Program-made: the position numbers and the translations under genes
The notes under the pieces: model-generated
The model's input: only the letters and a program-made list of their open reading frames with translations
What the model was told of the DNA's origin: nothing
The model's database searches: none
Source of the DNA: Geodermatophilaceae bacterium NBWT11
GTDB lineage: Bacteria; Actinomycetota; Actinomycetes; Mycobacteriales; Geodermatophilaceae
DNA length: 64,000 bases
Reading direction: 5' to 3'
NCBI GenBank assembly: GCA_014218215.1
Contig: CP043652.1
Location: 62,001 to 126,000, forward strand
Shown here: in pieces, positions 1 through 64,000 of the stretch
How the letters are laid out: every line of letters begins with the position of its first letter
How positions within the stretch are numbered: position 1 is the first letter of the stretch

Positions 1-410
1 GGCAGCACCCGGATCCGCTGGATGACCTCCTCCAGGTGTCGGACGTCGCGGGCCTGCACGTGCACCACCGCGTCGGCGACGCCGGAGACGGTCCAGGCGC
101 TGACCACCTCGGTGATCGCGGTGTAGTCCGCGGTCAGCCGGTCCGGGGACACCACCCCGGAGTAGGACACCTCCACGTAGGCCTCGGTCGACCAGCCCAG
201 CGCGGCCGGGTCGACGATCGCGGCGAACCCGGAGATCGCCCCCGAGGCGACGAGCCGGTCCACGCGGCGCTTGGTGGCCGGGGCGCTCAACCCGACCTCG
301 GCGCCGATCTCGGCGAAGGTCGCCCGGCCGTCCCGGCGGAGGAAGGCCACGATGCCGCGGTCGATGTCGTCGACGTCCACCGGCAGACCGTTGCACAGAA
401 GGGCCCGCAC
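1..410 (-). CDS. Lrp/AsnC family transcriptional regulator (partial, 3' end outside window)
   Basis: The minus strand encodes an N-terminal winged-helix region (DDIDRGIVAFLRRDGRATF, then EIGAEVGLSAPATKRRVDRL) typical of Lrp/AsnC regulators, followed by the start of the RAM ligand-binding domain (AYVEVSYSG, VVHVQARDV). The gene runs off the left edge, so its C-terminus is missing. The start is uncertain: GTG at 410 or GTG at 380 both keep the whole HTH. It is divergent from the dimethylargininase gene. Lrp-type regulators often control arginine, ornithine or proline catabolism from a divergent position, so control of that neighbour is likely but inferred. Confidence 0.85.
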   Translation of the reverse strand, partial: MRALLCNGLPVDVDDIDRGIVAFLRRDGRATFAEIGAEVGLSAPATKRRVDRLVASGAISGFAAIVDPAALGWSTEAYVEVSYSGVVSPDRLTADYTAITEVVSAWTVSGVADAVVHVQARDVRHLEEVIQRIRVL

Positions 411-451
411 ACGCAACGGATCGCCACCAGGACGCAGGTGTCGCACATCGA

Positions 452-466
452 CTGCGCGAGGCGCAG
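452..466. promoter_or_regulatory. Candidate Lrp-type operator (inverted repeat)
   Basis: Arms CTGCG and CGCAG are separated by 5 nt. The site lies in the roughly 100-nt divergent intergenic region between the Lrp/AsnC gene and dimethylargininase. Position and 15-nt size fit an Lrp-family site, but the arms are short and GC-rich, so chance is possible. Confidence 0.3.
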
Positions 467-512
467 CCGGGAGCATGGACGTCACCACCCGCACCACCCC
501 AGGAGCCACCCG

Positions 513-1382
513 ATGTCCGCACCCACGCTGCAGACCGCCCCCACAGCGACCACGCTGCGCACCGCGCGCACCCGGCACTACGCGATGTGCCCGCCCACCC
601 ACTTCGACGTCGTCTACGCGATCAACCCGTGGATGCACCCGGGCACCCCGGTGGACGTGGACCGGGCACTGTCCCAGTGGGCCGGACTGGTCGCGGTGTT
701 CGAGTCCCTGGGGCACCGGGTCGACGTGCTCCCGCCGGCCCCGGGCCTGCCGGACATGGTGTTCGCGGCCAACGGGGCCACCGTGGTCGACGGCCGGGCG
801 CTGGGTGCCTCGTTCGCGCACGCCGAGCGGCGGGCCGAGGCCGACCTGCACGCCGGGTTCCTGACCGGCCTGGGCATCGAGGTGCACCGCCCGCAGCACG
901 TCAACGAGGGCGAGGGCGACTTCGCGGTCGCCGGGGACTGGCTGCTCGCCGGCACCGGCTTCCGCACCTCGACCGCCGCGCACGCCGAGGCCCAGGAGCT
1001 CTTCGGCCGGCCGGTGGTCACCCTGCACCTGGTCGACCCGCGCTTCTACCACCTGGACACCTGCCTGACCGTGCTCGACGACCTGCACGGCCAGGCCACG
1101 GTCGCCTGGTACCCGCCGGCGTTCTCCGCGGGCAGCCAGGCCGTCGTCCGCACGCTGTTCCCCGACGCGGTCGAGGCCACCGAGGCCGACGCGCTGGCCT
1201 TCGGGCTCAACGCGGTCTCCGACGGGCGCCACGTCGTGCTGCCCCAGCAGGCCCGCCAGCTCGCTGCCGACCTGGCCGCCCGCGGCTTCGAGCCGATCGG
1301 GGTGGACCTGTCCGAGCTGCTGGCCGCCGGGGGCAGCGTCAAGTGCTGCACCCAGGAGCTGCGGGCCCGCCGGTCGGGCTGA
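513..1382 (+). CDS. ddaH: Dimethylargininase (DDAH) / amidinotransferase-fold hydrolase
   Basis: The 289-residue protein belongs to the pentein (guanidino-modifying) fold. It hydrolyses N-omega-methylated arginines to citrulline and methylamines, or acts on a related guanidino substrate. Visible family motifs are FDVVYAINPWM near the N-terminus, EGEGDF mid-protein, the catalytic His in FYHLDTC, and the nucleophilic Cys in SVKCCTQEL close to the C-terminus. The start at 513 is supported by AGGAG at 501-505; the open frame extends upstream but without family similarity. It is divergent from an Lrp/AsnC regulator, suggesting amino-acid-responsive control. An arginine deiminase-like activity cannot be excluded. 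Confidence 0.85.
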   Translation: MSAPTLQTAPTATTLRTARTRHYAMCPPTHFDVVYAINPWMHPGTPVDVDRALSQWAGLVAVFESLGHRVDVLPPAPGLPDMVFAANGATVVDGRALGASFAHAERRAEADLHAGFLTGLGIEVHRPQHVNEGEGDFAVAGDWLLAGTGFRTSTAAHAEAQELFGRPVVTLHLVDPRFYHLDTCLTVLDDLHGQATVAWYPPAFSAGSQAVVRTLFPDAVEATEADALAFGLNAVSDGRHVVLPQQARQLAADLAARGFEPIGVDLSELLAAGGSVKCCTQELRARRSG

Positions 1383-1395
1383 GACGCTGGGCTGC

Positions 1396-1746
1396 ATGAG
1401 CGCACCGAGTGGCATCGACCCGACCGTCCCGCCGAGCGGCCCGGGCTGCGTGGAGTGCGAGGCCAGCGGCTCCTGGTGGTTCCACCTGCGCCGCTGCGCG
1501 CAGTGCGGGCACGTCGGCTGCTGCGACAGCTCGCTGGGCAAGCACACCACCGCGCACGCCGAGGAGACCGGGCACCCGGTCATGCAGAGCTACGAGCCCG
1601 GTGAGGACTGGTTCTTCGACTACCGCACCCAGGACTCCGTCGCCGGGCCCGAGCTCGCCGCACCGACCAGCCACCCCGCCGACCAGCCCACCCCCGGACC
1701 GGCCGGCCGGGTGCCCGCGGACTGGGTCCAGCAGCTCGGCGGCTGA
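1396..1746 (+). CDS. UBP-type zinc finger protein
   Basis: This is a 116-residue protein with the Cys/His pattern of the zf-UBP domain: CVEC near residue 18, then CAQCGHVGCCDSS, and HTTAHAEETGHPV. Tryptophans and a WFFDYRTQD segment follow, then a Pro-rich tail. In eukaryotes the domain binds the ubiquitin C-terminus; in actinobacteria free-standing copies are common and have no settled role. It starts 13 nt after dimethylargininase and may be co-transcribed with it. It converges with the DUF5709 gene, with only 2 nt between the stops. Confidence 0.85.
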   Translation: MSAPSGIDPTVPPSGPGCVECEASGSWWFHLRRCAQCGHVGCCDSSLGKHTTAHAEETGHPVMQSYEPGEDWFFDYRTQDSVAGPELAAPTSHPADQPTPGPAGRVPADWVQQLGG

Positions 1747-1748
1747 GC

Positions 1749-2171
1749 TCAGTCGGGGACGACGTGCACCGCGGCCTCCTCCGCCGAGGCCCCGGCGCCG
1801 TCGATCCCCCCGTCCTGCGCGCTGCCGTCCTCCCCGGCCAGCAGGCGCCCGGCCCGCCGGTCGCCGACCTGGTCGTCGCGCAGCTCGCCGTCGGTGTCGG
1901 TGGAGTCGCCCAGCCCGTCGTCCCCGTCGTCCCCCGGGCCGTCGGGCAGCTCGCGGGCCAGGCGTCCGGCCAGCGGTTCCCCGGCCGACTCCTCCTCCCC
2001 CGTGGTGCCCCAGTCGGTGCTGGCCCAGGGCCGCTCCGCCGGGGACCAGCCCTCGTCGAGGACGTCGTCCACCCCGCCGTCCGGACCCGTCTCGTACAGG
2101 CTGTCGCCGGGTTCCAGGACCCCGGAGTCGTCGGCGGAGTCGGGACTGTCGGGTGAGTCGATGCGGTCCAC
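1749..2171 (-). CDS. DUF5709 family acidic protein
   Basis: This is a 140-residue, strongly acidic, probably disordered protein starting with GTG. It carries the family landmarks VLEPGDSLYE, DEGWSPAERPW, LAGRLARELPD, a GDRRAGRLLA segment and the terminal SAEEAAVHVVPD. DUF5709 proteins occur widely in actinobacteria and have no known function. A divergent paralogue lies at 32491-32910 in this same window. There is no signal peptide or membrane segment. Confidence 0.85.
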   Translation of the reverse strand: MDRIDSPDSPDSADDSGVLEPGDSLYETGPDGGVDDVLDEGWSPAERPWASTDWGTTGEEESAGEPLAGRLARELPDGPGDDGDDGLGDSTDTDGELRDDQVGDRRAGRLLAGEDGSAQDGGIDGAGASAEEAAVHVVPD

Positions 2172-2213
2172 CCCCCGATCCTGGACGGCGACCTCCCGGC
2201 CTGACCAGGGTCC

Positions 2214-3044
2214 TCAGTCGGGCAGTCGCTCGGCCAGCCGGCGCAGGTCGGCCGCGGTGGCGGGCTCCAGCGGCAGCTGGTCCAGCACGGCGAGCAGCTC
2301 CTCGCGCTCGAGCCCCTCGGCCAGCAGCGCGTCCAGCACCCGGATGGTGTCCGCCGGTGGCACCGGCGTGGGCAGCCCGGCGGCATCGAGGGCGGCGTCG
2401 GCCAGGAACAGCACCCCGGCCAGCGCGTCCGGAGCAGGAGCGGCCGGCGGCGGGACGGGCGCTGCCGCCCGGGTCAGCTGCTCGGCGGCGCGCACCAGCG
2501 ACAGCGGCAGCCCCTCGGCCTCCACCAGCGCCAGCGACGTGCCGCCGATCGCGGCCAGCACCAGCAGCTCGGCCTCGGTGCGCAGCGGCGCCTCCCACTC
2601 CCCCGCCCGGACGACGGCCGGCACGTCGTCGGCGTCCTCCCCGACCTCGTCGGCCAGCTCGGCCCAGGCGGCGGGACGGGCCCGGCGCAGCCGCTCCCCG
2701 GCGCGCACGCAGGTGTCCAGCGCGAAGGGCTCCAGCACCTCGGCGTCGAAGCGGTCGGCGTAGAGCACGCCGTCCCCGTCGGTCATGTTCAGCGCGTCGG
2801 CGAAGCTGCCCGGCCGGGCGTCGCCCAGGTCGAGCCGACCGCCCTCCTCGTCGGCCAGCGGCTGGCCGTTCTCGGCGCGGATGCCGACCGTGGTGCCGGT
2901 GGCGACCAACCGGCCGCGGCGGCGCAGGTGGTGCGGGCGGTCGCTGGTGCCGACGGCCCAGGCGCAGGCCTCGGCGACCAGGTCCGCGGTCCGTTCGCGG
3001 AGCACCTCGCGGGTCAGCAGGGCCATCTCGTGGATCTCGAACAC
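2214..3044 (-). CDS. Conserved hypothetical protein
   Basis: I do not recognise this protein. It is about 276 residues, soluble, acidic and leucine/alanine-rich, with no membrane segment. The N-terminal part (ALLTREVLRERTADLV, then RRRGRLVATGTTVGI) looks globular; the C-terminal third is Ala/Pro-rich and then helical (VLDALLAEGLEREELLAVL). The start is uncertain: GTG at 3053, GTG at 3044 or ATG at 3026; 3044 was chosen because GGGGAC lies about 10 nt upstream. It follows the HDOD gene on the same strand by 32 nt and is probably the last gene of the c-di-GMP signalling operon. Confidence 0.7.
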   Translation of the reverse strand: MFEIHEMALLTREVLRERTADLVAEACAWAVGTSDRPHHLRRRGRLVATGTTVGIRAENGQPLADEEGGRLDLGDARPGSFADALNMTDGDGVLYADRFDAEVLEPFALDTCVRAGERLRRARPAAWAELADEVGEDADDVPAVVRAGEWEAPLRTEAELLVLAAIGGTSLALVEAEGLPLSLVRAAEQLTRAAAPVPPPAAPAPDALAGVLFLADAALDAAGLPTPVPPADTIRVLDALLAEGLEREELLAVLDQLPLEPATAADLRRLAERLPD

Positions 3045-3076
3045 GGGGTCCACTGTCCCCGGCGAGCCCCCGCCTG

Positions 3077-3961
3077 TCAGCCGACGAGTGCCCGCCGGAG
3101 CTCGGCGGCGCCGGTCCGCACCTCCGCCAGCAGCGGCGGCAGGTCGGTCTCGGTCACCCGCCGGCAGGTCAGCCCCTCGATCCGTTCCCGGGAGTGCCCG
3201 GGCACGGTCAGCCGGGAGGTGAGCTCCAACGCACCACGGAGCAGTCCGCCGGCCGCCGAGGTGGGGTCGTCGAGCTCGAGCAGCGGGTCGGCCAGGGCGT
3301 CGGGGAACCCCCAGCGGTGCATGGCGACCGCGGTCAGCTCCAGGGTGTCCACGCCGTAGCGGGCCACCTCGGCGGGACGGCGGGCCGCCGGGGTCGTGCC
3401 ACTGGCCCGCACCTCGGCGTACCCGACCGGGTCGTGGTGGCTCAGCAGTGCCACGCCCAGCTGGGCCAGCAGCCCGACGCACAGCGCGTCGGCCGGTCGT
3501 CGTCCCATCCGGGGCGCCAGCGCCGAGGCGGCCAGCGCCAGGTGGGTGCTGACGGTCCAGAAGTCCTCCGGCAGCTCGGCGGACTCCTCGGTGCCGGTGA
3601 GCGCGACGGTGGCCATCGACCGGACGACGGCGAAGCCCACGACGGTGATCCCGAACTGCAGCGAGGACACCCGCCCGCGCATCCCGTAGTAGGCGGAGTT
3701 GGCCAGCTTCAGCACCCGCCCGCTCAGCGCCGGGTCCGCCGACAGCAGCCGGGCCACCTCCTTGGCCCCGGTGTGGTCGGAGTCGGTGAGCGCGACGATC
3801 TGGGCTGCGATCGGCCGTTGCGCGGCCATCGTCTCGATGCTGGCCAGCACGTCGTCCACCGAGTGGCTCCCCACCGAGGTCAGCGGGGCCGGGCCCTCCT
3901 CCTCGTCGGTGGGCACCTCGTCGGTGACCATCTCGTCGGTGAGCACCTCCTCGCCGCTCAC
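3077..3961 (-). CDS. HDOD domain protein
   Basis: This 294-residue protein has an acidic N-terminal tail of about 35 residues, then an HDOD domain (residues about 36-230) with the typical SADPALSGRVLKLANSA and VGLLAQLGVALL segments. HDOD domains are HD-like but usually lack a phosphohydrolase metal site, and they often work in two-component or c-di-GMP signalling. The GTG start at 3961 overlaps the stop of the upstream GGDEF-EAL gene in a GTGA junction, so the two are translationally coupled. That strongly suggests a shared signalling role. Confidence 0.85.
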   Translation of the reverse strand: MSGEEVLTDEMVTDEVPTDEEEGPAPLTSVGSHSVDDVLASIETMAAQRPIAAQIVALTDSDHTGAKEVARLLSADPALSGRVLKLANSAYYGMRGRVSSLQFGITVVGFAVVRSMATVALTGTEESAELPEDFWTVSTHLALAASALAPRMGRRPADALCVGLLAQLGVALLSHHDPVGYAEVRASGTTPAARRPAEVARYGVDTLELTAVAMHRWGFPDALADPLLELDDPTSAAGGLLRGALELTSRLTVPGHSRERIEGLTCRRVTETDLPPLLAEVRTGAAELRRALVG

Positions 3962-6156
3962 CGGGCACGCTCGGCGAACCAGGCGGTGGTGCTGTCGCCG
4001 TCCATGGGCCGGGCGATGCCGTAGCCCTGCAGGTGGGTGGCGCCCAGCTCGGTGAGCATGCGGGCCTGCTCCTCGGTCTCCACGCCCTCGGCGACGGAGT
4101 CCAGCCCGAGGCCGGCGGCCAGGGCGACGACGGCCCGGGTGATCTCGGGATGCCCCGCGGACAGCTCGGCGACGAAGGACCGGTCGATCTTCAGGCAGTC
4201 CACCGGCAGCTGGCGCAGGTGGCCCAGCGAGGAGTAGCCGGTGCCGAAGTCGTCGACGGCGATGGCCACGCCCAGCGCCCGCAGGTCGGCGAGCACGGAG
4301 GCCGCCCGCTCGGGGTGCCGCATCAGCGCGGACTCGGTGAGCTCGATGCAGATCCGCTCCGCCCCGACCTCGTGCCGGGCCAGGGTGGCGGCCACCAGCG
4401 GGGGCAGGTGCTCGTCGAGCTGGAGCGCCGAGACGTTGACGTGCACGTAGCGGGGCGCGGCGAGGCCAAGGGCGTCGTCCCACGCCGCAGTCTGCCGGCA
4501 GGCCTCGTCGAGGACCAGCAGGCCCAGGGCGTCGACCAGCCCGCTCTCCTCGGCAAGCGGCACGAACACCGCCGGGCCGATCGGGCCCCGGGTGGGGTGG
4601 TCCCAGCGCGCGAGGGCCTCCACGCCCACCGGGCGCAGCGACGCGGTCTGCACCACCGGCTGGTAGGCCAGCGTGATCGCCCGGGTGTCGACGGCGGTGC
4701 GCAGGTCGGCGACGAGCTGCAGCTTCTCCCGCGCCGCGGCCCGGGAGGCGTGGTCGAGCACCGACACCCGGCCCTTGCCCTCGGCCTTGGCCTGGTACAT
4801 CGCGATGTCGCAGTCCCGGACCAGCTCGTCGGGCGTCAGGTGCGCCGGGGTCTGCACGGTCACGCCCACGCTGACCCGCACGCCGACGCTCACCCCGCCC
4901 AGCTGCACCGGGGCGGCCAGCGCCGTGGAGATGCGGCGGCCCAGGGACACCGCGTCGGCCTCCCCGACGTCCTCGCAGACCACCACGAACTCGTCGCCGC
5001 CGAAGCGCACCACCAGGTCGGTGGGCCGGACGACGGCGCGCAGCCGCCGGGCCACCTGCACCAGCAGCTGGTCCCCCGCGGGGTGGCCGAGGGAGTCGTT
5101 GACCACCTTGAAGTCGTCGACGTCGAGGAACAGGCAGGCCAGCCCGTCCCGGGTGCCGGGCACGAAGCGCTCGGCGACGTACTCGGCGAGCCGGGTGCGG
5201 TTGGGCAGTCCGGTCAGCGGGTCGTGGGTGGCCTGGTGGGCCAGCCGGGCCTCGAAGGCGAGCCGGTCGGTGACGTCCTCGATGGTGGCCACGAAACCGC
5301 TGCCCACGCCGGGGGTCTCCAGGTGGGAGAAGCGCAGCAGGCAGGACCGTTCCTCACCGGGGGTGCGGAGCAGCCGCGCCCGGACGTCGCCCGAGCCCCC
5401 GTCCAGCACCGCGGCCGCGGTGTCGACCAGGGCCTCGACGTCCTCGGGGTGCACGCTGGCCAGCCAGCCGGTGCCCAGCAGCTCCTCGGCCTGCCGGCCG
5501 GTGAGCCGGCAGAAGGCGTCGTTGACGTGCGCGAGCCGCATGCCGTGCTCGGAGAGCAGGGTGGGCACCGGCGACCGTTCGGTGAGGGTGGTGAAGCGCC
5601 GCTCGTGGGCGGCGGCGGAGTCGGCGAGGGCACGCTCGGCGTCGCTGCGGGCCGGCCAGGCGCTCAGCGTCCACACCCCGGCGTCCGAGGACGGCGTGCA
5701 CAGCACGGTGACGTCGACCAGCTCGCCGGTGCGGGTGCGGGCCCGCAGGTCGGTGGTGACCGAGCGCTCCCGGCGGAACAGCGTGGCCAGACCACCGGGC
5801 GGGGGCTCGGGCAGCAGCCGGTCGACCGGCGTGCCGAGCAGGTCGCCGGTGGCGTGCCCGAGCAGCCGTTCCACCCCGGCGTTGCCCCAGCGGATCCGGG
5901 TGCCGGCGTCGTCCACCGTCACGACGAGCACGGCGACGTCGACCCGCACGGTGGCCGCGTGCACCACGGCGCGGCTGACCCGGGCGGTGTCCAGGGCGAC
6001 CGCTGTCGGGACGTCCCGCCGGGACACGGGTGCCCCCGGGGCGGGGACGACGACGGACCGGGGCACGGTGACGGTCTCGACCGGGCGTGGCGGAGCTGGA
6101 GCCGGGAGGACGCCGACCTCCCCCGTCCGGGTGGGGTGGCCCCCGCACCGGTGCAC
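3958..6156 (-). CDS. PAS-PAS-GGDEF-EAL bifunctional c-di-GMP protein
   Basis: The protein, up to 732 residues, has two PAS-like sensor regions (about 75-160 and 195-300), a GGDEF domain with an intact signature (VVRFGGDEFVVV, about 390) and an EAL domain with EALARWDHP, DDFGTGYSSLG, KIDRSFV and EGVETEEQ. Both catalytic signatures are intact, so it may both make and degrade c-di-GMP. No membrane segment is seen; the PAS domains suggest a cytoplasmic ligand or redox input. The listed ATG start (6156) leaves only 14 nt to the divergent amidase, so an internal start such as GTG at 6066 is equally plausible. Confidence 0.88.
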   Translation of the reverse strand: MHRCGGHPTRTGEVGVLPAPAPPRPVETVTVPRSVVVPAPGAPVSRRDVPTAVALDTARVSRAVVHAATVRVDVAVLVVTVDDAGTRIRWGNAGVERLLGHATGDLLGTPVDRLLPEPPPGGLATLFRRERSVTTDLRARTRTGELVDVTVLCTPSSDAGVWTLSAWPARSDAERALADSAAAHERRFTTLTERSPVPTLLSEHGMRLAHVNDAFCRLTGRQAEELLGTGWLASVHPEDVEALVDTAAAVLDGGSGDVRARLLRTPGEERSCLLRFSHLETPGVGSGFVATIEDVTDRLAFEARLAHQATHDPLTGLPNRTRLAEYVAERFVPGTRDGLACLFLDVDDFKVVNDSLGHPAGDQLLVQVARRLRAVVRPTDLVVRFGGDEFVVVCEDVGEADAVSLGRRISTALAAPVQLGGVSVGVRVSVGVTVQTPAHLTPDELVRDCDIAMYQAKAEGKGRVSVLDHASRAAAREKLQLVADLRTAVDTRAITLAYQPVVQTASLRPVGVEALARWDHPTRGPIGPAVFVPLAEESGLVDALGLLVLDEACRQTAAWDDALGLAAPRYVHVNVSALQLDEHLPPLVAATLARHEVGAERICIELTESALMRHPERAASVLADLRALGVAIAVDDFGTGYSSLGHLRQLPVDCLKIDRSFVAELSAGHPEITRAVVALAAGLGLDSVAEGVETEEQARMLTELGATHLQGYGIARPMDGDSTTAWFAERAR

Positions 6157-6170
6157 TCCTAGCGTGGGGC

Positions 6171-7805
6171 ATGCGCTCCTCGCCGAACCGTGTCCTGCTC
6201 GCCGGTGTGGCCGCCGGCGCGCTGTTGCTCACCGGCTGCACGTCGGGAGGGGGTGGGGGCACCGAACCCGCTGCGGCCGGCCGGGAGGCCGGCTCCCCGC
6301 TGGACTCCCTGGACCTGGACGCGCTCACCATCCCCGACCTGCAGGCGATGATGGACGACGGCGAGCTCACCGCCGTCCAGCTCACCCAGGCGTACCTGGA
6401 CCGGATCGCCGAGCACGACGACGAGGTCGGGGCCGTGCTCACCCTGAACACGCAGGCGCTGGCCGACGCGCAGGCCAGCGACGACGCCCGGGCCGACGGC
6501 GGGGCGCGCAGCGAGCTCGAGGGCATCCCGGTGCTGCTCAAGGACAACGTGGACACCGCCGACCTGCCGACCACCGCGGGCTCGCGGCTGCTGGTGGACA
6601 GCGAGCCCGACGACGCCACCGTCACCACCCGGCTGCTGGAGGCCGGGGCGATCGTGATCGGCAAGGCCAACCTGTCCGAGTGGGCCAACTTCCGCGGCGA
6701 CGGCAGCACCAGTGGCTGGTCCGGGGTGGGCGGACAGACCGCGAACCCGTACGTCCTCGACCGCAACCCGTGCGGCTCGTCCTCCGGCTCCGGCGCCGGG
6801 GTCGCCGCCTCGTTCGCCCAGGTGGCGATCGGCACCGAGACCGACGGCTCCATCGTCTGCCCGGCCGGGGCCAACGGCGTCGTGGGGCTCAAGCCGACGC
6901 TGGGCCAGGTCAGCCGCACCGGCATCGTGCCGATCAGCGCCGAGCAGGACACCGCCGGGCCGATGGCCCGGCACACCGTGGACGCCGCGATCCTGCTGTC
7001 GGTGGTCGCCGGCGCGGACGACGAGGACGCCGCCACCGGGCTCGCCCCCGACGACGTGGACACCGCGTTCACCGACCTGGACCTCGACGCGCTGCAGGGC
7101 GCCCGGATCGGGGTGTGGTCCCCGGCCGCGGACTCCGGCGTGGACGCCGCGACCCTGCAGGTGCTCACCGACACCGTGGCCACCCTGGAGGCCGCCGGCG
7201 CCACCACGGTGCCCGTCGAGCTGCCCTACACCGAGGAGTTCGGCGCGGGTGAGACCCCGGCGCTGCTGGCCGAGTTCGACCGCGACCTCACCGCCTACCT
7301 CGAGGCCACCGACGGCGACGTCCCCGACGACCTGGCCGGCCTGGTCGCGGAGAACGCCGACGACCCGGTGGAGCTGGCCTACTTCGGCCAGGAGCTCCTC
7401 GTCGAGGCGATCGACGCCCCGGACGCGACCGCCACCCGGGAGACCATCCGCGACCTCGCGCAGCGGTCGATCGACGAGACGCTCGCCCAGGGCGCTGGCG
7501 CCGAGGACGACCTGACCGCGGTCGTCGCGCTGACCAACACCCCGGCCTGGCTCACCCGCTACCTGTCCGTCGACGGCGTCGCCGACGACTTCCTCTACAG
7601 CTCCTCGGGCCCGGCCGCGGTGGCCGGCTACCCGTCGGTGTCCGTGCCCGCCGGGTTCGCCGGTCCGCAGGGCGCCCTCCCGGTCGGGGTCAGCTTCACC
7701 GGCACCGGCTGGGCCGACGCCGACCTGCTCGACGTCGCCGCCGACTTCGAGGACGCCGCCCAGGCCCGCCGGGCCCCGGGCTTCCTGCCGACGGTGGGTG
7801 CCTGA
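6171..7805 (+). CDS. Amidase family lipoprotein
   Basis: This 544-residue amidase-signature enzyme hydrolyses C-N amide bonds. It begins with a lipoprotein signal (LLAGVAAGALLLTGC, lipidated Cys at about residue 22) and a Gly-rich linker, so it should be anchored outside the membrane. The Ser-cisSer-Lys triad is visible: Lys in VLLKDNVD, cis-Ser in GSSSGSGAG and nucleophile Ser in GTETDGSIVCPA. The ATG at 6171 gives a proper signal peptide. It ends in a TGATG overlap with the SDR gene, so the two are co-translated. The substrate is unknown. Confidence 0.88.
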   Translation: MRSSPNRVLLAGVAAGALLLTGCTSGGGGGTEPAAAGREAGSPLDSLDLDALTIPDLQAMMDDGELTAVQLTQAYLDRIAEHDDEVGAVLTLNTQALADAQASDDARADGGARSELEGIPVLLKDNVDTADLPTTAGSRLLVDSEPDDATVTTRLLEAGAIVIGKANLSEWANFRGDGSTSGWSGVGGQTANPYVLDRNPCGSSSGSGAGVAASFAQVAIGTETDGSIVCPAGANGVVGLKPTLGQVSRTGIVPISAEQDTAGPMARHTVDAAILLSVVAGADDEDAATGLAPDDVDTAFTDLDLDALQGARIGVWSPAADSGVDAATLQVLTDTVATLEAAGATTVPVELPYTEEFGAGETPALLAEFDRDLTAYLEATDGDVPDDLAGLVAENADDPVELAYFGQELLVEAIDAPDATATRETIRDLAQRSIDETLAQGAGAEDDLTAVVALTNTPAWLTRYLSVDGVADDFLYSSSGPAAVAGYPSVSVPAGFAGPQGALPVGVSFTGTGWADADLLDVAADFEDAAQARRAPGFLPTVGA

Positions 7806-8593
7806 TGGACCTGCAGCTGACCGGGAAGCGGGCGCTGGTCACCGGCGCCGGCCGGGGCATCGGCCGGGCGGTCGCGCTGCGGCTGGTCGAGGAGGGCGCG
7901 CAGGTCGCCCTGCTGGCCCGGGACCGCGCGGCGCTGGAGGCGGTCGCCGCCGAGATCGGTCCGGGCGCACTCGTCGTCCCGGCCGACACCACCGACGACG
8001 CCGCCGTGCGGGCCGCGGTGGACACGGTGGTGGGTGCCTGGAGCGGGGTGGACGTGCTGGTCAACGCCGCCGCCCGGCCGGCCAGCTCCGGGCCCACCCC
8101 GTCGCTGGCCGACCTCACCGACGACGCGCTGCGGGTGGAGGTGGAGACCAAGGTGCTGGGCTACCTGCGCTGCGCCCGTGCCGTCGCCCCGCACATGACC
8201 GCGCAGGGCTGGGGCCGGATCGTCAACGTGAGCGGGCTCAACGCCCGGCGCACCGGGTCGCTGGTGGGCACCGTGCGCAACGTGGCGGTGGCCGCGATGA
8301 CCGCGAACCTGGCCGAGGAGCTGGGCCGGTCGGGGGTCAACGTCACGGTGGTGCACCCCGGGACGACGGTCACCGAACGCACCGCGGGCGTGGCGCAGGC
8401 CCGCGCCGAGGCCGACGGCACCACCGTCGAGCAGGCGCTCACCGCGATGGCCGCCGACACCCGGATCGGCCGGCTGGTCACCGCCGAGGAGGTCGCCGAC
8501 GTCGTCGCCTTCCTCTGCTCCCCCCGCAGTGTCGCCGTCACCGGCGACGCGATCGCCGTCGGCGGCGGCGCCCGCGGCGTCGTCCACTACTGA
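7805..8593 (+). CDS. SDR family oxidoreductase lacking the YxxxK motif
   Basis: This 262-residue Rossmann-fold protein has the N-terminal cofactor motif TGAGRGIG and VNAAARP in the NNAG position. The catalytic Ser is present (VNVSGLNARR), but where YxxxK is expected the sequence reads VGTVRNVAVAAMT, so the Tyr is missing and the Lys is replaced by Arg. The fold may be kept for binding or a different chemistry; a subgroup of actinobacterial SDRs shares the RN-A pattern as far as I recall. The start overlaps the amidase stop. A small hairpin follows the stop. Confidence 0.85.
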   Translation: MDLQLTGKRALVTGAGRGIGRAVALRLVEEGAQVALLARDRAALEAVAAEIGPGALVVPADTTDDAAVRAAVDTVVGAWSGVDVLVNAAARPASSGPTPSLADLTDDALRVEVETKVLGYLRCARAVAPHMTAQGWGRIVNVSGLNARRTGSLVGTVRNVAVAAMTANLAEELGRSGVNVTVVHPGTTVTERTAGVAQARAEADGTTVEQALTAMAADTRIGRLVTAEEVADVVAFLCSPRSVAVTGDAIAVGGGARGVVHY

Positions 8594-8613
8594 CGAGGAG
8601 CGCCTTTCTCGTC
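8592..8613. terminator. Small hairpin after the amidase-SDR pair
   Basis: GACGAG and CTCGTC arms with a 10-nt loop start within the SDR stop codon. No T-run follows, so it is a weak terminator at best. The loop core CGCCT and the arms resemble the hairpin at 43602-43623. Confidence 0.4.
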
Positions 8614-8642
8614 GGAGTGCGGACTCACCGGTCCACCGGGGT

Positions 8643-8654
8643 TACTGGCCAGTA
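8643..8654. promoter_or_regulatory. Candidate operator of the acyl-CoA dehydrogenase pair
   Basis: TACTGGCCAGTA is a perfect 12-nt palindrome 73 nt upstream of the first acyl-CoA dehydrogenase start. Palindromes of the TACTn4AGTA type are common TetR-family sites ahead of actinobacterial fatty-acid or steroid catabolic genes. No regulator gene is adjacent, so the binding protein is unknown. Confidence 0.5.
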
Positions 8655-8727
8655 GCAACATGTGGGATCGTCGGTCCCGACGCAACCGGCGGCACGGTCG
8701 CCGCCGGGGAAGAGAAGAGGGTCGTCC

Positions 8728-9906
8728 ATGCAGTTGCACCTGTCGCCCGAGGACCAGGCGTTCCGGGACGAGATGCGCACGTTCTTCACCACCCAGTTCC
8801 CGAAGTCCATCCGGGACGACGTCGCCGCCCACCGCGACGTGTCCAAGGAGCAGTACGTCGAGGCCCAGCGCGTGCTCAACGCCGCCGGTCTCGCCGTCCC
8901 GCACTGGCCCGTCGAGTGGGGCGGCCGGGACTGGACCCCGCTGCAGCGCCACATCTGGCGCGAGGAGATGCAGCTGGCCGCCGTCCCCGAGCCGCTGGCG
9001 TTCAACGCCTCGATGATCGGCCCGGTCATCGCGGCGTTCGGCAACCAGGAGCAGAAGGAGCGCTTCCTGCCCAAGACCGCCAACCTCGACATCTGGTGGT
9101 GCCAGGGCTTCTCCGAGCCCGACGCCGGCTCCGACCTGGCCAGCCTGCGCACCACCGCCGTCCGCGACGGCGAGGACTGGGTGGTCAACGGCCAGAAGAC
9201 CTGGACGACGCTGGGCCAGTACGCCGACTGGATCTTCTGCCTGTGCCGCACCGACCCGGGTGCGGAGAAGAAGCAGCGCGGCATCTCGCTGCTGGTCTTC
9301 CCGATGGACACCCCCGGGGTCACGCTGCGCCCGATCGAGCTGCTCGACGGCGGCTTCGAGGTCAACGAGGTCTTCTTCGAAGACGTCCGGGTGCCTGCGG
9401 AGAACCTGATCGGCGAGGAGAACCGCGGCTGGGACTACGCCAAGTTCCTGCTGGGCAACGAGCGCGTGGGCATCGCCCGGGTCGGGGCCACCAAGCGGAT
9501 GATCGTCGACGCCAAGGCGCACGCCCGCTCGATCACCGTCAACGGCCGGCCGCTGCTGGAGGAGCCGACCATGGCCGCCCGCATCGCCGAGCTGGAGAAC
9601 GACCTGCTCGCCCTGGAGCTCACCGCGCTGCGCGTGGTGGCCAACTCCACCGACGGCAAGCCGCACCCGGCGTCCTCGGTGCTCAAGCTGCGCGGCTCGG
9701 AGCTGCAGCAGGCGGCCACCGAGCTGGTGGTCGACATCGCCGGCCCGCTGTCGCTGGCGTCCTTCGCCGACGACGCGGACACCGACGTCCCCGAGTGGGC
9801 CCGGGTGGCCACCCCGGAGTACCTGAACTACCGGAAGGTCTCCATCTACGGGGGCAGCAACGAAGTGCAGCGCACCATCATCGCCGGCTCGATCCTGGGG
9901 TTGTGA
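8728..9906 (+). CDS. Acyl-CoA dehydrogenase family protein (first of a pair)
   Basis: This 392-residue flavoprotein would catalyse FAD-dependent alpha-beta dehydrogenation of an acyl-CoA. It contains the N-terminal helical domain, the FAD-contact segment QGFSEPDAGSDLASLRTTA, the NGQKTWTT strand and the C-terminal IYGGSNEVQRTIIAG signature. The ATG at 8728 was chosen because it begins the family-typical MQLHLSPEDQAFRDEMR and follows a GAAGAGAAGAGGG purine stretch; the frame is open further upstream without similarity. A second dehydrogenase follows after 6 nt. Such pairs often form alpha2beta2 heterotetramers in actinobacterial steroid or branched acyl-CoA catabolism; that is inference here. 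Confidence 0.9.
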   Translation: MQLHLSPEDQAFRDEMRTFFTTQFPKSIRDDVAAHRDVSKEQYVEAQRVLNAAGLAVPHWPVEWGGRDWTPLQRHIWREEMQLAAVPEPLAFNASMIGPVIAAFGNQEQKERFLPKTANLDIWWCQGFSEPDAGSDLASLRTTAVRDGEDWVVNGQKTWTTLGQYADWIFCLCRTDPGAEKKQRGISLLVFPMDTPGVTLRPIELLDGGFEVNEVFFEDVRVPAENLIGEENRGWDYAKFLLGNERVGIARVGATKRMIVDAKAHARSITVNGRPLLEEPTMAARIAELENDLLALELTALRVVANSTDGKPHPASSVLKLRGSELQQAATELVVDIAGPLSLASFADDADTDVPEWARVATPEYLNYRKVSIYGGSNEVQRTIIAGSILGL

Positions 9907-9912
9907 CCTGAC

Positions 9913-11058
9913 GTGGACTTCACCTTCGACAACGAACAGAACGCCCTGCGCGAGGCCGTCGCCGGCCTGCTGATGCGGGCCTACGGCGGGGACCAGCGCC
10001 GCTCGGTCACCCGCGAGGAGCCCGGCTTCGACGAGAAGACCTGGGCCCAGCTCGCCGAGATGGGCGTGCTCGGCCTGCCCTTCGCCGAGGAGGACGGCGG
10101 CATGGGCGCCGGTCAGGCCGAGGTGGCGATCGTGGCCACCGAGATCGGCCGAGTGCTGGCGCCGGAGCCCTTCGTCGAGTCCGTCGTCCTCGCCGGTGGC
10201 CTCGTCGCTGCCGTCGGCACCGCGGAGCAGCGCACGGCCGTGCTCGGCCCGCTGGCCGAGGGCAGCAGCGTGCTGGCCGCGGCCCTCGCCGAGCCCACCG
10301 CACGCTGGACACCCTCGGCCGCCGGGGTCACCGCGACCGCCGACGGCGGCTCCTGGACCCTCACCGGGGTCAAGGAGCCCGTGCAGCACGGCGCCCGCGC
10401 CGACGTCCTGGTCGTCTCCGCGGCCGTGGACGGCGGCACCCGGCTGTTCCTGGTGCAGGGCGACGCCACCGGGCTGACCCGCACCGGGTACCGCACCCAC
10501 GACGTGGGCCGGGCCGCCCGGGTGGTCTTCGACGGCACCCCCGCCGAGCTGCTCGGCGACTCCGACGCCGACCGCACCGCCGACGTCGAGCAGGCCCTGG
10601 CCCGGGCGACCGTGGCCTACGCCCACGAGGCGGTCGGGGCGATGGACACCGCGCTGACCACCACCGCGGAGTACCTGCGCACCCGCAAGCAGTTCGGGGT
10701 CTCGCTGAACAAGTTCCAGGCCCTGACGTTCCGCGCCGCGGACATGTACGTGACCCTGGAGCTGGTCCGCAGCACCGCGCTGTGGGCGACCATGGTGCTC
10801 GACGCCGAGGGCTCCACCGCCGACGACGTGGTGGCCGCCGCCGACCGGGCCCGGCTGCAGACCAGCCGCGCCGGCCGGCACATCGGCAAGGAGGCCATCC
10901 AGCTGCACGGCGGGATCGGCGTCACCGCCGAGTACAAGGTCGGGCACTACACCTCGCGGCTGACCGCCATCGACCACCTGCTGGGTGACGGCGACTGGGC
11001 CCGCGCCCGGCTGGCCGGCCGCGTCGGTTCCTACGACACGGTCGAGGCCGTGCCGTGA
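9913..11058 (+). CDS. Acyl-CoA dehydrogenase family protein (second of a pair)
   Basis: This 381-residue acyl-CoA dehydrogenase homologue starts with GTG only 6 nt after the previous gene. The C-terminal domain (EYLRTRKQFGVSLNKFQAL and AIQLHGGIGVTAEYKVGHY) is clear, whereas the N-terminal and middle domains are diverged. This asymmetry, one standard and one diverged subunit in an operon, is the usual picture for heteromeric FadE pairs where active-site parts are shared. A strong terminator follows at 11075-11111, so the operon ends here. The substrate is unknown. Confidence 0.88.
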   Translation: MDFTFDNEQNALREAVAGLLMRAYGGDQRRSVTREEPGFDEKTWAQLAEMGVLGLPFAEEDGGMGAGQAEVAIVATEIGRVLAPEPFVESVVLAGGLVAAVGTAEQRTAVLGPLAEGSSVLAAALAEPTARWTPSAAGVTATADGGSWTLTGVKEPVQHGARADVLVVSAAVDGGTRLFLVQGDATGLTRTGYRTHDVGRAARVVFDGTPAELLGDSDADRTADVEQALARATVAYAHEAVGAMDTALTTTAEYLRTRKQFGVSLNKFQALTFRAADMYVTLELVRSTALWATMVLDAEGSTADDVVAAADRARLQTSRAGRHIGKEAIQLHGGIGVTAEYKVGHYTSRLTAIDHLLGDGDWARARLAGRVGSYDTVEAVP

Positions 11059-11074
11059 CGCACTGAGCCGGACC

Positions 11075-11111
11075 CGACGGCCCCCGACGCAGCCCGCGTC
11101 GGGGGCCGTCG
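11075..11111. terminator. Strong hairpin terminator after the acyl-CoA dehydrogenase pair
   Basis: A perfect 16-bp GC-rich stem with a 5-nt loop starts 16 nt after the stop. It lies between a plus-strand operon and the minus-strand gene ending at 11117, so it can terminate both. No T-run is seen, as is usual in this GC range. Confidence 0.85.
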
Positions 11112-11116
11112 GCGTC

Positions 11117-11422
11117 TCAGGCGCAGGGACGGACGGCGTCGCGCTGCGCCCGGCGCTCGACCACCAGGCCGCGGAGGTCCTGCCGGCGGCGCAACGCGCG
11201 GGCCCGGTCGCTGCCGGTCCGCCGCCGGGCGTGCGGGTCGGCCTCCTCCAGCAGCTGCCGGGCAGCCAGCAGGACGGCCGACGGGCGGGTGACCGCCGCC
11301 GCCGGGGTGGTGACCACCAGCCGGTCGCCGCCACCGTCGGTCAGCGGCAGGGGGACCTGCGGGACGACCGGGAGTCCGACCTCGGGATCCAGCCCCGGTG
11401 AGGGTGGTGGGGTGGGGCGCAT
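11117..11422 (-). CDS. Small hypothetical protein, Arg-rich C-terminus
   Basis: The predicted protein has 101 residues: a Pro-rich start (MRPTPPPSPGLDPEVGLPVV), a short beta-like segment (DRLVVTTPAAAV) and an Arg-rich helical tail. I do not recognise it. Third codon positions are almost all G or C, which supports coding. The ATG at 11422 is the first in frame with this bias. It lies downstream of the YceI gene on the same strand, 95 nt away. Confidence 0.55.
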   Translation of the reverse strand: MRPTPPPSPGLDPEVGLPVVPQVPLPLTDGGGDRLVVTTPAAAVTRPSAVLLAARQLLEEADPHARRRTGSDRARALRRRQDLRGLVVERRAQRDAVRPCA

Positions 11423-11517
11423 GGTGGACCGGCCTGACCGCAGCGGTCCGGCGCGACCGGGGAGCCGACACCCGGGGAGACCGAGACGACCCGACGGTAC
11501 GCCCCGGGGGCGAGCGG

Positions 11518-12117
11518 TCAGCCGGCCTTGATGACCGAGACGTCGAACTCGATCTGGATGCGGTCGCTGACCAGCACCCCACCGGTCTCCAGAGCCGCGT
11601 TCCACACCAGGCCCCAGTCGCTGCGCTTGACCGCCAGCGCGCCCTCGAAGCCCACCCGGACGTTGCCGAAGGGGTCCTGGGCCGAACCGGTGAGGGTGAA
11701 CTCCACCGACACCTCGCGGGTGCGCCCCTTGATCGTCAGGTCCCCGGTGACCTCGTACACGTCGGCCTCGAGCTGCTCGACGGCGGTGGAGACGAACGTG
11801 ACCTCGGGGAACTGCTCGACGTCGAGGAAGTCCGCCGAGCGCAGGTGCGCGTCCCGGTCGGGCTGGCCGGTGTCCAGGCTGCCGGCGTCCATCCGCAGCT
11901 CGACCCGGCTCGCCTCGGGTCGCGCGGTGTCCAGGTGCGCGGTGCCCTCGAACTCGCCGAACGTGCCGCGCACGGTGGTGACCATCGCGTGCCGGGCCCG
12001 GAAGCCGATCCGGGTGTGCGCGGCGTCGACGGTGTAGTCGCCGGTGACGTCGGTCAGGGCGGTGGTGGCGTCGTCGAAGTCGGTCGCGGCGCCTTGGCTC
12101 GCGCGGTGCTTGGCCAC
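11518..12117 (-). CDS. YceI family protein
   Basis: The 199-residue protein has the YceI lipocalin-like beta-barrel pattern: DYTVDAAHTRIGFRARHAM, then VRGTFGEFEG, DFLDVEQFPEVTF and DLTIKGRTREV. Members bind amphiphiles or isoprenoids and are linked to stress resistance. The open frame reaches 12198, but the GTG at 12117 is preferred because GGGAGGAC lies about 9 nt upstream and no signal peptide is gained by extension. No export signal is visible, so it is probably cytoplasmic, as in many actinobacterial copies. Confidence 0.85.
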   Translation of the reverse strand: MAKHRASQGAATDFDDATTALTDVTGDYTVDAAHTRIGFRARHAMVTTVRGTFGEFEGTAHLDTARPEASRVELRMDAGSLDTGQPDRDAHLRSADFLDVEQFPEVTFVSTAVEQLEADVYEVTGDLTIKGRTREVSVEFTLTGSAQDPFGNVRVGFEGALAVKRSDWGLVWNAALETGGVLVSDRIQIEFDVSVIKAG

Positions 12118-12204
12118 GGTCGACCGTCCTCCCAGGAGATGTACAACGGCAGCAGTCTGACGGGTGACTCGCCGCCGTGACCAGGCGGGTAGTCCCACAC
12201 ACGG

Positions 12205-12240
12205 CGACGGACCCCCACCTGTGGTGGTGGGGGTCCGTCG
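12205..12240 (-). terminator. Strong hairpin terminator after the DJ-1/PfpI gene
   Basis: A perfect 15-bp stem with a 6-nt loop lies 12 nt downstream of the minus-strand DJ-1/PfpI stop and upstream of the YceI gene. It insulates the two same-strand genes. Confidence 0.85.
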
Positions 12241-12251
12241 AGGGGGTGGGG

Positions 12252-12806
12252 TCAGCTGCCGGCGTAGAGCTCCACGATCGCGGCGTTGAACGCCGGGATG
12301 TCGTCGGGGTTGCGGCTGGTCACCAGGTTCCCGTCCCGGGAGACCTCCTCGTCGACGACGGTGGCCCCGCCGCGGCGCAGGTCGCCCCGGATGCTGGGGA
12401 ACGAGGTGAGCGTGCGGCCCTCGAGCACCCCGGCCTCCAGCAGCGTCCAGGGGGCGTGGCAGATGGCGGCCACGGGCTTGCCGGCGTCGAAGAAGGCCTT
12501 CACGAAGGCGAGGGCGTCCTCGTCCTGGCGCAGGGTGTCTGGGTTGACCACGCCGCCAGGGAGCAGCAGGCCGTCGTAGTCGGCGGCGGACACGTCGGCG
12601 ACCAGGTGGTCGACGGGGTGCGTGCTCGCCGGGTGGATGTCGCCGTCCATGGAGGGGATGGCGCCGTCCTCGACGCCGTCCGGCACGGAGATCAGGTGGG
12701 TGGTGGCACCCGCGGCCTGCAGGGCGGCGCGGGGCTCCTCGAGCTCGACGCGCTCGACGCCCTGGGCGGCGAGCACGGCGATGGTCTTGCCGGTCAGTTC
12801 AGCCAT
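12252..12806 (-). CDS. DJ-1/PfpI family protein (type 1 glutamine amidotransferase fold)
   Basis: This is a 184-residue PfpI-like protein. The nucleophile elbow AAICHAPWTLLEAG carries the reactive Cys and adjacent His. The N-terminal strand KTIAVLAAQGVERVE and the DYDGLLLPGGVVNPD loop supply the conserved acidic and Gly residues. Such proteins are chaperones, glyoxalase III/deglycase-like enzymes or stress proteins; assignment to one activity is not possible from sequence. It forms a single-gene unit with its own terminator, downstream of the riboswitch-controlled transglycosylase gene. Confidence 0.9.
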   Translation of the reverse strand: MAELTGKTIAVLAAQGVERVELEEPRAALQAAGATTHLISVPDGVEDGAIPSMDGDIHPASTHPVDHLVADVSAADYDGLLLPGGVVNPDTLRQDEDALAFVKAFFDAGKPVAAICHAPWTLLEAGVLEGRTLTSFPSIRGDLRRGGATVVDEEVSRDGNLVTSRNPDDIPAFNAAIVELYAGS

Positions 12807-12851
12807 GCCCCGGTCGTTCCCGGGCCGACCGGGGTCGGAAACGCGGAACGC

Positions 12852-13646
12852 TCAGTACCAGTTGTTGGCCTGCGAGTGCGCCCACGCCGAGCACGGGGAG
12901 CCGTAGACCCGGTCGATGTAGATGAGCCCGGCGTCGATCTGCCGGAACCCGTCGGAGGTCTTGGCGATACCGGTCAGCGCCCAGGTCGAGTTGAGGAACT
13001 GGGCGATGCCGTAGGCCGTCGACGACGGGTTCTGCGCGTTCGGGTTCCAGCCCGACTCCTTGCCCCACAGGTTCTCCAGGCAGGAGAACTGCGAGGCGTC
13101 CCCGCCGAGGGCGGCGAGCGCGTAGTCGTGGAAGTTGCTGGGGGTCTGCGCTGCGGCGGCCTCGGCCGCCGCGGCGGCCTCCGCAGCAGCCTGCGCCTGC
13201 GCAGCGGCCTGCGCCTCGGCCGCGGCCTGGGCGGCGGCAGCGGCTGCCTGGGCGTCCAGCTCGGCCTGGTCGGCCGCGGCCTGCGCCTGGGCGGCGGTGG
13301 CCTCGTCGGCCTCGCGCTGCGCCCGGCTGGACTCCAGCTCGCCGAGGTGGGTGCCGAGGTCGGCCGGGGACGCGTCGGCGGCGGTCAGCCCGAGCTGGTC
13401 GGCCACGCTCACCGCCTGCGAGGCGGCCGCGGAGGGCTCGGCCTGGGCGGTGCCCGGTCCGGTGCCCAGGGCCACGTTGACCAGCACGGCGCCGACGGCG
13501 ACCGCGGCCAGGTACAGCGCGGGGCGCCGGGCCGGGGGACGGCGGTGCCGACCGGACGCGACGGCGGCGACGGTGTCGGCGGCCGACTCGGGAGCCGGGG
13601 TCTCCGTGGCGGGGGCAGCGGGCAGTGCGGTGTGACGAGCGCTCAT
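12852..13646 (-). CDS. Lytic transglycosylase (SLT-like) secreted or anchored protein
   Basis: The 264-residue protein has a basic N-terminus, a membrane/signal segment (ALYLAAVAVGAVLVNVALG, about 44-62), an Ala/Gln/Glu-rich coiled-coil-like region (about 110-170) and a C-terminal SLT-like domain (about 180-264) with LWGKESGWNPNAQN (catalytic Glu), STAYGIAQFLNSTW and IDAGLIYIDRVYG. It would cleave peptidoglycan glycan strands outside the cell. The start at 13646 gives the expected basic, signal-bearing N-terminus. A c-di-AMP riboswitch precedes it, matching the known control of actinobacterial cell-wall hydrolases. Confidence 0.9.
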   Translation of the reverse strand: MSARHTALPAAPATETPAPESAADTVAAVASGRHRRPPARRPALYLAAVAVGAVLVNVALGTGPGTAQAEPSAAASQAVSVADQLGLTAADASPADLGTHLGELESSRAQREADEATAAQAQAAADQAELDAQAAAAAAQAAAEAQAAAQAQAAAEAAAAAEAAAAQTPSNFHDYALAALGGDASQFSCLENLWGKESGWNPNAQNPSSTAYGIAQFLNSTWALTGIAKTSDGFRQIDAGLIYIDRVYGSPCSAWAHSQANNWY

Positions 13647-13674
13647 GCGGGTGGGACGTGTCCGTTCTTCCGTC

Positions 13675-13830
13675 TGGCCGCCTACCGGGTCAGCTGACGG
13701 GTTCGGGCGGGAAGACGCCCTACTCCCCCGGCCCGCGTGCAGCCAGGGGTGATTCACCCCAGTGGTTCGGTGGGTCCCCGGTTCGCCTGGGTGGATCTGG
13801 GTGGTGCTGGCGACTCGGCGGCGTCCGGCG
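13675..13830 (-). ncRNA. Cyclic di-AMP riboswitch (ydaO-yuaA class)
   Basis: Read on the minus strand, the leader of the transglycosylase gene contains the class landmarks in order: GAACCGGGGACCC, then GGGGTGAATC (13751-13760), GTAGGG (13718-13723) and AACCCGTCAGCTGACCCGG (near 13686-13704) followed by TAGGC. These match the conserved core of the ydaO-yuaA aptamer that in actinobacteria precedes rpf, NlpC/P60 and SLT genes and usually turns expression off when c-di-AMP binds. The 5' limit is approximate. I see nothing else of note in 13831-13968. Confidence 0.87.
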
Positions 13831-13968
13831 GGGTCTCCCCGGCTGGGGAGCGGTCATCCGCACGGACGGCGCCACGCTAAGCGGACATGTCGACTGCTGA
13901 CAAGCAGGGGCGTCCGGTTTCACACATCTGGTACCGCTGTCGCCGACGTGGGGTCGTCGGCCGGTCGC

Positions 13969-14613
13969 TCAGGGCAGTCGCCACACCGTCGTCCGGCGGG
14001 CGACGTCCACACCGCTGTCGACGACGTCGTACCCGGCCACCTCGACCAGCCCGCTGGGCAGCTGGCTGCGGCCGGGATCGCCGACCAGCACCGTCGCGCC
14101 CCGCACCCAGGCGGTGAACAGCCAGGGCCGCACCCGGTCGGCCATCGTCAGGTCGTAGAAGACGTCCCCGGCCAGCACCACGTCGACCTCGGGCAGGTCG
14201 GCGTCCAGCACGTCGCCCACCGGCTCGAGCACGGTCACCCCGTTGGCCGCGGCGTTGAGGTCCATCACCGCGACGGCGTACGGGTCGACGTCGCTGGCCA
14301 GCACCCGGGTGGCACCGGCCAGGGCCGCCGCGATGCCCACGAGCCCGCTGCCGGCGCCGAGGTCCAGCACGGTGCGTCCGGCCACCAGCTCCGGGTGGTC
14401 GAGCACGTGCCGGGCCAGACCCTGCCCGCCGACCCAGGCGGCGGCCCAGAACGGCGACGCCTGCCCCGGGCCCACGCCCCCGGCGGCGGCCTCGTCCTCC
14501 ATCGCCTGCCAGAGCACGGCGACGTCGTCGGCCAGGTGCAGGGCGACCTCGGGCACCAGCGGCGGCCGCTCCAGGCGGGTGTGCCGGGTGAAGAAGTCCG
14601 GGGCGACGGTCAC
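13969..14613 (-). CDS. Class I SAM-dependent methyltransferase
   Basis: This is a 214-residue protein with the SAM-binding motif I VLDLGAGSGLVGIAAALAG (about 93-111), the acidic motif II loop ASDVDPYAV and motif post-II LAGDVFYD. The N-terminal FFTRHTRLERPPLVPEV and SPFWAAAWVGGQGLARH segments resemble the nicotinamide N-methyltransferase-like/protein-lysine methyltransferase group that includes EEF-type and PrmA-like enzymes. The target is unknown. The GTG start overlaps the upstream MFS gene stop (GTGA), so expression is coupled. Confidence 0.85.
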   Translation of the reverse strand: MTVAPDFFTRHTRLERPPLVPEVALHLADDVAVLWQAMEDEAAAGGVGPGQASPFWAAAWVGGQGLARHVLDHPELVAGRTVLDLGAGSGLVGIAAALAGATRVLASDVDPYAVAVMDLNAAANGVTVLEPVGDVLDADLPEVDVVLAGDVFYDLTMADRVRPWLFTAWVRGATVLVGDPGRSQLPSGLVEVAGYDVVDSGVDVARRTTVWRLP

Positions 14614-15911
14614 GACCGACGTCCCACCCGGCTGCGCACCGCGGTGTAGAGCGGGGTGAGCACGACGCCGTCGGAGGCCAGCCGGTCCCGCAGCCGCCGC
14701 CGGTGCCGCCACACCCCGGCCAGGCCGATCGCCCAGAACAGGTACTGGACGCCGAACGCTGCCTTGAACGCCCCCAGGTCGTAGGCGGTCGACGCGCCCG
14801 GGGTCTGGGCGTCCAGCACGGCACCGACGGCGAGCACGGTCAGCAGCGAGGCCGCGAACCCGCCGATGTTGACCACCCCGCTGGCGCTGCCGAGGCGGTG
14901 CACCGGGTTCCAGGTGCGGGCGTAGTCGAAGCCGATCATCGAGCCCGGGCCGTTGGAGGCCAGCACGACGACGAGCACCACCAGCAGCCACAGCGGGGCA
15001 CGACCGGGCCACAGCAGCACCACCGTCCAGGCGGTGATCGTGGCCCCGGCGATCCCGAAGACCAGCACCGAGCGGCGCAACGGCCACCGCCCGCAGAGCT
15101 TGCCCAGCAGCGGTCCCACGCCCATCCCGACCACGACGAGCAGGGTCAGCAGCCCGGCGGCGGTGCCGGTGGACAGGCCCTGCCCCAACACCAGGAACGG
15201 GTAGCCCCACAGCAGCGCGAAGACGGTGCCGGAGAACTGGGTGACCAGGTGGGTGTAGAGCCCGATCTGCGTGCCGGACTCCTTCCAGGCGCCGGCCACG
15301 TTGGCCCGGATCTCCGACCAGCCCGCGACCGGGGCCACCGGTGTGCCGGGCGGGGAGTCCTTCAGGAAGACCACCACGAGCACGGCCATCAGCACCCCGA
15401 CCGCCCCGGCGCCCAGGAACGTCGTCGTCCACGAGGTGTGGTGCAGGGCCAGCACCAGCGGGTAGGCCGCCGCGATCTGGCCGACCTGGCCGAGGATGCC
15501 GGTGAGCTGGGTGACGACCGGGACGCTGGGCCCGGAGAACCAGAGCGTGACGACCCGCAGCACGCTGATGAAGGTCATCGCGTCCCCGGCGCCGACCAGC
15601 ACCCGGGCGACGACGGCGGTGGGCACGTCGGTGGCCACGGCGAGCAGCACCTGACCGGCGGCCATGGTGAGCGCGCCGGTGGCGACCAGCGCCCTCGAGC
15701 CGAAGCGGTCCAGTGCGATGCCCACCGGCACCTGCAGGCCGGCGTAGACCACGAGCTGCAGGACGAGGAAGAGGCTGACCGCCGAGGCGCCGGCGGAGAA
15801 CCGCTCCTGGGCGTCGACGGCGGTGACGCCGAGGGACCCGCGGTGGAAGACGGCCACCGCGTACGCGGCCAGGCCTACGACCCAGACGGTGTACGCGCGG
15901 CGGGAGTTCAC
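14610..15911 (-). CDS. MFS transporter
   Basis: The 433-residue protein has about 12 hydrophobic helices and the MFS motif A-like loop GIALDRFGSRALVATGA between TM2 and TM3. The N-terminus (YTVWVVGLAAYAVAVFHRG) and the order of helices place it in the general MFS group; the substrate cannot be read from sequence. GTG start. It is the first gene of a two-gene unit with the methyltransferase, so export or import of a methylated compound is one untested idea. Confidence 0.85.
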   Translation of the reverse strand: MNSRRAYTVWVVGLAAYAVAVFHRGSLGVTAVDAQERFSAGASAVSLFLVLQLVVYAGLQVPVGIALDRFGSRALVATGALTMAAGQVLLAVATDVPTAVVARVLVGAGDAMTFISVLRVVTLWFSGPSVPVVTQLTGILGQVGQIAAAYPLVLALHHTSWTTTFLGAGAVGVLMAVLVVVFLKDSPPGTPVAPVAGWSEIRANVAGAWKESGTQIGLYTHLVTQFSGTVFALLWGYPFLVLGQGLSTGTAAGLLTLLVVVGMGVGPLLGKLCGRWPLRRSVLVFGIAGATITAWTVVLLWPGRAPLWLLVVLVVVLASNGPGSMIGFDYARTWNPVHRLGSASGVVNIGGFAASLLTVLAVGAVLDAQTPGASTAYDLGAFKAAFGVQYLFWAIGLAGVWRHRRRLRDRLASDGVVLTPLYTAVRSRVGRRS

Positions 15912-15970
15912 GTGCAGGGTCTACACCCGTGCACCCCCCGGCACCCCGCGCCCGGCGTGTCCCGGCCGGG

Positions 15971-16204
15971 TCAGGGGCAGCTGCAGCCGGGGTTGGTCTG
16001 GTGGCCGGCGGCGACCTGCTCGGCGGTCGCGGCGCAGAACCGCCGGGAGATGCGGTCGTGCTGGGCCATCGGGTGCGGGCAGACCGGGCAGACCTCCTCG
16101 ACGGCTGCGTCCCCCTCGCGGGAGGTCTTGGTCGAGGGCGCGTGCTGGGCGGCCTGGACGACGGGAGCGGTCTCGTCGGTGCTCGTGGCGGTGGTCTCGG
16201 TCAA
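15971..16204 (-). CDS. Small Cys-rich protein, possible RGCVC-type
   Basis: About 77 residues: a Thr/Ser/Ala-rich, likely disordered N-terminus, then CPVCPHPMAQHDRISRRFC and a terminal GCSC. Four to five Cys plus His could bind zinc. It resembles the small RGCVC-family proteins of Geodermatophilaceae, as far as I recall. The start is uncertain: TTG at 16204 gives a natural MTETTATSTDE-like N-terminus; GTG at 16273 would add 23 residues. It is divergent from the small gene at 16352. Confidence 0.6.
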   Translation of the reverse strand: MTETTATSTDETAPVVQAAQHAPSTKTSREGDAAVEEVCPVCPHPMAQHDRISRRFCAATAEQVAAGHQTNPGCSCP

Positions 16205-16351
16205 CGCGGACGACCTGACTGCGCCGACGTGCGGCGCGGTGGTGAGCTCTCCCCGACCTGGGGAACCACCCACGCTACGCGAGCCCGGGTGATCTCCGAC
16301 TGCCTGCGTAAACGACGTTTCAGACGAGGCGCCCGCGGACAGTCCCCCGGC

Positions 16352-16570
16352 ATGACCACTCCGAGCGACACCACCGAGACCCGCACCTTCGCCGACCTGG
16401 GCAAGGAGATGTGGTCCTACCTCACCGGCAAGGGCGCCGCCATCAACTACGAGTTCGTCGACATGACCGTCGAGGTGCCCCGCGAGATCGGCGCCGACGC
16501 CCCCCGGGCGACCTGGAAGCTCAACGGCACGCTGCGCATCACCACCGCCGAGGGCGTCTCCCAGGGATGA
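16352..16570 (+). CDS. Small conserved hypothetical protein
   Basis: This 72-residue protein has a central segment FADLGKEMWSYLTGKGAAIN followed by a beta-rich half (YEFVDMTVEVP, TWKLNGTLRI). I recognise it only as a type of short actinobacterial protein of unknown function. Its stop overlaps the next start (ATGA), so the two are co-translated. There is no signal peptide or membrane segment. Confidence 0.75.
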   Translation: MTTPSDTTETRTFADLGKEMWSYLTGKGAAINYEFVDMTVEVPREIGADAPRATWKLNGTLRITTAEGVSQG

Positions 16571-17001
16571 CCGTCGGCCCGCTCGTCGTCCGGGCCGACC
16601 TCGCCCTCTCCGTCGACGGGCAGTCCGCCCGGCTGACCGGGGACGGCACCGACCTGACGCTGACGTCCTCGGACCCGGTGGGTCTGTGGCGCTCGGCGAC
16701 GAGCGTGCCCTGGCCGGCCGGGGTCACCGTGAGCAGCGGTCCGCGGGCGGTCGGCGAGCTCGGTGACCTGCTCGCCGCCCACGGCCTGCACCTGGACGTC
16801 ACCGGGCCGCAGGGCCGGGTCGCCGAACTCGGTCGCGGGGTGTCGTCCCCGGTGGGGCGCACCCTGACCGGTTCGGCGGGGGTCCGACTCGGGTCCCCCC
16901 GCGTGCTCGTCGGCACCCTGGCATCCGAGCCGTTCCCGTGGCGACCGGTCCTGGTCGCCGTGGCGGCCCTGCTGGTGGTCCGGGCGATCCGCCGCCGCTG
17001 A
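16567..17001 (+). CDS. Hypothetical protein with C-terminal membrane helix
   Basis: This is a 144-residue protein: a beta-rich soluble part (LVVRADLALSVDG, GTDLTLTSSDPVG, VTVSSGPRAVGEL), then one C-terminal hydrophobic helix (FPWRPVLVAVAALLVVRAI) and a short basic tail RRR. The topology suggests a tail-anchored protein facing the cytoplasm. The partner gene is the 72-residue protein whose stop it overlaps. The function is unknown. It converges with the gene ending at 17003. Confidence 0.75.
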   Translation: MTVGPLVVRADLALSVDGQSARLTGDGTDLTLTSSDPVGLWRSATSVPWPAGVTVSSGPRAVGELGDLLAAHGLHLDVTGPQGRVAELGRGVSSPVGRTLTGSAGVRLGSPRVLVGTLASEPFPWRPVLVAVAALLVVRAIRRR

Positions 17002-17002
17002 C

Positions 17003-17467
17003 TCAGCCGGTCCGCTCGAGGTCCTCGTCCCACTCCCGGGCGGCGGTGACCAGCCCCTCGACGTCGACGTCGAGGGGCACGCCGCCGCCCAGCGGGGCTC
17101 CCGACACCGGGTCGGTCCACGCCGCTGCCCCGGCCAGGTGCACCCGCAGCAGGCGACGGTCGTCCCGGGCGGCGTCGAGCACGAACGACAGCGACGGCTC
17201 GTGGAAGACCAGCCCGTCCCCCAGCAGCGGTCCCGGCGCCTCGGCCACCGTGCGCAGCCAGGACCCGGTGCGCTGGGCGTCCCACGGGGTCAGGCACGGC
17301 TCGCGGAAGACCCAGTGCCGTCCCTCCGCGGTGTGCACCTCGCCGCGGACCAGCAGCCAGGTCTCCGACCAGTCGGGCCGGTCCAGCTCGACGGCGCGCA
17401 GCTCGAGGGTCTGCCGGCGGAGCACCCGCAGGTCCACCCAGGCGCCGTCCCAGCTGGTGAGCCTCAT
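17003..17467 (-). CDS. Conserved protein, WapI-immunity-like (tentative)
   Basis: This 154-residue, beta-rich, Trp-rich protein has SWDGAWVDLRVLRRQ, PDWSETWLLVRGEV, CLTPWDAQRTGSWLR and VFHEPSLSFVLD. The pattern, with W..EP.L.F-type elements, resembles WapI-family immunity proteins, which pair with polymorphic toxins, but no toxin gene is adjacent. It is translationally coupled to the ankyrin gene (start overlaps its stop). The assignment is weak; a general beta-sandwich protein of unknown role is equally acceptable. Confidence 0.6.
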   Translation of the reverse strand: MRLTSWDGAWVDLRVLRRQTLELRAVELDRPDWSETWLLVRGEVHTAEGRHWVFREPCLTPWDAQRTGSWLRTVAEAPGPLLGDGLVFHEPSLSFVLDAARDDRRLLRVHLAGAAAWTDPVSGAPLGGGVPLDVDVEGLVTAAREWDEDLERTG

Positions 17468-17865
17468 CGGCCGAGCAGCTCCGTCATCGCCGGGAGGTCG
17501 AAGAACTCGGCGGTGGCCCGGGCGCTGGGCCGGCCGTGGTCGGGGTCGGCACCCCCGTCGAGCAGCGCCTGGACGGTGCCGGCGGACTGCTTGAACACCG
17601 CGGCGGCCAGCGCCGTCTGGCCCCGGTCGTTGACCCGGGCGTGGTCGGCCCCGTGCGCCAGGAGCATCGCCACGGTGTCGGCCCGGCCCTGGTAGGCGGC
17701 CAGGACCAGCAGGGTGTCGCCCTTGGCGTTCGTCAGGTCGGCCGGGACCCCGGCATCGAGGTACTGCGCCAGCTCGTCGGTGGCGCCCTCCCGGGCCAGG
17801 TCGAACACCCGGCCGGCGAGCTCGATGACGTCGTCGTCCACCGGTGCGGGGTTCGGCTCGCTCAC
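17464..17865 (-). CDS. Ankyrin repeat protein
   Basis: This 133-residue protein has about three ankyrin repeats, with GDTLLVLAAYQGRADTVAML and GQTALAAAVFKQSAGTVQAL as clear TPLH-like units, each preceded by a G-ADP turn (LLAHGADHARV, LLDGGADPDHG). It has no other domain, so it is a small protein-binding scaffold. GTG start. Coupled with the WapI-like gene by an ATGA overlap; ankyrin proteins often sit beside immunity or catalase genes, so a shared partner is possible. Confidence 0.85.
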   Translation of the reverse strand: MSEPNPAPVDDDVIELAGRVFDLAREGATDELAQYLDAGVPADLTNAKGDTLLVLAAYQGRADTVAMLLAHGADHARVNDRGQTALAAAVFKQSAGTVQALLDGGADPDHGRPSARATAEFFDLPAMTELLGR

Positions 17866-17874
17866 CCGGTCAGC

Positions 17875-18690
17875 CTAGGCAGGCCGCACCCAGTGCGCGG
17901 GCCGGACGACGTCGGACCCCAGCCGGGTGCCGGCGTCGCCCCGGGCCGCCTCCAGCTGCGCACCGGTGAGGAACAGCGTCCCGCGCAGGTCGGCCCCGGA
18001 CAGGTCCGCCCCGCGGGTGTCGGCCCCGGTGACGTCGGCCAGGCGGAGGTCGGCCCCGCGCAGGTCCGCGCCCAGCAGCACCGCGCCACGCAACGAGGCC
18101 CCACGCAGGTCGGCACCGGCCAACGACGCCCCCGCCAGGTCCGCACCCCGCAGGTCCCGCGGTCGGCGCACCGACCGTCGGGCGTGCGTGCTCGCCCGCG
18201 TCAAAAGCGGGTTGACCGCGGCCCGCTCCGCGTCGACGGACAGCCCGCGCAGCTCCTCCGGCGTCCTGCGGGTGAGCGCGGCCACCCGCTCGTCGGCGTC
18301 GGCCACCTCGGCCCGCAGGTCCGCGGGCAGGTCGAGCGCCCGGGCCGCGGTGAGCAGCCAGCGCAGCTCGTGCAGCGCCCGGACGACGGGGAAGACCGTG
18401 GCGACCTGGCGCAGTTGCCCGGCGTCCCGGCGGTCCAGGCCCGGGAACAGCACCTGGGTGGTGTGCTGGCCGGCGCCGAAGCAGTCGTAGACCACGCAGC
18501 CGGGGAACCCCAGCGGACGCAGCCGGTCGTGCACCCCGCAGCGGTCGTCGGCGGCCAGGTTCGGGCACGGGGTCTCGGCGCGCTTGCTGATCGCGAAGTC
18601 CGCGCCCCGGGAGAAGGCCGGGACGACGCAGCACAGCGCGGCGCAGCGGGTGCAGTCCGCGCGGAGGTCCGTGCCCTGGTCCGTGCTCAG
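17875..18690 (-). CDS. Cys-rich N-terminal domain plus pentapeptide repeat protein
   Basis: The N-terminal half has a Cys pattern ([38 protein letters not shown]) suited to a metal or Fe-S site. The middle is helical, and the C-terminal about 90 residues are pentapeptide repeats ([20 protein letters not shown] onward) that form a right-handed beta-helix. The start is unclear: no ATG, GTG or TTG lies just before the Cys domain; a CTG at 18690 overlaps the upstream stop, as in the coupled junctions nearby, while an ATG lies at 18756. The function is unknown. Confidence 0.75.
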
Positions 18691-19439
18691 TGGGCGGCCA
18701 CCCGGTCGGTGAGGGCCAGCAGGTGCTCCCACGCGTCGGCGCAGGCCGCGGCCCACTCGTCGTAGCCGCGGTCGAAGAACGAGTGCGGCGCGCCGTCGTA
18801 GACCACGGCGTCGACCTCGGCGCCGGCCGCGCGCATCCGGTCGGCCAGGGCCTGCTGGTCGGCGACCGGGGTGGCCTGGTCGTCGCCGGCGATGAGCATC
18901 ACCGTGGGCTTGGCGGCCCGGTCGGCGGCGTCACCGACGCGGCCCGGCTGCCCGTAGAACCCCACGCACCCGGCCAGGTCCAGCGTGCCGCCGGACTGCC
19001 GCCAGGACTGGCTGCCGCCGAAGCAGAACCCGACGGTGACCACCGGCAGGTCCGGGCTGGTGCGGGAGCGCAGGTACGCGATGGCGGCTGCGGTGTCGGC
19101 GTCGACACCCTCCTCGGTGGTCTGCGGGACGTGGCTCTGCCAGTCGAAGTCGTCCTCCCGGGTGCCCTGGGCAGCGACTCCGGCCGTCCGGCCGAACCAG
19201 TCGATGGCGACCGCGGCCAGCCCGGCCTCGGCCAGCCGCTCGGCCAGCGCCACGTAGTAGGGGTGCAGGCCGCGGACGTCGGGCAGCACGACCACCCCCA
19301 CCCGCGGGGTGGCCGCCGGGGCGGCGTAGGCGGCCGAGAGGTCGGTGCCGTCGGCGGCGGTGAGGGTCAGCGTGCCGCGCTCGGCGACGTCGCCGGTGCG
19401 GGGAGGGGACGGCGGACGGCTGTCGTGGTCGTGGCACAT
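18687..19439 (-). CDS. Dienelactone hydrolase family protein
   Basis: The 250-residue alpha/beta-hydrolase has the DLH triad: Cys nucleophile in VGFCFGG, Asp in IAGDDQATP and His in [12 protein letters not shown]-family enzymes open lactone rings, classically dienelactones from chloroaromatics, but many actinobacterial copies have unassigned ester or lactone substrates. Segment [14 protein letters not shown] gives the oxyanion-hole region. The ATG at 19439 encodes a His/Pro-rich leader. It heads the minus-strand run of four genes ending at 17003. Confidence 0.88.
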
Positions 19440-19477
19440 GGGTGCTGTCTACCCCGGTGCGTCCGGCCCCGCCCGGG

Positions 19478-20017
19478 TCAGGTGGCCGAGGAGTCGTCGG
19501 AGGACTCGGCGCGACCGCCCAGCGCGGCCGCGGCGACCTCGCGACGGGCGTCGGCCAGCCACCGGTGCTGCCGGTCGGCCTGCCGGATGAGGTCGTCGAG
19601 CAGGGCCCGGTCCAGCCGCGGGTCCTCGGCCGCCAGTCCGAGCAGGGTCTCGAAGCCGGCCCGCTTGAGCAGCACCGCGCCGCTGAGGAACTCGAACTCG
19701 ACCACGGACGACAGCGGGGACCGCCGGAGGAACCGCCCGTTGGGCTTGAGCCGGGACAGCTTCTCGCCCACCCACACCGCGACCGGCTTGAACCGGCGGA
19801 CCGGGAGCCCCAGCGCGCGCATCATGGCGGTCAGCCCGGTGCGCTCCTCCAGCAGCTCGCCCCGCAGCCGGTGCAGTCGCTGCTCGTACACCGTGCCCGC
19901 GTGCACGCCGATCATCCGCTCCACCAGCTCGATGCCCCCGGCCGCGGCGGCGAGGTGGTCGTTGCAGTAGACGCCGAGCAGTTCGACGTCGCGCACGGCT
20001 CCGCTGGACTGGGGCAC
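19478..20017 (-). CDS. Helical conserved hypothetical protein
   Basis: A 179-residue, mostly alpha-helical protein (DVELLGVYCNDHLAAAAGGI, VERMIGVHAGTVYEQRLHRL, long C-terminal helix). The bundle-like pattern with E, H and Y positions recalls ferritin-like folds, but I cannot identify a metal site with confidence. The GTG start is supported by GAGGAG about 6-11 nt upstream. It is divergent from the HTH-MurA gene with about 100 nt between. Confidence 0.75.
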   Translation of the reverse strand: MPQSSGAVRDVELLGVYCNDHLAAAAGGIELVERMIGVHAGTVYEQRLHRLRGELLEERTGLTAMMRALGLPVRRFKPVAVWVGEKLSRLKPNGRFLRRSPLSSVVEFEFLSGAVLLKRAGFETLLGLAAEDPRLDRALLDDLIRQADRQHRWLADARREVAAAALGGRAESSDDSSAT

Positions 20018-20088
20018 AGGAGCTCCTCGGGGTGGCGGTACGGGATCAGACGGGACACATCATGTCGCGGCTCCGGCGCCACGGCTCC

Positions 20089-20104
20089 ATCTCACCTGTG
20101 AGAT
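20089..20104. promoter_or_regulatory. Perfect palindrome, candidate autoregulatory operator of the HTH-MurA gene
   Basis: ATCTCACCTGTGAGAT has perfect 7-nt arms with a 2-nt centre and is 13 nt upstream of the HTH-MurA ATG. It is AT-richer than its surroundings. XRE-type HTH proteins bind such short palindromes as dimers, so the downstream gene's own HTH domain is the obvious candidate. Confidence 0.6.
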
Positions 20105-20117
20105 ACCGTCGCGGGCG

Positions 20118-21668
20118 ATGACGCTCACCGAAGAAGCCACCGGTCAGTCCCTGCGCCAGATCGGCACCCTGGTCCGCGACGCCCGCCGCCACCACGGTCT
20201 CACCCAGAGCCAGCTCGGCGAGCGCCTGGGCACCAGCCAGAGTGCGATCGCCCGGATCGAGCAGGGCAACCAGAACCTCACCCTGGAGCTGCTCGGCCGC
20301 CTGTCGGCCGCCCTGGACAGCGAGCTGATCACCGTCGGCTCCCCCGCCACCACCGGCCCCACCCACCTGCGGGTCTCCGGCGGCCGCCCGCTGGCCGGCT
20401 CGGTCACCGTGAAGTCCAGCAAGAACGCCGCGGTCGCGCTGCTGTGCGCATCGCTGCTCAACCGGGGGACGACGACGCTGCGCAACGTCGCCCGGATCGT
20501 CGAGGTCGAGCGGATCCTGGACGTGCTGCGTTCCATCGGCGTCGTCGCCACCTGGGACGAGGCCGGCCGCGACCTGACCATCGTCGTCCCGGAGCAGCTG
20601 GACCTGGCCGCGATCGACGCCGACGCCGCCCGGCGGACCCGCAGCATCATCATGTTCCTGGGCCCGCTGATCCACCGGGAGCCCGACTTCCGGCTGCCCT
20701 ACGCCGGTGGCTGCGACCTGGGCACCCGCACGATCGAGCCGCACATGATCGCGCTGCGGCACTTCGGCCTGGAGATCGAGGCGCACGCCGGGGAGTACCA
20801 GGCCACCGTCACCGAGCCCGAGGCCCGCGACCGCAGCATCGTGCTCACCGAGCGCGGGGACACCGTGACCGAGAACGCGCTGCTGGCCGCCGCCCGGCAC
20901 GACGGCCGCACCACCATCCGCAACGCCAGCTCCAACTACATGGTCCAGGACCTCTGCCTGTACCTGGAGCTGCTCGGTGTGCAGATCGACGGCTTCGGCA
21001 CCACGACCCTGGTGGTGCACGGGCGGCCGGTGCTCGACGCCGACGTCGACTACACCCCCAGCGAGGACCCGGTCGAGGCGATGAGCCTGCTCACCGCGGG
21101 CATCGTCACCGGCTCCGAGCTCACCGTCTGCCGCGCGCCGATCGAGTTCCTGGAGATCGAGCTGGCGATCCTCGAGGAGATGGGGCTGCGCTTCGACCTC
21201 TCCGCGGAGTACCCGGCCGAGAACGGCCGCACCCGGCTGGTGGACGTCACCATCCACCCCAGCGAGCTCAAGGCACCCATCGACAAGGTGCACCCGATGC
21301 CCTTCCCGGGGCTCAACATCGACAACCTGCCGTTCTTCGCCGTCATCGCGGCGACCGCGACCGGCGGGACGCTGATCCACGACTGGGTCTACGACAACCG
21401 GGCCATCCACCTCTCCGACCTCACCCGGCTCGGCGCCGACGTCCGGCTGATGGACCCGCACCGCGTCCTGGTCACCGGGCCCACCCGCTGGTCGGGGGCC
21501 GAGATCGTCTGCCCGCCCGCGCTGCGCCCGGCGGTCTGCATCCTGCTGGCCATGCTCGCGGCCAAGGGCGACTCGGTGCTGCGCAACGTCGACATCATCG
21601 CCCGCGGCTACGAGGGCCTCTACGAGCGGCTGGTGGAGATGGGCGCCCAGATCGAGGTCTTCCATTAA
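20118..21668 (+). CDS. Fusion of XRE helix-turn-helix domain and MurA-like UDP-GlcNAc enolpyruvyltransferase
   Basis: The 516-residue protein starts with an XRE HTH (about 12-68: GLTQSQLGERLGTSQSAIAR) joined to a complete MurA/EPSP-synthase-fold domain (about 80-516). MurA landmarks are present: Lys in VKSSKNAAVALL, the loop LPYAGGCDLGTRTIEPH with Cys at the position of the E. coli MurA Cys115, and LNIDNLPFFAVIAATAT. MurA commits UDP-GlcNAc to peptidoglycan. A DNA-binding MurA paralogue may sense UDP-sugars or PEP rather than feed the wall; fusions of this type exist in actinobacteria. A perfect palindrome precedes the start. Confidence 0.9.
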   Translation: MTLTEEATGQSLRQIGTLVRDARRHHGLTQSQLGERLGTSQSAIARIEQGNQNLTLELLGRLSAALDSELITVGSPATTGPTHLRVSGGRPLAGSVTVKSSKNAAVALLCASLLNRGTTTLRNVARIVEVERILDVLRSIGVVATWDEAGRDLTIVVPEQLDLAAIDADAARRTRSIIMFLGPLIHREPDFRLPYAGGCDLGTRTIEPHMIALRHFGLEIEAHAGEYQATVTEPEARDRSIVLTERGDTVTENALLAAARHDGRTTIRNASSNYMVQDLCLYLELLGVQIDGFGTTTLVVHGRPVLDADVDYTPSEDPVEAMSLLTAGIVTGSELTVCRAPIEFLEIELAILEEMGLRFDLSAEYPAENGRTRLVDVTIHPSELKAPIDKVHPMPFPGLNIDNLPFFAVIAATATGGTLIHDWVYDNRAIHLSDLTRLGADVRLMDPHRVLVTGPTRWSGAEIVCPPALRPAVCILLAMLAAKGDSVLRNVDIIARGYEGLYERLVEMGAQIEVFH

Positions 21669-21671
21669 GGA

Positions 21672-21723
21672 CCTCGTCTCCCCCCAGGACACGCTGCGCG
21701 CGCCCCGGGACCCTGAGACGAGG
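21672..21723 (+). terminator. Inverted repeat after the HTH-MurA gene
   Basis: CCTCGTCTC and GAGACGAGG pair perfectly over 9 bp with a 34-nt loop, starting 3 nt after the stop. It also separates the convergent membrane-protein gene ending at 21737. Confidence 0.45.
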
Positions 21724-21736
21724 CCGTTCCAGCACG

Positions 21737-22291
21737 TCACCCCCTGAGCAGGACCGCCGTCCCGGCGCAGGCGACGGACCACAGGACGCTGGTCAGGGTG
21801 CCGATGATGAAGCGCTCGGCGGCGGCCGAGGCCTTCAGCTCGGCGAAGCGGCCCAAGCCCTTGACGGCCAGCACGACGGGGAGCCCCTCGGGCCAGCCGG
21901 CGAGCAGGGTGCCGGCCACGGCCACCCGCTCCAGCACGCCGATCCAGGCCCCGCCGCGGAGCACCTCGGGGTCGCCCACCCCGCCGGCGGCTGCGGCGCG
22001 GGTGGGGTCGGCGGCGGTGAGGACGGCGGCGGCCACCGGTCCCCCGCCCAGCCCGGCCGCCAGCACGGCGAGGACCGTGCCCGCCGCGACCACCGGGGCC
22101 TCGGCCGGACCGGCGGACCAGGCCAGGACGGCGGCGACCGCCAGCAGGCCCAGCAGTCCCGCCGCACCGGCCCAGGCGCGTCGTCCCCTCGCCGTCCGGG
22201 CCGGCGCGCGGGAGCGACCGCCGGGCTGCAGCACCAGCACCCCGCCCAGCAGGGCGGCCAGGCCGAGGAACACCAGGACGAGCAGCGTCAC
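21737..22291 (-). CDS. Integral membrane protein, partner of SatD-like gene
   Basis: This is a 184-residue protein with about four hydrophobic helices (LLVLVFLGLAALLGGVLVL; GAAGLLGLLAVAAVLAW; VVAAGTVLAVLAAGLGG; IGTLTSVLWSVACAGTAVLL) and a conserved-looking cytoplasmic GLGRFAELKASAAAERFIIG loop. I do not recognise the family. Its GTG start overlaps the stop of the SatD-like gene (GTGA), so the two form a tight operon and probably act together. Confidence 0.8.
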   Translation of the reverse strand: MTLLVLVFLGLAALLGGVLVLQPGGRSRAPARTARGRRAWAGAAGLLGLLAVAAVLAWSAGPAEAPVVAAGTVLAVLAAGLGGGPVAAAVLTAADPTRAAAAGGVGDPEVLRGGAWIGVLERVAVAGTLLAGWPEGLPVVLAVKGLGRFAELKASAAAERFIIGTLTSVLWSVACAGTAVLLRG

Positions 22292-22881
22292 CGCCCCTCC
22301 CCCTCGGCGCGGGCCAGCAGGCGGGCCAGGGTCGGGTGCAGGTCCTGCTCGGCGTCCCACAGCCCGGCGGCCAGCCGTTGCCCGACCGCCTGCCGGCTGA
22401 CCCCGAGCCGGAGCGCGGTCTCGGCCTGGGTGTGCCCGGCGGCGACCAGGTCGATGGCCTCCCAGGCCTGCGGGCTGCGGCGCTGCACCAGCACGGTGAG
22501 CGCTGTCGCCACGGCCTGGGCGTCGGCGGCGGCCTCGGTGTCCTGCCCGCGCACCGCGACCCGGGCAGGGCGCTGCTTGGCGGCGTCGATGGCCCGCCGG
22601 GCGCAGAGGAACGCCGTCCCGGTGGCCGCCCGGGTGGAGTCCGGCAGCGGCGTCTGCACCGGGCCGGCTCCGATCCCGACGCTCCAGTTGCCGTCGCGGA
22701 CCAACCGGGCCAGCACGGCCACCACGACGGCGGCGTCGTCCAGCACCCCCTGGAACTCGTCCCCGGCGGTGCGCTCGAAGCCGAGCACCGCCGGGGTGCC
22801 GGCGAGGCTGTCGAGCACGTCGGGGACCCGGTCGGGTCCGGTGCGGCTGGACCGTTGGTCCACGGTCAACACGAAGGGCAC
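22288..22881 (-). CDS. SatD-like protein with C-terminal HTH
   Basis: This 197-residue protein has an N-terminal alpha/beta region with a GFERTAGDEFQGVLDD motif (like the GDEFQ of SatD proteins), then VGIGAGPV and a C-terminal HTH (HTQAETALRLGVSRQAVGQR). SatD was named in Streptococcus acid-tolerance satCDE operons; the molecular role is unknown. The GDEF-like loop recalls nucleotide cyclase folds, but a cyclase active site is not evident. GTG start. It is coupled to a membrane protein and preceded by clustered CAAG/CTTG half-sites. Confidence 0.75.
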   Translation of the reverse strand: MPFVLTVDQRSSRTGPDRVPDVLDSLAGTPAVLGFERTAGDEFQGVLDDAAVVVAVLARLVRDGNWSVGIGAGPVQTPLPDSTRAATGTAFLCARRAIDAAKQRPARVAVRGQDTEAAADAQAVATALTVLVQRRSPQAWEAIDLVAAGHTQAETALRLGVSRQAVGQRLAAGLWDAEQDLHPTLARLLARAEGEGR

Positions 22882-22884
22882 CCC

Positions 22885-22929
22885 GCAAGCGTGACAGCTT
22901 GCTCAGCCCGGAGCAAGGACTGAGCCTTG
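22885..22929. promoter_or_regulatory. Cluster of CAAG/CTTG inverted half-sites upstream of the SatD-like operon
   Basis: GCAAGC (22885-22890), GCTTGC (22897-22902), GAGCAAG (22911-22917) and CCTTG (22925-22929) alternate in orientation, giving three overlapping inverted repeats with 6-nt spacers. They start 4 nt before the SatD-like GTG. They could be operators for the HTH of that protein, or in part a terminator of the PPOX gene upstream. Confidence 0.45.
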
Positions 22930-22945
22930 GCGCGTCTCGGGCGGG

Positions 22946-23413
22946 TCAGTCGACGGCCAGCTCGGGCGGGAACCCACCGGTCGCGATCGGACCCCAGCGC
23001 ACCGGGGTGACCCGGATGAGCGACTTGCCCTGGCGCACCATCGCCGCCCGGTACTCGTCCCAGTCGGGGTGCTCCCCCGAGATCGACCGGAAGTACTCCA
23101 CCAGCGGCTCGACCGACTCGGGCAGGTCGAGCACCTCGGCGGTGCCGTCCACCTGCACCCACGGACCGTCCCAGTCGTCGGAGATCACCACGACGCTCAC
23201 CCGCTCGTCGGCCCGGGCGTTCGCGCTCTTGGCCCGCTGCGGGTACGTCGAGACGACGATCCGGCCCTCGGTGTCGACCCCGCAGCTGACCGGGGAGATC
23301 TGCGGCTCCCCGTCGCTGCGTCGGCGGGTGGCGAGCAGGGCCTTGTGACGGGGGCGGAGGAAGGCGACGAGGCCCTCGCGGTCGACGCGGTCGGCGGTGG
23401 CGGTCTTCGGCAT
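22946..23413 (-). CDS. PPOX class F420-dependent oxidoreductase
   Basis: The 155-residue protein has the split-barrel flavin/F420-binding fold: LVAFLRPRHKALLATRRRSD, then ISPVSCGVDTEGRIVVSTYP and SVVVISDDWDGPWVQVDGTA. The length and the C-terminal SLIRVTPVRWGPIATGG match actinobacterial PPOX-class F420-dependent enzymes. They reduce diverse substrates such as biliverdin or quinone-like compounds; the substrate here is unknown. Start ATG at 23413. It is divergent from the AI-2E transporter gene. Confidence 0.88.
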   Translation of the reverse strand: MPKTATADRVDREGLVAFLRPRHKALLATRRRSDGEPQISPVSCGVDTEGRIVVSTYPQRAKSANARADERVSVVVISDDWDGPWVQVDGTAEVLDLPESVEPLVEYFRSISGEHPDWDEYRAAMVRQGKSLIRVTPVRWGPIATGGFPPELAVD

Positions 23414-23522
23414 GCCGCGACGCTACGACGGCCCACCGACAGACACCGCACCGACAGTCGGCTGCCCCACACCGGGTGGGGTCCAGCGGGTGGACGGGCC
23501 TCTGGTGTGCTCCGATGTCGGC

Positions 23523-24851
23523 ATGGCCGACGCGCAGCAGGACGACGACAGCGTCGACACCCCATCCGACAGCGGGGCCACGGCGGCCACCACGGTCGAA
23601 CGCACGGGCTCCACGAAGATGCCCCCGGCGGACTTCCACGACGACTCCGGCGAGCCGCCCTCGGAGACCGGCGCCCCGGCCCCGGGCCCCGAGCGCAGCG
23701 CCCGGCTCAGCGCCGCCACCCGCGTCCTGGCCACCTTCTCCTGGCGCCTGCTGCTGATCACCGGCGCCGTGGTCGTCATCGGCTACGTCCTCGGCGTGCT
23801 GTGGTCCTCCGTGCTGCTGCCCGTCGTCCTCGGTCTGCTGTTCGCCACGGTGATGTGGCCGCTGGCCAAGGTGCTGCGCCGTGCCAAGTTCCCCCCGGCG
23901 CTGGCCGCCCTCACCTCCGTGCTGCTCTTCCTGGCCGCGTTCATCGGCATCATCGCCGCCATCGCGCCCCCGGTGGTCGCCCAGGTCAACGACCTGGCTG
24001 ACGGCGTCAGCTCCGGCCTGCAGAGCGTGCAGGACTGGCTGACCGGGCCGCCGTTCAACCTGGGCACCGAGGAGATCGGCACCTACGTCGACCAGGCCAT
24101 CAACAGCCTGCAGGCCAGCGCCGGCTCGGTCGCCGAGTACGCCCTGACCGGGGTCGGCGCCGTCGGCACCGGCCTGGTCAACCTGGTCCTGGCCCTGGTG
24201 CTGACCTTCTTCTTCCTCAAGGACGGCCCGCGCTTCCTGCCGTGGATGGCCGCCCAGACCGGCCCCAAGGCCGCCCCGCACGTCGCCGAGCTCTCCCACC
24301 AGAGCTGGCGCACACTGTCGGAGTTCATCCGGCAGCAGGCCCTGGTCGGGCTGATCGACGCCGCCGGCATCGGCCTGGGGCTGCTCGTCCTCGGCGTCCC
24401 GCTGGTGCTGCCGCTGGTGGTCATCACCTTCTTCGCCGCGTTCGTCCCGATCATCGGTGCCTTCGTGGCCGGCGGCTTCGCCGTCCTCATCGCCCTGGTC
24501 AGCGACGGCTTCGGCACCGCGCTGTGGGTGCTGGCGATCGTGGTCGTCGTGCAGCAGGTGGAGGGCAACGTCCTCCAGCCGATCCTGCAGGGCCGGGGCC
24601 TCAAGCTGCACGCCGGCGTCGTCATCCTCGCCGTGACCGCGGGCACCGGGCTTGCCGGCATCATCGGCGCGTTCCTCTCCGTCCCCGTGGCCGCGCTGAT
24701 CGCGGTGCTCTACCGCTACGGCCGCGACCAGCTCGACGGCCGGCACCCCGAGCGCGACGAGCAGGGCAGGGTGCCCGAGCTCGTCGGCGACGAGAAGGGT
24801 GCCCGCCTCACCATGAGCAAGGACCCGGTCGAGGACCCCGCACCTCGCTGA
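23523..24851 (+). CDS. AI-2E family transporter (PerM/TqsA-like)
   Basis: The 442-residue membrane protein has a charged, probably disordered N-terminal tail of about 75 residues, then the AI-2E/PerM core: paired helices (LLLPVVLGLLFATVMWPLAK-like region), a periplasmic helical stretch (VNDLADGVSSGLQSVQDWL), FFFLKDGPRFLPWM, then VVITFFAAFVPIIGAFVAGG and VVQQVEGNVLQPILQGRGLK. Despite the family name, substrates are mostly unknown; some members are Na+/H+ antiporters. Start ATG at 23523, and the acidic C-terminal tail is cytoplasmic. Confidence 0.9.
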   Translation: MADAQQDDDSVDTPSDSGATAATTVERTGSTKMPPADFHDDSGEPPSETGAPAPGPERSARLSAATRVLATFSWRLLLITGAVVVIGYVLGVLWSSVLLPVVLGLLFATVMWPLAKVLRRAKFPPALAALTSVLLFLAAFIGIIAAIAPPVVAQVNDLADGVSSGLQSVQDWLTGPPFNLGTEEIGTYVDQAINSLQASAGSVAEYALTGVGAVGTGLVNLVLALVLTFFFLKDGPRFLPWMAAQTGPKAAPHVAELSHQSWRTLSEFIRQQALVGLIDAAGIGLGLLVLGVPLVLPLVVITFFAAFVPIIGAFVAGGFAVLIALVSDGFGTALWVLAIVVVVQQVEGNVLQPILQGRGLKLHAGVVILAVTAGTGLAGIIGAFLSVPVAALIAVLYRYGRDQLDGRHPERDEQGRVPELVGDEKGARLTMSKDPVEDPAPR

Positions 24852-24857
24852 GGCCGG

Positions 24858-25118
24858 TCAGTCCGCGCGGGGCCGGCGCACCCGCACCGGCCCGCGCGCG
24901 GTCGCCACGTCGACGACCACGCCCTTCTGGGTGACCTCCACCTCCCCGGCGGCGGCGAGCCGACCGGCGGCGGCGCGGGCCGCGGGCATGAGGTCGCGCC
25001 AGTCGTCGTCCCCGACGGCACGGGCGGCGTCCGAGGGGCAGATGGACGACGTCGCGGCGCGGGCGTCCAGCAGCTCCCCGATGACCCGCTCCAACCGCGT
25101 GTCGACGTCCTCTGCCAT
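24858..25118 (-). CDS. DUF3253 family small protein
   Basis: The 86-residue protein matches the DUF3253 pattern: a helical start (LERVIGELLDAR), SICPSDAARAVG, WRDLMPAARAAAGRLAAAG, then a wing-like EVEVTQKGVVVDV and a basic tail PVRVRRPR. The layout resembles a winged helix, so nucleic-acid binding is possible. The ATG is at 25118. It is a single gene, divergent from the PAC2 gene. Confidence 0.85.
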   Translation of the reverse strand: MAEDVDTRLERVIGELLDARAATSSICPSDAARAVGDDDWRDLMPAARAAAGRLAAAGEVEVTQKGVVVDVATARGPVRVRRPRAD

Positions 25119-25256
25119 GCCCGACAGCGTCGACCTCCGGCGCGCCGCGCGCCAACGGAGGACGATGGCGTCTGGCCGGGAATGGAGCGGGCCCCCGTGG
25201 GGCTGCTCCTGGAGACAGGGCCACCCGGCCGCCGTCGACCCCAGGAGGGACCCACC

Positions 25257-26183
25257 GTGCCGCTGCACCCCGAGGACCTCGTCGAGGTGTTCCCCGAGGC
25301 CGACCGCCTCGTCGAGCGCACCGCTGCCGACGAGCTGGTGCTCGTGCACGACCTGGCCGGCGAGTACGACGCCGCGCACGCCAGCGCGCTCGCCGGGTCG
25401 CACCTGCTGGCCAGCCTCAGCCACGAGGTGGTCGCCCGCTTCGACGCCGACGCGCTGGTCGACTACCGCGGCCACCGGCCGCGGATCACCTTCTCCGGCG
25501 ACCGCTACGAGAGCTTCGCCGCCCCGGAGATCACCCTCTACGCGGTCGAGGACGACGGCGGCACCCCCTTCCTGCTGCTCCACGGCACGGAGCCCGACTT
25601 CGCCTGGGAGCGGTTCACCCGCTCGGTGCTCGGTCTGGTGGAGCGGCTCGGGGTGACCCGGATGGTGATGCTGCAGGCGATCCCGATGCCGGTGCCGCAC
25701 ACCCGCCCGGTCACCGTCACCGCGCACGCCACGCGGCGCGAGCTGATCGAGAGCTACCCGGTCTACTGGGGCGAGATGCGCATCCCGGGCAGCGCCGGCG
25801 CCCTGCTGGAGCTGCGCGCGGGCGAGGCCGGGGTCGACGCCCTGGGCATCGCCGCCCACGTGCCGCACTACCTCTCGCAGGCCACCTTCCCGGCGGCGTC
25901 GCTGACCCTGCTGGAGCACCTGGAGACCCTCACCGGCCTGCACGTGCCCACCGAGACCCTCCGCGAGGCCGCCGAGGCCAACCGCACCGAGATCGACGCC
26001 CAGATCGGCCGCTCCACCGAGAACACCGCCGTCGTCGCGCAGCTGGAGACCCAGTACGACGACTTCACCGCCGCCCGCGAGGGCACCGGCCTCCTGAGCG
26101 CCTCCGGGGAGATGCCCAGCGGCGAGGAGCTCGGCGACCAGATCGAGGCCTTCCTGGCCGAGCAGGACCGCCGCACGGACTGA
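25257..26183 (+). CDS. PAC2 family protein (proteasome assembly chaperone-like)
   Basis: This 308-residue protein is of the PAC2 family: LVLVHDLAGEYDAAHASALAG, then FDADALVDYRGHRPRITF, LLHGTEPDFAWERF and HVPHYLSQATFPAASLTLLEHL. Actinobacteria have a 20S proteasome, and PAC2 homologues are suspected assembly or wall-growth factors, but bacterial function is unproven. The GTG at 25257 is preferred over the upstream ATG at 25182 because AGGAGG lies at 25243-25248, 8 nt before it. The C-terminal 80 residues are helical and acidic. Confidence 0.88.
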   Translation: MPLHPEDLVEVFPEADRLVERTAADELVLVHDLAGEYDAAHASALAGSHLLASLSHEVVARFDADALVDYRGHRPRITFSGDRYESFAAPEITLYAVEDDGGTPFLLLHGTEPDFAWERFTRSVLGLVERLGVTRMVMLQAIPMPVPHTRPVTVTAHATRRELIESYPVYWGEMRIPGSAGALLELRAGEAGVDALGIAAHVPHYLSQATFPAASLTLLEHLETLTGLHVPTETLREAAEANRTEIDAQIGRSTENTAVVAQLETQYDDFTAAREGTGLLSASGEMPSGEELGDQIEAFLAEQDRRTD

Positions 26184-26192
26184 CGGTGCGCC

Positions 26193-26247
26193 GGTTGCGC
26201 CCGAGGCGGCCAGAACACGCTTCCTCCTGGCCGCCTGGGGCTCAACC
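26193..26247. repeat. 55-nt hairpin repeat, left copy
   Basis: Imperfect 21-nt arms (GGTTGCGCCC.AGGCGGCCAG type) surround a 13-nt loop. The right arm contains the stop codon of the minus-strand AbiEi/DUF559 gene. A copy of identical length and orientation lies at 27243-27297, with 43 of 55 positions the same by my count and the loop the most variable part. It probably acts as a bidirectional terminator. Confidence 0.8.
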
Positions 26248-27201
26248 AGCGACTCCGCGCTCGTGCAGGCGGCGAGCCACGACGGCGGCGATCTCGCGGC
26301 GGCAGCCACCGGGGTCCTGCGTCATGCGCTCGTAGCTGTAGCGCAGCACCACCCAGCCGAGGACGGAGAGACCCGCGTCCCGCCGCATGTCCCGCTCGCG
26401 GTCCTGACGACTGCTGTGGAAGCGGTGCCCGTCCATCTCGACCACCACCCGCGCAGCCGGCCAGGCGGCGTCGAGGAACACCCGTCGGCCGTCCGGCAGC
26501 CTCACCCGGTGCTGGTGCACGCACCCGGGAAGCCCCGGGAGCTGCAGCACGTGCAGGAGACCGAACACCTCGAGCTCGCTCTGACACCCCCGCTCCACGA
26601 GGTCCAGCAGCGCCTCCAGGGCCCGGACGCCCGGATGCCGGCCGTGCACCGCGGAGGCGGTCCGTACCTCGTCGGTCGCCACGCGCCGCTCGCGGACCGC
26701 CGCGATGACCGCCTGCCGGACGGCGGCCACGTCCCGGACTGCGCGTGGGTTCCAGCCGGGTGCGTGTGCCCAGGCCCAGGCGTCGACCAGGCTCGTGGCC
26801 ACGGCGGTGACCAGGAGGCCGTGCGCGGCGGCCAGACGGAGCCGGCCCGAGGTGCGGTGGACGACGACCCGGGAGGCGCCCCGGGGTGTCTGCTCGATGT
26901 TCACGAGGACGTGCAGCGGGGCCGTGTCCCTGGACAGCAGCCCGTGGGCGATCAGCGCCGAGCCGTGGCTGAGGGCGCCGCCGGTCCAGGTGAGTGCGGC
27001 GTGCGCCCGGACGTCCCACTCGGGGGCCCGCTGCGGCCGTACGACGACACCGGGGTGGACCTCCACCAGGTCTCCCGCGCCCAGCCACCGGCGCACGCTG
27101 CGCTCGCTGGTGAGCTCGGCGAGGTCCGTGCGGCCCAGGACGCCTCGCGGCAGGAGGAGGTCGAGGTCGTGCACTCGGGCAGCCTGCCGCAGTGGGGCCA
27201 C
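26242..27201 (-). CDS. AbiEi-type antitoxin domain plus DUF559 domain protein
   Basis: A 319-residue protein with an N-terminal winged-helix AbiEi-like region (LLLPRGVLGRTDLAELTSE, RRWLGAGDLVEVHPGVVV), a middle region (LSHGSALIAHGLL, RVVVHRT) and a C-terminal DUF559/Vsr-like nuclease fold (RRVFLDAAWPAARVVVEMDG, then HSSRQDRERDMRRDAGL and GWVVLRYSYERM). The E-x-D-x-H and R..RD residues suit a restriction-endonuclease-like site. Such solitary proteins are frequent in actinobacteria and have no proven target. GTG start; no toxin partner is adjacent. It is bracketed by two matching hairpin repeats. Confidence 0.8.
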   Translation of the reverse strand: MAPLRQAARVHDLDLLLPRGVLGRTDLAELTSERSVRRWLGAGDLVEVHPGVVVRPQRAPEWDVRAHAALTWTGGALSHGSALIAHGLLSRDTAPLHVLVNIEQTPRGASRVVVHRTSGRLRLAAAHGLLVTAVATSLVDAWAWAHAPGWNPRAVRDVAAVRQAVIAAVRERRVATDEVRTASAVHGRHPGVRALEALLDLVERGCQSELEVFGLLHVLQLPGLPGCVHQHRVRLPDGRRVFLDAAWPAARVVVEMDGHRFHSSRQDRERDMRRDAGLSVLGWVVLRYSYERMTQDPGGCRREIAAVVARRLHERGVAG

Positions 27202-27242
27202 CGGTGGAGGCGGGTGTCGCCACCCTGTGGACGGCCGCGCCC

Positions 27243-27297
27243 GGTTGCGCCCCAGACGGCCAGAATCCGCCGCGCTCTGGCCGCCTCAGGCGCAACC
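27243..27297. repeat. 55-nt hairpin repeat, right copy
   Basis: This has the same length, orientation and arm sequence as the copy at 26193-26247, 1050 nt away. It lies upstream of the AbiEi/DUF559 start and 12 nt downstream of the stop of the MFS gene on the same strand. It could terminate the MFS transcript. Confidence 0.8.
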
Positions 27298-27309
27298 GCG
27301 GCGCGCGGG

Positions 27310-28588
27310 TCAGACGCGGGTGCGGGTGACCGCGAAGGCGAGCGCGCCCAGGGCGCCGACGACGGCGAAGAGGTAGAAGCCCCAGGGGAAGGCGATGCCG
27401 GCGGTGACCAGGCCGCCGGTGAGCAGCGGCCCGGAGATCGCCCCCACGCGGCCCACACCGGCCGACCAGCCCAGCGCGGTGGCCCGGACGTGCGGCGGGT
27501 GGTTCGACGAGGTGAACGCGTACACCAGCACCTGGGCGCTGAACACGAAGCAGCCGGTCAGGAAGACCATCGCGTAGATGCCCACCAGCGGCAGCCGGAT
27601 CGACAGCAGCGCGAGGAACACCGCGCCGGCGGCGAACCAGGCGATCCCGGCCTTGCGGGCCCCGACCCGGTCGGCGACCTGTCCGGCGACGAGCAGGCCG
27701 ACCACGGCGCCCACGTTGAGGGCCAGCAGGAACGCCAGGGCCGCGCCCAGGTCGTAGCCGGCCTCGCGCATAATCGTCGGCAGCCAGCTGTTGAGCCCGT
27801 AGACCAGCAGCAGGCCCATGAACGAGGTGACGCCGATGGCGATCGTCGTCCGCAGGTACGTGGGGCTGAAGAGCACCCGGATCGTCGTGGCCGCGGTCGT
27901 CGGCTCCGGCGCGGCGTCGGCGGGCTCCAGGGTGAGGCCGTAGGCGGTGGCGATCTGCTCGGCCTCGGCCCGGCGGCCGTGTGCGACCAGGTAGCCCGGG
28001 GACTCCGGCAGGTGCTTGAGCATGAGCGGGGACGAGCACCAGCGCGGGCAGGGAACCGATGACGAACATCCACCGCCAGCCCAGCGGCTCGATCACCACG
28101 ATGGCCAGCGCGGCGGTGGCCACGGCGCCGACGTGGTAGCCGGTCATCACCGTGGTGGTGGCCCGGCCGGCACGCTTGCTGAACTCGTTGACCAGCGCGA
28201 TGGCCGTGGGCAGGCAGCCGCCCAGCCCGATGCCGGCCAGGAACCGCAGGCCGCCGAACACCCACGCGTTCGGGGCCGCGGCGCAGGCCAGGGTCAGCAG
28301 GGAGAAGGCGACGACGGCGCCGATCAGCGCCTTGCGCCGGCCGATCACGTCGGTCAGCGCGCCGATGGTGAGTGCGCCGATCGTCATGCCGACCAGGCCG
28401 ATGGTGACCACCGCGGTGGCGCCGGACCCGGACAGGGAGAACCCGTCGGGGGTGAGCAGCGTGGGGATCACGGTGCCCACGACGACCAGGTCGAACCCGT
28501 CGAGCAGGACCGCGACCCAGCACAGCGGGGCGACCCAGCCCGCGGCCCGGGCCGTGGCGGGAGGTGCGGTGGGGGCGGTGCGGGACAC
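27310..28588 (-). pseudogene. MFS transporter, AAHS (aromatic acid:H+ symporter)-like, frameshifted
   Basis: Together, two frames encode one MFS protein. The 5' part (28588 to about 28030) gives LLDGFDLVVVGTVIPTLL, motif A-like GALTDVIGRRKALIG and helices to about TM6; the 3' part (from about 28028) gives the central loop and TM7-12. DGFD near TM1 is typical of AAHS carriers for aromatic acids. Deleting one C from the CCCC run (GGGG at 28028-28031 on the plus strand) restores a continuous frame reading LVLVPLMLKHLPESPGYLV. It may be a real pseudogene or a sequencing error. GTG start with TGGAGG upstream. Confidence 0.82.
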
Positions 28589-28624
28589 GGGGCCTCCAGG
28601 GGTGTCGGCGCTGACGGGGGGACC

Positions 28625-29506
28625 CTAGGCGAAGACGATGGTCTTGGCGCCGTCCACGATGACCCGGTCCTCGACGTGCCAGGTCACCGCCTGGGCGAGC
28701 ACCTGGCGCTCCACGTACCGGCCGACCCGGCGCATGTCCTCGACGGTGGCGCGGTGGTCGATCCGGGCGACCTCCTGCTCGATGATCGGCCCGGCGTCGA
28801 GCTCGGCGGTGACGTAGTGCGCGGTGGCCCCGATGAGCTTCACCCCCCGGTCGGCGGCGGCCTGGTAGGGGTTGGCGCCCACGAAGGCCGGCAGGAAGCT
28901 GTGGTGGATGTTGATCAACCGCTCGGGGAACCGGCTGCAGAAGTCGGCCGAGACGATCTGCATGTAGCGGGCCAGCACCACGAGGTCGCAGTCCCCGACC
29001 AGCTCGAGCGCGCGGGCCTCGGCCTGCGCCTTGGTGTCCGGGGTGACCGGCACGTGGTGGAAGGGCACGCCGTGCGCGCGGGCCACCTGCTCGAGGTCGG
29101 GGTGGTTGGAGACGACGACGGCGATCTCGGCGGCCAGGTCACCGGCGCTCACCCGGTAGAGCAGCTCCTGCAGCACGTGGTCGGTCTTGGACACGAAGAC
29201 CGCCAGCCGCGGCCGCTCGGTGGCCAGCACCAGCCGCCAGGTCAGCTGCCACTCCCCCGCCAGCGCGGCCAGCTGGGCCTCGAGCTCGGCCCGGCGGGTC
29301 GGCAGGTCGTCGAGCACGAACTCCAGCCGGAGGGTGAAGGTGCCGCCCGAGGGGTCGGAGCTGTGCTGCTGGCTGTCGGTGATGTTGGCGCCGGCGTCGG
29401 CCATCAGCCGGGACAGCACGGCGACGATCCCGGGGCGGTCGGGGCAGCGGACGACGAGGCGCCCGGTGTCGGTCAGGCGGTCGGCGGGGCGGGCAGCAGC
29501 GGGCAC
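28625..29506 (-). CDS. purU: Formyltetrahydrofolate deformylase
   Basis: The 293-residue enzyme hydrolyses 10-formyl-THF to formate and THF, balancing one-carbon units. It has an N-terminal ACT domain (LVVRCPDRPGIVAVLSRLMA) and a C-terminal formyl-transferase fold with NIHHSFLPAFVGANPY and ATAHYVTAELDAGPIIEQ, holding the conserved Asn, His and Asp residues. The length fits the family (about 280-290). GTG start at 29506; the ribosome site is weak. It lies 22 nt downstream of the NHEJ polymerase gene on the same strand and could be read from the same transcript. Confidence 0.92.
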   Translation of the reverse strand: MPAAARPADRLTDTGRLVVRCPDRPGIVAVLSRLMADAGANITDSQQHSSDPSGGTFTLRLEFVLDDLPTRRAELEAQLAALAGEWQLTWRLVLATERPRLAVFVSKTDHVLQELLYRVSAGDLAAEIAVVVSNHPDLEQVARAHGVPFHHVPVTPDTKAQAEARALELVGDCDLVVLARYMQIVSADFCSRFPERLINIHHSFLPAFVGANPYQAAADRGVKLIGATAHYVTAELDAGPIIEQEVARIDHRATVEDMRRVGRYVERQVLAQAVTWHVEDRVIVDGAKTIVFA

Positions 29507-29528
29507 GGTCGGTGATCTTCCCAGAGCG

Positions 29529-30416
29529 TCAGGGCAGCTCGGCGGGCTCCCCGAGGTCGAACAGGTCCCCGAGCTCTGCCACCCGGTCCAGCACGGCGGC
29601 GGTGTCGAACACCAGCGGCCCGTCCAGCTCGTCCCAAGCGACCGGGGTGGACACCGTCGCCCCGGCCCGGGCACGCAGCGAGTAGGGCGCCACGGTGGTC
29701 TTGGCGGTGTTGTTCTGGCTCCAGTCGACCAGCACCTTGCCCGGCCGCAGCACCTTCTCCATCCGCCAGACCACCTCGGCCGGGGTCTCCCGGGAGAGGT
29801 CCTGGGCGAGGTCCTTGGCGTAGCGGGAGGGGTGCTCGGCGTCGGCGCAGCTGATCGGGGCGTAGACCTGCAGGCCCTTGCTGCCCGAGGTCTTCACCAC
29901 CGGGTCCAGCCCGTCGGCCAGCAGCCGCTCGCGCAGCCGGCGGGCCACCGCGGCGCACTCCACCACGCCGGTGCCCGGCCCTGGGTCGAGGTCGAGCACC
30001 AGCAGGTCGGGCAGCTGCGGGACGCCGTCGTCGTCTACCCGCCACTGGGGCACGTGCAGCTCGAGTGCGGCCAGGTTCGCCGACCAGGCCAGGTCGGGGA
30101 CGGCGGAGAGCAGCACCATGTCGAGCTCCTCGCGGTCCTTCTTCGTCGACCCCGGGGCGGGCACCGTCACGTGCTGCACCCAGGCGGGGGCGTTGCGGGC
30201 GTTGTTCTTCTCGAAGAACGACGCCCCGTCGACCCCGTTCGGCCAGCGGGTGAAGGTGCACGGCCGGCGGGCGACGTGCGGCAGCAGCACCGGGGCGATC
30301 CGCACGTAGTAGTCGATCACCTGGGCCTTGCTGAACCCCACCTCGGGGAACAACACCTTGTCCAGGTTGGAGACCTCCAGCTGGCGGCCCTCGATCTCCA
30401 CCCGCACCCGGGTCAC
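29529..30416 (-). CDS. NHEJ DNA polymerase/primase (LigD polymerase domain, stand-alone)
   Basis: This 295-residue archaeo-eukaryotic primase-fold protein equals the POL domain of LigD. Visible are LDKVLFPEVGFSKAQVIDYY, TRWPNGVDGASFFEKNN, the catalytic DLDPGPG motif, KTSGSKGLQVYAP and DWSQNNTAKTTVAPYS. It fills and extends ends during Ku-dependent repair, preferring NTPs in studied homologues. GTG start overlaps the ligase stop (GTGA). In mycobacteria polymerase, nuclease and ligase are fused in LigD; here the polymerase is a separate protein and no nuclease domain is seen in the operon. Confidence 0.92.
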   Translation of the reverse strand: MTRVRVEIEGRQLEVSNLDKVLFPEVGFSKAQVIDYYVRIAPVLLPHVARRPCTFTRWPNGVDGASFFEKNNARNAPAWVQHVTVPAPGSTKKDREELDMVLLSAVPDLAWSANLAALELHVPQWRVDDDGVPQLPDLLVLDLDPGPGTGVVECAAVARRLRERLLADGLDPVVKTSGSKGLQVYAPISCADAEHPSRYAKDLAQDLSRETPAEVVWRMEKVLRPGKVLVDWSQNNTAKTTVAPYSLRARAGATVSTPVAWDELDGPLVFDTAAVLDRVAELGDLFDLGEPAELP

Positions 30417-31379
30417 GGCTCGCGCTCCACGGCGCCGGGGTCGACGTCGTCGCGCAGCCCGCGCCAGGCCGGGTGCCGCAGCCGGCCCTCGCGGGTCCAC
30501 TCGGTGAAGGCGACCTCCCCGACGAGCAGCGGCTCCACCCACTGCGCGTCCCGGGTGGCCGTGGCCGGCAGCACGCCGGTGAACGGCGACGACGCCCGTG
30601 CGGTGACGGCCCTGCCGAGGGAGTCCAGCGCCCGGTCGGTGAACCCGGTGCCGACGTGCCCGGCGAACACCAGGTCGCCGGCGTCGTCGTGCACGCCGAC
30701 CAGCAGCGAGCCGATCCCGCCCTGCCGTCGTCCGGCGCCAGGACGCCAGCCGCCGACGACGACGGTCTGGTGGCGCACGTTCTTGACCTTGACCCACTCC
30801 GGCCCGCGCCCCCCGGGCCGGTAGGTCGACGCCGTCTTCTTGGCCACGACGCCCTCCAGCCCGTTGGCCAGGCTGGCCTGCTGGATGCTGGCACCGTCGC
30901 CGGGGAACCACGGGGTGGTCACCCAGCGCGCGTTGCCCAGGCCCAGTGCGTCCAGCCGCTCGCGGCGTTCGACGTAGGGCAGCCCGAGCAGCGACTCGCC
31001 GTCCCACGCCAGCAGGTCGAAGACGAAGAAGCTCACCGGCGCCGCGGCAGCCAGCCGGGCCACCTCGGGTCCGACCAGGTGCATCCGGCCCTGCAGGGCG
31101 CCGAAGTCGGGCCGGCCGTCGCGCAGTGCGACCACCTCGCCGTCCAGCACCGCCTCGTGTCCGACCAGGGCCTCGGGCAGCCGGGCCAGCTCCGGGTACC
31201 GCGGGGTGACGTCGGCGCCGCTGCGCGCCCGCAGCCGCAGCCCGTCGTCCCGCCACGTGGGCCAGCACGCGGACGCCGTCCCACTTGAACTCGAACGCCC
31301 AGCCGTCGGCGGTCGGCAGCTCGCCGGCAGTGGCGAGCATGGGCAGCGTCGTCTCCGGGACGACGTCGGGCGCCGTCAC
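30413..31379 (-). pseudogene. ATP-dependent DNA ligase of the NHEJ operon, frameshifted near the N-terminus
   Basis: The first frame (from GTG 31379) holds LPMLATAGELPTADGWAFEF and the adenylation motif KWDGVR. The rest lies in another frame: DDGLRLRARSGADVTPRYPE, LDGEVVALRDG, FFVFDLLAWDG, EGVVAKKTASTYRPG (motif IV) and KVKNVRHQTVVVGGW (motif V), then the OB domain ending at 30413. Removing one base from the CCC at 31249-31251 joins them perfectly. Without that, the ligase would be dead. Given three other homopolymer shifts nearby, a sequencing artefact is likely. It is coupled to the polymerase gene and 7 nt downstream of ku. Confidence 0.85.
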
Positions 31380-31386
31380 CGCACGC

Positions 31387-32325
31387 TCAGGCGCTCTTGG
31401 CCGCGGCCTTCGCGGCCGGTGCCTTCTTCGCGGCGGCCTTCTTGGCCGGGGCCTTCTTCGCGGGAGCGGCCTTCTTCTCCGCCGCCTTCTTCGCCGGAGC
31501 CGGCGCCTGCTCGGGCTCCTCAGCGGCCTCGGAGGACTCCGCCGGCTTCTTCCCCGCCCGCTCCACGCTGCGCCGCAGCGCGCTCATCAGGTCGACCACC
31601 GCGCCGCCGTCGTCGTCGGACTCGGTCTCCTCCGGGGCGACCACGTGACCGCCGGCCTGCTTGGCCTCCAGCAGCGCGGTCATCGCCTCCTTGTAGTCGT
31701 CGGTGAAGGCCGAGACGTCGAAGGTGCCGCTCATGGTGGAGATCAGGGACTCGGCCATGGCCAGCTCGGCGGGCTTGGCCTCGACGTCCTCGTCGAGGAA
31801 CCCGAACTCCGGGGTCCGGATCTCGTCGGGCCAGCGCATGGTGTGCAGCACCAGCACCCCGTCGCGCACCCGCATGGCGGCCAGCGACTCGCGCTGCCGG
31901 ATGGCGATCTTGGTGATCGCGACCTGGCCGGCCTTCTCCAGCGCGCTGCGCAGCAGCACGTAGGGGCGGGTCGCGGTGCCCTCGGGCTCCAGGTAGTACG
32001 TCTTCTCGAAGTGCACCGGGTCGATCTCGGCCTGGTCGACGAACTGCAGCACCTCGATCTCGTGCTTGCTGCCCAGCGGCAGCTCCTCGAGGTCCTCGTC
32101 GGTGAGCACCACGAGCTGGCCGTCGGGCAGCTCGTAGCCCTTGGCGATGTCGCGGTACTCGATCTCCTCGCCGTCGACCGAGCAGACCCGGCGGTACTTG
32201 ACCCGGCCGCCGTCGGTCTTGTGCACCTGGTGGAACTTGACGTCGTGGTCCTCGGTCGCGGAGTACAGCTTGACCCCGATCGAGACCAGCCCGAAGGACA
32301 CCGCGCCACGCCAGATCGACCGCAT
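31387..32325 (-). CDS. ku: Ku protein (bacterial NHEJ)
   Basis: The 312-residue Ku homodimer subunit binds DNA ends and recruits ligase. The core is clear: RSIWRGAVSFGLVSIGVKLY at the N-terminus, then ATEDHDVKFHQVH, KGYELPDGQLVVLTDEDL and the dimer/bridge region to about residue 250. The C-terminal about 60 residues are Lys/Ala-rich (KKAAPAKKAPAKK), as in other actinobacterial Ku proteins, where the tail binds DNA and tunes end access. The ATG at 32325 is preferred over the longer frame because MRSIWRG is the conserved start. It leads the ku-ligase-polymerase operon. Confidence 0.95.
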   Translation of the reverse strand: MRSIWRGAVSFGLVSIGVKLYSATEDHDVKFHQVHKTDGGRVKYRRVCSVDGEEIEYRDIAKGYELPDGQLVVLTDEDLEELPLGSKHEIEVLQFVDQAEIDPVHFEKTYYLEPEGTATRPYVLLRSALEKAGQVAITKIAIRQRESLAAMRVRDGVLVLHTMRWPDEIRTPEFGFLDEDVEAKPAELAMAESLISTMSGTFDVSAFTDDYKEAMTALLEAKQAGGHVVAPEETESDDDGGAVVDLMSALRRSVERAGKKPAESSEAAEEPEQAPAPAKKAAEKKAAPAKKAPAKKAAAKKAPAAKAAAKSA

Positions 32326-32350
32326 GGCCACTCCCGTCGAAGGTCCACCA

Positions 32351-32386
32351 CGGCCCACCCTGGGCCAAGATCACAGGGTAGGGCCG
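32351..32386. promoter_or_regulatory. Inverted repeat upstream of ku
   Basis: CGGCCCACCCTG and CAGGGTAGGGCCG pair with one bulged base around an 11-nt loop, 26 nt upstream of the ku start. It may be an operator or a leader hairpin; no regulator is assigned. Confidence 0.4.
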
Positions 32387-32410
32387 CAGCAGGGGGCCCG
32401 GCAGCCCGGA

Positions 32411-32451
32411 ACGCCCCGCCGGGTGTAGCGCACGCCCCGTCGGGGGTAGGT
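32411..32451. repeat. Two tandem 21-nt direct repeats upstream of the second DUF5709-like gene
   Basis: ACGCCCCGCCGGGTGTAG (from 32411) and ACGCCCCGTCGGGGGTAG (from 32432) differ at only two positions and are offset by 21 nt, about two helical turns. They lie 40-80 nt before the plus-strand start, a fitting position for an activator or for duplicated promoter elements. Confidence 0.5.
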
Positions 32452-32490
32452 CGGACCGGACGCACCACAGACCCAGACGGAGGACACCCC

Positions 32491-32910
32491 ATGACGCAGC
32501 CCGAGGGCCAGACCGCCCGCGACGTGTTCCCCGAGGACGACGGCATCCCCGAGATCGCCGACGACAGCCCCGAGGCCGCCGCGGCCGAGGACCCCCAGTT
32601 CGCCCCCAGCGTGGCCGGTGAGGAGGCCAACGCCAGCGTCGACTTCGGCACCACCGCGGCCGAGCAGGCCGAGGGCGAGGACCTCGACGGCCGGTTGGCC
32701 CGCGAGGTGCCCGACGTGGACGTCGACCCCGGCACCCGCCCGGCCGAGGACCCCAGCGCGCCGCTGGCCCAGCTGGACCAGGACGCCGACGCCGACCCGC
32801 TGGACAGCTCGGGCAGCGACGCAGTCGGGGACGACGTCCTCGCCAGCGGCACGGAGGCCATCGGCGGCCAGGGCCCCGAGGAAGGCGCGATGCACGTCGT
32901 CGAGGACTGA
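32491..32910 (+). CDS. DUF5709-like acidic protein
   Basis: This 139-residue, extremely acidic, probably disordered protein shares with the DUF5709 protein at 1749-2171 the LDGRLAREVPDVD segment and the terminal EEGAMHVVED, but lacks the DEGWSPAERPW block. It also has DFGTTAAEQAEGEDLDGRL, which parallels the GTT-E-E stretch of DUF5709. The ATG at 32491 follows GGAGGA at 32480-32485. The function is unknown; two tandem direct repeats lie upstream, and the SigF partner-switching genes follow. Confidence 0.82.
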   Translation: MTQPEGQTARDVFPEDDGIPEIADDSPEAAAAEDPQFAPSVAGEEANASVDFGTTAAEQAEGEDLDGRLAREVPDVDVDPGTRPAEDPSAPLAQLDQDADADPLDSSGSDAVGDDVLASGTEAIGGQGPEEGAMHVVED

Positions 32911-33138
32911 CCCCTCCCGGGGCCGCCCCGGTGAGTTGTGCACGACCGCGCGGGGTCACTACTCTCCCGAGAGCGGTTGAGCAGCCAGCCGCCGTGTGGT
33001 GGTCCCGGCCTCGGCCGCGCCACGAACCGAACGAGTGACCTGCGTGCCGGGGCACCGGAGCCGGACCTGCCGTACGCGGTAAGTTGTCCGCGCTGACGTG
33101 TGCCCGTCGGGCATCGCTGCTGAGAGGAGCTGCAGTCC

Positions 33139-33546
33139 GTGACCTCATCTGACCTGCCCGCCGGGGGGCAGCGCGACGCGTCGGCTCCTGCCGACACCGC
33201 CGACGCTCCCTTCGACGACGTGATCACCCTGTCGACGTCCACGGACGCCGACGGGTCGGTCACGGTGACGGTCGTCGGCGAGGTGGACACCTTCACCGCT
33301 CCGGTGCTGCGCGCCTCGCTGGACACCCAGCTGGAGCAGCAGCCGAGCGAGCTCGTCATCGACCTGTGCGGTGTCCAGTTCCTGGGCTCCGCCGGGCTCG
33401 CCGTGCTGGTGGAGACCCAGAAGTCCGCGCGTTCCCGCGACGTGGGCCTCAAGCTGGTCGCCTCGACCCGGGCGGTCACCCGCCCGCTGGAGGTCACCGG
33501 CCTGATCGACCTGTTCACCATCGTGGACGGCAACGGCTCGAACTGA
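33139..33546 (+). CDS. STAS-domain anti-sigma factor antagonist
   Basis: The 135-residue protein has a roughly 35-residue acidic leader and a STAS domain (about 36-130): VTVTVVGEVDTFTAPVLRASL, then LVIDLCGVQFLGSAGLAVLV, where the Ser of GSAG is the expected phosphorylation site for an RsbW-type kinase. Unphosphorylated, it would sequester the anti-sigma factor and free the sigma factor. The GTG at 33139 follows GAGAGGAG at 33122-33129. It lies 2 kb from the RsbW-like and SigF genes with the SpoIIE-type phosphatase in between on the other strand, giving a full partner-switching set. Confidence 0.9.
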   Translation: MTSSDLPAGGQRDASAPADTADAPFDDVITLSTSTDADGSVTVTVVGEVDTFTAPVLRASLDTQLEQQPSELVIDLCGVQFLGSAGLAVLVETQKSARSRDVGLKLVASTRAVTRPLEVTGLIDLFTIVDGNGSN

Positions 33547-33578
33547 GACCCACCCCTCCTGCGGGAGGGCAGCACGTC

Positions 33579-33608
33579 CGGGCGCTCCACCTCAGGGTGG
33601 GGCGCCCG
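33579..33608. terminator. Bidirectional terminator between the STAS gene and the SpoIIE-type phosphatase gene
   Basis: 13-bp arms (one G-T wobble) flank a 4-nt loop, between convergent stops at 33546 and 33627. Confidence 0.8.
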
Positions 33609-33626
33609 TCGTCGTCCCGGGCCCGC

Positions 33627-35413
33627 TCAGGCCAGGGACGCGACCGCGCCGACGCCGGCCAGGTCCAGCACGTGCCGGGCCACCGAGCCCGCCGGGGCCG
33701 CTACCGCGAGCTCCCAGCCCTCGGTGCGGGCCATCCGCGCGACCTGCAGCACGACCGTGACCGCGGCCGAGGAGAGCTCGGTGACCGCCCGCAGGTCCAG
33801 CCGGGCCGGCACGGCACCGCCCCGGCAGGCCTCCAGCAGCCGGATGCGCAGCTGGGGCGCCGCGGTGGGGTCCAGCACGCCCGTGCCGGTGACGACGGGC
33901 AGGTCGCCGGTGCGGTCCACCTCACCGACGGCGCCGTCGGTCTCGTCGTCGTCGAACGCGGGCTCGGGGACGTCGGGCACGCCGCAGAGCCGGGCCCGCA
34001 GCCGCACCGTCGTGCCGCCCTCGGCGCGGGTCTCCACCGCCACCTCGTCGGTCAGCTGCCGCATGATGAGCAGCCCGCGGCCGCGGTCACCGGGGTCGCG
34101 GTCGGGGGTCCGCCACCGGCCGGCGTCGGTCACCGTGACGGTCAGCCCGCCGTCGTCGTCGGCGTGGGCGGTGACCCAGAGCCGCCCGTCCACGCCGTCG
34201 GGGTAGGCGTGCTCGACGGCGTTCGCGCAGGCCTCGCCGACGGCCACCTGCACGGCGGCCCGCTCGGTCTCCCCCATGCCGGAGGCGGTCAGCCATCGCT
34301 CCAGCGAGCGACGGACGGCGGGCAGCGACGCCGGCCGGGCGTCGAGGGCCAGCGCGAGGTCCTGCTCCGGGTGCACCCGGAGCACCACCAGGGCGGCCAC
34401 GTCGTCGCTCCCCCCGGCAGGGAGCAGCGACCCGGTGACCGTCTCGGCGAGCCGACCGTCGGCCACGGCGTCCCGGTCGGCGTTCGCGACCCGCCCGGCC
34501 GCGTCGAGCAGCGCTGCCCAGGCCTGGTCGGGCGTCCGGTCGTCCACGGTGAGAGCCCCGTCGGAGACCAGGACCAGCACCGCACCCTCCGCCAGGGTCG
34601 CGGTGTACACCGGGACGACCGCCTCGGGGACGCTGCCCAGCGGGGGCGGGCGCTGCCGGGCGCCCGGTGCGCGGACTCCCCCGCCGCCGCCAGCACGGGG
34701 GCCGGGGCGCCGGCGGCCGACCAGCGGACCTCACCGGTGGTGGTGTCCAGCAGGACGGTGCACAACGCCGAGCCGCGGACGTCGTCCATCCCCGCGGCCA
34801 ACCGGTCCAGGGCCGCCAGCACGACGTCGGGCCGGGGGTCCCGGTGCACCTCGGCCAGCCAGGCCCCCCGCAGCCTGCTCATCGCCGCGGCCGCGCCGAG
34901 GCCGGCCCCGGTGCCGTCGCCCACGGCGAGGGCCAGCCGGCCCTCGCCCACCGCCACCGCGTCGTACCAGTCGCCCCCGGCGGCCCCCGCGCGCGACGCC
35001 GGCCGGTAGGCGCCGCTGACCCGGGCGCGGGCCAGCAGCGGGAGGGTGGCGGGCAACAGCACCTGCTGGGCCGCGGACTCCGCCGGCCCCGTCGTCGGGG
35101 CCGGTGCCGAGCCCTCGTCGACCACGACCAGCACGCCGGCCACCCGGCCGTCGTGCACGGTGTGCAGCGTCACCCGGCCCGGCGGGACGACCGGCGTCCC
35201 CCCGGCGAGTGCGGTGGCGACCAGCTCGGCCACCGGCCGGCCGTCGACCGTGGGCGGTGCGCCCAGCGCGGTGGCGGCGTGGTTGCTCCACGCGGGGGCC
35301 GGCCCGTCGGCGGTGAACCACCAGAGCGCCAGGCTCGCCGTGTCCAGCGCGGTCAGGAGCGGGGGCAACGGGGAGGTGTCGGCGCGGCCCGGGTCGCTGC
35401 TCACCGGCGCCAT
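33627..35413 (-). pseudogene. SpoIIE-type PP2C phosphatase fused to HATPase and STAS domains, frameshifted
   Basis: Two frames give one protein of about 595 residues: an N-terminal PAS-like region (LALWWFTADGPAPAW), a SpoIIE/PP2C domain (GGDWYDAVAVGEGRLALAVG, then DDVRGSALCTVLLD), an RsbW-like ATPase (VGEACANAVEHAYPDG, DRGRGLLIMRQLTDEV) and a C-terminal STAS-like domain (RLDLRAVTELSSAAVTVVL). One missing base in the G-rich stretch 34641-34651 breaks the frame inside the phosphatase; adding one restores GSAPPPLGSVPEAV. The phosphatase would dephosphorylate the STAS antagonist and release SigF. Start ATG 35413 or GTG 35404. A sequencing error is likely. Confidence 0.85.
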
Positions 35414-35591
35414 CCCACCCCAGCGACACCCACCCGGCAACCGCAGCGCAGCACCACCCTCCCGGGGTGGGCCGACCCGGCAGGACCGACCGGGCGGGGC
35501 GGCCGGGCACGGAGGGGCCGGGTGCGGGAGGATGTGGGACGGCCGCCCAGCAGGACGCGGCCGGCAACTCGACGCGAGGAGAACAGAGCGC

Positions 35592-36086
35592 ATGGTCGAC
35601 AGCACGGGCACCGCCCCCGCGGGTGAGCGGCGCACCGAACGCCTGGAGCTCCGGGTGCCGACCTCCCGGACCCAGCTCCCCGCCGTCCGCGCCATGACCG
35701 GCGACCTGGCCATGCGGATGGACTTCGACCTCGACGCCGTCGAGGACCTGCGGCTCGCCGTGGACGAGGCCAGCGCCACCCTCGCTGCGATCGCCAGCCC
35801 CGGCGCACCCCTCGTGGTCGTGTTCGAGGTCGGCGCGGCCGGTCTGGGCATCCACGCCTGGGTGCCCACCGCCTCCGGCACCGACGTCCCCCGCGACGGG
35901 TTCGGCTGGGCCGTGCTGCACACCCTGGTCGACTCCGTCGACGCCGGTCCCAGCACGCAGGCCGACGTGCCCGGTGGCGACGGCGGCGAGGGTGCCGTGG
36001 CGCTGATCGCCCTGGAGAAGAACCTGCCCGCCCCGCTCCGCCGCCCCGTCGGGGGCGCCGACGCCGACCTCTCGGTCGCTCGGTGA
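35592..36086 (+). CDS. RsbW-like anti-sigma factor (HATPase domain)
   Basis: This 164-residue protein has the GHKL ATPase fold of RsbW/SpoIIAB kinases: ELRVPTSRTQLPAVRAMTGD, then DLDAVEDLRLAVDEASATLA (N-box-like, though the classical Asn is Ser/Ala here) and a FGWAVLHTLVDSVDA segment. It should bind the sigma factor encoded by the next gene and phosphorylate the STAS antagonist; the divergent N-box leaves open whether kinase activity is retained. The ATG at 35592 follows GAGGAGAA. Its stop overlaps the sigma gene start (GTGA), the standard arrangement for rsbW-sigF pairs. Confidence 0.88.
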   Translation: MVDSTGTAPAGERRTERLELRVPTSRTQLPAVRAMTGDLAMRMDFDLDAVEDLRLAVDEASATLAAIASPGAPLVVVFEVGAAGLGIHAWVPTASGTDVPRDGFGWAVLHTLVDSVDAGPSTQADVPGGDGGEGAVALIALEKNLPAPLRRPVGGADADLSVAR

Positions 36087-37036
36087 CCGGGACGACGACG
36101 ACCGACACCTCGACCGAGACCGCCGTGGCCAGCCCCGAGGACGCCGTGACCGGACCGGACAGCGACATCCCCCGCCAGGCCGACTCCCCCGAGGCGGCCA
36201 CCACCCCGGACGCCGTCGAGGAACCCCCGGCGCCCGCCGAGGCCACTCCTGCGACGCCGGCGCCGCCGATGTCGGACAACCGGCGTCGGGCCGAGCGCAC
36301 CGCGCCGCTCTTCGTCGAGCTCGCCGGCCTCGAGGCCGGCGACCCGCGACGGGACCGGCTGCGGACCATCCTGGTCGAGGAACACCTGCCCCTGGTCCGG
36401 CACTTCGCCCGTCGGTTCTCCAACCGGGGCGAGCCCTTCGACGACCTGCTGCAGGTCGGCACCCTGGGGCTTATCGCCGCGATCGACCGGTTCGACCCCA
36501 CCCGCGGGGTGGAGTTCCTCTCCTTCGCCGTCCCCACCATCACCGGGGAGATCAAGCGGCACTTCCGCGACCAGGGCTGGTCGGTGCGGGTGCCGCGCCG
36601 GTTGCAGGAGCTGCACCTGGCGCTCAACGCCGCGGTCGGTGAGCTGGCCCAGAAGAACGGCCGGGCGCCGAACCCCTCCGAGCTCGCCGAGCACCTGGGC
36701 ATCCCGCGCGCCGAGGTGCTCGAGGGCCTGGCGGTGGCCAACGCCTACCGCAGCAGCTCCCTGGACGAGCGGCTGTCCGGGGAGGAGGACTCCCCCACCC
36801 TGGCCGCCACCCTGGGCCAGGAGGACGCCGCGCTGGAGGGCGTGGAGTACCGGGAGTCGCTGCAGCCGCTGCTGGCCACCATCCCGGCCCGTGAGCGCCG
36901 CATCCTCATCCTGCGGTTCTTCGGCAACATGACGCAGTCGCAGATCGCCGCCGACATCGGCATCTCCCAGATGCACGTGTCCCGGCTGCTGTCCCAGACG
37001 CTGGCCAAGCTCCGCGAGGGCATGCTCAAGGATTGA
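36083..37036 (+). CDS. sigF: SigB/SigF/SigG-family RNA polymerase sigma factor
   Basis: The 317-residue protein has an unusual acidic Pro/Thr/Ala-rich leader of about 65 residues, then sigma regions 2 to 4: EHLPLVRHFARRFSNRGEPF, DDLLQVGTLGLIAAIDRFDP, EFLSFAVPTITGEIKRHFRD, region 3 VPRRLQELHLALNAAV, and region 4 ERRILILRFFGNMTQSQIAA with the HTH DIGISQMHVSRLLS. It directs the general stress regulon under RsbW-type control. The GTG start overlaps the anti-sigma stop. A strong hairpin terminator follows. Confidence 0.93.
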   Translation: MTGTTTTDTSTETAVASPEDAVTGPDSDIPRQADSPEAATTPDAVEEPPAPAEATPATPAPPMSDNRRRAERTAPLFVELAGLEAGDPRRDRLRTILVEEHLPLVRHFARRFSNRGEPFDDLLQVGTLGLIAAIDRFDPTRGVEFLSFAVPTITGEIKRHFRDQGWSVRVPRRLQELHLALNAAVGELAQKNGRAPNPSELAEHLGIPRAEVLEGLAVANAYRSSSLDERLSGEEDSPTLAATLGQEDAALEGVEYRESLQPLLATIPARERRILILRFFGNMTQSQIAADIGISQMHVSRLLSQTLAKLREGMLKD

Positions 37037-37094
37037 GGACCCCCGTGCCCCCCGGTCCACGCTCCGCGCGGACCGGGACCCTGCACGGGGGCCG

Positions 37095-37130
37095 AGAGCC
37101 CCGGTTCCCCTCGTGGGGAGCCGGGGCTCT
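37095..37130. terminator. Bidirectional terminator after sigF
   Basis: 16-bp arms with one wobble pair flank a TCGT loop, between the sigF stop (37036) and the corrected end of the SPFH gene (37141). Confidence 0.85.
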
Positions 37131-37140
37131 GTCGTCGCTG

Positions 37141-38524
37141 CTACTGCTGGCCGTAGCCCTGCGGCGGGCCCTGCTGCCAGTTCGGCGGGGGGCCCCTGCT
37201 GCTGCCGGCTGCGGTTGTCCTGCTCGGGGTAGGGCTGGCCGTACTCCGCGGCCGGGCCGCCCTGGCCGTAGGGCGGCGGCGGCGCGGGCCGGTCGTCGTC
37301 CTCGGGCCGGTTGCGGGGGTCCGCGGCGGCGCCGGACTCCTGGACGTCGGCCTTGAGCTCCGACAGCGAGGGCGCCTGCGGCACCTCGGGGTGCGGCACG
37401 GAGGGCTCGGAGTCCGCCAGGGTGCTCATCTCCACCTTCGCCTCGGGCTGGTCGGCCGCCCGCGGCACGCGCGACTCGAACCAGTCGGTGGTGTCGAGCT
37501 GCGCGCGTGGTTGCGCCGGCGCGGCGTCCTCGGCCGGGGCGTCGACGTCGAGCCAGGAGCGCTTGTTCTGCCCCTCGGGGGTGTTCCCGCGGCCGGCACC
37601 GCCGAGGTTGGCCAGCCCCTCCAGCGCCTGGGAGAACTCGCTGGGGACGATCCACATCTTGTTGGCGTCGCCCTTGGCGATCTGCGGGAGCGTCTGCAGG
37701 TACTGGTAGGCCAGCAGGCCCTGGTCGGGCTTCCCGTCGTGGATGGCCTGGAATACCGTCTCGATCGACTTGGCCTGACCCTGCGCCTGCAGGAACAACG
37801 CAGCACGCTCACCCTCGGCGCGCAGGATCCGGGACTGCCGCTCGGCCTCGGCCTCGAGGATCGCCGCCGTCTTGTGCCCCTCGGCCGCCAGGATCTGGCT
37901 GGCCTTCTGGCCCTCGGCGGTCATGACCGCCGACTGCCGCTGACCCTCGGCGGTCAGGATCGTGGCGCGCTTGTCGCGGTCGGCGCGCATCTGCTTCTCC
38001 ATCGAGTCCTGGATGGACAGCGGCGGGTCGATCGCCTTGATCTCCACCCGGGCCACGCGCAGGCCCCACGGGCCGGTGGTGCCGTCGAGCACCGAGCGCA
38101 GCTGGGAGTTGATGCCGTCGCGGCCGGTGAGCGCGCCCTCGAGGTTCAGCCCACCGACGACGTTGCGCAGCGTCGTCGTGGTCAGCTGCTCCATGCCGGT
38201 GATGTAGTTGGCGATGCCGTACACGGCCAGCCGCGGGTCGGTGACCTGGAAGTACACGACGGTGTCGATGCCCACCTGCAGGTTGTCTGCGGTGATCACC
38301 GGCTGCGGCGGGAAGCTGATGACCTGCTCGCGCAGGTCGATGGTCGCCCGGATGCGGTCCACGAAGGGGACCAGCAGGGCGAGGCCGGGTGAGAGGGTGC
38401 GGCTGTAGCGGCCGAGGCGTTCGACCACCTTGGCCTGGGCCTGCGGGACGATCGTGACGCTCTTGGCGAGCACGACCACCACCAGCACGGCGATCACGAG
38501 CAGGACGATCAATGCAGCTGACAC
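37141..38524 (-). CDS. SPFH/band 7 membrane protein, C-terminal frameshift
   Basis: This is a stomatin/HflK-like protein of about 460 residues: an N-terminal membrane helix (ALIVLLVIAVLVVVVLA), the SPFH domain (ERLGRYSRTLSPGLALLVPF, VYGIANYITGMEQLTTTTLR), a coiled-coil region (ILTAEGQRQSAVMTAEGQK) and a Pro/Gln-rich tail. As given, the frame runs on antisense through neighbouring genes; removing one base of the GGGGGG run at 37187-37192 restores a tail ending QGYGQQ and a TAG at 37141. GTG start with CAGGAG upstream. SPFH proteins scaffold membrane microdomains; the NfeD gene upstream is its usual partner. Confidence 0.88.
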
Positions 38525-38614
38525 GGGCTGGGTGCTCCTGACGTCGAGGGACGATCACCCACGATCCTGCCCGCTCGCGTTCCGCCGGGCCACACTGCCC
38601 AGGTCAGCGGCCCC

Positions 38615-39043
38615 TCAGGCGCGGGAGACGTAGGCGATCGGGCCCTCGATCTGCACGATCCGCACGACCGCTCCGACCTCATAGCTCTCGCCGTCGAGCT
38701 GGGTGCGGGCCGACCACTCGTCGTGGCCCATCTTGACCTGCCCGGACTCGCCGTCCACCCGCTCGCTGACCTCCGCCGTGCGGCCCACGTAGACCTCGAC
38801 GCCGTCGACCTGCTCGGCGGTGCGGGAGGTGAGGTGGCGCTTGGCCACCGGCCGGACGACGACCAGCAGCGCCAGGGACACCACGACGAACCCGGCGACC
38901 TGCAACGCCACGTTGTCAGTGGCCAGCGCGACGCCCATGCCACCGAGCGCGCCACCGGCCAGCATGATCAGCACGAGGTCGAGGCTGGCCATCTCACCGG
39001 CGGTGAGCAGCCCGGCCGCGATGAGCCAGAGCAACCAGGACAT
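38615..39043 (-). CDS. NfeD family membrane protein
   Basis: This 142-residue NfeD protein has about three N-terminal hydrophobic helices (SWLLWLIAAGLLTAGEM, LVLIMLAGGALGGMGVAL, VAGFVVVSLALLVVV) and a C-terminal OB-fold (VYVGRTAEVSERVDGESGQV, SYEVGAVVRIVQIEGPIAYV). NfeD and SPFH proteins are functionally paired in membrane quality control or microdomain organisation, and here the SPFH gene follows 90 nt downstream. The ATG at 39043 begins the first helix; the longer frame has no support. Confidence 0.9.
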   Translation of the reverse strand: MSWLLWLIAAGLLTAGEMASLDLVLIMLAGGALGGMGVALATDNVALQVAGFVVVSLALLVVVRPVAKRHLTSRTAEQVDGVEVYVGRTAEVSERVDGESGQVKMGHDEWSARTQLDGESYEVGAVVRIVQIEGPIAYVSRA

Positions 39044-39116
39044 GGCCCGAGTCTGGCACGGACCGGCCGGTGGACGGTGGCGCGAGCGGACCCGCCGCGT
39101 CGTAACCTGGTTCCCC

Positions 39117-39854
39117 GTGCACGACTTCCCCGCCGGCCGGCTCGCCGTCTGGTCCACCGCCTGGCTGACCGGACGCACCTCCTACGACGAGGCCCTCGAG
39201 GCCGTCACCGGGGAGCAGTCCCACCGCGTCGTCGGGCTGCCCGACACCACCGGCGCCGTCCCGCTCGGCTGGGCCCTGACCGCGCTGCGCGGGCTCGGCG
39301 AGACCCGGTTGCGGCTCGTCCTCCCGGTGCCCGGTGACCTGCGCGGGATGCCGGCGGTGCCCGCGCTGACCGCGGCGGCTCTGGAGTCCGGGCAGGCCGC
39401 CGTCGGCACCCGGGTGGCGTTCGTGCCCGAGCCGGTCGCCACCGACGTGCTGAGCTGGACGGCGGTGGACCTCTCCGCCGCTCCCCCACCCGCCCCGCCG
39501 GTGGAGGGCACGCTGCGCGCGGTGTCCGGCGCCCTGGACCTGGCGGTCGGGGACTCCGCGCGCACGCTGGCCGGGCTCGACCTGGCCCGGTGGAACCCCG
39601 AAGTGCCCGCACTGCTGGCCGGGCTGGCCCGGACCACGCACGCCCCCGGCCTGCCCGACGACCACGACCAGCTGGCCGCCTCGGTGCTCGGCCGCGCGCA
39701 GCGGCTGGCCCGGGTGCTCGACCTGGCGCTGGCCGACGCCCCGGGCGCCGCGGTGAACCACGCGCAGGCCGCCCGCCGCGACGCCGCCCTCCGCCCCCTG
39801 GGACAGGCGGTGCGGGAGGCGACGGCCGCGGCCTACAACTGGGTGCCGCGCTAG
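39117..39854 (+). CDS. Conserved hypothetical protein
   Basis: I do not recognise this 245-residue protein. It is soluble and Ala/Leu-rich, with no motif I can assign: VHDFPAGRLAVWSTAWLTGR at the start, LRLVLPVPGDLRGMPAVPAL in the middle and a helical C-terminus (RAQRLARVLDLALADAPGAA). The GTG at 39117 follows no strong ribosome site; upstream frame lacks coding character. Similar actinobacterial proteins of this size exist without known function. It is convergent with the ferrochelatase gene, 3 nt apart. Confidence 0.75.
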   Translation: MHDFPAGRLAVWSTAWLTGRTSYDEALEAVTGEQSHRVVGLPDTTGAVPLGWALTALRGLGETRLRLVLPVPGDLRGMPAVPALTAAALESGQAAVGTRVAFVPEPVATDVLSWTAVDLSAAPPPAPPVEGTLRAVSGALDLAVGDSARTLAGLDLARWNPEVPALLAGLARTTHAPGLPDDHDQLAASVLGRAQRLARVLDLALADAPGAAVNHAQAARRDAALRPLGQAVREATAAAYNWVPR

Positions 39855-39857
39855 GAC

Positions 39858-40991
39858 TCAGCTGGACGGGCGCCTCGCCGGGCGCGCGACGTAGCAGCAG
39901 GACGCCGGGCAGTTGGTGCCCAGCCGGGGCTGCCCCCCGGCCTGCCGCTCGGTGACCAGCTGGCGCACCATCCCGACGTAGCCGGGGTGGGTGCCCGCGG
40001 TCCCGGCCCGGGCGAAGCCCAGCCCCAGCCGCTCGGCGGTCTCCTTCGCCTCGTTGTCCAGGTCCCAGATCACCTCGATGTGGTCGGAGACAAAGCCGAC
40101 CGGGAACAGCACGACCGCCGTCGTCCCGTCGGCGGCGAGGGCCTCGAGGTGGTCGTTGACGTCGGGCTCCAGCCACGGCACCGACGGCGGGCCGCTGCGG
40201 GACTGCCAGACCAGGTCGAACTCCCGGCCCGGGACGACGGCGTCGACGACCAGGCGGGCCGAGGCCAGCAGCTCGCGCTGGTACTGCCCACCCTCGGGAC
40301 CGGCGACCGCAGCCATCACGTCGGGGATGGAGTGCGCGGTCGCGACCAGTCGGGCGGTGTCACGGACGTCGGCGGGCAGGGACTCCAGCGCCGCCCGCAG
40401 CGCGTCGGCATTGGCCTGCACGAAGCCGGGGTGGTCGCCGTAGTGCGGCATCTTCTCCGCCGTGGGGGCGGCGTTGCGGTGCAGCGCGCGGGCCCGGGCG
40501 ACGTCCTCGTGGTACTGCCGGCAGCCCGAGGCGCTGGCGAACGCCGAGGTCGGGAACACGTAGACGTGCTCGATGCCGTCGGCGGCCATCTGCGCCCAGG
40601 CGTCCTCGACGTAGGGGCCCCAGTTGCGGTTGCCCCAGTAGACCGGCAGCTCGATCCCGTTCGCGGCGAAGTCGGCCTCGATGGCCGCGATCAGCGCGCG
40701 GTTCTGCTCGTTGATCGGGCTGACCCCGCCGAAGTGCAGGTAGTGCTCCTGGACGTCGAGCAGGCGCTCGGGCGGGATGCCGCGGCCGCGGGTGACGTTC
40801 TCCAGGAACGGCATCACGTCGTCAGGACCCTCGGGACCACCGAAGGACAGCAGGAGCACCGCCTCCTTGCGGCCGGCCGGGGCGGGCGCGGACGACGGCT
40901 CGGCGCCGCCGTTGTTGCGGACGGCGAGCGAGGGGTCCTCGTCCGGGGACTGCCCGGGCGGGGTGATCGCGACGTCGAGGGCCTGGGGCAT
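39858..40991 (-). CDS. hemH: Ferrochelatase (coproporphyrin III type)
   Basis: The 377-residue enzyme inserts Fe2+ into the porphyrin; in actinobacteria the substrate is coproporphyrin III (also named CpfC). Seen are LLLSFGGPEGPDDVMPFLEN, GGVSPINEQN, the catalytic His in ATAHSIPDV and Glu in the VGFVSDHIEVIWDLD region. Cysteines in GCRQYH and the C-terminal TNCPASCCYV supply the four ligands of the actinobacterial [2Fe-2S] cluster. An acidic N-terminal extension of about 40 residues precedes the core. Its ATG overlaps the fabI stop. Confidence 0.94.
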   Translation of the reverse strand: MPQALDVAITPPGQSPDEDPSLAVRNNGGAEPSSAPAPAGRKEAVLLLSFGGPEGPDDVMPFLENVTRGRGIPPERLLDVQEHYLHFGGVSPINEQNRALIAAIEADFAANGIELPVYWGNRNWGPYVEDAWAQMAADGIEHVYVFPTSAFASASGCRQYHEDVARARALHRNAAPTAEKMPHYGDHPGFVQANADALRAALESLPADVRDTARLVATAHSIPDVMAAVAGPEGGQYQRELLASARLVVDAVVPGREFDLVWQSRSGPPSVPWLEPDVNDHLEALAADGTTAVVLFPVGFVSDHIEVIWDLDNEAKETAERLGLGFARAGTAGTHPGYVGMVRQLVTERQAGGQPRLGTNCPASCCYVARPARRPSS

Positions 40992-41766
40992 CAGACCCCG
41001 ACCGCGTGGAAGCCACCGTCGACGTGCACGATCTCGCCGGTGGTCGCGGGGAACCAGTCGCTGAGCAGCGCCACGACGGACTTGCCGGCGGGCTCGGTGT
41101 CGGTGACCGACCAGCCCAGCGGCGCACGGCCCTCCCAGGCCTCCTCGAACTGCTTGCTGCCCGGGATCGACTTCATCGCCATGGTGCGCAGCGGCCCGGC
41201 GGCGACCAGGTTGACCCGGACGCCCTCGGGGCCCAGCTCACGGGCCAGGTAGCGGGAGGTGGACTCCAGAGCGGCCTTGGCCGCCCCCATCCAGCCGTAG
41301 ACCGGCCACGCGACGGTGGCGTCGAAGGTCAGCCCGACCACCGAGGCGGTGTCGCCGAAGAGCGGGCGGCAGGCCTGGGTGAGCGAGGCCAGCGACCAGG
41401 TGGAGACCTGGAAGGCGGTGGCGGCGTGCTCCCACGCGACCTCGGTGAACCCGTCGCCCATGGCCTCCTGCGGCGCGAAGCCGATGGAGTGCACGACGCC
41501 GTCGAGCTGCGCGCCCTCGGGCAGCACGGCCTTCAGCCGGTCGGCCAGCGTGGCCAGGTGCTCGGTGTCGGTGACGTCCAGCTCGACCACGGCCGCCTCC
41601 TGCGGCAGCCGCTTGGCGATCCGCTGGCAGAGCGACAGCGCCCGGCCGAAGTTCGACAGGACGACGGTGGCGCCCTGCTCCTGGGCGATCCGCGCGACCG
41701 AGAAGGCGATCGACGCCTCGGTCAGCACGCCCGCCACGAGGATCGTCTTGCCCTCGAGAATGCCCA

Positions 41767-41767
<1 letters not shown>
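40991..41767 (-). CDS. fabI: Enoyl-ACP reductase (FabI/InhA-like)
   Basis: The 258-residue SDR-type enoyl-[acyl carrier protein] reductase performs the last step of each FAS-II elongation cycle with NADH. It has the atypical Gly motif (AGVLTEASIAFSVA), HSIGFAP and the catalytic Tyr-x6-Lys in YGWMGAAKAALE, plus the substrate-loop region around SIPGSKQFEEAW. Resemblance to mycobacterial InhA is strong. It lies between fabG and hemH in a tightly overlapping operon, the same order known from mycobacteria (mabA-inhA-hemH). Confidence 0.94.
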
Positions 41768-43267
<1,500 letters not shown>

Positions 43268-43312
43268 CGCCCCACCCTGGCCGACGGGCGGGGTGCGCAC
43301 CAGACTGGGCCG

Positions 43313-43591
43313 ATGAACGACGTCCGCGGCGTGGTCCGGCTCCTCAACACCTCAGACGGGGGCGTGCTGTGCCTGGCCGGCGTGGTGTCGGCCGAGGTCG
43401 TGGCGGACTTCCACGGCCGGCACGGCCGCGAACCGGTCCCGGTGGCGGCGATCGACGCCGGCTCGGTCACCGCCCTCTCGGCGGAGGGCCTGGACCTGGT
43501 GCTCGACCACCTGGACGCGGCGTCCCTGCGCGGCCGTGACCTCCCCGTCCGCCGCTCCCAGGTCGTCGCCCGCAGCCTCCGCCAGGACTGA
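43313..43591 (+). CDS. Small STAS-like hypothetical protein
   Basis: This 92-residue alpha/beta protein (RGVVRLLNTSDGGVLCLAGV, PVAAIDAGSVTALSAEGLDL, DHLDAASLRGRDLPVRRSQ) has the spacing of a short STAS domain, including a Ser-Ala turn where the phosphorylatable Ser would be. The similarity is weak, and no kinase gene is adjacent. Hairpins follow at 43602-43651. Confidence 0.65.
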   Translation: MNDVRGVVRLLNTSDGGVLCLAGVVSAEVVADFHGRHGREPVPVAAIDAGSVTALSAEGLDLVLDHLDAASLRGRDLPVRRSQVVARSLRQD

Positions 43592-43601
43592 CGCCCACCC
43601 C

Positions 43602-43651
43602 GACGACAAACGCCTCTGTCGTCAGGACCGGTGACGACGAGGGCGCTCGTC
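43602..43651. terminator. Two successive hairpins after the STAS-like gene
   Basis: GACGACA/TGTCGTC (43602-43623, 8-nt loop CGCCT core) and GACGAG/CTCGTC (43636-43651, GGCG loop) follow each other. They separate same-strand genes and resemble the hairpin at 8592-8613. Confidence 0.55.
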
Positions 43652-43716
43652 CTCAGGTCGTGCGGCGGCCGGGCAGGGGCGTTGACCGGGACGCGGTGGT
43701 CTGCTCGGGTCGGCCC

Positions 43717-44034
43717 ATGACACCGAACGCCGTCGCCGTGCTGATCTCCCACCGCACCCGACCCGGGGAGCGGGATGCCGTGCGGGCGATCTGGGAGGAG
43801 CGGATGGCCCCCGCTGTCGCGGACAACCCCGGTCACCTCGCCTACGTCTACTGCCTGGACGACGGCGACCCCGACCGCATCACCGCGTTCCAGGTCTACG
43901 CCGACGCCGAGGCCGCCGCCGGGTTCCTGCGCACCGAGGTGTACCTCGCCTACGAGCGCGACGTCGCCCCGCTGCTGCTGGGCCCTCCCGAAGTGCGCCG
44001 GCTCACCCCCACCTGGTCCGCGTTCCCCGGCTGA
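43717..44034 (+). CDS. Antibiotic biosynthesis monooxygenase (ABM) domain protein
   Basis: This 105-residue ferredoxin-like dimeric alpha/beta-barrel has the ABM order: VAVLISHRTRPGERDAVRAI, HLAYVYCLDDGDPDRITAFQ and YADAEAAAGFLRTE. Family members include quinol monooxygenases, heme-degrading enzymes and binding proteins; catalytic residues vary, so only the fold is secure. A single-gene unit on the plus strand, convergent with the DAHP synthase gene, 4 nt apart. Confidence 0.85.
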   Translation: MTPNAVAVLISHRTRPGERDAVRAIWEERMAPAVADNPGHLAYVYCLDDGDPDRITAFQVYADAEAAAGFLRTEVYLAYERDVAPLLLGPPEVRRLTPTWSAFPG

Positions 44035-44038
44035 GCGC

Positions 44039-45187
44039 TCAGCCGGCGCGGCGGGCGCGGGAGGCGGCGGCGAGGTCGGCCAGGAGGGCCTCGGTGGTCG
44101 GCAGGTCGACGCAGGCGTCGGTGACCGACTGGCCGTAGACCAGGCCGGCGGGGGCGGTGCGGTCGAGGTCCTGGCGGCCGGCGACCAGGTTGCTCTCGAT
44201 CATGACGCCGCGGATCGCGGTCTCCCCGCCGGCGACCTGCCCGGCCAGGTCGCGGACGACGTCGGCCTGGCGGCGGTGGTCCTTCTGGCTGTTGCCGTGC
44301 GAGGCGTCCACCACGAGCACCTCGGGCAGGCCGCGGGCGGCGAGCCGACGCCGGGTGTCCGCGACGTGGGTGGCTGAGTAGTTCGGGCCGTCCTTGTCGC
44401 CGCGCAGGATCACGTGCCCCGTGTCGTTGCCGGTGGTGGACAGCTGGGCGCTGACCCCGTGCCGGTCGACGCCGAGGAACTCGTGCGCGGCGCGGGCCGA
44501 GATCACCGCGGAGACGGCGACGTCGATGCTGCCCTCGGGCGAGTTCTTGAACCCGACCACGGAGGAGAACCCGGAGACGCGTTCGCGGGCGGTCTGGTCG
44601 GTGACGTTGCGGGCGCCCACGCCGGCGTAGGTGACCAGCCCGTCGACGTACTGCGGGGTCAGGGCGTTGAGCGGCTCGGCGGCGACCGGGACGCCGAGAG
44701 CGGTGATCTCGGCCATGAGCATCCGGGTGGCGACCAGGCCGACGCTGATCCGGCTGGAGCCGTCCAGGAACGGGTCGTAGGCGAAGCCCTTCCAGTCGAC
44801 CTCCGTGCGCGGCTTCTCGGTGTAGGTGCGCATCAGGATCTCGAGGTCGCCACCGTGGCGCTCGCGCATCGCCACCAGGAACGCGGCGTACTCCAGCGCG
44901 GCGACCGGGTCGTGGATCGAGCAGGGCCCGGCGATGACAACGAGCCGGTCGTCCTCGCCCCGGACGACGGCGGCAGTGGCCTGTCGTCCGGCCCGGGTGG
45001 TGGCCGCCGAGGCCGCGGTCAGCGGGACGACGGCTGCGACCGCCGCCGGGGTGACGACGACGCTCGCGCCGGTGATCCGGGCGTCGACGAGGTCGCCGGG
45101 GTCGACCGCGGTGCCGTCGTCGACGCCCATGGCGGCCTGGACGGCGGGGAGCAGCTCGGCGTGGGCGGCGTCGATCTGCGCGTTCAC
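44039..45187 (-). CDS. aroG: 3-deoxy-7-phosphoheptulonate synthase, type I (AroF/G/H class)
   Basis: The 382-residue enzyme condenses PEP and erythrose 4-phosphate, the first shikimate step. Motifs: VIAGPCSIHDPVAALEYA, RTYTEKPRTEVDWKG, GFKNSPEGSIDVAV, VILRGDKDGPNY and VDASHGNSQKDHR, which hold the metal and PEP residues. It is the type I class rather than the type II class common in actinobacteria. The GTG at 45187 has GGAGG about 10 nt upstream; however, a perfect AGGAGG 6 nt before an in-frame ATC at 45256 hints at a longer N-terminus. Confidence 0.9.
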   Translation of the reverse strand: MNAQIDAAHAELLPAVQAAMGVDDGTAVDPGDLVDARITGASVVVTPAAVAAVVPLTAASAATTRAGRQATAAVVRGEDDRLVVIAGPCSIHDPVAALEYAAFLVAMRERHGGDLEILMRTYTEKPRTEVDWKGFAYDPFLDGSSRISVGLVATRMLMAEITALGVPVAAEPLNALTPQYVDGLVTYAGVGARNVTDQTARERVSGFSSVVGFKNSPEGSIDVAVSAVISARAAHEFLGVDRHGVSAQLSTTGNDTGHVILRGDKDGPNYSATHVADTRRRLAARGLPEVLVVDASHGNSQKDHRRQADVVRDLAGQVAGGETAIRGVMIESNLVAGRQDLDRTAPAGLVYGQSVTDACVDLPTTEALLADLAAASRARRAG

Positions 45188-45283
45188 CCGCGTCTGGACC
45201 TCCAGCAGGGCGTCGGCGATGCGGGTCGCCGTCGGCAGGAGCTGGTCAGCGTGGATGGGGTGCCTCCTGGAACGGGGTGTCGG

Positions 45284-48067
45284 TCAGCGCACAGCATCCC
45301 GTGCCCCGGTCGCGGGCAGCCGGGCGGCCAGCAGCTCGGCGAGGTGCTCGCCGCGGACGCCGCCGACCTGGTCGAGCTGGGTGCGGCAGCTGAAGCCGTC
45401 GGCCAGGAAGGTCGCACCCGGGGCGGCGGCGCGGACGGCGGGCAGCAGCGCGGTCTCGGCGACGGCGACGGACACCGCGTGGTGCCCGGCCTCGGCGCCG
45501 AAGTTGCCGGCCTGGCCGCAGCAGCCCCCCACCGCCGTGACGTCGGCCCCGGCGGCGGCGAGCAGTGCCCGGTCGGCCTCCCAGCCCAGGACGGCGTGCT
45601 GGTGGCAGTGCGGCTGGGCGACCCCGTGCACCCCGGTCAGGTCCGGCGGCGACCACCCGGGCCGGGTGGCCAGCAGCTCGGCCAGGGTGTGCGTGGCGGC
45701 GGCGACCCGGGCCGCGGCCTCGCCGGGCACCAGCTCCTCGGCGTCCCCGTGCAGGACCGCGGTGCACGAGGGCTCCAGCCCGACCACCGGCAGCCCGACG
45801 TCGAGGGCGGCCACGGTGCGGGCGAGCTGACTGCGGGCGGTGTCGAGCTGGCCGGTGGAGATCCAGGTCAGCCCGCAGCAGACCGGCTCGGTGACCCGGA
45901 CGGCGAACCCGGCGTCCTCCAGCACGGCCACGGCGGCCTGCCCGACCGCGGGGGTGAAGTGGTCGGTGAAGGTGTCCACGAACAGCACGACCGGGTCGCC
46001 GCCCGTGCGCACCGGGCGGTCGGCGAACCAGGCGCGGAAGGTCTGCTCGGCGAACCGTGGCAGCGGCCGGGCGGGGTCGATGCCGCCGGCGGCCCGGGCC
46101 AGCGCGGCGACGGCCGTCGTCCCCAGCAGGGCGTTGACCAGCCGGGGCGCGCGGGCGACGAGCCGCGCGGTGACCGGCAGCCAGCCCAGCGACCAGTGCG
46201 ACCGCGGCCGCCACCAGCGGCGGTACCGGGCGTGCAGCGCCTCGGACTTGTAGGTCGCCATGTCCACACCGGCCGGGCAGTCCGAGGCGCAGCCCTTGCA
46301 GGACAGGCAGAGGTCCAGCGACTCGAGCACCTCGGGGGCGGCGAGCCCGCCGACCAGGGTGCCGTTGGCGGCCTCCTGCAGCACCCGGGCGCGGCCGCGG
46401 GTGGAGTCCTTCTCGTCCCGGGTGGCCAGGAACGACGGGCACATCACGCCGCCGGTGGCCGTCGCGTCGGCCCGGCACTTGCCGACGCCCACGCACCGGT
46501 GCGCGGCCACCGACAGGTCGCCGCCGTCGTGCGGCAGGGTGAACACCCGCGACGGCAGCGCCCGGGCCGCGGGCACCCGGAGGGTGGCGTCCAGCGGTTC
46601 GGGGTCGGTGATCACCCCGGGGTTGAGCAGCCCGGTCGGGTCGAAGGCGTGCTTGACCGCAGCGAAGGCGGCGATCAGCTCGGGTGCGTACATCCGGGGC
46701 AGCAGCTCGCTGCGGGCCCGGCCGTCGCCGTGCTCGCCGGACACCGAGCCGCCGTACCCGGCGACCACGTCGGCCGCCGCGGTGACGAACTCCCGGTACA
46801 CCCGGGGCCGGTCAGCGAACGGGAAGTCGATCCGGGCGTGCACGCAGCCGTCCCCGAAGTGCCCGTAGACCAGCGCGTCGAGCCCGTGGGCGTCCAGCAG
46901 GCCGCGGAAGTCCCGCAGGTAGGCGCCCAGGTGCTCGGGCGGGACGGCGGCGTCCTCCCAGCCGGGCCAGGCCGGGGCGCCGGCGGGGGTGCGCCCGCCC
47001 AGGCCTGCGCCGTCCTCCCGGATCCGCCACAGCCGGAGCGCGTCCGCGCCGGTCACGACGAGGGAGTCCAGCGCCCCGGCGTCGGCGGCGAGCCGGCGCG
47101 CGGCGTCCGCGGCGTCGGCAGGCGAGGTGCCCCCGACCTCGACGAACAGCCAGCCGTCCCCCCGCGGCAGGTCCGGGACGGCGTCCTGGCCCTTGCGGCC
47201 GCGGACGACCTCGACCAGCCGGGCGTCCAGGCCCTCGACCGCGCGCGGGGCGTGCGGCAGCAGGCCGGGGACGGCGTCCGCGGCCGCCGGCATGTCGGGG
47301 AAGCCCAGCACGACCAGGGCGGTGGCCGCCGGCACCCGCGCGAGGGAGACGGTCGCCCCCAGCAGGACGGCCAGGGTGCCCTCGCTGCCGGCCAGGAACC
47401 GGCCCACGTGCCGGCCCCGCTCGGGCAGCAGGTGCTCCAGCGAGTAGCCCGACACCTGCCGGTGGAAGCGCCCGGACCCGGTGCGGATCGCGGCCAGCGC
47501 CCCGTCGACCACCGGCCAGAGGTCGACCGGGCCGGCCGAGCCCGGTCCGGCGGTGAACCGGTCACCCGCGGCGGTGACGACGTCCAGGGCGACCACGGTG
47601 TCCGCGGCCCGCCCGGCGCTCATCGCGTGCGCCCCGCAGGCGTTGTTGCCGATCGTGCCGCCGAAGGTGGCCCGGGAGTGGGTCGAGGGGTCCGGCCCGT
47701 AGGCCAGCCCGTGCGGGGCACCGGCGCGGGTCACGTCGTCGAGCACCACGCCGGGCTGCACGGTTGCCGTGGCGGCCTCGGGGTCCAGGGCGAGGATGCG
47801 GGTCAGGTGCCGGGAGGTGTCCAGCACCAGGCCGGGGCCGATGGCGTTGCCGGCGATCGAGGTGCCCCCGCCGCGCATCGTCAGCGGCGCGCCCAGCTCG
47901 CGGCAGACCGCCAGCGCGGCGAGCACCTCGTCGGTGTGCCGGGGGTACGCGACCGCGGTGGGGACGACGCGGTGGTTGGAGGCGTCCGAGCTGTACTCGG
48001 CCCGCCGGCGCGTCCCGTCCTCCACCTCGGTCAGCCCCGCGGCCCGCAGGGCCTCGACGAGGCTCAT
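45284..48067 (-). CDS. FAD-binding and Fe-S oxidoreductase (YdiJ/D-2-hydroxyacid dehydrogenase-like)
   Basis: The 927-residue protein joins a GlcD-like part (FAD-binding, about 35-210, MRGGGTSIAGNAIGPG; cap domain to about 510, YGHFGDGCVHARIDFP, GSVSGEHGDGRARSE) to a GlcF-like part: a Cys cluster (CVGVGKCRADATATGG), CLSCKGCASDCPAGVD for a 4Fe-4S centre, and CCG-type motifs (VCCGLTWIS, GGCCGQAGNF). It would oxidise a 2-hydroxyacid and pass electrons to the respiratory chain. YdiJ homologues act on D-2-hydroxyglutarate or D-lactate; the substrate here is unknown. Start overlaps the Gfo/Idh stop. Confidence 0.92.
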   Translation of the reverse strand: MSLVEALRAAGLTEVEDGTRRRAEYSSDASNHRVVPTAVAYPRHTDEVLAALAVCRELGAPLTMRGGGTSIAGNAIGPGLVLDTSRHLTRILALDPEAATATVQPGVVLDDVTRAGAPHGLAYGPDPSTHSRATFGGTIGNNACGAHAMSAGRAADTVVALDVVTAAGDRFTAGPGSAGPVDLWPVVDGALAAIRTGSGRFHRQVSGYSLEHLLPERGRHVGRFLAGSEGTLAVLLGATVSLARVPAATALVVLGFPDMPAAADAVPGLLPHAPRAVEGLDARLVEVVRGRKGQDAVPDLPRGDGWLFVEVGGTSPADAADAARRLAADAGALDSLVVTGADALRLWRIREDGAGLGGRTPAGAPAWPGWEDAAVPPEHLGAYLRDFRGLLDAHGLDALVYGHFGDGCVHARIDFPFADRPRVYREFVTAAADVVAGYGGSVSGEHGDGRARSELLPRMYAPELIAAFAAVKHAFDPTGLLNPGVITDPEPLDATLRVPAARALPSRVFTLPHDGGDLSVAAHRCVGVGKCRADATATGGVMCPSFLATRDEKDSTRGRARVLQEAANGTLVGGLAAPEVLESLDLCLSCKGCASDCPAGVDMATYKSEALHARYRRWWRPRSHWSLGWLPVTARLVARAPRLVNALLGTTAVAALARAAGGIDPARPLPRFAEQTFRAWFADRPVRTGGDPVVLFVDTFTDHFTPAVGQAAVAVLEDAGFAVRVTEPVCCGLTWISTGQLDTARSQLARTVAALDVGLPVVGLEPSCTAVLHGDAEELVPGEAAARVAAATHTLAELLATRPGWSPPDLTGVHGVAQPHCHQHAVLGWEADRALLAAAGADVTAVGGCCGQAGNFGAEAGHHAVSVAVAETALLPAVRAAAPGATFLADGFSCRTQLDQVGGVRGEHLAELLAARLPATGARDAVR

Positions 48068-49098
48068 GCCGGCAGCGCCGGGACCTCGACCCGACGACCG
48101 GTGGCCAGCGCCTGGAGTCCGGCCGCGCAGACCACCGCGGCGGCCAGTCCGTCCCGCGCACCGGGTCCGGCCACCCCGCGTCCGGCGGCGACGGCGTCCA
48201 GCCAGGCCCGCAGCTGCAGGTCGTACGCCGCAGCGAACCGGGTCCGGTAGTCCGCCGGCACCGCGGTCCCCCGGTGCCCGGGGGTCTGCCGGACCGGGCC
48301 GGTGGGCAGCCCGACCAGCACGCTGCCGTCCTCGGCGACCAGCTCGGTGCGCACCTCGTAGCCGACCCCGGTGCGCACGAAGCACTCGACGTCGACCAGC
48401 CGGCCGCCGCTGGTCTCCAGCAGCACCAGGAGCGGGTCGGACTCCCCCGCCGGGGCGTGCCGGGTGGCCCGCGGCCGGTGCACGGTGACCGCGGTGACCT
48501 CCTCGCCCAGCAGCCAGCGGACGGTGTCCACCTCGTGCACGACCGAGCCGGTGATCATCAGGTCGGTCGTGGCCCGCGGCGGGCTGCTCGCGTTGCGGTG
48601 CACGCAGTGCAGCAGCAGCGGCTCCCCCAGCTCCCGGTCGGCGATCGTCGTCCGCAGCGCGCGGAAGTCGGGGTCGAAGCGGCGCATGAACCCGACCTGC
48701 ACCAGCGACCGGCCGGTGCGGGCGGCCACCGCGGCGTCGGCGGCGGCCACCTCCGCGGCGGCCTCGACCGTGTCGGCCAGCGGCTTCTCGCAGAGCACCG
48801 GCCGGTCGGCGGCCAGGCAGGCCAGCGCGTACCCGGCGTGGGTGTCGTCGGGGCCGGCCACGACGACGGCGTCGACGTCCTCGGCGGTGATCGCGGCGTA
48901 CGGGTCGGCCTCGACCCGGCAGCCCGGGAGGGTGGCGGCCAGCGCCGCCGCACCCGACCCGCCGGCGACGACGGTGACCCGGGCCCCGGCGACGTGCCCG
49001 GCGAGCCGGGCCGCGTGGTGGGCCCCCATCACGCCGGCGCCGATGACGGCCACCCGCACCGGGCCCGGGAGCGGACGGGGGTCGGTCGTGGTCGGCAC
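48064..49098 (-). CDS. Gfo/Idh/MocA family oxidoreductase (minus-strand copy)
   Basis: This 344-residue NAD(P)-dependent dehydrogenase has the N-terminal Rossmann motif VAVIGAGVMGAHHAARLA, AVVVAGPDDTHAGYALAC, the catalytic Lys in VLCEKPLADTVEAA and a SVVHEVDTVRWLLGEEV segment containing the conserved His/Asp. Family members oxidise inositols, sugars or sugar acids. It is coupled (ATGA) to the FAD/Fe-S oxidoreductase and divergent from a second Gfo/Idh gene, suggesting a pathway for a polyol or sugar acid with successive oxidations. Confidence 0.9.
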   Translation of the reverse strand: MPTTTDPRPLPGPVRVAVIGAGVMGAHHAARLAGHVAGARVTVVAGGSGAAALAATLPGCRVEADPYAAITAEDVDAVVVAGPDDTHAGYALACLAADRPVLCEKPLADTVEAAAEVAAADAAVAARTGRSLVQVGFMRRFDPDFRALRTTIADRELGEPLLLHCVHRNASSPPRATTDLMITGSVVHEVDTVRWLLGEEVTAVTVHRPRATRHAPAGESDPLLVLLETSGGRLVDVECFVRTGVGYEVRTELVAEDGSVLVGLPTGPVRQTPGHRGTAVPADYRTRFAAAYDLQLRAWLDAVAAGRGVAGPGARDGLAAAVVCAAGLQALATGRRVEVPALPA

Positions 49099-49147
49099 AG
49101 CAGCACGCTACGACCCCGCGCCCGGTGACGTGCCAGGCTCACACCCC

Positions 49148-50332
49148 GTGACCAGCGCCCCCCAGGAGCCCGCCCGCCCGCACACGATCGGGGTCGCCGT
49201 CGTCGGCGCCGGCTGGATGGGCCACCTGCACGCCCGGGCCCACCTCCGGCTGGCCCACCACTGGCCCGAGCTGCCGGTGCGCCCGCGGCTGGTCGTCGTG
49301 GCCGACCCGGTGGCCACTGCCCGGGAGGACGCCGTGGCCCGGTACGGGTTCGCCCGCTCCACCGCCGACTGGCGCGACGTGCTCACCGACCCCGAGGTCG
49401 ACGTGGTGAGCGTGACCGCGCCCAACGCACTGCACCGGGAGATCGGCGTGGCGGTCGCCGAGGCGGGCAAGCACCTGTGGATCGAGAAGCCGGTCGGGCT
49501 GACCGTGGCCGACGCCCGGGCGGTGGCCGACGCCGTCGCCGCGGCCGGGGTCTGCGCCACGGTGGGGTTCAACTACCGGCAGGTGCCGGCGGTCGCGCGG
49601 GCCCGGCAGCTGATCGCCGACGGCGCGCTCGGCGCCGTCCGGCACACCCGGGTGCGGCTGCTCACCGACTACGCCGCCTCCCCCGCCGGCTCGCTGACCT
49701 GGCGGTTCCAGACCGCGCAGGGCGGCACCGGGGTGCTCGGCGACCTCGCGGTGCACGGGGTCGACCTGGTCCGCTTCCTGCTCGGGGAGGTCGGCGAGGT
49801 GGTCGCGGACACCGAGCGGTTCATCCGGCAGCGCCCGCTGGCCGCCGAGGGCGCCAGCCAGTTCGACACCGTGGTGGGCGGCCCGACCGGCGAGGTGGAG
49901 AACGACGACCACGTCTCCTTCCTGGCCCGCACCGTCGCCGGGTCGATGGTGTTCCTGGAGGCCAGCCGGGTCGCGGTCGGCAAGCAGAACGACTACGGGT
50001 TCGAGGTGCACGGCGACCGCGGGTTCCTGGCCTGGGACTTCCGCCGTCCCGCCGAGCTGGTGGTCTGCGCCGGCGAGGGGCACACCGACCGGTTCGCCAC
50101 CACGACCACCTCGGTGCCCGGGGACGGCGTCTTCGCCCGCTTCCAGCCCGGCGCCGGGAACGGGCTGGGCTTCGACGACACCAAGGTCGCCGAGTGCGCG
50201 GCGTTCCTGACCGGTGTGCTGGCCGGGCGCAGCGGGGGCGCCACCCCGGCCGACGCGGTCGCCGCCGCCGAGGTCCTCGCCGCCGTCGGCACCTCCGTGG
50301 CCACCCGTGCGTGGAGCCCCGTCCGGGGGTGA
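49148..50332 (+). CDS. Gfo/Idh/MocA family oxidoreductase (plus-strand copy)
   Basis: The 394-residue dehydrogenase has VAVVGAGWMGHLHARAHLRL, DVVSVTAPNALHREIGVAVA, the catalytic Lys in LWIEKPVGLTVADA and a GVLGDLAVHGVDLVRFLLG segment. It is about 50 residues longer than its divergent neighbour, with a longer substrate domain. GTG start at 49148, only 49 nt from the opposite start, so a shared promoter region is likely. No strong ribosome site is seen. The substrate is unknown. Confidence 0.9.
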   Translation: MTSAPQEPARPHTIGVAVVGAGWMGHLHARAHLRLAHHWPELPVRPRLVVVADPVATAREDAVARYGFARSTADWRDVLTDPEVDVVSVTAPNALHREIGVAVAEAGKHLWIEKPVGLTVADARAVADAVAAAGVCATVGFNYRQVPAVARARQLIADGALGAVRHTRVRLLTDYAASPAGSLTWRFQTAQGGTGVLGDLAVHGVDLVRFLLGEVGEVVADTERFIRQRPLAAEGASQFDTVVGGPTGEVENDDHVSFLARTVAGSMVFLEASRVAVGKQNDYGFEVHGDRGFLAWDFRRPAELVVCAGEGHTDRFATTTTSVPGDGVFARFQPGAGNGLGFDDTKVAECAAFLTGVLAGRSGGATPADAVAAAEVLAAVGTSVATRAWSPVRG

Positions 50333-50340
50333 GCAAGCCC

Positions 50341-50380
50341 ACCGACCAGATCGGTCGGTGAGCCGACCAGATCGGTCGGC
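50341..50380. promoter_or_regulatory. Two tandem palindromic operators ahead of the TetR gene
   Basis: Two 19-nt sites, ACCGACC-AGATC-GGTCGGT (50341-50359) and GCCGACC-AGATC-GGTCGGC (50362-50380), have perfect 7-nt arms and are 21 nt apart centre to centre, two helical turns. They lie 20-60 nt before the TetR GTG, ideal for autoregulation and control of the MMPL gene. Confidence 0.85.
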
Positions 50381-50399
50381 AGCGGTTACCGTCGTCCCC

Positions 50400-50993
50400 G
50401 TGACACGACCGTTCCGCCACCAGATCGACGCGGGCATCCTCGACCGCGCCGCGGCGATCTTCGCCCGCCGGGGGTTCGCCAAGACCTCCGTCCAGGACGT
50501 CGCGGACGCCGTGGGGCTGTCCAAGGCCGGCCTGCTGCACCACTTCCCCAGCAAGGAGCAGCTGCACGACGCCGTCCTCGCGCAGTCCGACGCACTCGGC
50601 GGGCGGCTGCTGGACGCCGTCGAGGGCCTGCCGCCCGGGCCCGACCGGGACCGGCGCGCCGTCGAGGTCGTGGTGGACATCGCCCTGGCCCACCCCGGCG
50701 TCGTCTCCCTCCTGCTCACCCCGATCACCGCCGACCCCGGCCAGCACGACCCCACCGACGCCGCCGCGGCCGCGATGCGTGCCTTCGGGGTCGACCCCGA
50801 GGCCGTCGCCGACACCGACCCGGAGCGGGTCGTCCGGGTGATCGGCGCGCTCGCCGGCCTGGCCGTCCTCGCCCTGGCCGCGGTCCAGGAGGACCTCACC
50901 ACCGCATGGCGCCCGCTCATGGTCGCCACCGCGCTCGACACCCTCGGACACCGCTCCACCCGCACCCCCGCCCACCCCTCGATGGAGGCCTGA
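50400..50993 (+). CDS. TetR/AcrR family transcriptional regulator
   Basis: This is a 197-residue TetR-type regulator: the HTH (about 12-57) reads IDAGILDRAAAIFARRGFAK, TSVQDVADAVGLSKAGLLHH and FPSKEQLHDAVL, followed by a helical ligand domain. The GTG at 50400 is chosen because it starts the usual short arm before helix 1; the longer frame would include the operators. It is 4 nt ahead of the MMPL exporter gene, so it probably represses that exporter and itself. Confidence 0.92.
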   Translation: MTRPFRHQIDAGILDRAAAIFARRGFAKTSVQDVADAVGLSKAGLLHHFPSKEQLHDAVLAQSDALGGRLLDAVEGLPPGPDRDRRAVEVVVDIALAHPGVVSLLLTPITADPGQHDPTDAAAAAMRAFGVDPEAVADTDPERVVRVIGALAGLAVLALAAVQEDLTTAWRPLMVATALDTLGHRSTRTPAHPSMEA

Positions 50994-50997
50994 CCCC

Positions 50998-53196
50998 ATG
51001 GCTGCCCTGCTGTCCCGCCTCGGCGCGTTCTCCTACCGCCGCCGACTCCCCGTGGTCCTGACCTGGGTGCTGGTGCTGCTGCTCAGCGGCGTCGGCGCGG
51101 TCACCCTGGCCGGCACCACCACCAACTCCTTCTCCATCCCGGGTCAGGAGTCCACCCGGGCACTGGAGCGGATCGGCGAGGAGTTCGGCGGCACCGGTGA
51201 CGGGGCCACCGCCCGCGTCGTCCTGCAGGCCCCGGACGGGCAGACGCTGACCACCCCGGAGAACGCCGCCGTGGTCACCGCGCTCGTCGCCGACCTGGCC
51301 GAGCAGCCCGGCGTGGTGTCGGCCAGCAACCCGCTGGACCCGGCCCAGCCCACGGTCAACGCCGAGCAGACCACCGCGTACAGCACGGTCACCTACGACG
51401 TCGGCCCCGGTGAGGTCACCGTCGAGGAGCAGGACGCCCTCGCCGCCGCCCTGGACACCGCCCGCGACGCCGGCCTGACCGCCGAGGTCGGCGGGGACGC
51501 CGCACAGCCCCCGTTCCACATCGGGGGCATCGCCGAGGTGCTCGGCGTCGTCGTCGCCCTCGTCGTCCTCGCCGTCACCTACGGCTCGCTGGTCACCGCG
51601 GGGATGAACCTGCTGACCGCCATCGTCGGGGTCGGCGTCGGCGTCCTGGGCATCACCATCGTCACCGGCTTCGTCGAGCTGTCCTCGACCACCACGATCC
51701 TGGCGGCGATGCTGGGCCTGGCGGTCGGGATCGACTACGCGCTGTTCATCGTCAGCCGGTACCGGCAGGAACTCGCCCGGGGCTCGAGCGTGGGGGATGC
51801 GATCGCCACCGCGGTCGGCACGGCCGGGTCCGCCGTGGTCACCGCCGGGCTCACCGTCGTCATCGCGCTGACCGGGCTGTCGATCGTCGGCATCCCGTTC
51901 CTGACCCAGATGGGCCTGGCCGCCGCGGCCACCATCCTGGTCGCGGTGCTGGTCGCGCTGACCCTGGTGCCCGCCGTCCTGGGTCTGCTCGGCCGCCGGG
52001 TGCTGCCGCGCAAGCACCGGGGCGCCGCCGAGGGTGCCGAGCTGGTGCCCGCCCGGGAGGGTCGCGCGCTGGCCGGCTGGATCGGCACCGTCACCAAGCA
52101 CCGGGTGCTCTCGCTGCTGACCGCGGTCCTCGCCCTGGGCGTCGTCTCGATCCCGTTCTTCTCGATGCAGACCACGCTGGTGCAGACCCCGGCCGAGGGC
52201 ACCTCCCAGGCCCGCGCCGACGCCCTGCTGTCCGACGGCTTCGGCGAGGGCCTGCTCGGCCCGATCACGGTGTTCTTCGACGGCGCCGGTGCCGCCGAGC
52301 AGGCCACCGCGCTGGCCCCGGCCATCACCGGGCTCACCGACGTCGCCACCGTCACCCCGGCGATCCCGAACGCCGACGACACCGCGGCGCTGCTCACCGT
52401 CATCCCGCAGTCCGGGCCCACCTCGGAGGCCACCGAGACCCTGGTGGCCGACCTGCGCGGGCTGCTCGCCGACACCGACGGGGTGGACGCCGCCGTCACC
52501 GGTGCCACCGCGGTGAGCGTGGACGTCGCCCAGAGCCTGGACGCCGCCCTGCCGGTCTACCTGGTGCTCGTCGTCGGGCTGGCCCTGGTGCTGCTGATCC
52601 TGGTGTTCCGCTCGATCCTGGTGCCGCTGATCGGCGTGCTGGGCTTCCTGCTCACCATCGGCGCCTCGCTCGGGGCCACCGTCGCGGTCTTCCAGTGGGG
52701 CTGGCTGTCCGGCCTGGTCAACCTGGACTCCACCGGTCCGCTGATCAGCCTGACCCCGATCCTGGTGATCGGGATCCTCTTCGGGCTGGCGATGGACTAC
52801 CAGATCTTCCTGGTGTCGCGGATGCACGAGGCGCACACCCAGGGCGCCAAGGCCGTCGACGCGGTGCGGCTGGGCTTCACCCGCGCCGCCCCGGTGGTGG
52901 TCGCCGCCGCGCTGATCATGTTCTCGGTGTTCGCCGGGTTCGTGCCGGCCGGTGACGCGACGATCAAGTCGATCGCGTTCGCGCTGGCCGCCGGCATCCT
53001 CTTCGACGCCTTCGTCGTCCGGATGGTGCTGGTGCCCGCCGCGCTCGCCCTGCTGGGCGAGCGGGCCTGGTGGCTGCCGCGCTGGCTGGGCTGGCTGCCG
53101 CACCTGGACGTCGAGGGCAGCGCGCTGGAGACCTCGCGGCCGGCGGCCGCCGAGCACGGTCGGCACGAGGCGCCGGAGCCTGCCGGCCGGGCCTGA
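50998..53196 (+). CDS. MMPL family transporter (RND superfamily)
   Basis: The 732-residue protein has two repeats of an N-terminal helix, a large external loop and five helices. Landmarks are the first-half AVGIDYALFIVSRYRQELAR and the second-half LAMDYQIFLVSRMHEAHTQG; their Asp-Tyr pairs form the proton relay in MmpL3-like proteins. It exports lipids, siderophores or drugs. It shares a transcript with the TetR regulator upstream, so it is probably inducible by its substrate. A terminator-like hairpin follows at 53211. Confidence 0.93.
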   Translation: MAALLSRLGAFSYRRRLPVVLTWVLVLLLSGVGAVTLAGTTTNSFSIPGQESTRALERIGEEFGGTGDGATARVVLQAPDGQTLTTPENAAVVTALVADLAEQPGVVSASNPLDPAQPTVNAEQTTAYSTVTYDVGPGEVTVEEQDALAAALDTARDAGLTAEVGGDAAQPPFHIGGIAEVLGVVVALVVLAVTYGSLVTAGMNLLTAIVGVGVGVLGITIVTGFVELSSTTTILAAMLGLAVGIDYALFIVSRYRQELARGSSVGDAIATAVGTAGSAVVTAGLTVVIALTGLSIVGIPFLTQMGLAAAATILVAVLVALTLVPAVLGLLGRRVLPRKHRGAAEGAELVPAREGRALAGWIGTVTKHRVLSLLTAVLALGVVSIPFFSMQTTLVQTPAEGTSQARADALLSDGFGEGLLGPITVFFDGAGAAEQATALAPAITGLTDVATVTPAIPNADDTAALLTVIPQSGPTSEATETLVADLRGLLADTDGVDAAVTGATAVSVDVAQSLDAALPVYLVLVVGLALVLLILVFRSILVPLIGVLGFLLTIGASLGATVAVFQWGWLSGLVNLDSTGPLISLTPILVIGILFGLAMDYQIFLVSRMHEAHTQGAKAVDAVRLGFTRAAPVVVAAALIMFSVFAGFVPAGDATIKSIAFALAAGILFDAFVVRMVLVPAALALLGERAWWLPRWLGWLPHLDVEGSALETSRPAAAEHGRHEAPEPAGRA

Positions 53197-53210
53197 CCGA
53201 CAGCACGGAC

Positions 53211-53252
53211 AGCAGGGCCCGGTGGTCGACCCGACCGCCGGGCCCTCCTGCT
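53211..53252 (+). terminator. Hairpin terminator after the MMPL gene
   Basis: 11-bp GC arms (53215-53225 and 53235-53245, one wobble) with a 9-nt loop, plus outer AGCA/TGCT pairing, 15 nt after the stop. Confidence 0.7.
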
Positions 53253-53266
53253 GCCAGGATCGGCCC

Positions 53267-54169
53267 GTGCCTGCACCGGTGGTCCTGGAAGTCGCGGTCA
53301 ACGGCTCGACGCCGCCGTCGGTCAACCCGCACGTGCCCCGCACACCGCTCGAGGTCGGCCGGGACCTGCTGGCCTGCATCGAGCTCGGGGCGACGATCGG
53401 GCACCACCACACCGACGACACCATGTTCACCGAGACCGGGGTGCACGCCGTCGAGCCCTACGTCCAGGCCTGGACACCGGTGCTCGCAGCCCACCCCGAC
53501 GTGCTGCTCTACCCCACGATGGCCGCCGGGGCCCGGGGCATCGCGGTCGAGGACCGATGGGGACACGTCGAGGAGCTCGCCCGTCGGCGGCTGGGCGGCA
53601 TGACGCTGGTCGACCCGGGCTCGGTGGACCTCGGGCTGCTGTCGGACGGGACGTGCCCACCCGCGGCGGCCGCCGGGCCCTACCAGAACAGCACCGCCGA
53701 CACCGAGCACATGTGCGCCCGGACGGCGGCGCTCGGGGCCGCCCCCAGCATCTCGGTCTTCGAGCCCGGCTTCCTGCGCACCGCGCTCACCCTGCAGCGG
53801 CACGGCCGACTGCCCGCCGGGGCGATCGTCAAGCTGTACTTCGGCGGCGAGCTGGAGTTCGGGCTGCCGCCCACGCCCACCGCACTGGAGGCCTACCTCG
53901 AGCTGCTGGAGCCCAGCGGGCTCCCGTGGTCGGTGGCCGTGCTCGGTGGGGACGTCGTCGCCTGCGGGCTGGCCGAGCACGCGGTGCGCCGGGGCGGCCA
54001 CCTGCGGGTCGGGCTGGAGGACTTCGCCGGCCCCGGGACGCCGCCCAACGTCGAACTGGTGCGCGGCGCGGTCGAGCTGCTCGCCGACCTCGGCACCCGG
54101 CCCACCACCATCGCCGAGACGCGGGCGGTGCTGGGCCTGGCCCCGCACGCCCGGCCGCCGCGGGACTAG
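53267..54169 (+). CDS. BKACE family protein (3-keto-5-aminohexanoate cleavage enzyme-like)
   Basis: This 300-residue TIM-barrel protein is of the beta-keto acid cleavage enzyme family, which uses Zn2+ and acetyl-CoA. Visible are VLEVAVNGSTPPSVNPHVP, the metal-site-like GATIGHHHTDDT, ISVFEPGFLRTAL, IVKLYFGGELEFGLPPTPTA and GGHLRVGLEDF. Substrates of BKACEs vary; the one here is unknown. GTG start. Its TAG overlaps the stop of the convergent VWA gene in a CTAG. Confidence 0.87.
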   Translation: MPAPVVLEVAVNGSTPPSVNPHVPRTPLEVGRDLLACIELGATIGHHHTDDTMFTETGVHAVEPYVQAWTPVLAAHPDVLLYPTMAAGARGIAVEDRWGHVEELARRRLGGMTLVDPGSVDLGLLSDGTCPPAAAAGPYQNSTADTEHMCARTAALGAAPSISVFEPGFLRTALTLQRHGRLPAGAIVKLYFGGELEFGLPPTPTALEAYLELLEPSGLPWSVAVLGGDVVACGLAEHAVRRGGHLRVGLEDFAGPGTPPNVELVRGAVELLADLGTRPTTIAETRAVLGLAPHARPPRD

Positions 54170-55110
54170 CGGGTCAGCAGCTCGCTGAGCGCCGCCGGCG
54201 CGTCGGCCGGACCCTGCATCGGCGCCCAGCGGGCGCCTACCCGGGCAGCCAGCTCGGCGGCCTGGTCGCAGTCGTCGGCCGGGGCCAGCACCACCAGCTC
54301 GTCCAGCCGGGCCGCCGCGGGCACCGGGTCGACGTCGTCGCTGGCCCGGCAGTCCGAGAGCAGCACGGTCACCCGCCGGGCCGCCCGCGACCGGCCCAGC
54401 TGCTCCCCCGCCGCGCTCAGCGCCGCCGACAAGGCCGTGACGCCGTCCCCGCGCAGCCGGAGCACCCGGTCGACTACGTCGGTGGGCGGGCTCGCCGAGC
54501 CGATGGTGCGCAGCTCGGTGACCCCGCGGGCGAAGGACAGCACCGCCCAGTCCCCCGGCGCGCGCCAGGCGCAGGCCGCAGCGGTGAGCGCAGCCGCGGC
54601 CAGCCGGGCGCCGCCCATCGAGCCCGAGGCGTCCACCAGCAGGCACACGGCGAGCTCCGGACGGGCCCAGGCGCGGGCGGTCAGCTCGTCCAGCGCCGGC
54701 GCCCGGCCCAGTGCCCGGGCGTCGGCGATCGCCGGCATCGAGGCGTCCAGGTCCAGGTCGCCCCCACGGTCGGCGGGCACCGCGCGCAGCTTGCCGATCC
54801 CCCGGTCGCGGGGCGGGCCCTGGCGGGCCCGGTCGAGCACGATCCGGCCGGCCAGCCGCCGGGCGGCCGCGCGCAGCGACTCGTCGGTGGCCCCGGCCAT
54901 CTCGGCCAGCAGCGCCAGGGCGTCGTCGGGGTCGGCGGCCAGCGCGTCGTCGAAGGCGTCGGCGTCGAGCACCCCGACCTCCGGGGAGATCTCCGCGAAC
55001 GAGGACCGCCGCGCCAGCTCGCTGCGCGGCGTCGTCCGGTCACCGGGCCGCGAGCGTGGCCGGGCCGGCCGGTCGGCGCCGGGTGCGGGGCCCGCCGGTG
55101 GCGGGCTCAC
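54166..55110 (-). CDS. VWA domain (CoxE-like) protein
   Basis: The 314-residue protein has a helical N-terminal part (SFAEISPEVGVLDADAFDDA, RRLAGRIVLDRARQG) and a C-terminal von Willebrand A domain with the MIDAS motif DASGSMGG, plus DGVTALSAALSAAG (MIDAS Thr/Ala region) and LLSDCRASDD. MoxR-VWA pairs act as chaperones that insert metals or activate enzymes. The GTG start overlaps the MoxR stop (GTGA), completing an ADH-MoxR-VWA operon. Confidence 0.9.
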   Translation of the reverse strand: MSPPPAGPAPGADRPARPRSRPGDRTTPRSELARRSSFAEISPEVGVLDADAFDDALAADPDDALALLAEMAGATDESLRAAARRLAGRIVLDRARQGPPRDRGIGKLRAVPADRGGDLDLDASMPAIADARALGRAPALDELTARAWARPELAVCLLVDASGSMGGARLAAAALTAAACAWRAPGDWAVLSFARGVTELRTIGSASPPTDVVDRVLRLRGDGVTALSAALSAAGEQLGRSRAARRVTVLLSDCRASDDVDPVPAAARLDELVVLAPADDCDQAAELAARVGARWAPMQGPADAPAALSELLTR

Positions 55111-56060
55111 GCTCCCCCCGGCGCACCACCGCCCTCGTCGTCGCTCGTGTCGTCGTCGGTGTCGGGAGTGGGCTCGGCGCCGAACTGGGCCTCGTACAGC
55201 TCCCGGACGACGGCCTCCGGCGAGCGGGTGCACGACTCGGTGAGCCGGATGCGGCCCGAGAGGGCGACCAGGGCGGCGTCCAGCCCGACGTGCCAGTCGG
55301 TCGTCGGCACACCGCGGCGGCCCGCCAGGGACACCGCCAACCGGGTGAGGTCGATGGCCCCACGCACCGAGGAGCCGACCCGGACGTCGGCGTGCTCGCG
55401 GGTGCCGCGCACCAGCGCGACCACCCGCGTGCGCCACTCCTCGTCCAGCGCCGGTGCCTTGAGGTCGACGATCGCGGCCTCGTCGTCGGCACCCTGGTAG
55501 CCCATGGTGATCCGGCAGACCCGGTCGTAGACCGCCGAGGAGATCCGCGCGGTGCCCACCGCGTCGAAGGGGTTCATGGCCGCGACCAGCCGGAACTCCC
55601 GGGCGGCGGCGACCCGACCCAGGCGCGGCACGTGCAGCTCGCCCTCGCTCATCACCGTGATGAGCACGTTGAGGGTCTCCTCGGGGATCCGGTTGACCTC
55701 CTCGACGTAGAGCAGCGCGCCCAGCCGCAGCGCCTCGACCAGCGGGCCGTCGACGAAGGTCTCGGGGCCGTAGCCGTGCTCCAGCACCTGGGCGGGGTCG
55801 AAGTGCCCGATCAGCCGGGCCGGGGTGAGCTCGGCGTTGCCCTCGACGAAGACGAACGCGCTGTGCGCCTCCTCGGCGACCGCCCGCAGCAGGGTCGTCT
55901 TGCCGGTGCCGGGCGGGCCCTCGAGCACCACGTGCGCCCCGGAGTCCAGGGCGGCCACGAGCAGCTCGACCTCGCGGGCCCGGCCGACGACCGGGGTGAC
56001 CGGATCACCCGGCCCGGACGCGGTGGCGTCCGGGCCGGGGAGCGTGGAGAGCTGGCTCAC
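55107..56060 (-). CDS. MoxR family AAA+ ATPase
   Basis: The 317-residue AAA+ protein has Walker A (VVLEGPPGTGKTTLLRAVAE), Walker B (LLYVEEVNRIPEE), sensor I (LVAAMNPFDAVG) and a C-terminal lid with an acidic, probably disordered tail. MoxR ATPases remodel client proteins with VWA partners, often for metal insertion or maturation. GTG start overlaps the ADH stop, and the VWA gene start overlaps its own stop, so the three proteins are made together. The alcohol dehydrogenase is the natural client candidate. Confidence 0.92.
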   Translation of the reverse strand: MSQLSTLPGPDATASGPGDPVTPVVGRAREVELLVAALDSGAHVVLEGPPGTGKTTLLRAVAEEAHSAFVFVEGNAELTPARLIGHFDPAQVLEHGYGPETFVDGPLVEALRLGALLYVEEVNRIPEETLNVLITVMSEGELHVPRLGRVAAAREFRLVAAMNPFDAVGTARISSAVYDRVCRITMGYQGADDEAAIVDLKAPALDEEWRTRVVALVRGTREHADVRVGSSVRGAIDLTRLAVSLAGRRGVPTTDWHVGLDAALVALSGRIRLTESCTRSPEAVVRELYEAQFGAEPTPDTDDDTSDDEGGGAPGGA

Positions 56061-57178
56061 GAGTGGTCGTGCACCAGCACACCGCGGACGTTCTTGCCGT
56101 TGAGCAGGTCCTCGTAGCCCTCGTTGACCTGCTCCAGCGTGTACGTGCGGGTGATGATCTCGTCGAGCTTGATGTCCCCGCTCTGGTAGAGCCCCAGGAT
56201 CTTCGGGATGTCCACCGTGGGGTTGCAGTCGCCGAACAGCGAGCCCTTCACCGTCTTCTTGAACAGCGTCATGATCGACCCCGGCAGGTTGACGTTCTGG
56301 GTCGACAGCTTGTTCAGCCCGGTCAGGACGACGGTGCCGCCCTTGCCGGTGGCGTCGAACGCGCCGGTGACGATCTCCTCGGTGACCAGGCCGGCGGTGA
56401 CGATGGTCTTGTCCGCGCCGTTGCCGTTGGTCATCTGGCGGGCGAGCTCACCGGCCTCCTCCGACGTCGCGACGGCGTGGGTGGCGCCGAGCTCCATGGC
56501 CTTCTCCCGCTTGTTCTCCAGCGGGTCGATGGCGATGAGGTTCTTGGCCCCGGCGTAGCGGGCGCCCTGCACGGCGTTGATCCCGATGCCGCCGATGCCC
56601 GAGACGATGACGGTCTCCCCGGGCTGCACGTCGGCGGCGTTGACCGCCGAGCCCCAGCCGGTGGGCACACCGCAGCCGACCAGGACGGCCTTGTCCAGCG
56701 GCAGGTCGTTCTCCACCTTGACCACGCTGTTCTGGTGGATGGTGGCGTACTGGCTGAACGTGCCGAGCATGCACATCGCGCCGTAGTCCTTGACCGGACC
56801 GGGGCCGGTGAACGGGAAGCGCTCGCCGGGCAGGTAGCCCTCCAGGATCGTCGCGCCCATGTCGCAGATGGCCTGCTGGCCGGTGGCACACCAGCGACAG
56901 ACCCCGCAGTTGGGGATGAAGGAGCAGACCACGTGGTCGCCGACGGCCACCCGGGTCACGCCGGGGCCGACCTCCTCGATGATCCCGGCGCCCTCGTGGC
57001 CCAGGACCATCGGCAGCCGCGCCTCGAGGTCGCCGTGGGAGATGTGCACGTCGGAGTGGCAGAGCCCCGCGTGGGTGTAGCGGATGAGCACCTCACCGGC
57101 CTGCGGGCCGTCCAGGTCCAGCTCGACGATCTCGATGGGCTTGCCGGTCTCGTAGACCACCGCGGCCTTGGTCTTCAC
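56057..57178 (-). CDS. NDMA-dependent (mycofactocin-type) alcohol dehydrogenase
   Basis: The 373-residue zinc alcohol dehydrogenase has the catalytic zinc ligands (HAGLCHSDVH, LGHEGAGIIEEVG, VGCGVPTGWGSA), the structural zinc Cys set (NCGVCRWCATGQQAIC) and the Rossmann GIGGIGINAVQG. The sequence matches the NDMA-dependent group, whose NADH is not exchangeable and is re-oxidised through mycofactocin in studied actinobacteria; no mycofactocin genes are in this window. The ATG at 57178 follows GGGGAGCTCC. It leads the ADH-MoxR-VWA operon. Confidence 0.92.
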   Translation of the reverse strand: MKTKAAVVYETGKPIEIVELDLDGPQAGEVLIRYTHAGLCHSDVHISHGDLEARLPMVLGHEGAGIIEEVGPGVTRVAVGDHVVCSFIPNCGVCRWCATGQQAICDMGATILEGYLPGERFPFTGPGPVKDYGAMCMLGTFSQYATIHQNSVVKVENDLPLDKAVLVGCGVPTGWGSAVNAADVQPGETVIVSGIGGIGINAVQGARYAGAKNLIAIDPLENKREKAMELGATHAVATSEEAGELARQMTNGNGADKTIVTAGLVTEEIVTGAFDATGKGGTVVLTGLNKLSTQNVNLPGSIMTLFKKTVKGSLFGDCNPTVDIPKILGLYQSGDIKLDEIITRTYTLEQVNEGYEDLLNGKNVRGVLVHDHS

Positions 57179-57271
57179 AGGGGAGCTCCTTCGCGCGTCG
57201 TTGCACAGGGTCCGGCCGGGGCCGGCTCACCCACCCTCGTCGGGTGCGCATGTGGCCACCACCCCCGAAAG

Positions 57272-57287
57272 TGAGTAACGCCACTCA
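57272..57287. promoter_or_regulatory. Candidate operator upstream of the alcohol dehydrogenase operon
   Basis: TGAGT and ACTCA arms flank 6 nt, about 95 nt upstream of the ADH start and 100 nt upstream of the divergent YiaA/YiaB-like gene. The surrounding AAAGTGAGTAACGCC is AT-richer than its context. Confidence 0.35.
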
Positions 57288-57385
57288 GCGGACCCCCGTG
57301 GTGCTGCGGTCCCCCGGCGTCCCGGCCGCGGGCACGGTGGACCCCAGCGGGCGCACAGGGCGCCCACCGGTGGACGGAGCGGACC

Positions 57386-57682
57386 ATGAGCGGCAGCAAC
57401 CCGATGAAGAACAAGAACACCTCGGCCTTCTTCGCCCAGGCCGCGCTGGCGTTCGGGATCAGCACGGTGGGCCTGATGGTCGGCATCCTCTACCTGCCCA
57501 TCGACGCCTGGGCCCGGGCCTTCCTGGCGATGACCGGGCTGTTCGTCGTCACCTCGGCCTTCACCCTGGCCAAGGTGATCCGCGACGCCCAGGAGGGCTC
57601 CACGGTGATGTCCCGCCTCGACGAGGCCCGCCTGGAGCGCCTGCTGGCCGAGCACGACCCGTACCGCCAGCCCCAGCTCTAA
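57386..57682 (+). CDS. YiaA/YiaB-like two-helix membrane protein
   Basis: This 98-residue protein has two hydrophobic helices (FFAQAALAFGISTVGLMVGI and ARAFLAMTGLFVVTSAFTLA) followed by a cytoplasmic tail with KVIRDAQEGSTVMSRLDEAR, matching the yiaA/B two-helix domain. Such proteins have no known function. The ATG at 57386 directly precedes the hydrophilic MSGSNPMKNKNTS. It is divergent from the ADH operon and convergent with the PEP synthase gene, with a very long hairpin between the stops. Confidence 0.87.
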   Translation: MSGSNPMKNKNTSAFFAQAALAFGISTVGLMVGILYLPIDAWARAFLAMTGLFVVTSAFTLAKVIRDAQEGSTVMSRLDEARLERLLAEHDPYRQPQL

Positions 57683-57701
57683 CCCGCCGTCCCCCTCGGC
57701 G

Positions 57702-57784
57702 TTGATCAGCTCAGACGACCAATGTGCGTCCTCCTCCACCGACCCCGGTGGAGGAGGACGCACGTGTGTCGTCGGAGCTGATCG
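57702..57784. terminator. Very long hairpin between the convergent YiaA/B-like and PEP synthase genes
   Basis: Arms of about 40 nt pair at roughly 35 positions around a 3-nt loop; the inner 18 bp (GTGCGTCCTCCTCCACCG) are perfect. It ends 10 nt before the minus-strand ppsA stop and starts 20 nt after the plus-strand stop, so it can serve both. The stem is far longer than needed for termination. Confidence 0.85.
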
Positions 57785-57793
57785 AAGCCGGGG

Positions 57794-60213
<2,420 letters not shown>

Positions 60214-60217
<4 letters not shown>

Positions 60218-61077
60218 GGGCTGGTGGTCCTTCCACGACGGGGGGCGGTCCCGGCGCGACGTCGCTGCCGGGCGAGGGTCTGGATGACGACGGCGGCGAT
60301 CTCCTCGACCGAGGCCGCGGAGGTGTCGACGGTGGGCAGGTGGTGGGTGTCGTACATGTCCACGGCGCGGCGGAGCTCCCAGCGGCACTGGTCCTCGCTG
60401 GCGTACGTCGAGTCCGGACGACGTTCCTGCCGGACCCGGGACAACCGGGAGACCGTGGTGGTCAGCCCGAAGCAGCGCTCGGCGAGGTCCTTGACCGGGC
60501 GGGGCAGGTCGGTGGTCTCCAGGTCCTCGTCGACCAGCGGGTAGTTGGCCACGAAGAGCCCGTGCTGCAGGGCCAGGTACATGGCGGTGGGGGTCTTGCC
60601 GCAGCGTGAGGGCGCCAGCAGCACGACGTCGGCCCGCTCCAGTCCGCGCGAGCCCAGCCCGTCGTCGTGCTCGATGGCGAACTCGATGGCCGCCATCCGG
60701 TCGTTGTAGCGCCGGACGTCGCCCACCCCGTGCAGCCGGCGGGCCTCGCGCAGCCCGCGGGAGCCCAGCTGCTCCTCGACCCGGGCCATGTGGATGCCGA
60801 AGAAGTCGATGATCGGGGCCGTGGTGCGCAGCAGCTCCTCGCGCACCTCGTCGACCGCGGCGGTGGTGAACACCAGCGGCTTCACCGGGCCCTCCATCGC
60901 GGCGTCGAGCTGGGCGACGACGTCGCGGGCCTGCTCGACGGTGGAGATGAACGGGATGAGGGTGCGCTCGAAGTGCACGTCGGGGAACTGGATGAGCAGC
61001 GCGTTGCCCATCGTCTCGGCGCTGATCCCGGTGCTGTCGGACAGGAAGAACACCGGTACCGGTTCGTCGTCGGTCAT
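60214..61077 (-). CDS. PEP synthase regulatory protein (bifunctional kinase/pyrophosphorylase, DUF299)
   Basis: The 287-residue protein is of the PSRP/PDRP family, which inactivates PEP synthase by ADP-dependent Thr phosphorylation next to the catalytic His and reactivates it by phosphorolysis. Visible are [20 protein letters not shown] at the N-terminus and the P-loop-like [19 protein letters not shown], followed by [15 protein letters not shown]. The Thr in GGRTCH of the neighbouring synthase is the expected target. The stop overlaps the ppsA start (ATGA). The Arg-rich C-terminal tail is unusual. Confidence 0.93.
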
Positions 61078-61144
61078 CAGGTGTTCCTCCGGTGGTCACG
61101 CGACGCTGCACGACAGGGACTACTGGGGGTGAGCATCACACGGC

Positions 61145-61531
61145 TCAGAACGCGTCGCCGCTCCGCCAGGGCATCTCCTGCAGGAGGAAGCCGTTCCCGT
61201 CGGGGTCGGCGAACGAGGCCATCAGCACCCCGCCGCCGACGTCGGTGACGTCGGTGACGTCCACCCCGCGGCCGACCAGTTCGGCCCGGGCGGCGTGCGC
61301 GTCGGCGACGACGAGGTGCACGCCCCGCACCGGGGTGCCCTGGTAGAGGTCCAGGCCGGTGCCGAAGCCGATCGAGCACCCCGACCCCGGCGGGGTCACC
61401 TGCACGATCCGCACACCGCCGTCCATCGCGTGGTCGACGTCGACGTGCCACCCGAGGCCGTCCCGGTAGAACACCAGCGCCCGGTCGACGTCGGACACCG
61501 GGACCGGCACGAGCTCCAGCTTCACGTCCAT
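61145..61531 (-). CDS. VOC (glyoxalase/bleomycin resistance) family protein
   Basis: The 128-residue protein shows the two beta-alpha-beta-beta-beta VOC modules: KLELVPVPVSDVDRALVFYR with DGLGWHVDVDHAM, and GVHLVVADAHAARAELVGRG with FADPDGNGFLLQE. The DPDGN turn is typical of the group. Substrate and metal are unknown. The ATG at 61531 begins the conserved strand; a start at 61549 adds only MVHDHA. It is divergent from the UPF0303 gene. Confidence 0.88.
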   Translation of the reverse strand: MDVKLELVPVPVSDVDRALVFYRDGLGWHVDVDHAMDGGVRIVQVTPPGSGCSIGFGTGLDLYQGTPVRGVHLVVADAHAARAELVGRGVDVTDVTDVGGGVLMASFADPDGNGFLLQEMPWRSGDAF

Positions 61532-61584
61532 CGCGTGATCATGGACCACGCGGGGGGCGCAGCGGCACCCGGCAGACTGCAGCG

Positions 61585-62064
61585 ATGACCGCTCCCACCA
61601 CCCTCCTGGACCAGCTGCGCGAGCAGGAGCACCGCCTGGTGTTCGACGGCTTCGACGAGTCGACCGCCTGGACGGTGGGCTCGACGCTGCGGGCCACGGC
61701 GCTGGGCCTGGAGCTGCCGGTGGCGATCTCCGTGCGCCGCAACGGCCAGCGCCTGTTCCACACCGCGCTGCCCGGCGCGTCGGCGGACAACGACGCCTGG
61801 CTGGAGCGCAAGTGCGCCGTCGTCGACCGGTTCGGGCACTCCTCGCTGCTGATCGGCGAGCAGTTCCGCCAGGGCGGGACCAGCTTCGAGGCCGGGTCCC
61901 GGCTGGACCCCGACCGGTTCGCCGCGCACGGCGGGGCGTTCCCCGTGCTGGTGCGCGGCACCGGGTGCGTGGGCACGATCGCGGTGTCCGGGCTGCCGCA
62001 GCGGGCCGACCACGACCTCGTCGTCCGGGTGCTGGCCGACCACCTGGGCGTCGACCTGACCTGA
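61585..62064 (+). CDS. UPF0303/HbpS-like family protein
   Basis: This 159-residue protein is of the UPF0303 (heme-degrading domain/GlcG-HbpS-like) group: LVFDGFDESTAWTVGSTLRA, LPVAISVRRNGQRLFHTALP, then NDAWLERKCAVVDRFGHSSL and GTGCVGTIAVSGLPQRADHD. The fold resembles HbpS, which binds heme; direct heme ligands are not certain here. The start ATG at 61585 matches the family length. A perfect hairpin follows. Confidence 0.87.
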   Translation: MTAPTTLLDQLREQEHRLVFDGFDESTAWTVGSTLRATALGLELPVAISVRRNGQRLFHTALPGASADNDAWLERKCAVVDRFGHSSLLIGEQFRQGGTSFEAGSRLDPDRFAAHGGAFPVLVRGTGCVGTIAVSGLPQRADHDLVVRVLADHLGVDLT

Positions 62065-62070
62065 GCCGCT

Positions 62071-62097
62071 CGGCCGGGTGGCTGGGCCACCCGGCCG
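62071..62097. terminator. Bidirectional terminator between UPF0303 and MHS transporter genes
   Basis: A perfect 11-bp GC stem with a 5-nt loop lies between convergent stops at 62064 and 62105. Confidence 0.85.
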
Positions 62098-62104
62098 GCG
62101 GGAC

Positions 62105-63445
62105 TCAGCGGACCGGGTCGGAGGCGGTGACGCCCAGGTCGGCGCCCCGGGTCTCCTTGATCATCGAGACGGCGGCGAAGCTGATCGCGGCCAGCACCAT
62201 CATGTAGACGCCCACCGAGATGCCGGTGCCGGTCTCCTGCACCAGCAGCTCGCTGATCGCCGGGGCGAACGCACCGCCCAGGATCGCGCCCAGGGCGTAG
62301 CCGATCGAGACTCCGGAGTAGCGGACGGCGACCGGGAACATCTCGGCGTACATCGCCGACATGGGCCCGTAGGACAGCCCCAGCCCGACGGTGAGCACCA
62401 GCACCCCGATGCCGAAGAGCCAGATGTTCGCGGTGTCGACGAGCAGGAACATCGGGATCATCCAGACGAAGACCAGCGCGTAGCCGATCTGGAAGGTGCG
62501 CACCCGGCCGATCCGGTCGCTCAGCGAGCCGCCGTAGAGGGTGAACACCAGCCAGCCGACCGAGGCCACCACGATGCAGGTGAGCACCGGGCCGCGGGCC
62601 AGGCCCAGGGTCTGGGTGCCGTAGCCGATGAAGTAGGCGATCACCAGGTAGCCGGCGGCGTTGTTGGCGACGAAGACCAGCGCGGTGAGCACGACCTGCT
62701 TGGTGTTGTGCGCGAAGAGGTCGCGCAGCGGAGCCGAGGACTCCCGCTTGCGCTGCTGCATCTCCTGGAAGACCGGGCTCTCCTCGACCGAGCGGCGGAT
62801 CACGTAGCCGACCCCGATGAGCACCACCGACAGCAGGAACGGCACCCGCCAGCCCCAGGCGAGGAACTGCTCGGGGGTGGTGAGGGTCGTCATGAGCAGC
62901 AGCACGCCGGTGGCCAGGATCAGCCCGAGCGGGACGCCGATGCCCGGGTAGGCGCCGAACAGCCCGCGGCGGCCGCGGGGAGCGTGCTCGACGGCCATCA
63001 GCGCGGCACCGCCCCACTCACCGCCGGCGGAGAAGCCCTGCAGCACCCGCAGCACGATCAGCAGCACGGGCGCGGCGATCCCGATGCTGGCGTAGGTGGG
63101 CAGCAGGCCGATCAGCGCGGTCGAGGCGCCCATCAGCAGCAGGGTGAACACCAGCATCTTCTTGCGGCCCAGCCGGTCCCCGTAGCGGCCGGCGACGATT
63201 GCGCCCAGCGGCCGGAACAGGAAGCTGATCCCGATGGTGGCCAGCGAGATGACGGTGGCCAGGCCCTCGTTGTCCTCGCTGACCGGGGCCAGGAACAGCG
63301 GGGCGAGGACGAGGGTCGCCGCCTGGGCGTAGATGAAGAAGTCGTACCACTCGATGGTGGTCCCGGCGAGCGTGCCGGCGAGGACCTTGCGCTCCTCGCG
63401 GGTGGTCTGGTGGCGGCCGGTGGGCCGGTCGGTCGTGGTGGTCAT
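62105..63445 (-). CDS. MHS-type MFS transporter (metabolite:H+ symporter)
   Basis: This 446-residue, 12-helix MFS protein is of the metabolite:H+ symporter group (like ShiA, KgtP, ProP): GTTIEWYDFFIYAQAATLVL at TM1, GRYGDRLGRKKMLVFTLLLM motif A, LRVLQGFSAGGEWGGAALMA and a second motif GGSLSDRIGRVRTFQIG. MHS carriers take up organic acids such as shikimate, alpha-ketoglutarate or aromatic acids. The fumarylacetoacetase gene lies 37 nt upstream on the same strand, so import of a tyrosine- or homogentisate-related acid is a reasonable inference. Confidence 0.9.
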   Translation of the reverse strand: MTTTTDRPTGRHQTTREERKVLAGTLAGTTIEWYDFFIYAQAATLVLAPLFLAPVSEDNEGLATVISLATIGISFLFRPLGAIVAGRYGDRLGRKKMLVFTLLLMGASTALIGLLPTYASIGIAAPVLLIVLRVLQGFSAGGEWGGAALMAVEHAPRGRRGLFGAYPGIGVPLGLILATGVLLLMTTLTTPEQFLAWGWRVPFLLSVVLIGVGYVIRRSVEESPVFQEMQQRKRESSAPLRDLFAHNTKQVVLTALVFVANNAAGYLVIAYFIGYGTQTLGLARGPVLTCIVVASVGWLVFTLYGGSLSDRIGRVRTFQIGYALVFVWMIPMFLLVDTANIWLFGIGVLVLTVGLGLSYGPMSAMYAEMFPVAVRYSGVSIGYALGAILGGAFAPAISELLVQETGTGISVGVYMMVLAAISFAAVSMIKETRGADLGVTASDPVR

Positions 63446-63482
63446 GCGGGACTCCGTCGTCCGTGGGTGTGGTGCGGGGCGT

Positions 63483-64000
63483 TCAGCGAGCGGGCTGGAC
63501 CGTGCCGGTGACCTCCCCGAAGGAGATGCGGGTGCCGCCGGGGCCGGGGGCGGTCGCGGTGATGGTCACGGTGTCGCCGTCCTCGAGGAAGGAGCGGGTC
63601 GAGCCGTCGGCCAGCGTCAGCGGTTCGGCGCCGCCCCAGGAGAGCTCGATGAACGAGCCGCGCTGGTCGCGCTCGGGGCCCGAGACCGTGCCGGAGGCGA
63701 ACAGGTCGCCGGTGCGCAGGCTGGCCCCGTTGACCGTGAGGTGGGCCAGCTGCTGGGCCGGGGTCCAGTACATCTGGGCGAACGGCGGGCGGCTGACCTC
63801 CTGACCGTTCAGCTCGACGACCAGCTCGAGGTCCAGGCCCCAGGGGTGCTCGGCGTCGTCCAGGTAGGGCAGCACCGGGGTCTCCCGGGGCGGCGCGGGC
63901 ACCCGGGCGTCGGCGAGCGCGGCCAGCGGGACGACCCAGGGCGAGATGCTGGTCAGGAAGGACTTGCCGAGGAACGGGCCCAACGGCACGTACTCCCAGG
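63483..64000 (-). CDS. Fumarylacetoacetase (partial, 5' end outside window)
   Basis: The visible 172 C-terminal residues read PLGPFLGKSFLTSISPWVVP, AQMYWTPAQQLAHLTVNGAS, LRTGDLFASGTVSGPERDQR and FLEDGDTVTITATAPG, all hallmarks of FAH-type fumarylacetoacetase, the last enzyme of tyrosine/homogentisate breakdown, giving fumarate and acetoacetate. The N-terminus lies beyond position 64000. It is followed by an MHS transporter gene on the same strand, probably in one operon. Confidence 0.92.
   Translation of the reverse strand, partial: WEYVPLGPFLGKSFLTSISPWVVPLAALADARVPAPPRETPVLPYLDDAEHPWGLDLELVVELNGQEVSRPPFAQMYWTPAQQLAHLTVNGASLRTGDLFASGTVSGPERDQRGSFIELSWGGAEPLTLADGSTRSFLEDGDTVTITATAPGPGGTRISFGEVTGTVQPAR

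Follow-up and report, generated by a model that had tools for sequence, protein, structure and literature searches.

An XRE-type helix-turn-helix fused to a MurA-like domain in actinobacteria, with a conserved operator in its own putative promoter

The locus and its domain architecture

The window analyzed here is a stretch of 64,000 nucleotides from Geodermatophilaceae bacterium NBWT11. Its forward strand carries at 20118..21668 a coding sequence of 516 amino acids, here called HTH-MurA, which was delimited from the list of open reading frames, domain models, and a predicted structure. The N-terminal part is an XRE-type helix-turn-helix (HTH) domain (residues 19-69, + strand, 20172..20324) that scores 46.6 bits against the Pfam HTH_3 cut-off of 23 and includes the recognition-helix segment TSQSAIARIE (residues 39-48, + strand, 20232..20261), with the core [TS]SQ[SG]A.xRxE. 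It is followed by a MurA/EPSP-synthase-fold domain (residues 83-514, + strand, 20364..21659), for which the Pfam EPSP_synthase match covers residues 87-505 and the MurA models span 83-514. The AlphaFold model, for which the window protein was combined with 37 orthologues (38 sequences in all), has a mean pLDDT of 85 and a pTM of 0.79, and superposition of its MurA part on MurA crystal structures gives Z scores of 43-46 over 409-416 residues; the closest of them, 5ujs, a MurA, aligns over 414 residues (Z 46.2, rmsd 2.0, VIA-align), so the fold is that of an enolpyruvyltransferase. The family alignment places the loop cysteine, C115 in E. coli MurA, at Cys199 (codon at 20712..20714, + strand), the substrate lysine K22 at K102, and an altered pyrophosphate loop, ERGDT, at residues 245-249 (+ strand, 20850..20864; E. 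coli K160-G164). An earlier note on this DNA had described an XRE HTH joined to a complete MurA-fold domain that keeps the loop Cys and the substrate Lys, and all of these features are borne out.

Upstream of the gene lies the inverted repeat ATCTCAC-CT-GTGAGAT (20089..20104), 13 nt before the ATG. The same note had called it a perfect palindrome of 16 nt; the repeat and its distance from the start codon hold, while its layout is 7-2-7, with 7-bp arms around a central CT, so that 14 of the 16 positions pair. Its right half-site overlaps the sequence TACCGT (+ strand, 20104..20109), a putative -10 box of the family form TANNNT that stands out in the sequence logo described below. The intergenic region is common to HTH-MurA and a divergent gene for a protein of 179 aa (19478..20017, - strand), which was defined from the open reading frame list and has no family match among the domain models.

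The same genome encodes a second, canonical MurA (C1:848259-849515) that is 33% identical to HTH-MurA. We found the HTH-MurA gene in 86 of 296 genomes of the class (E <= 1e-120), with a single match in each, and a sample of 296 genomes from the phylum yielded 12 matches, all within the same class.

A MurA pocket that is conserved in part

The pocket residues of 129 family proteins were numbered by alignment to E. coli MurA. Invariant in all 129 are K22, N23, R91, G114, C115, G118, R120, D231, D305, R331, R371, R397, and G398, and these include every catalytic or PEP residue checked (K22, C115, R120, D305, R331, and R397). Equally invariant is a set of departures from E. coli MurA, namely D49E, P121T, L124P, K160E, V161R, S162G, V163D, G164T, E188N, and D369P, through which the pyrophosphate contacts S162 and G164 become G and T, and D369 becomes P, in 129/129. 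The pyrophosphate loop ERGDT and the loop Cys are each found in 129/129 and also in 90/90 further family members; these 90 proteins represent 89 loci (L304 repeats L270) and match at the checked positions, except for Ser in place of the P121T change in two of them and gaps that follow a frameshift in L259. Eleven canonical MurAs from the same class have S162 and D369 in 11/11, G164 in ten and Met in one (L112), and Asp at position 115 in 11/11.

According to the excerpted parts of a deep mutational scan of E. coli MurA, S162 and G164 are contact residues for the UDP pyrophosphate, G164 can only be Gly, S162 only Ser or Thr, and D369 only Asp or Glu, and C115 is irreplaceable (PMC9842644). Natural MurAs with Asp115, and L112 with Met at G164, indicate that the intolerance observed in E. 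coli is not fully transferable. Asp at position 115 reportedly makes MurA insensitive to fosfomycin, as stated in excerpts of two papers (PMC10352792, PMC4062475).

The PEP side of the pocket thus appears to be kept and the nucleotide side rebuilt. The invariant changes in the UDP-pyrophosphate loop and at D369 give no support to binding of UDP-GlcNAc in the standard mode, in which it is probably not the ligand. Of the two molecules that the pocket had been suggested to sense, PEP stays plausible. The domain also seems to do more than sense: four loci (L311, L258, L312, and L341) retain the EPSP_synthase domain and the checked residues and have apparently lost DNA binding. A MurA domain that survives the loss of the HTH or of the operator would have a job apart from DNA binding, which suggests that HTH-MurA is probably active as an enzyme as well. 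The proposal of a regulator with a ligand pocket hence stands as far as action at its own start is concerned and is probably incomplete in describing a pocket and nothing else, because the domain outlasts the loss of HTH or operator.

These residues bear on two competing accounts of the domain. HTH-MurA might be a pure ligand-sensing repressor whose MurA domain is non-catalytic and binds PEP, a nucleotide sugar, UDP-MurNAc, or a fosfomycin-like phosphonate. In its favor, the changes in the pyrophosphate loop and at D369 fall on positions that are intolerant in E. coli MurA, a separate canonical murA is present in the genome, and the protein scores below the cut-off of 392.7 of the murA equivalog TIGR01072 (298.3 for the window protein, 300.1 for L068, and 292.8 for L018), which the canonical MurA of the same genome (531.4) and E. 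coli MurA (612.1) pass as controls. However, a mere sensor does not account for checked catalytic residues that are invariant in 129/129 proteins and, with the exception of the frameshifted L259, in the 90 others, and it leaves the persistence of the domain in the operator-less loci L311, L258, L312, and L341 unexplained, so we regard this account as rather unlikely. A little less likely still is an ordinary second MurA, an isozyme that makes enolpyruvyl-UDP-GlcNAc and is merely autoregulated by its HTH. The MurA fold and the retained catalytic residues would suit it, three family members pass the cut-off of 297 of the broad subfamily PRK09369 (310, 313, and 305), and the Streptomyces gene SCO5998, discussed below, goes by the name MurA2 in excerpts of PMC12161575; against it stand the changes S162G, V163D, G164T, E188N, and D369P, which are invariant in 129/129, and the restriction of E. 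coli MurA, in the excerpted scan, to S/T at 162, G at 164, and D/E at 369 (PMC9842644).

Conservation of the operator among orthologues

For the comparative analysis, an orthologue was considered to have the operator if ATCTCA-N4-TGAGAT occurred upstream of it with at most two mismatches. Orthologues were taken from named genomes (the best 80 of a longer list, with 68-90% identity), from relatives, and from genomes of the class, which gave 168 loci whose upstream DNA could be read, some of them near-identical entries from the same strains; L021, whose 5' end is missing, is excluded from every operator count. The operator was found at 165 of the 168 loci, with no mismatch in 92, one in 61, and two in 12; the remaining loci have three (L029), five (G171), and six (G361). 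Exact sites are also present at two further loci, taken from records of Nonomuraea and Streptomyces, and in the wider set L323 has a site with three mismatches. None of 840 shuffled upstream regions (five per locus for the 168 loci) contained a match with two mismatches or fewer, and the best matches upstream of 11 canonical murA genes had 3-6 mismatches, so that an operator at canonical murA finds no support under the same threshold (0/11). We consider these comparative data to be decisive evidence that the operator is more than a chance palindrome; its absence upstream of orthologues had been named in advance as one of the outcomes that would speak against a regulator acting at its own start.

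The logo of 116 dereplicated sites gives the family consensus ATCTCA[TC]ATnTGAGATA, followed by a T four bases on (columns above 0.8 bit). This defines the TANNNT box, in which the T is present in 116/116 sites, the A in 114/116, and the final T in 110/116; no conservation is seen in the flanks on either side of the operator, and no conserved -35. The start codon lies 11-13 nt after the 16-bp core in 140 of the 165 loci. Judging from this arrangement, the operator probably covers the spacer and the -10 of a leaderless or nearly leaderless promoter, whose class is unsure because no -35 is conserved. The neighbors of the gene vary, as it is divergent from aconitase in Streptomyces coelicoflavus (L068) and located between IMPDH-family genes in Oerskovia (L018); the operator is kept while the neighbors differ, which indicates that the site belongs to the HTH-MurA gene.

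Joint change of the operator and the recognition helix

Two of the 168 loci lack a recognizable site, and the recognition helix is rewritten in both. In the family of those two loci, the gene is present in 74 of 79 genomes, and 70 loci were read. We extended the comparison to 212 proteins, unique over their last 400 residues and drawn from 218 loci, using a helix core pattern, [TS]SQ[SG]A.xRxE, that was defined after viewing the protein list. This core is present in 207 of the 212 proteins. The helix is intact and the operator present in 206, the helix is intact and the operator lost in one, the helix is altered or missing and the operator lost in five, and an altered helix never accompanies an operator (Fisher p 1.8e-9, in a test that ignores descent). 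The five operator-less loci with an altered or missing helix are L258, L259, and L312, all from one genus, together with L341 and L311; in L311 no HTH was found within the 2.3-kb locus. The single locus with an intact helix core and a lost operator, L331, has half an operator, in which the right half-site and the -10 are kept as judged by eye, and has GKRN in place of GKQN.

A second form of joint change concerns the type of helix. Among 203 proteins (L297, L345, and L347 were left out), the SQG helix goes with the symmetric operator AACTCA-N4-TGAGTT in 11/11, and the SQS helix in 2/192. On a tree of 120 of the 212 proteins, parsimony requires three changes for helix loss, four for operator loss, five for SQG, and six for the symmetric operator. 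The counts above are not phylogenetically independent. Wherever a supported independent pair differs, it does so in the same direction, one pair being equal in some pairings, and there are only 2-3 such pairs, a number at which a sign test cannot reach significance. Within these few independent events, the operator changes with the recognition helix of HTH-MurA.

The same loci inform the direction of control. An activating operator, acting through distortion of the spacer as in MerR-like systems, would be in keeping with a site within the spacer region and with the lack of a conserved -35. XRE dimers that lie over a -10 box usually repress, however, and of the five loci with an altered helix, four (L258, L259, L312, and L341) keep a TANNNT-like box without an operator (by eye), which is what a promoter able to function in the absence of the protein would show. 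We thus hold activation to be improbable and favor repression.

A regulon that may consist of one gene

In its own genome of 4.59 Mb, TCTCACNNGTGAGA occurs at a single place, and ATCTCANNNNTGAGAT with zero or one mismatch is found only at the HTH-MurA start; with two mismatches, the latter pattern occurs at 15 places, compared with 4 for a reversed control pattern. A fuller core with up to three mismatches gave one additional place (control 0), C1:2191159, which is the one of these 15 that was read further; there the match forms one half of a longer palindrome, located at the start predicted for a GntR/FCD gene; we rejected it as a target of HTH-MurA and read it as that gene's own site.

In the genomes of the family, exact ATCTCANNNNYGAGAT was found in 51 of 76, nearly always once, and its reversed-pattern control in 0/76. 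In the Streptomyces set, where the nearest named relatives are Streptomyces with 95-98% identity, exact sites are found in 113 of 121 genomes, with a second one in 21, while 8 have none and the control occurs in one genome, all among the matches listed. Across the class, the exact core is present in 48 of the 86 genomes with the gene and in 33 of the 210 without it (reversed control, 4/296), and for the latter reason the exact 12-base core was rejected as a marker of the gene; many of the 38 gene-bearing genomes that lack an exact site have variants with 1-2 mismatches.

Besides the candidate in the own genome, thirteen extra exact sites were read, ten from the Streptomyces matches and three from the class. 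Eight lie inside predicted open reading frames, which were picked heuristically, and five lie beside MarR-type genes, two identified as such by Pfam and three by eye. In one case (L365), the extra site is at the very start of the predicted open reading frame and could precede the true start. No second credible target appeared among these thirteen and the one candidate read in the own genome, and a wider regulon was set aside since all of them fall in predicted open reading frames or beside MarR or GntR genes; HTH-MurA itself looks like the only member of its regulon. That the palindrome serves another conserved regulator or is a sigma-factor element, with the HTH acting elsewhere, is very improbable, because, for all its overlap with the -10-like box, its exact copies in 33/210 gene-less genomes, and the similar palindromes at MarR genes in some Streptomyces, the site stays with the HTH-MurA gene as neighborhoods change, varies with the recognition helix of HTH-MurA, and is kept in 0/5 of the loci in which this helix is altered or the HTH missing.

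The Streptomyces member and the literature

We read the Streptomyces member of the family as SCO5998, the 'MurA2' of Streptomyces coelicolor, an identity drawn from relatives, namely from the gene order in L068 with its divergent aconitase and from the sequence of a SigB promoter in related Streptomyces. In excerpts of PMC12161575, SCO5998 adjoins the aconitase gene SCO5999, with a predicted DmdR1 site between them, and is named MurA2, one of two cell-wall UDP-GlcNAc transferases; excerpts of PMC8346170 give SCO5998p as a SigB-dependent promoter. The SCO5998p sequence lies 220-370 nt upstream of the HTH-MurA gene in related Streptomyces loci, and with a SigB promoter this much farther upstream, the operator would not be in control of all transcription in Streptomyces. 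The excerpts of both papers contain no mention of an HTH, an operator, or autoregulation of SCO5998, and the titles and abstract openings of the open-licence PMC articles retrieved contain no report of an HTH-MurA regulator or operator, the latter searched for in its Streptomyces form; nor did searches for SCO5998 bring up anything further on the matter. These searches of open-licence PMC papers agree with the earlier statement that no described regulon or operator is known.

A probable self-repressing enolpyruvyltransferase-like enzyme

On the whole, we consider it probable that HTH-MurA is an enolpyruvyltransferase-like enzyme that represses its own gene, with a single dedicated operator in its own promoter and a DNA affinity that is modulated by ligand. 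A dimer would bind ATCTCA-N4-TGAGAT through the XRE helix-turn-helix; since the operator would span the spacer and the beginning of the -10 box, immediately upstream of a leaderless start codon, the bound dimer would block RNA polymerase and turn its own gene off. The MurA domain would keep the machinery for PEP and enolpyruvyl transfer around a rebuilt nucleotide-sugar pocket, and its closure on a ligand (PEP with a co-substrate, probably not UDP-GlcNAc in its usual mode) would change the affinity for DNA, so that the amount of HTH-MurA would follow the supply of its own substrates. The regulatory step of this scheme is strongly supported by the comparative data: the idea of a DNA-binding MurA fusion that acts at its own start gains weight from an operator that is present in nearly all orthologues and changes with the helix. 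Uncoupling of the HTH from the MurA domain is nevertheless conceivable, in which case a ligand would have no effect on DNA binding.

A further reading, which we put forward tentatively and hold to be possible rather than probable, is that HTH-MurA is an enolpyruvyltransferase with a new acceptor other than UDP-GlcNAc, whose catalytic cycle reads PEP and the acceptor and reports to the single operator. As part of that proposal, the annotation 'MurA2' may conceal a metabolic feedback circuit made of one gene, which we again place somewhat below the probable. If this were true, the invariant loop Cys would make HTH-MurA a covalent sensor of fosfomycin-like phosphonates. If the overall interpretation is right, the Streptomyces 'MurA2' would be a self-regulating enzyme with a different substrate and no spare MurA, and the reason why these actinobacteria have a second, Cys-type MurA would become directly testable. 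Many actinobacteria carry this second, altered MurA copy with a DNA-binding head under the plain annotation of a cell-wall enzyme, although it may be a metabolic sensor open to test, and the present analysis specifies its operator, the helix that matches this operator and varies naturally in specificity, and a set of residues that defines the pocket.

Comparison with known systems

One of the nearest described systems is SCO5998/MurA2, which shares the arrangement seen in L068, where HTH-MurA is likewise divergent from aconitase, and which the excerpted literature presents as a UDP-GlcNAc transferase for cell walls whose gene has both a SigB promoter and a predicted site for DmdR1. With MurA in general, HTH-MurA has in common the fold, the catalytic and PEP-side residues, and the loop Cys; MurA differs in having no N-terminal HTH, whereas HTH-MurA has a changed UDP-pyrophosphate loop and D369 and scores below the equivalog cut-off. 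NikO, the nikkomycin enolpyruvyl transferase of Streptomyces tendae (4fqd, Z 40.8 to the MurA part), shares the MurA-like fold and acts on another acceptor; it is a biosynthetic enzyme without an HTH.

The plan of an XRE HTH joined to an enzyme-fold domain is also that of BzdR, in which the ligand domain is shikimate-kinase-like. The enzyme fold is thus a different one, and the BzdR-type model PRK08154 matches the HTH part only, with 32.6 bits against a cut-off of 204. BzdR controls a catabolic operon, whereas HTH-MurA appears to control only itself.

On the DNA-binding side, the HTH is similar in sequence to the solved structures of HipB, C.BclI, SinR, and the 434 repressor (E 2e-4 to 5e-3), and XRE/HipB-type autorepressors such as HipB, the C-proteins, SinR, and 434 cI likewise have a palindromic site at their own promoter. 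The spacing of TATCT-N8-AGATA in the HTH-MurA operator is also that of TATCC-N8-GGATA, the site of HipB in E. coli. The HipB-type model couple_hipB / Y4mF gives 47.7 bits, below its cut-off of 71.65, and the four window neighbors scanned for a toxin partner include no HipA-like match. Compared with these autorepressors, HTH-MurA carries an enzyme domain of 430 residues and one dedicated site.

Conservation of the operator and its loss

The operator (ATCTCA-N4-TGAGAT) is retained across differing HTH-MurA neighbourhoods, which in Oerskovia contain two IMPDH-family genes, one on each side of the HTH-MurA gene (L018:1844-3046 and L018:5649-7172), whereas the Streptomyces gene is flanked by aconitase. 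In the window, the operator lies in an intergenic region shared with a divergent gene encoding a 179-aa protein (19478-20017, minus strand), for which searches of Pfam and NCBIfam returned no match. The operator is gone at five loci that retain the MurA domain and in which the HTH recognition helix is changed or the HTH is missing (L258, L259 and L312, all of genus g84, together with L341 and L311); L259 has an additional frameshift within the MurA domain. Judged by their sequences, these are naturally occurring uncoupled variants.

Other palindromes and promoters

In the same genome as the window, an inverted repeat with 11-bp arms and a 1-nt centre, AACTGACATCT-G-AGATGTCAGTT (L366:1201-1223, equivalent to G000:C1:2191159-2191181), sits where a GntR/FCD regulator gene is predicted to begin and is probably the operator of that regulator itself. 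In Streptomyces, ATCTCAACGTTGAGAT or similar palindromes recur near position 1201 of L353, L354, L355, L356 and L362, adjoining MarR-type genes, and look like operators of the adjoining MarR proteins themselves.

At three loci (L066:3601-3660, L068:3781 and L083:3632-3680), the HTH-MurA match is preceded, at a distance of 220-370 nt, by the published SCO5998p sequence, described as a SigB-dependent promoter in PMC8346170; Streptomyces therefore possesses a second promoter, farther upstream than the operator.
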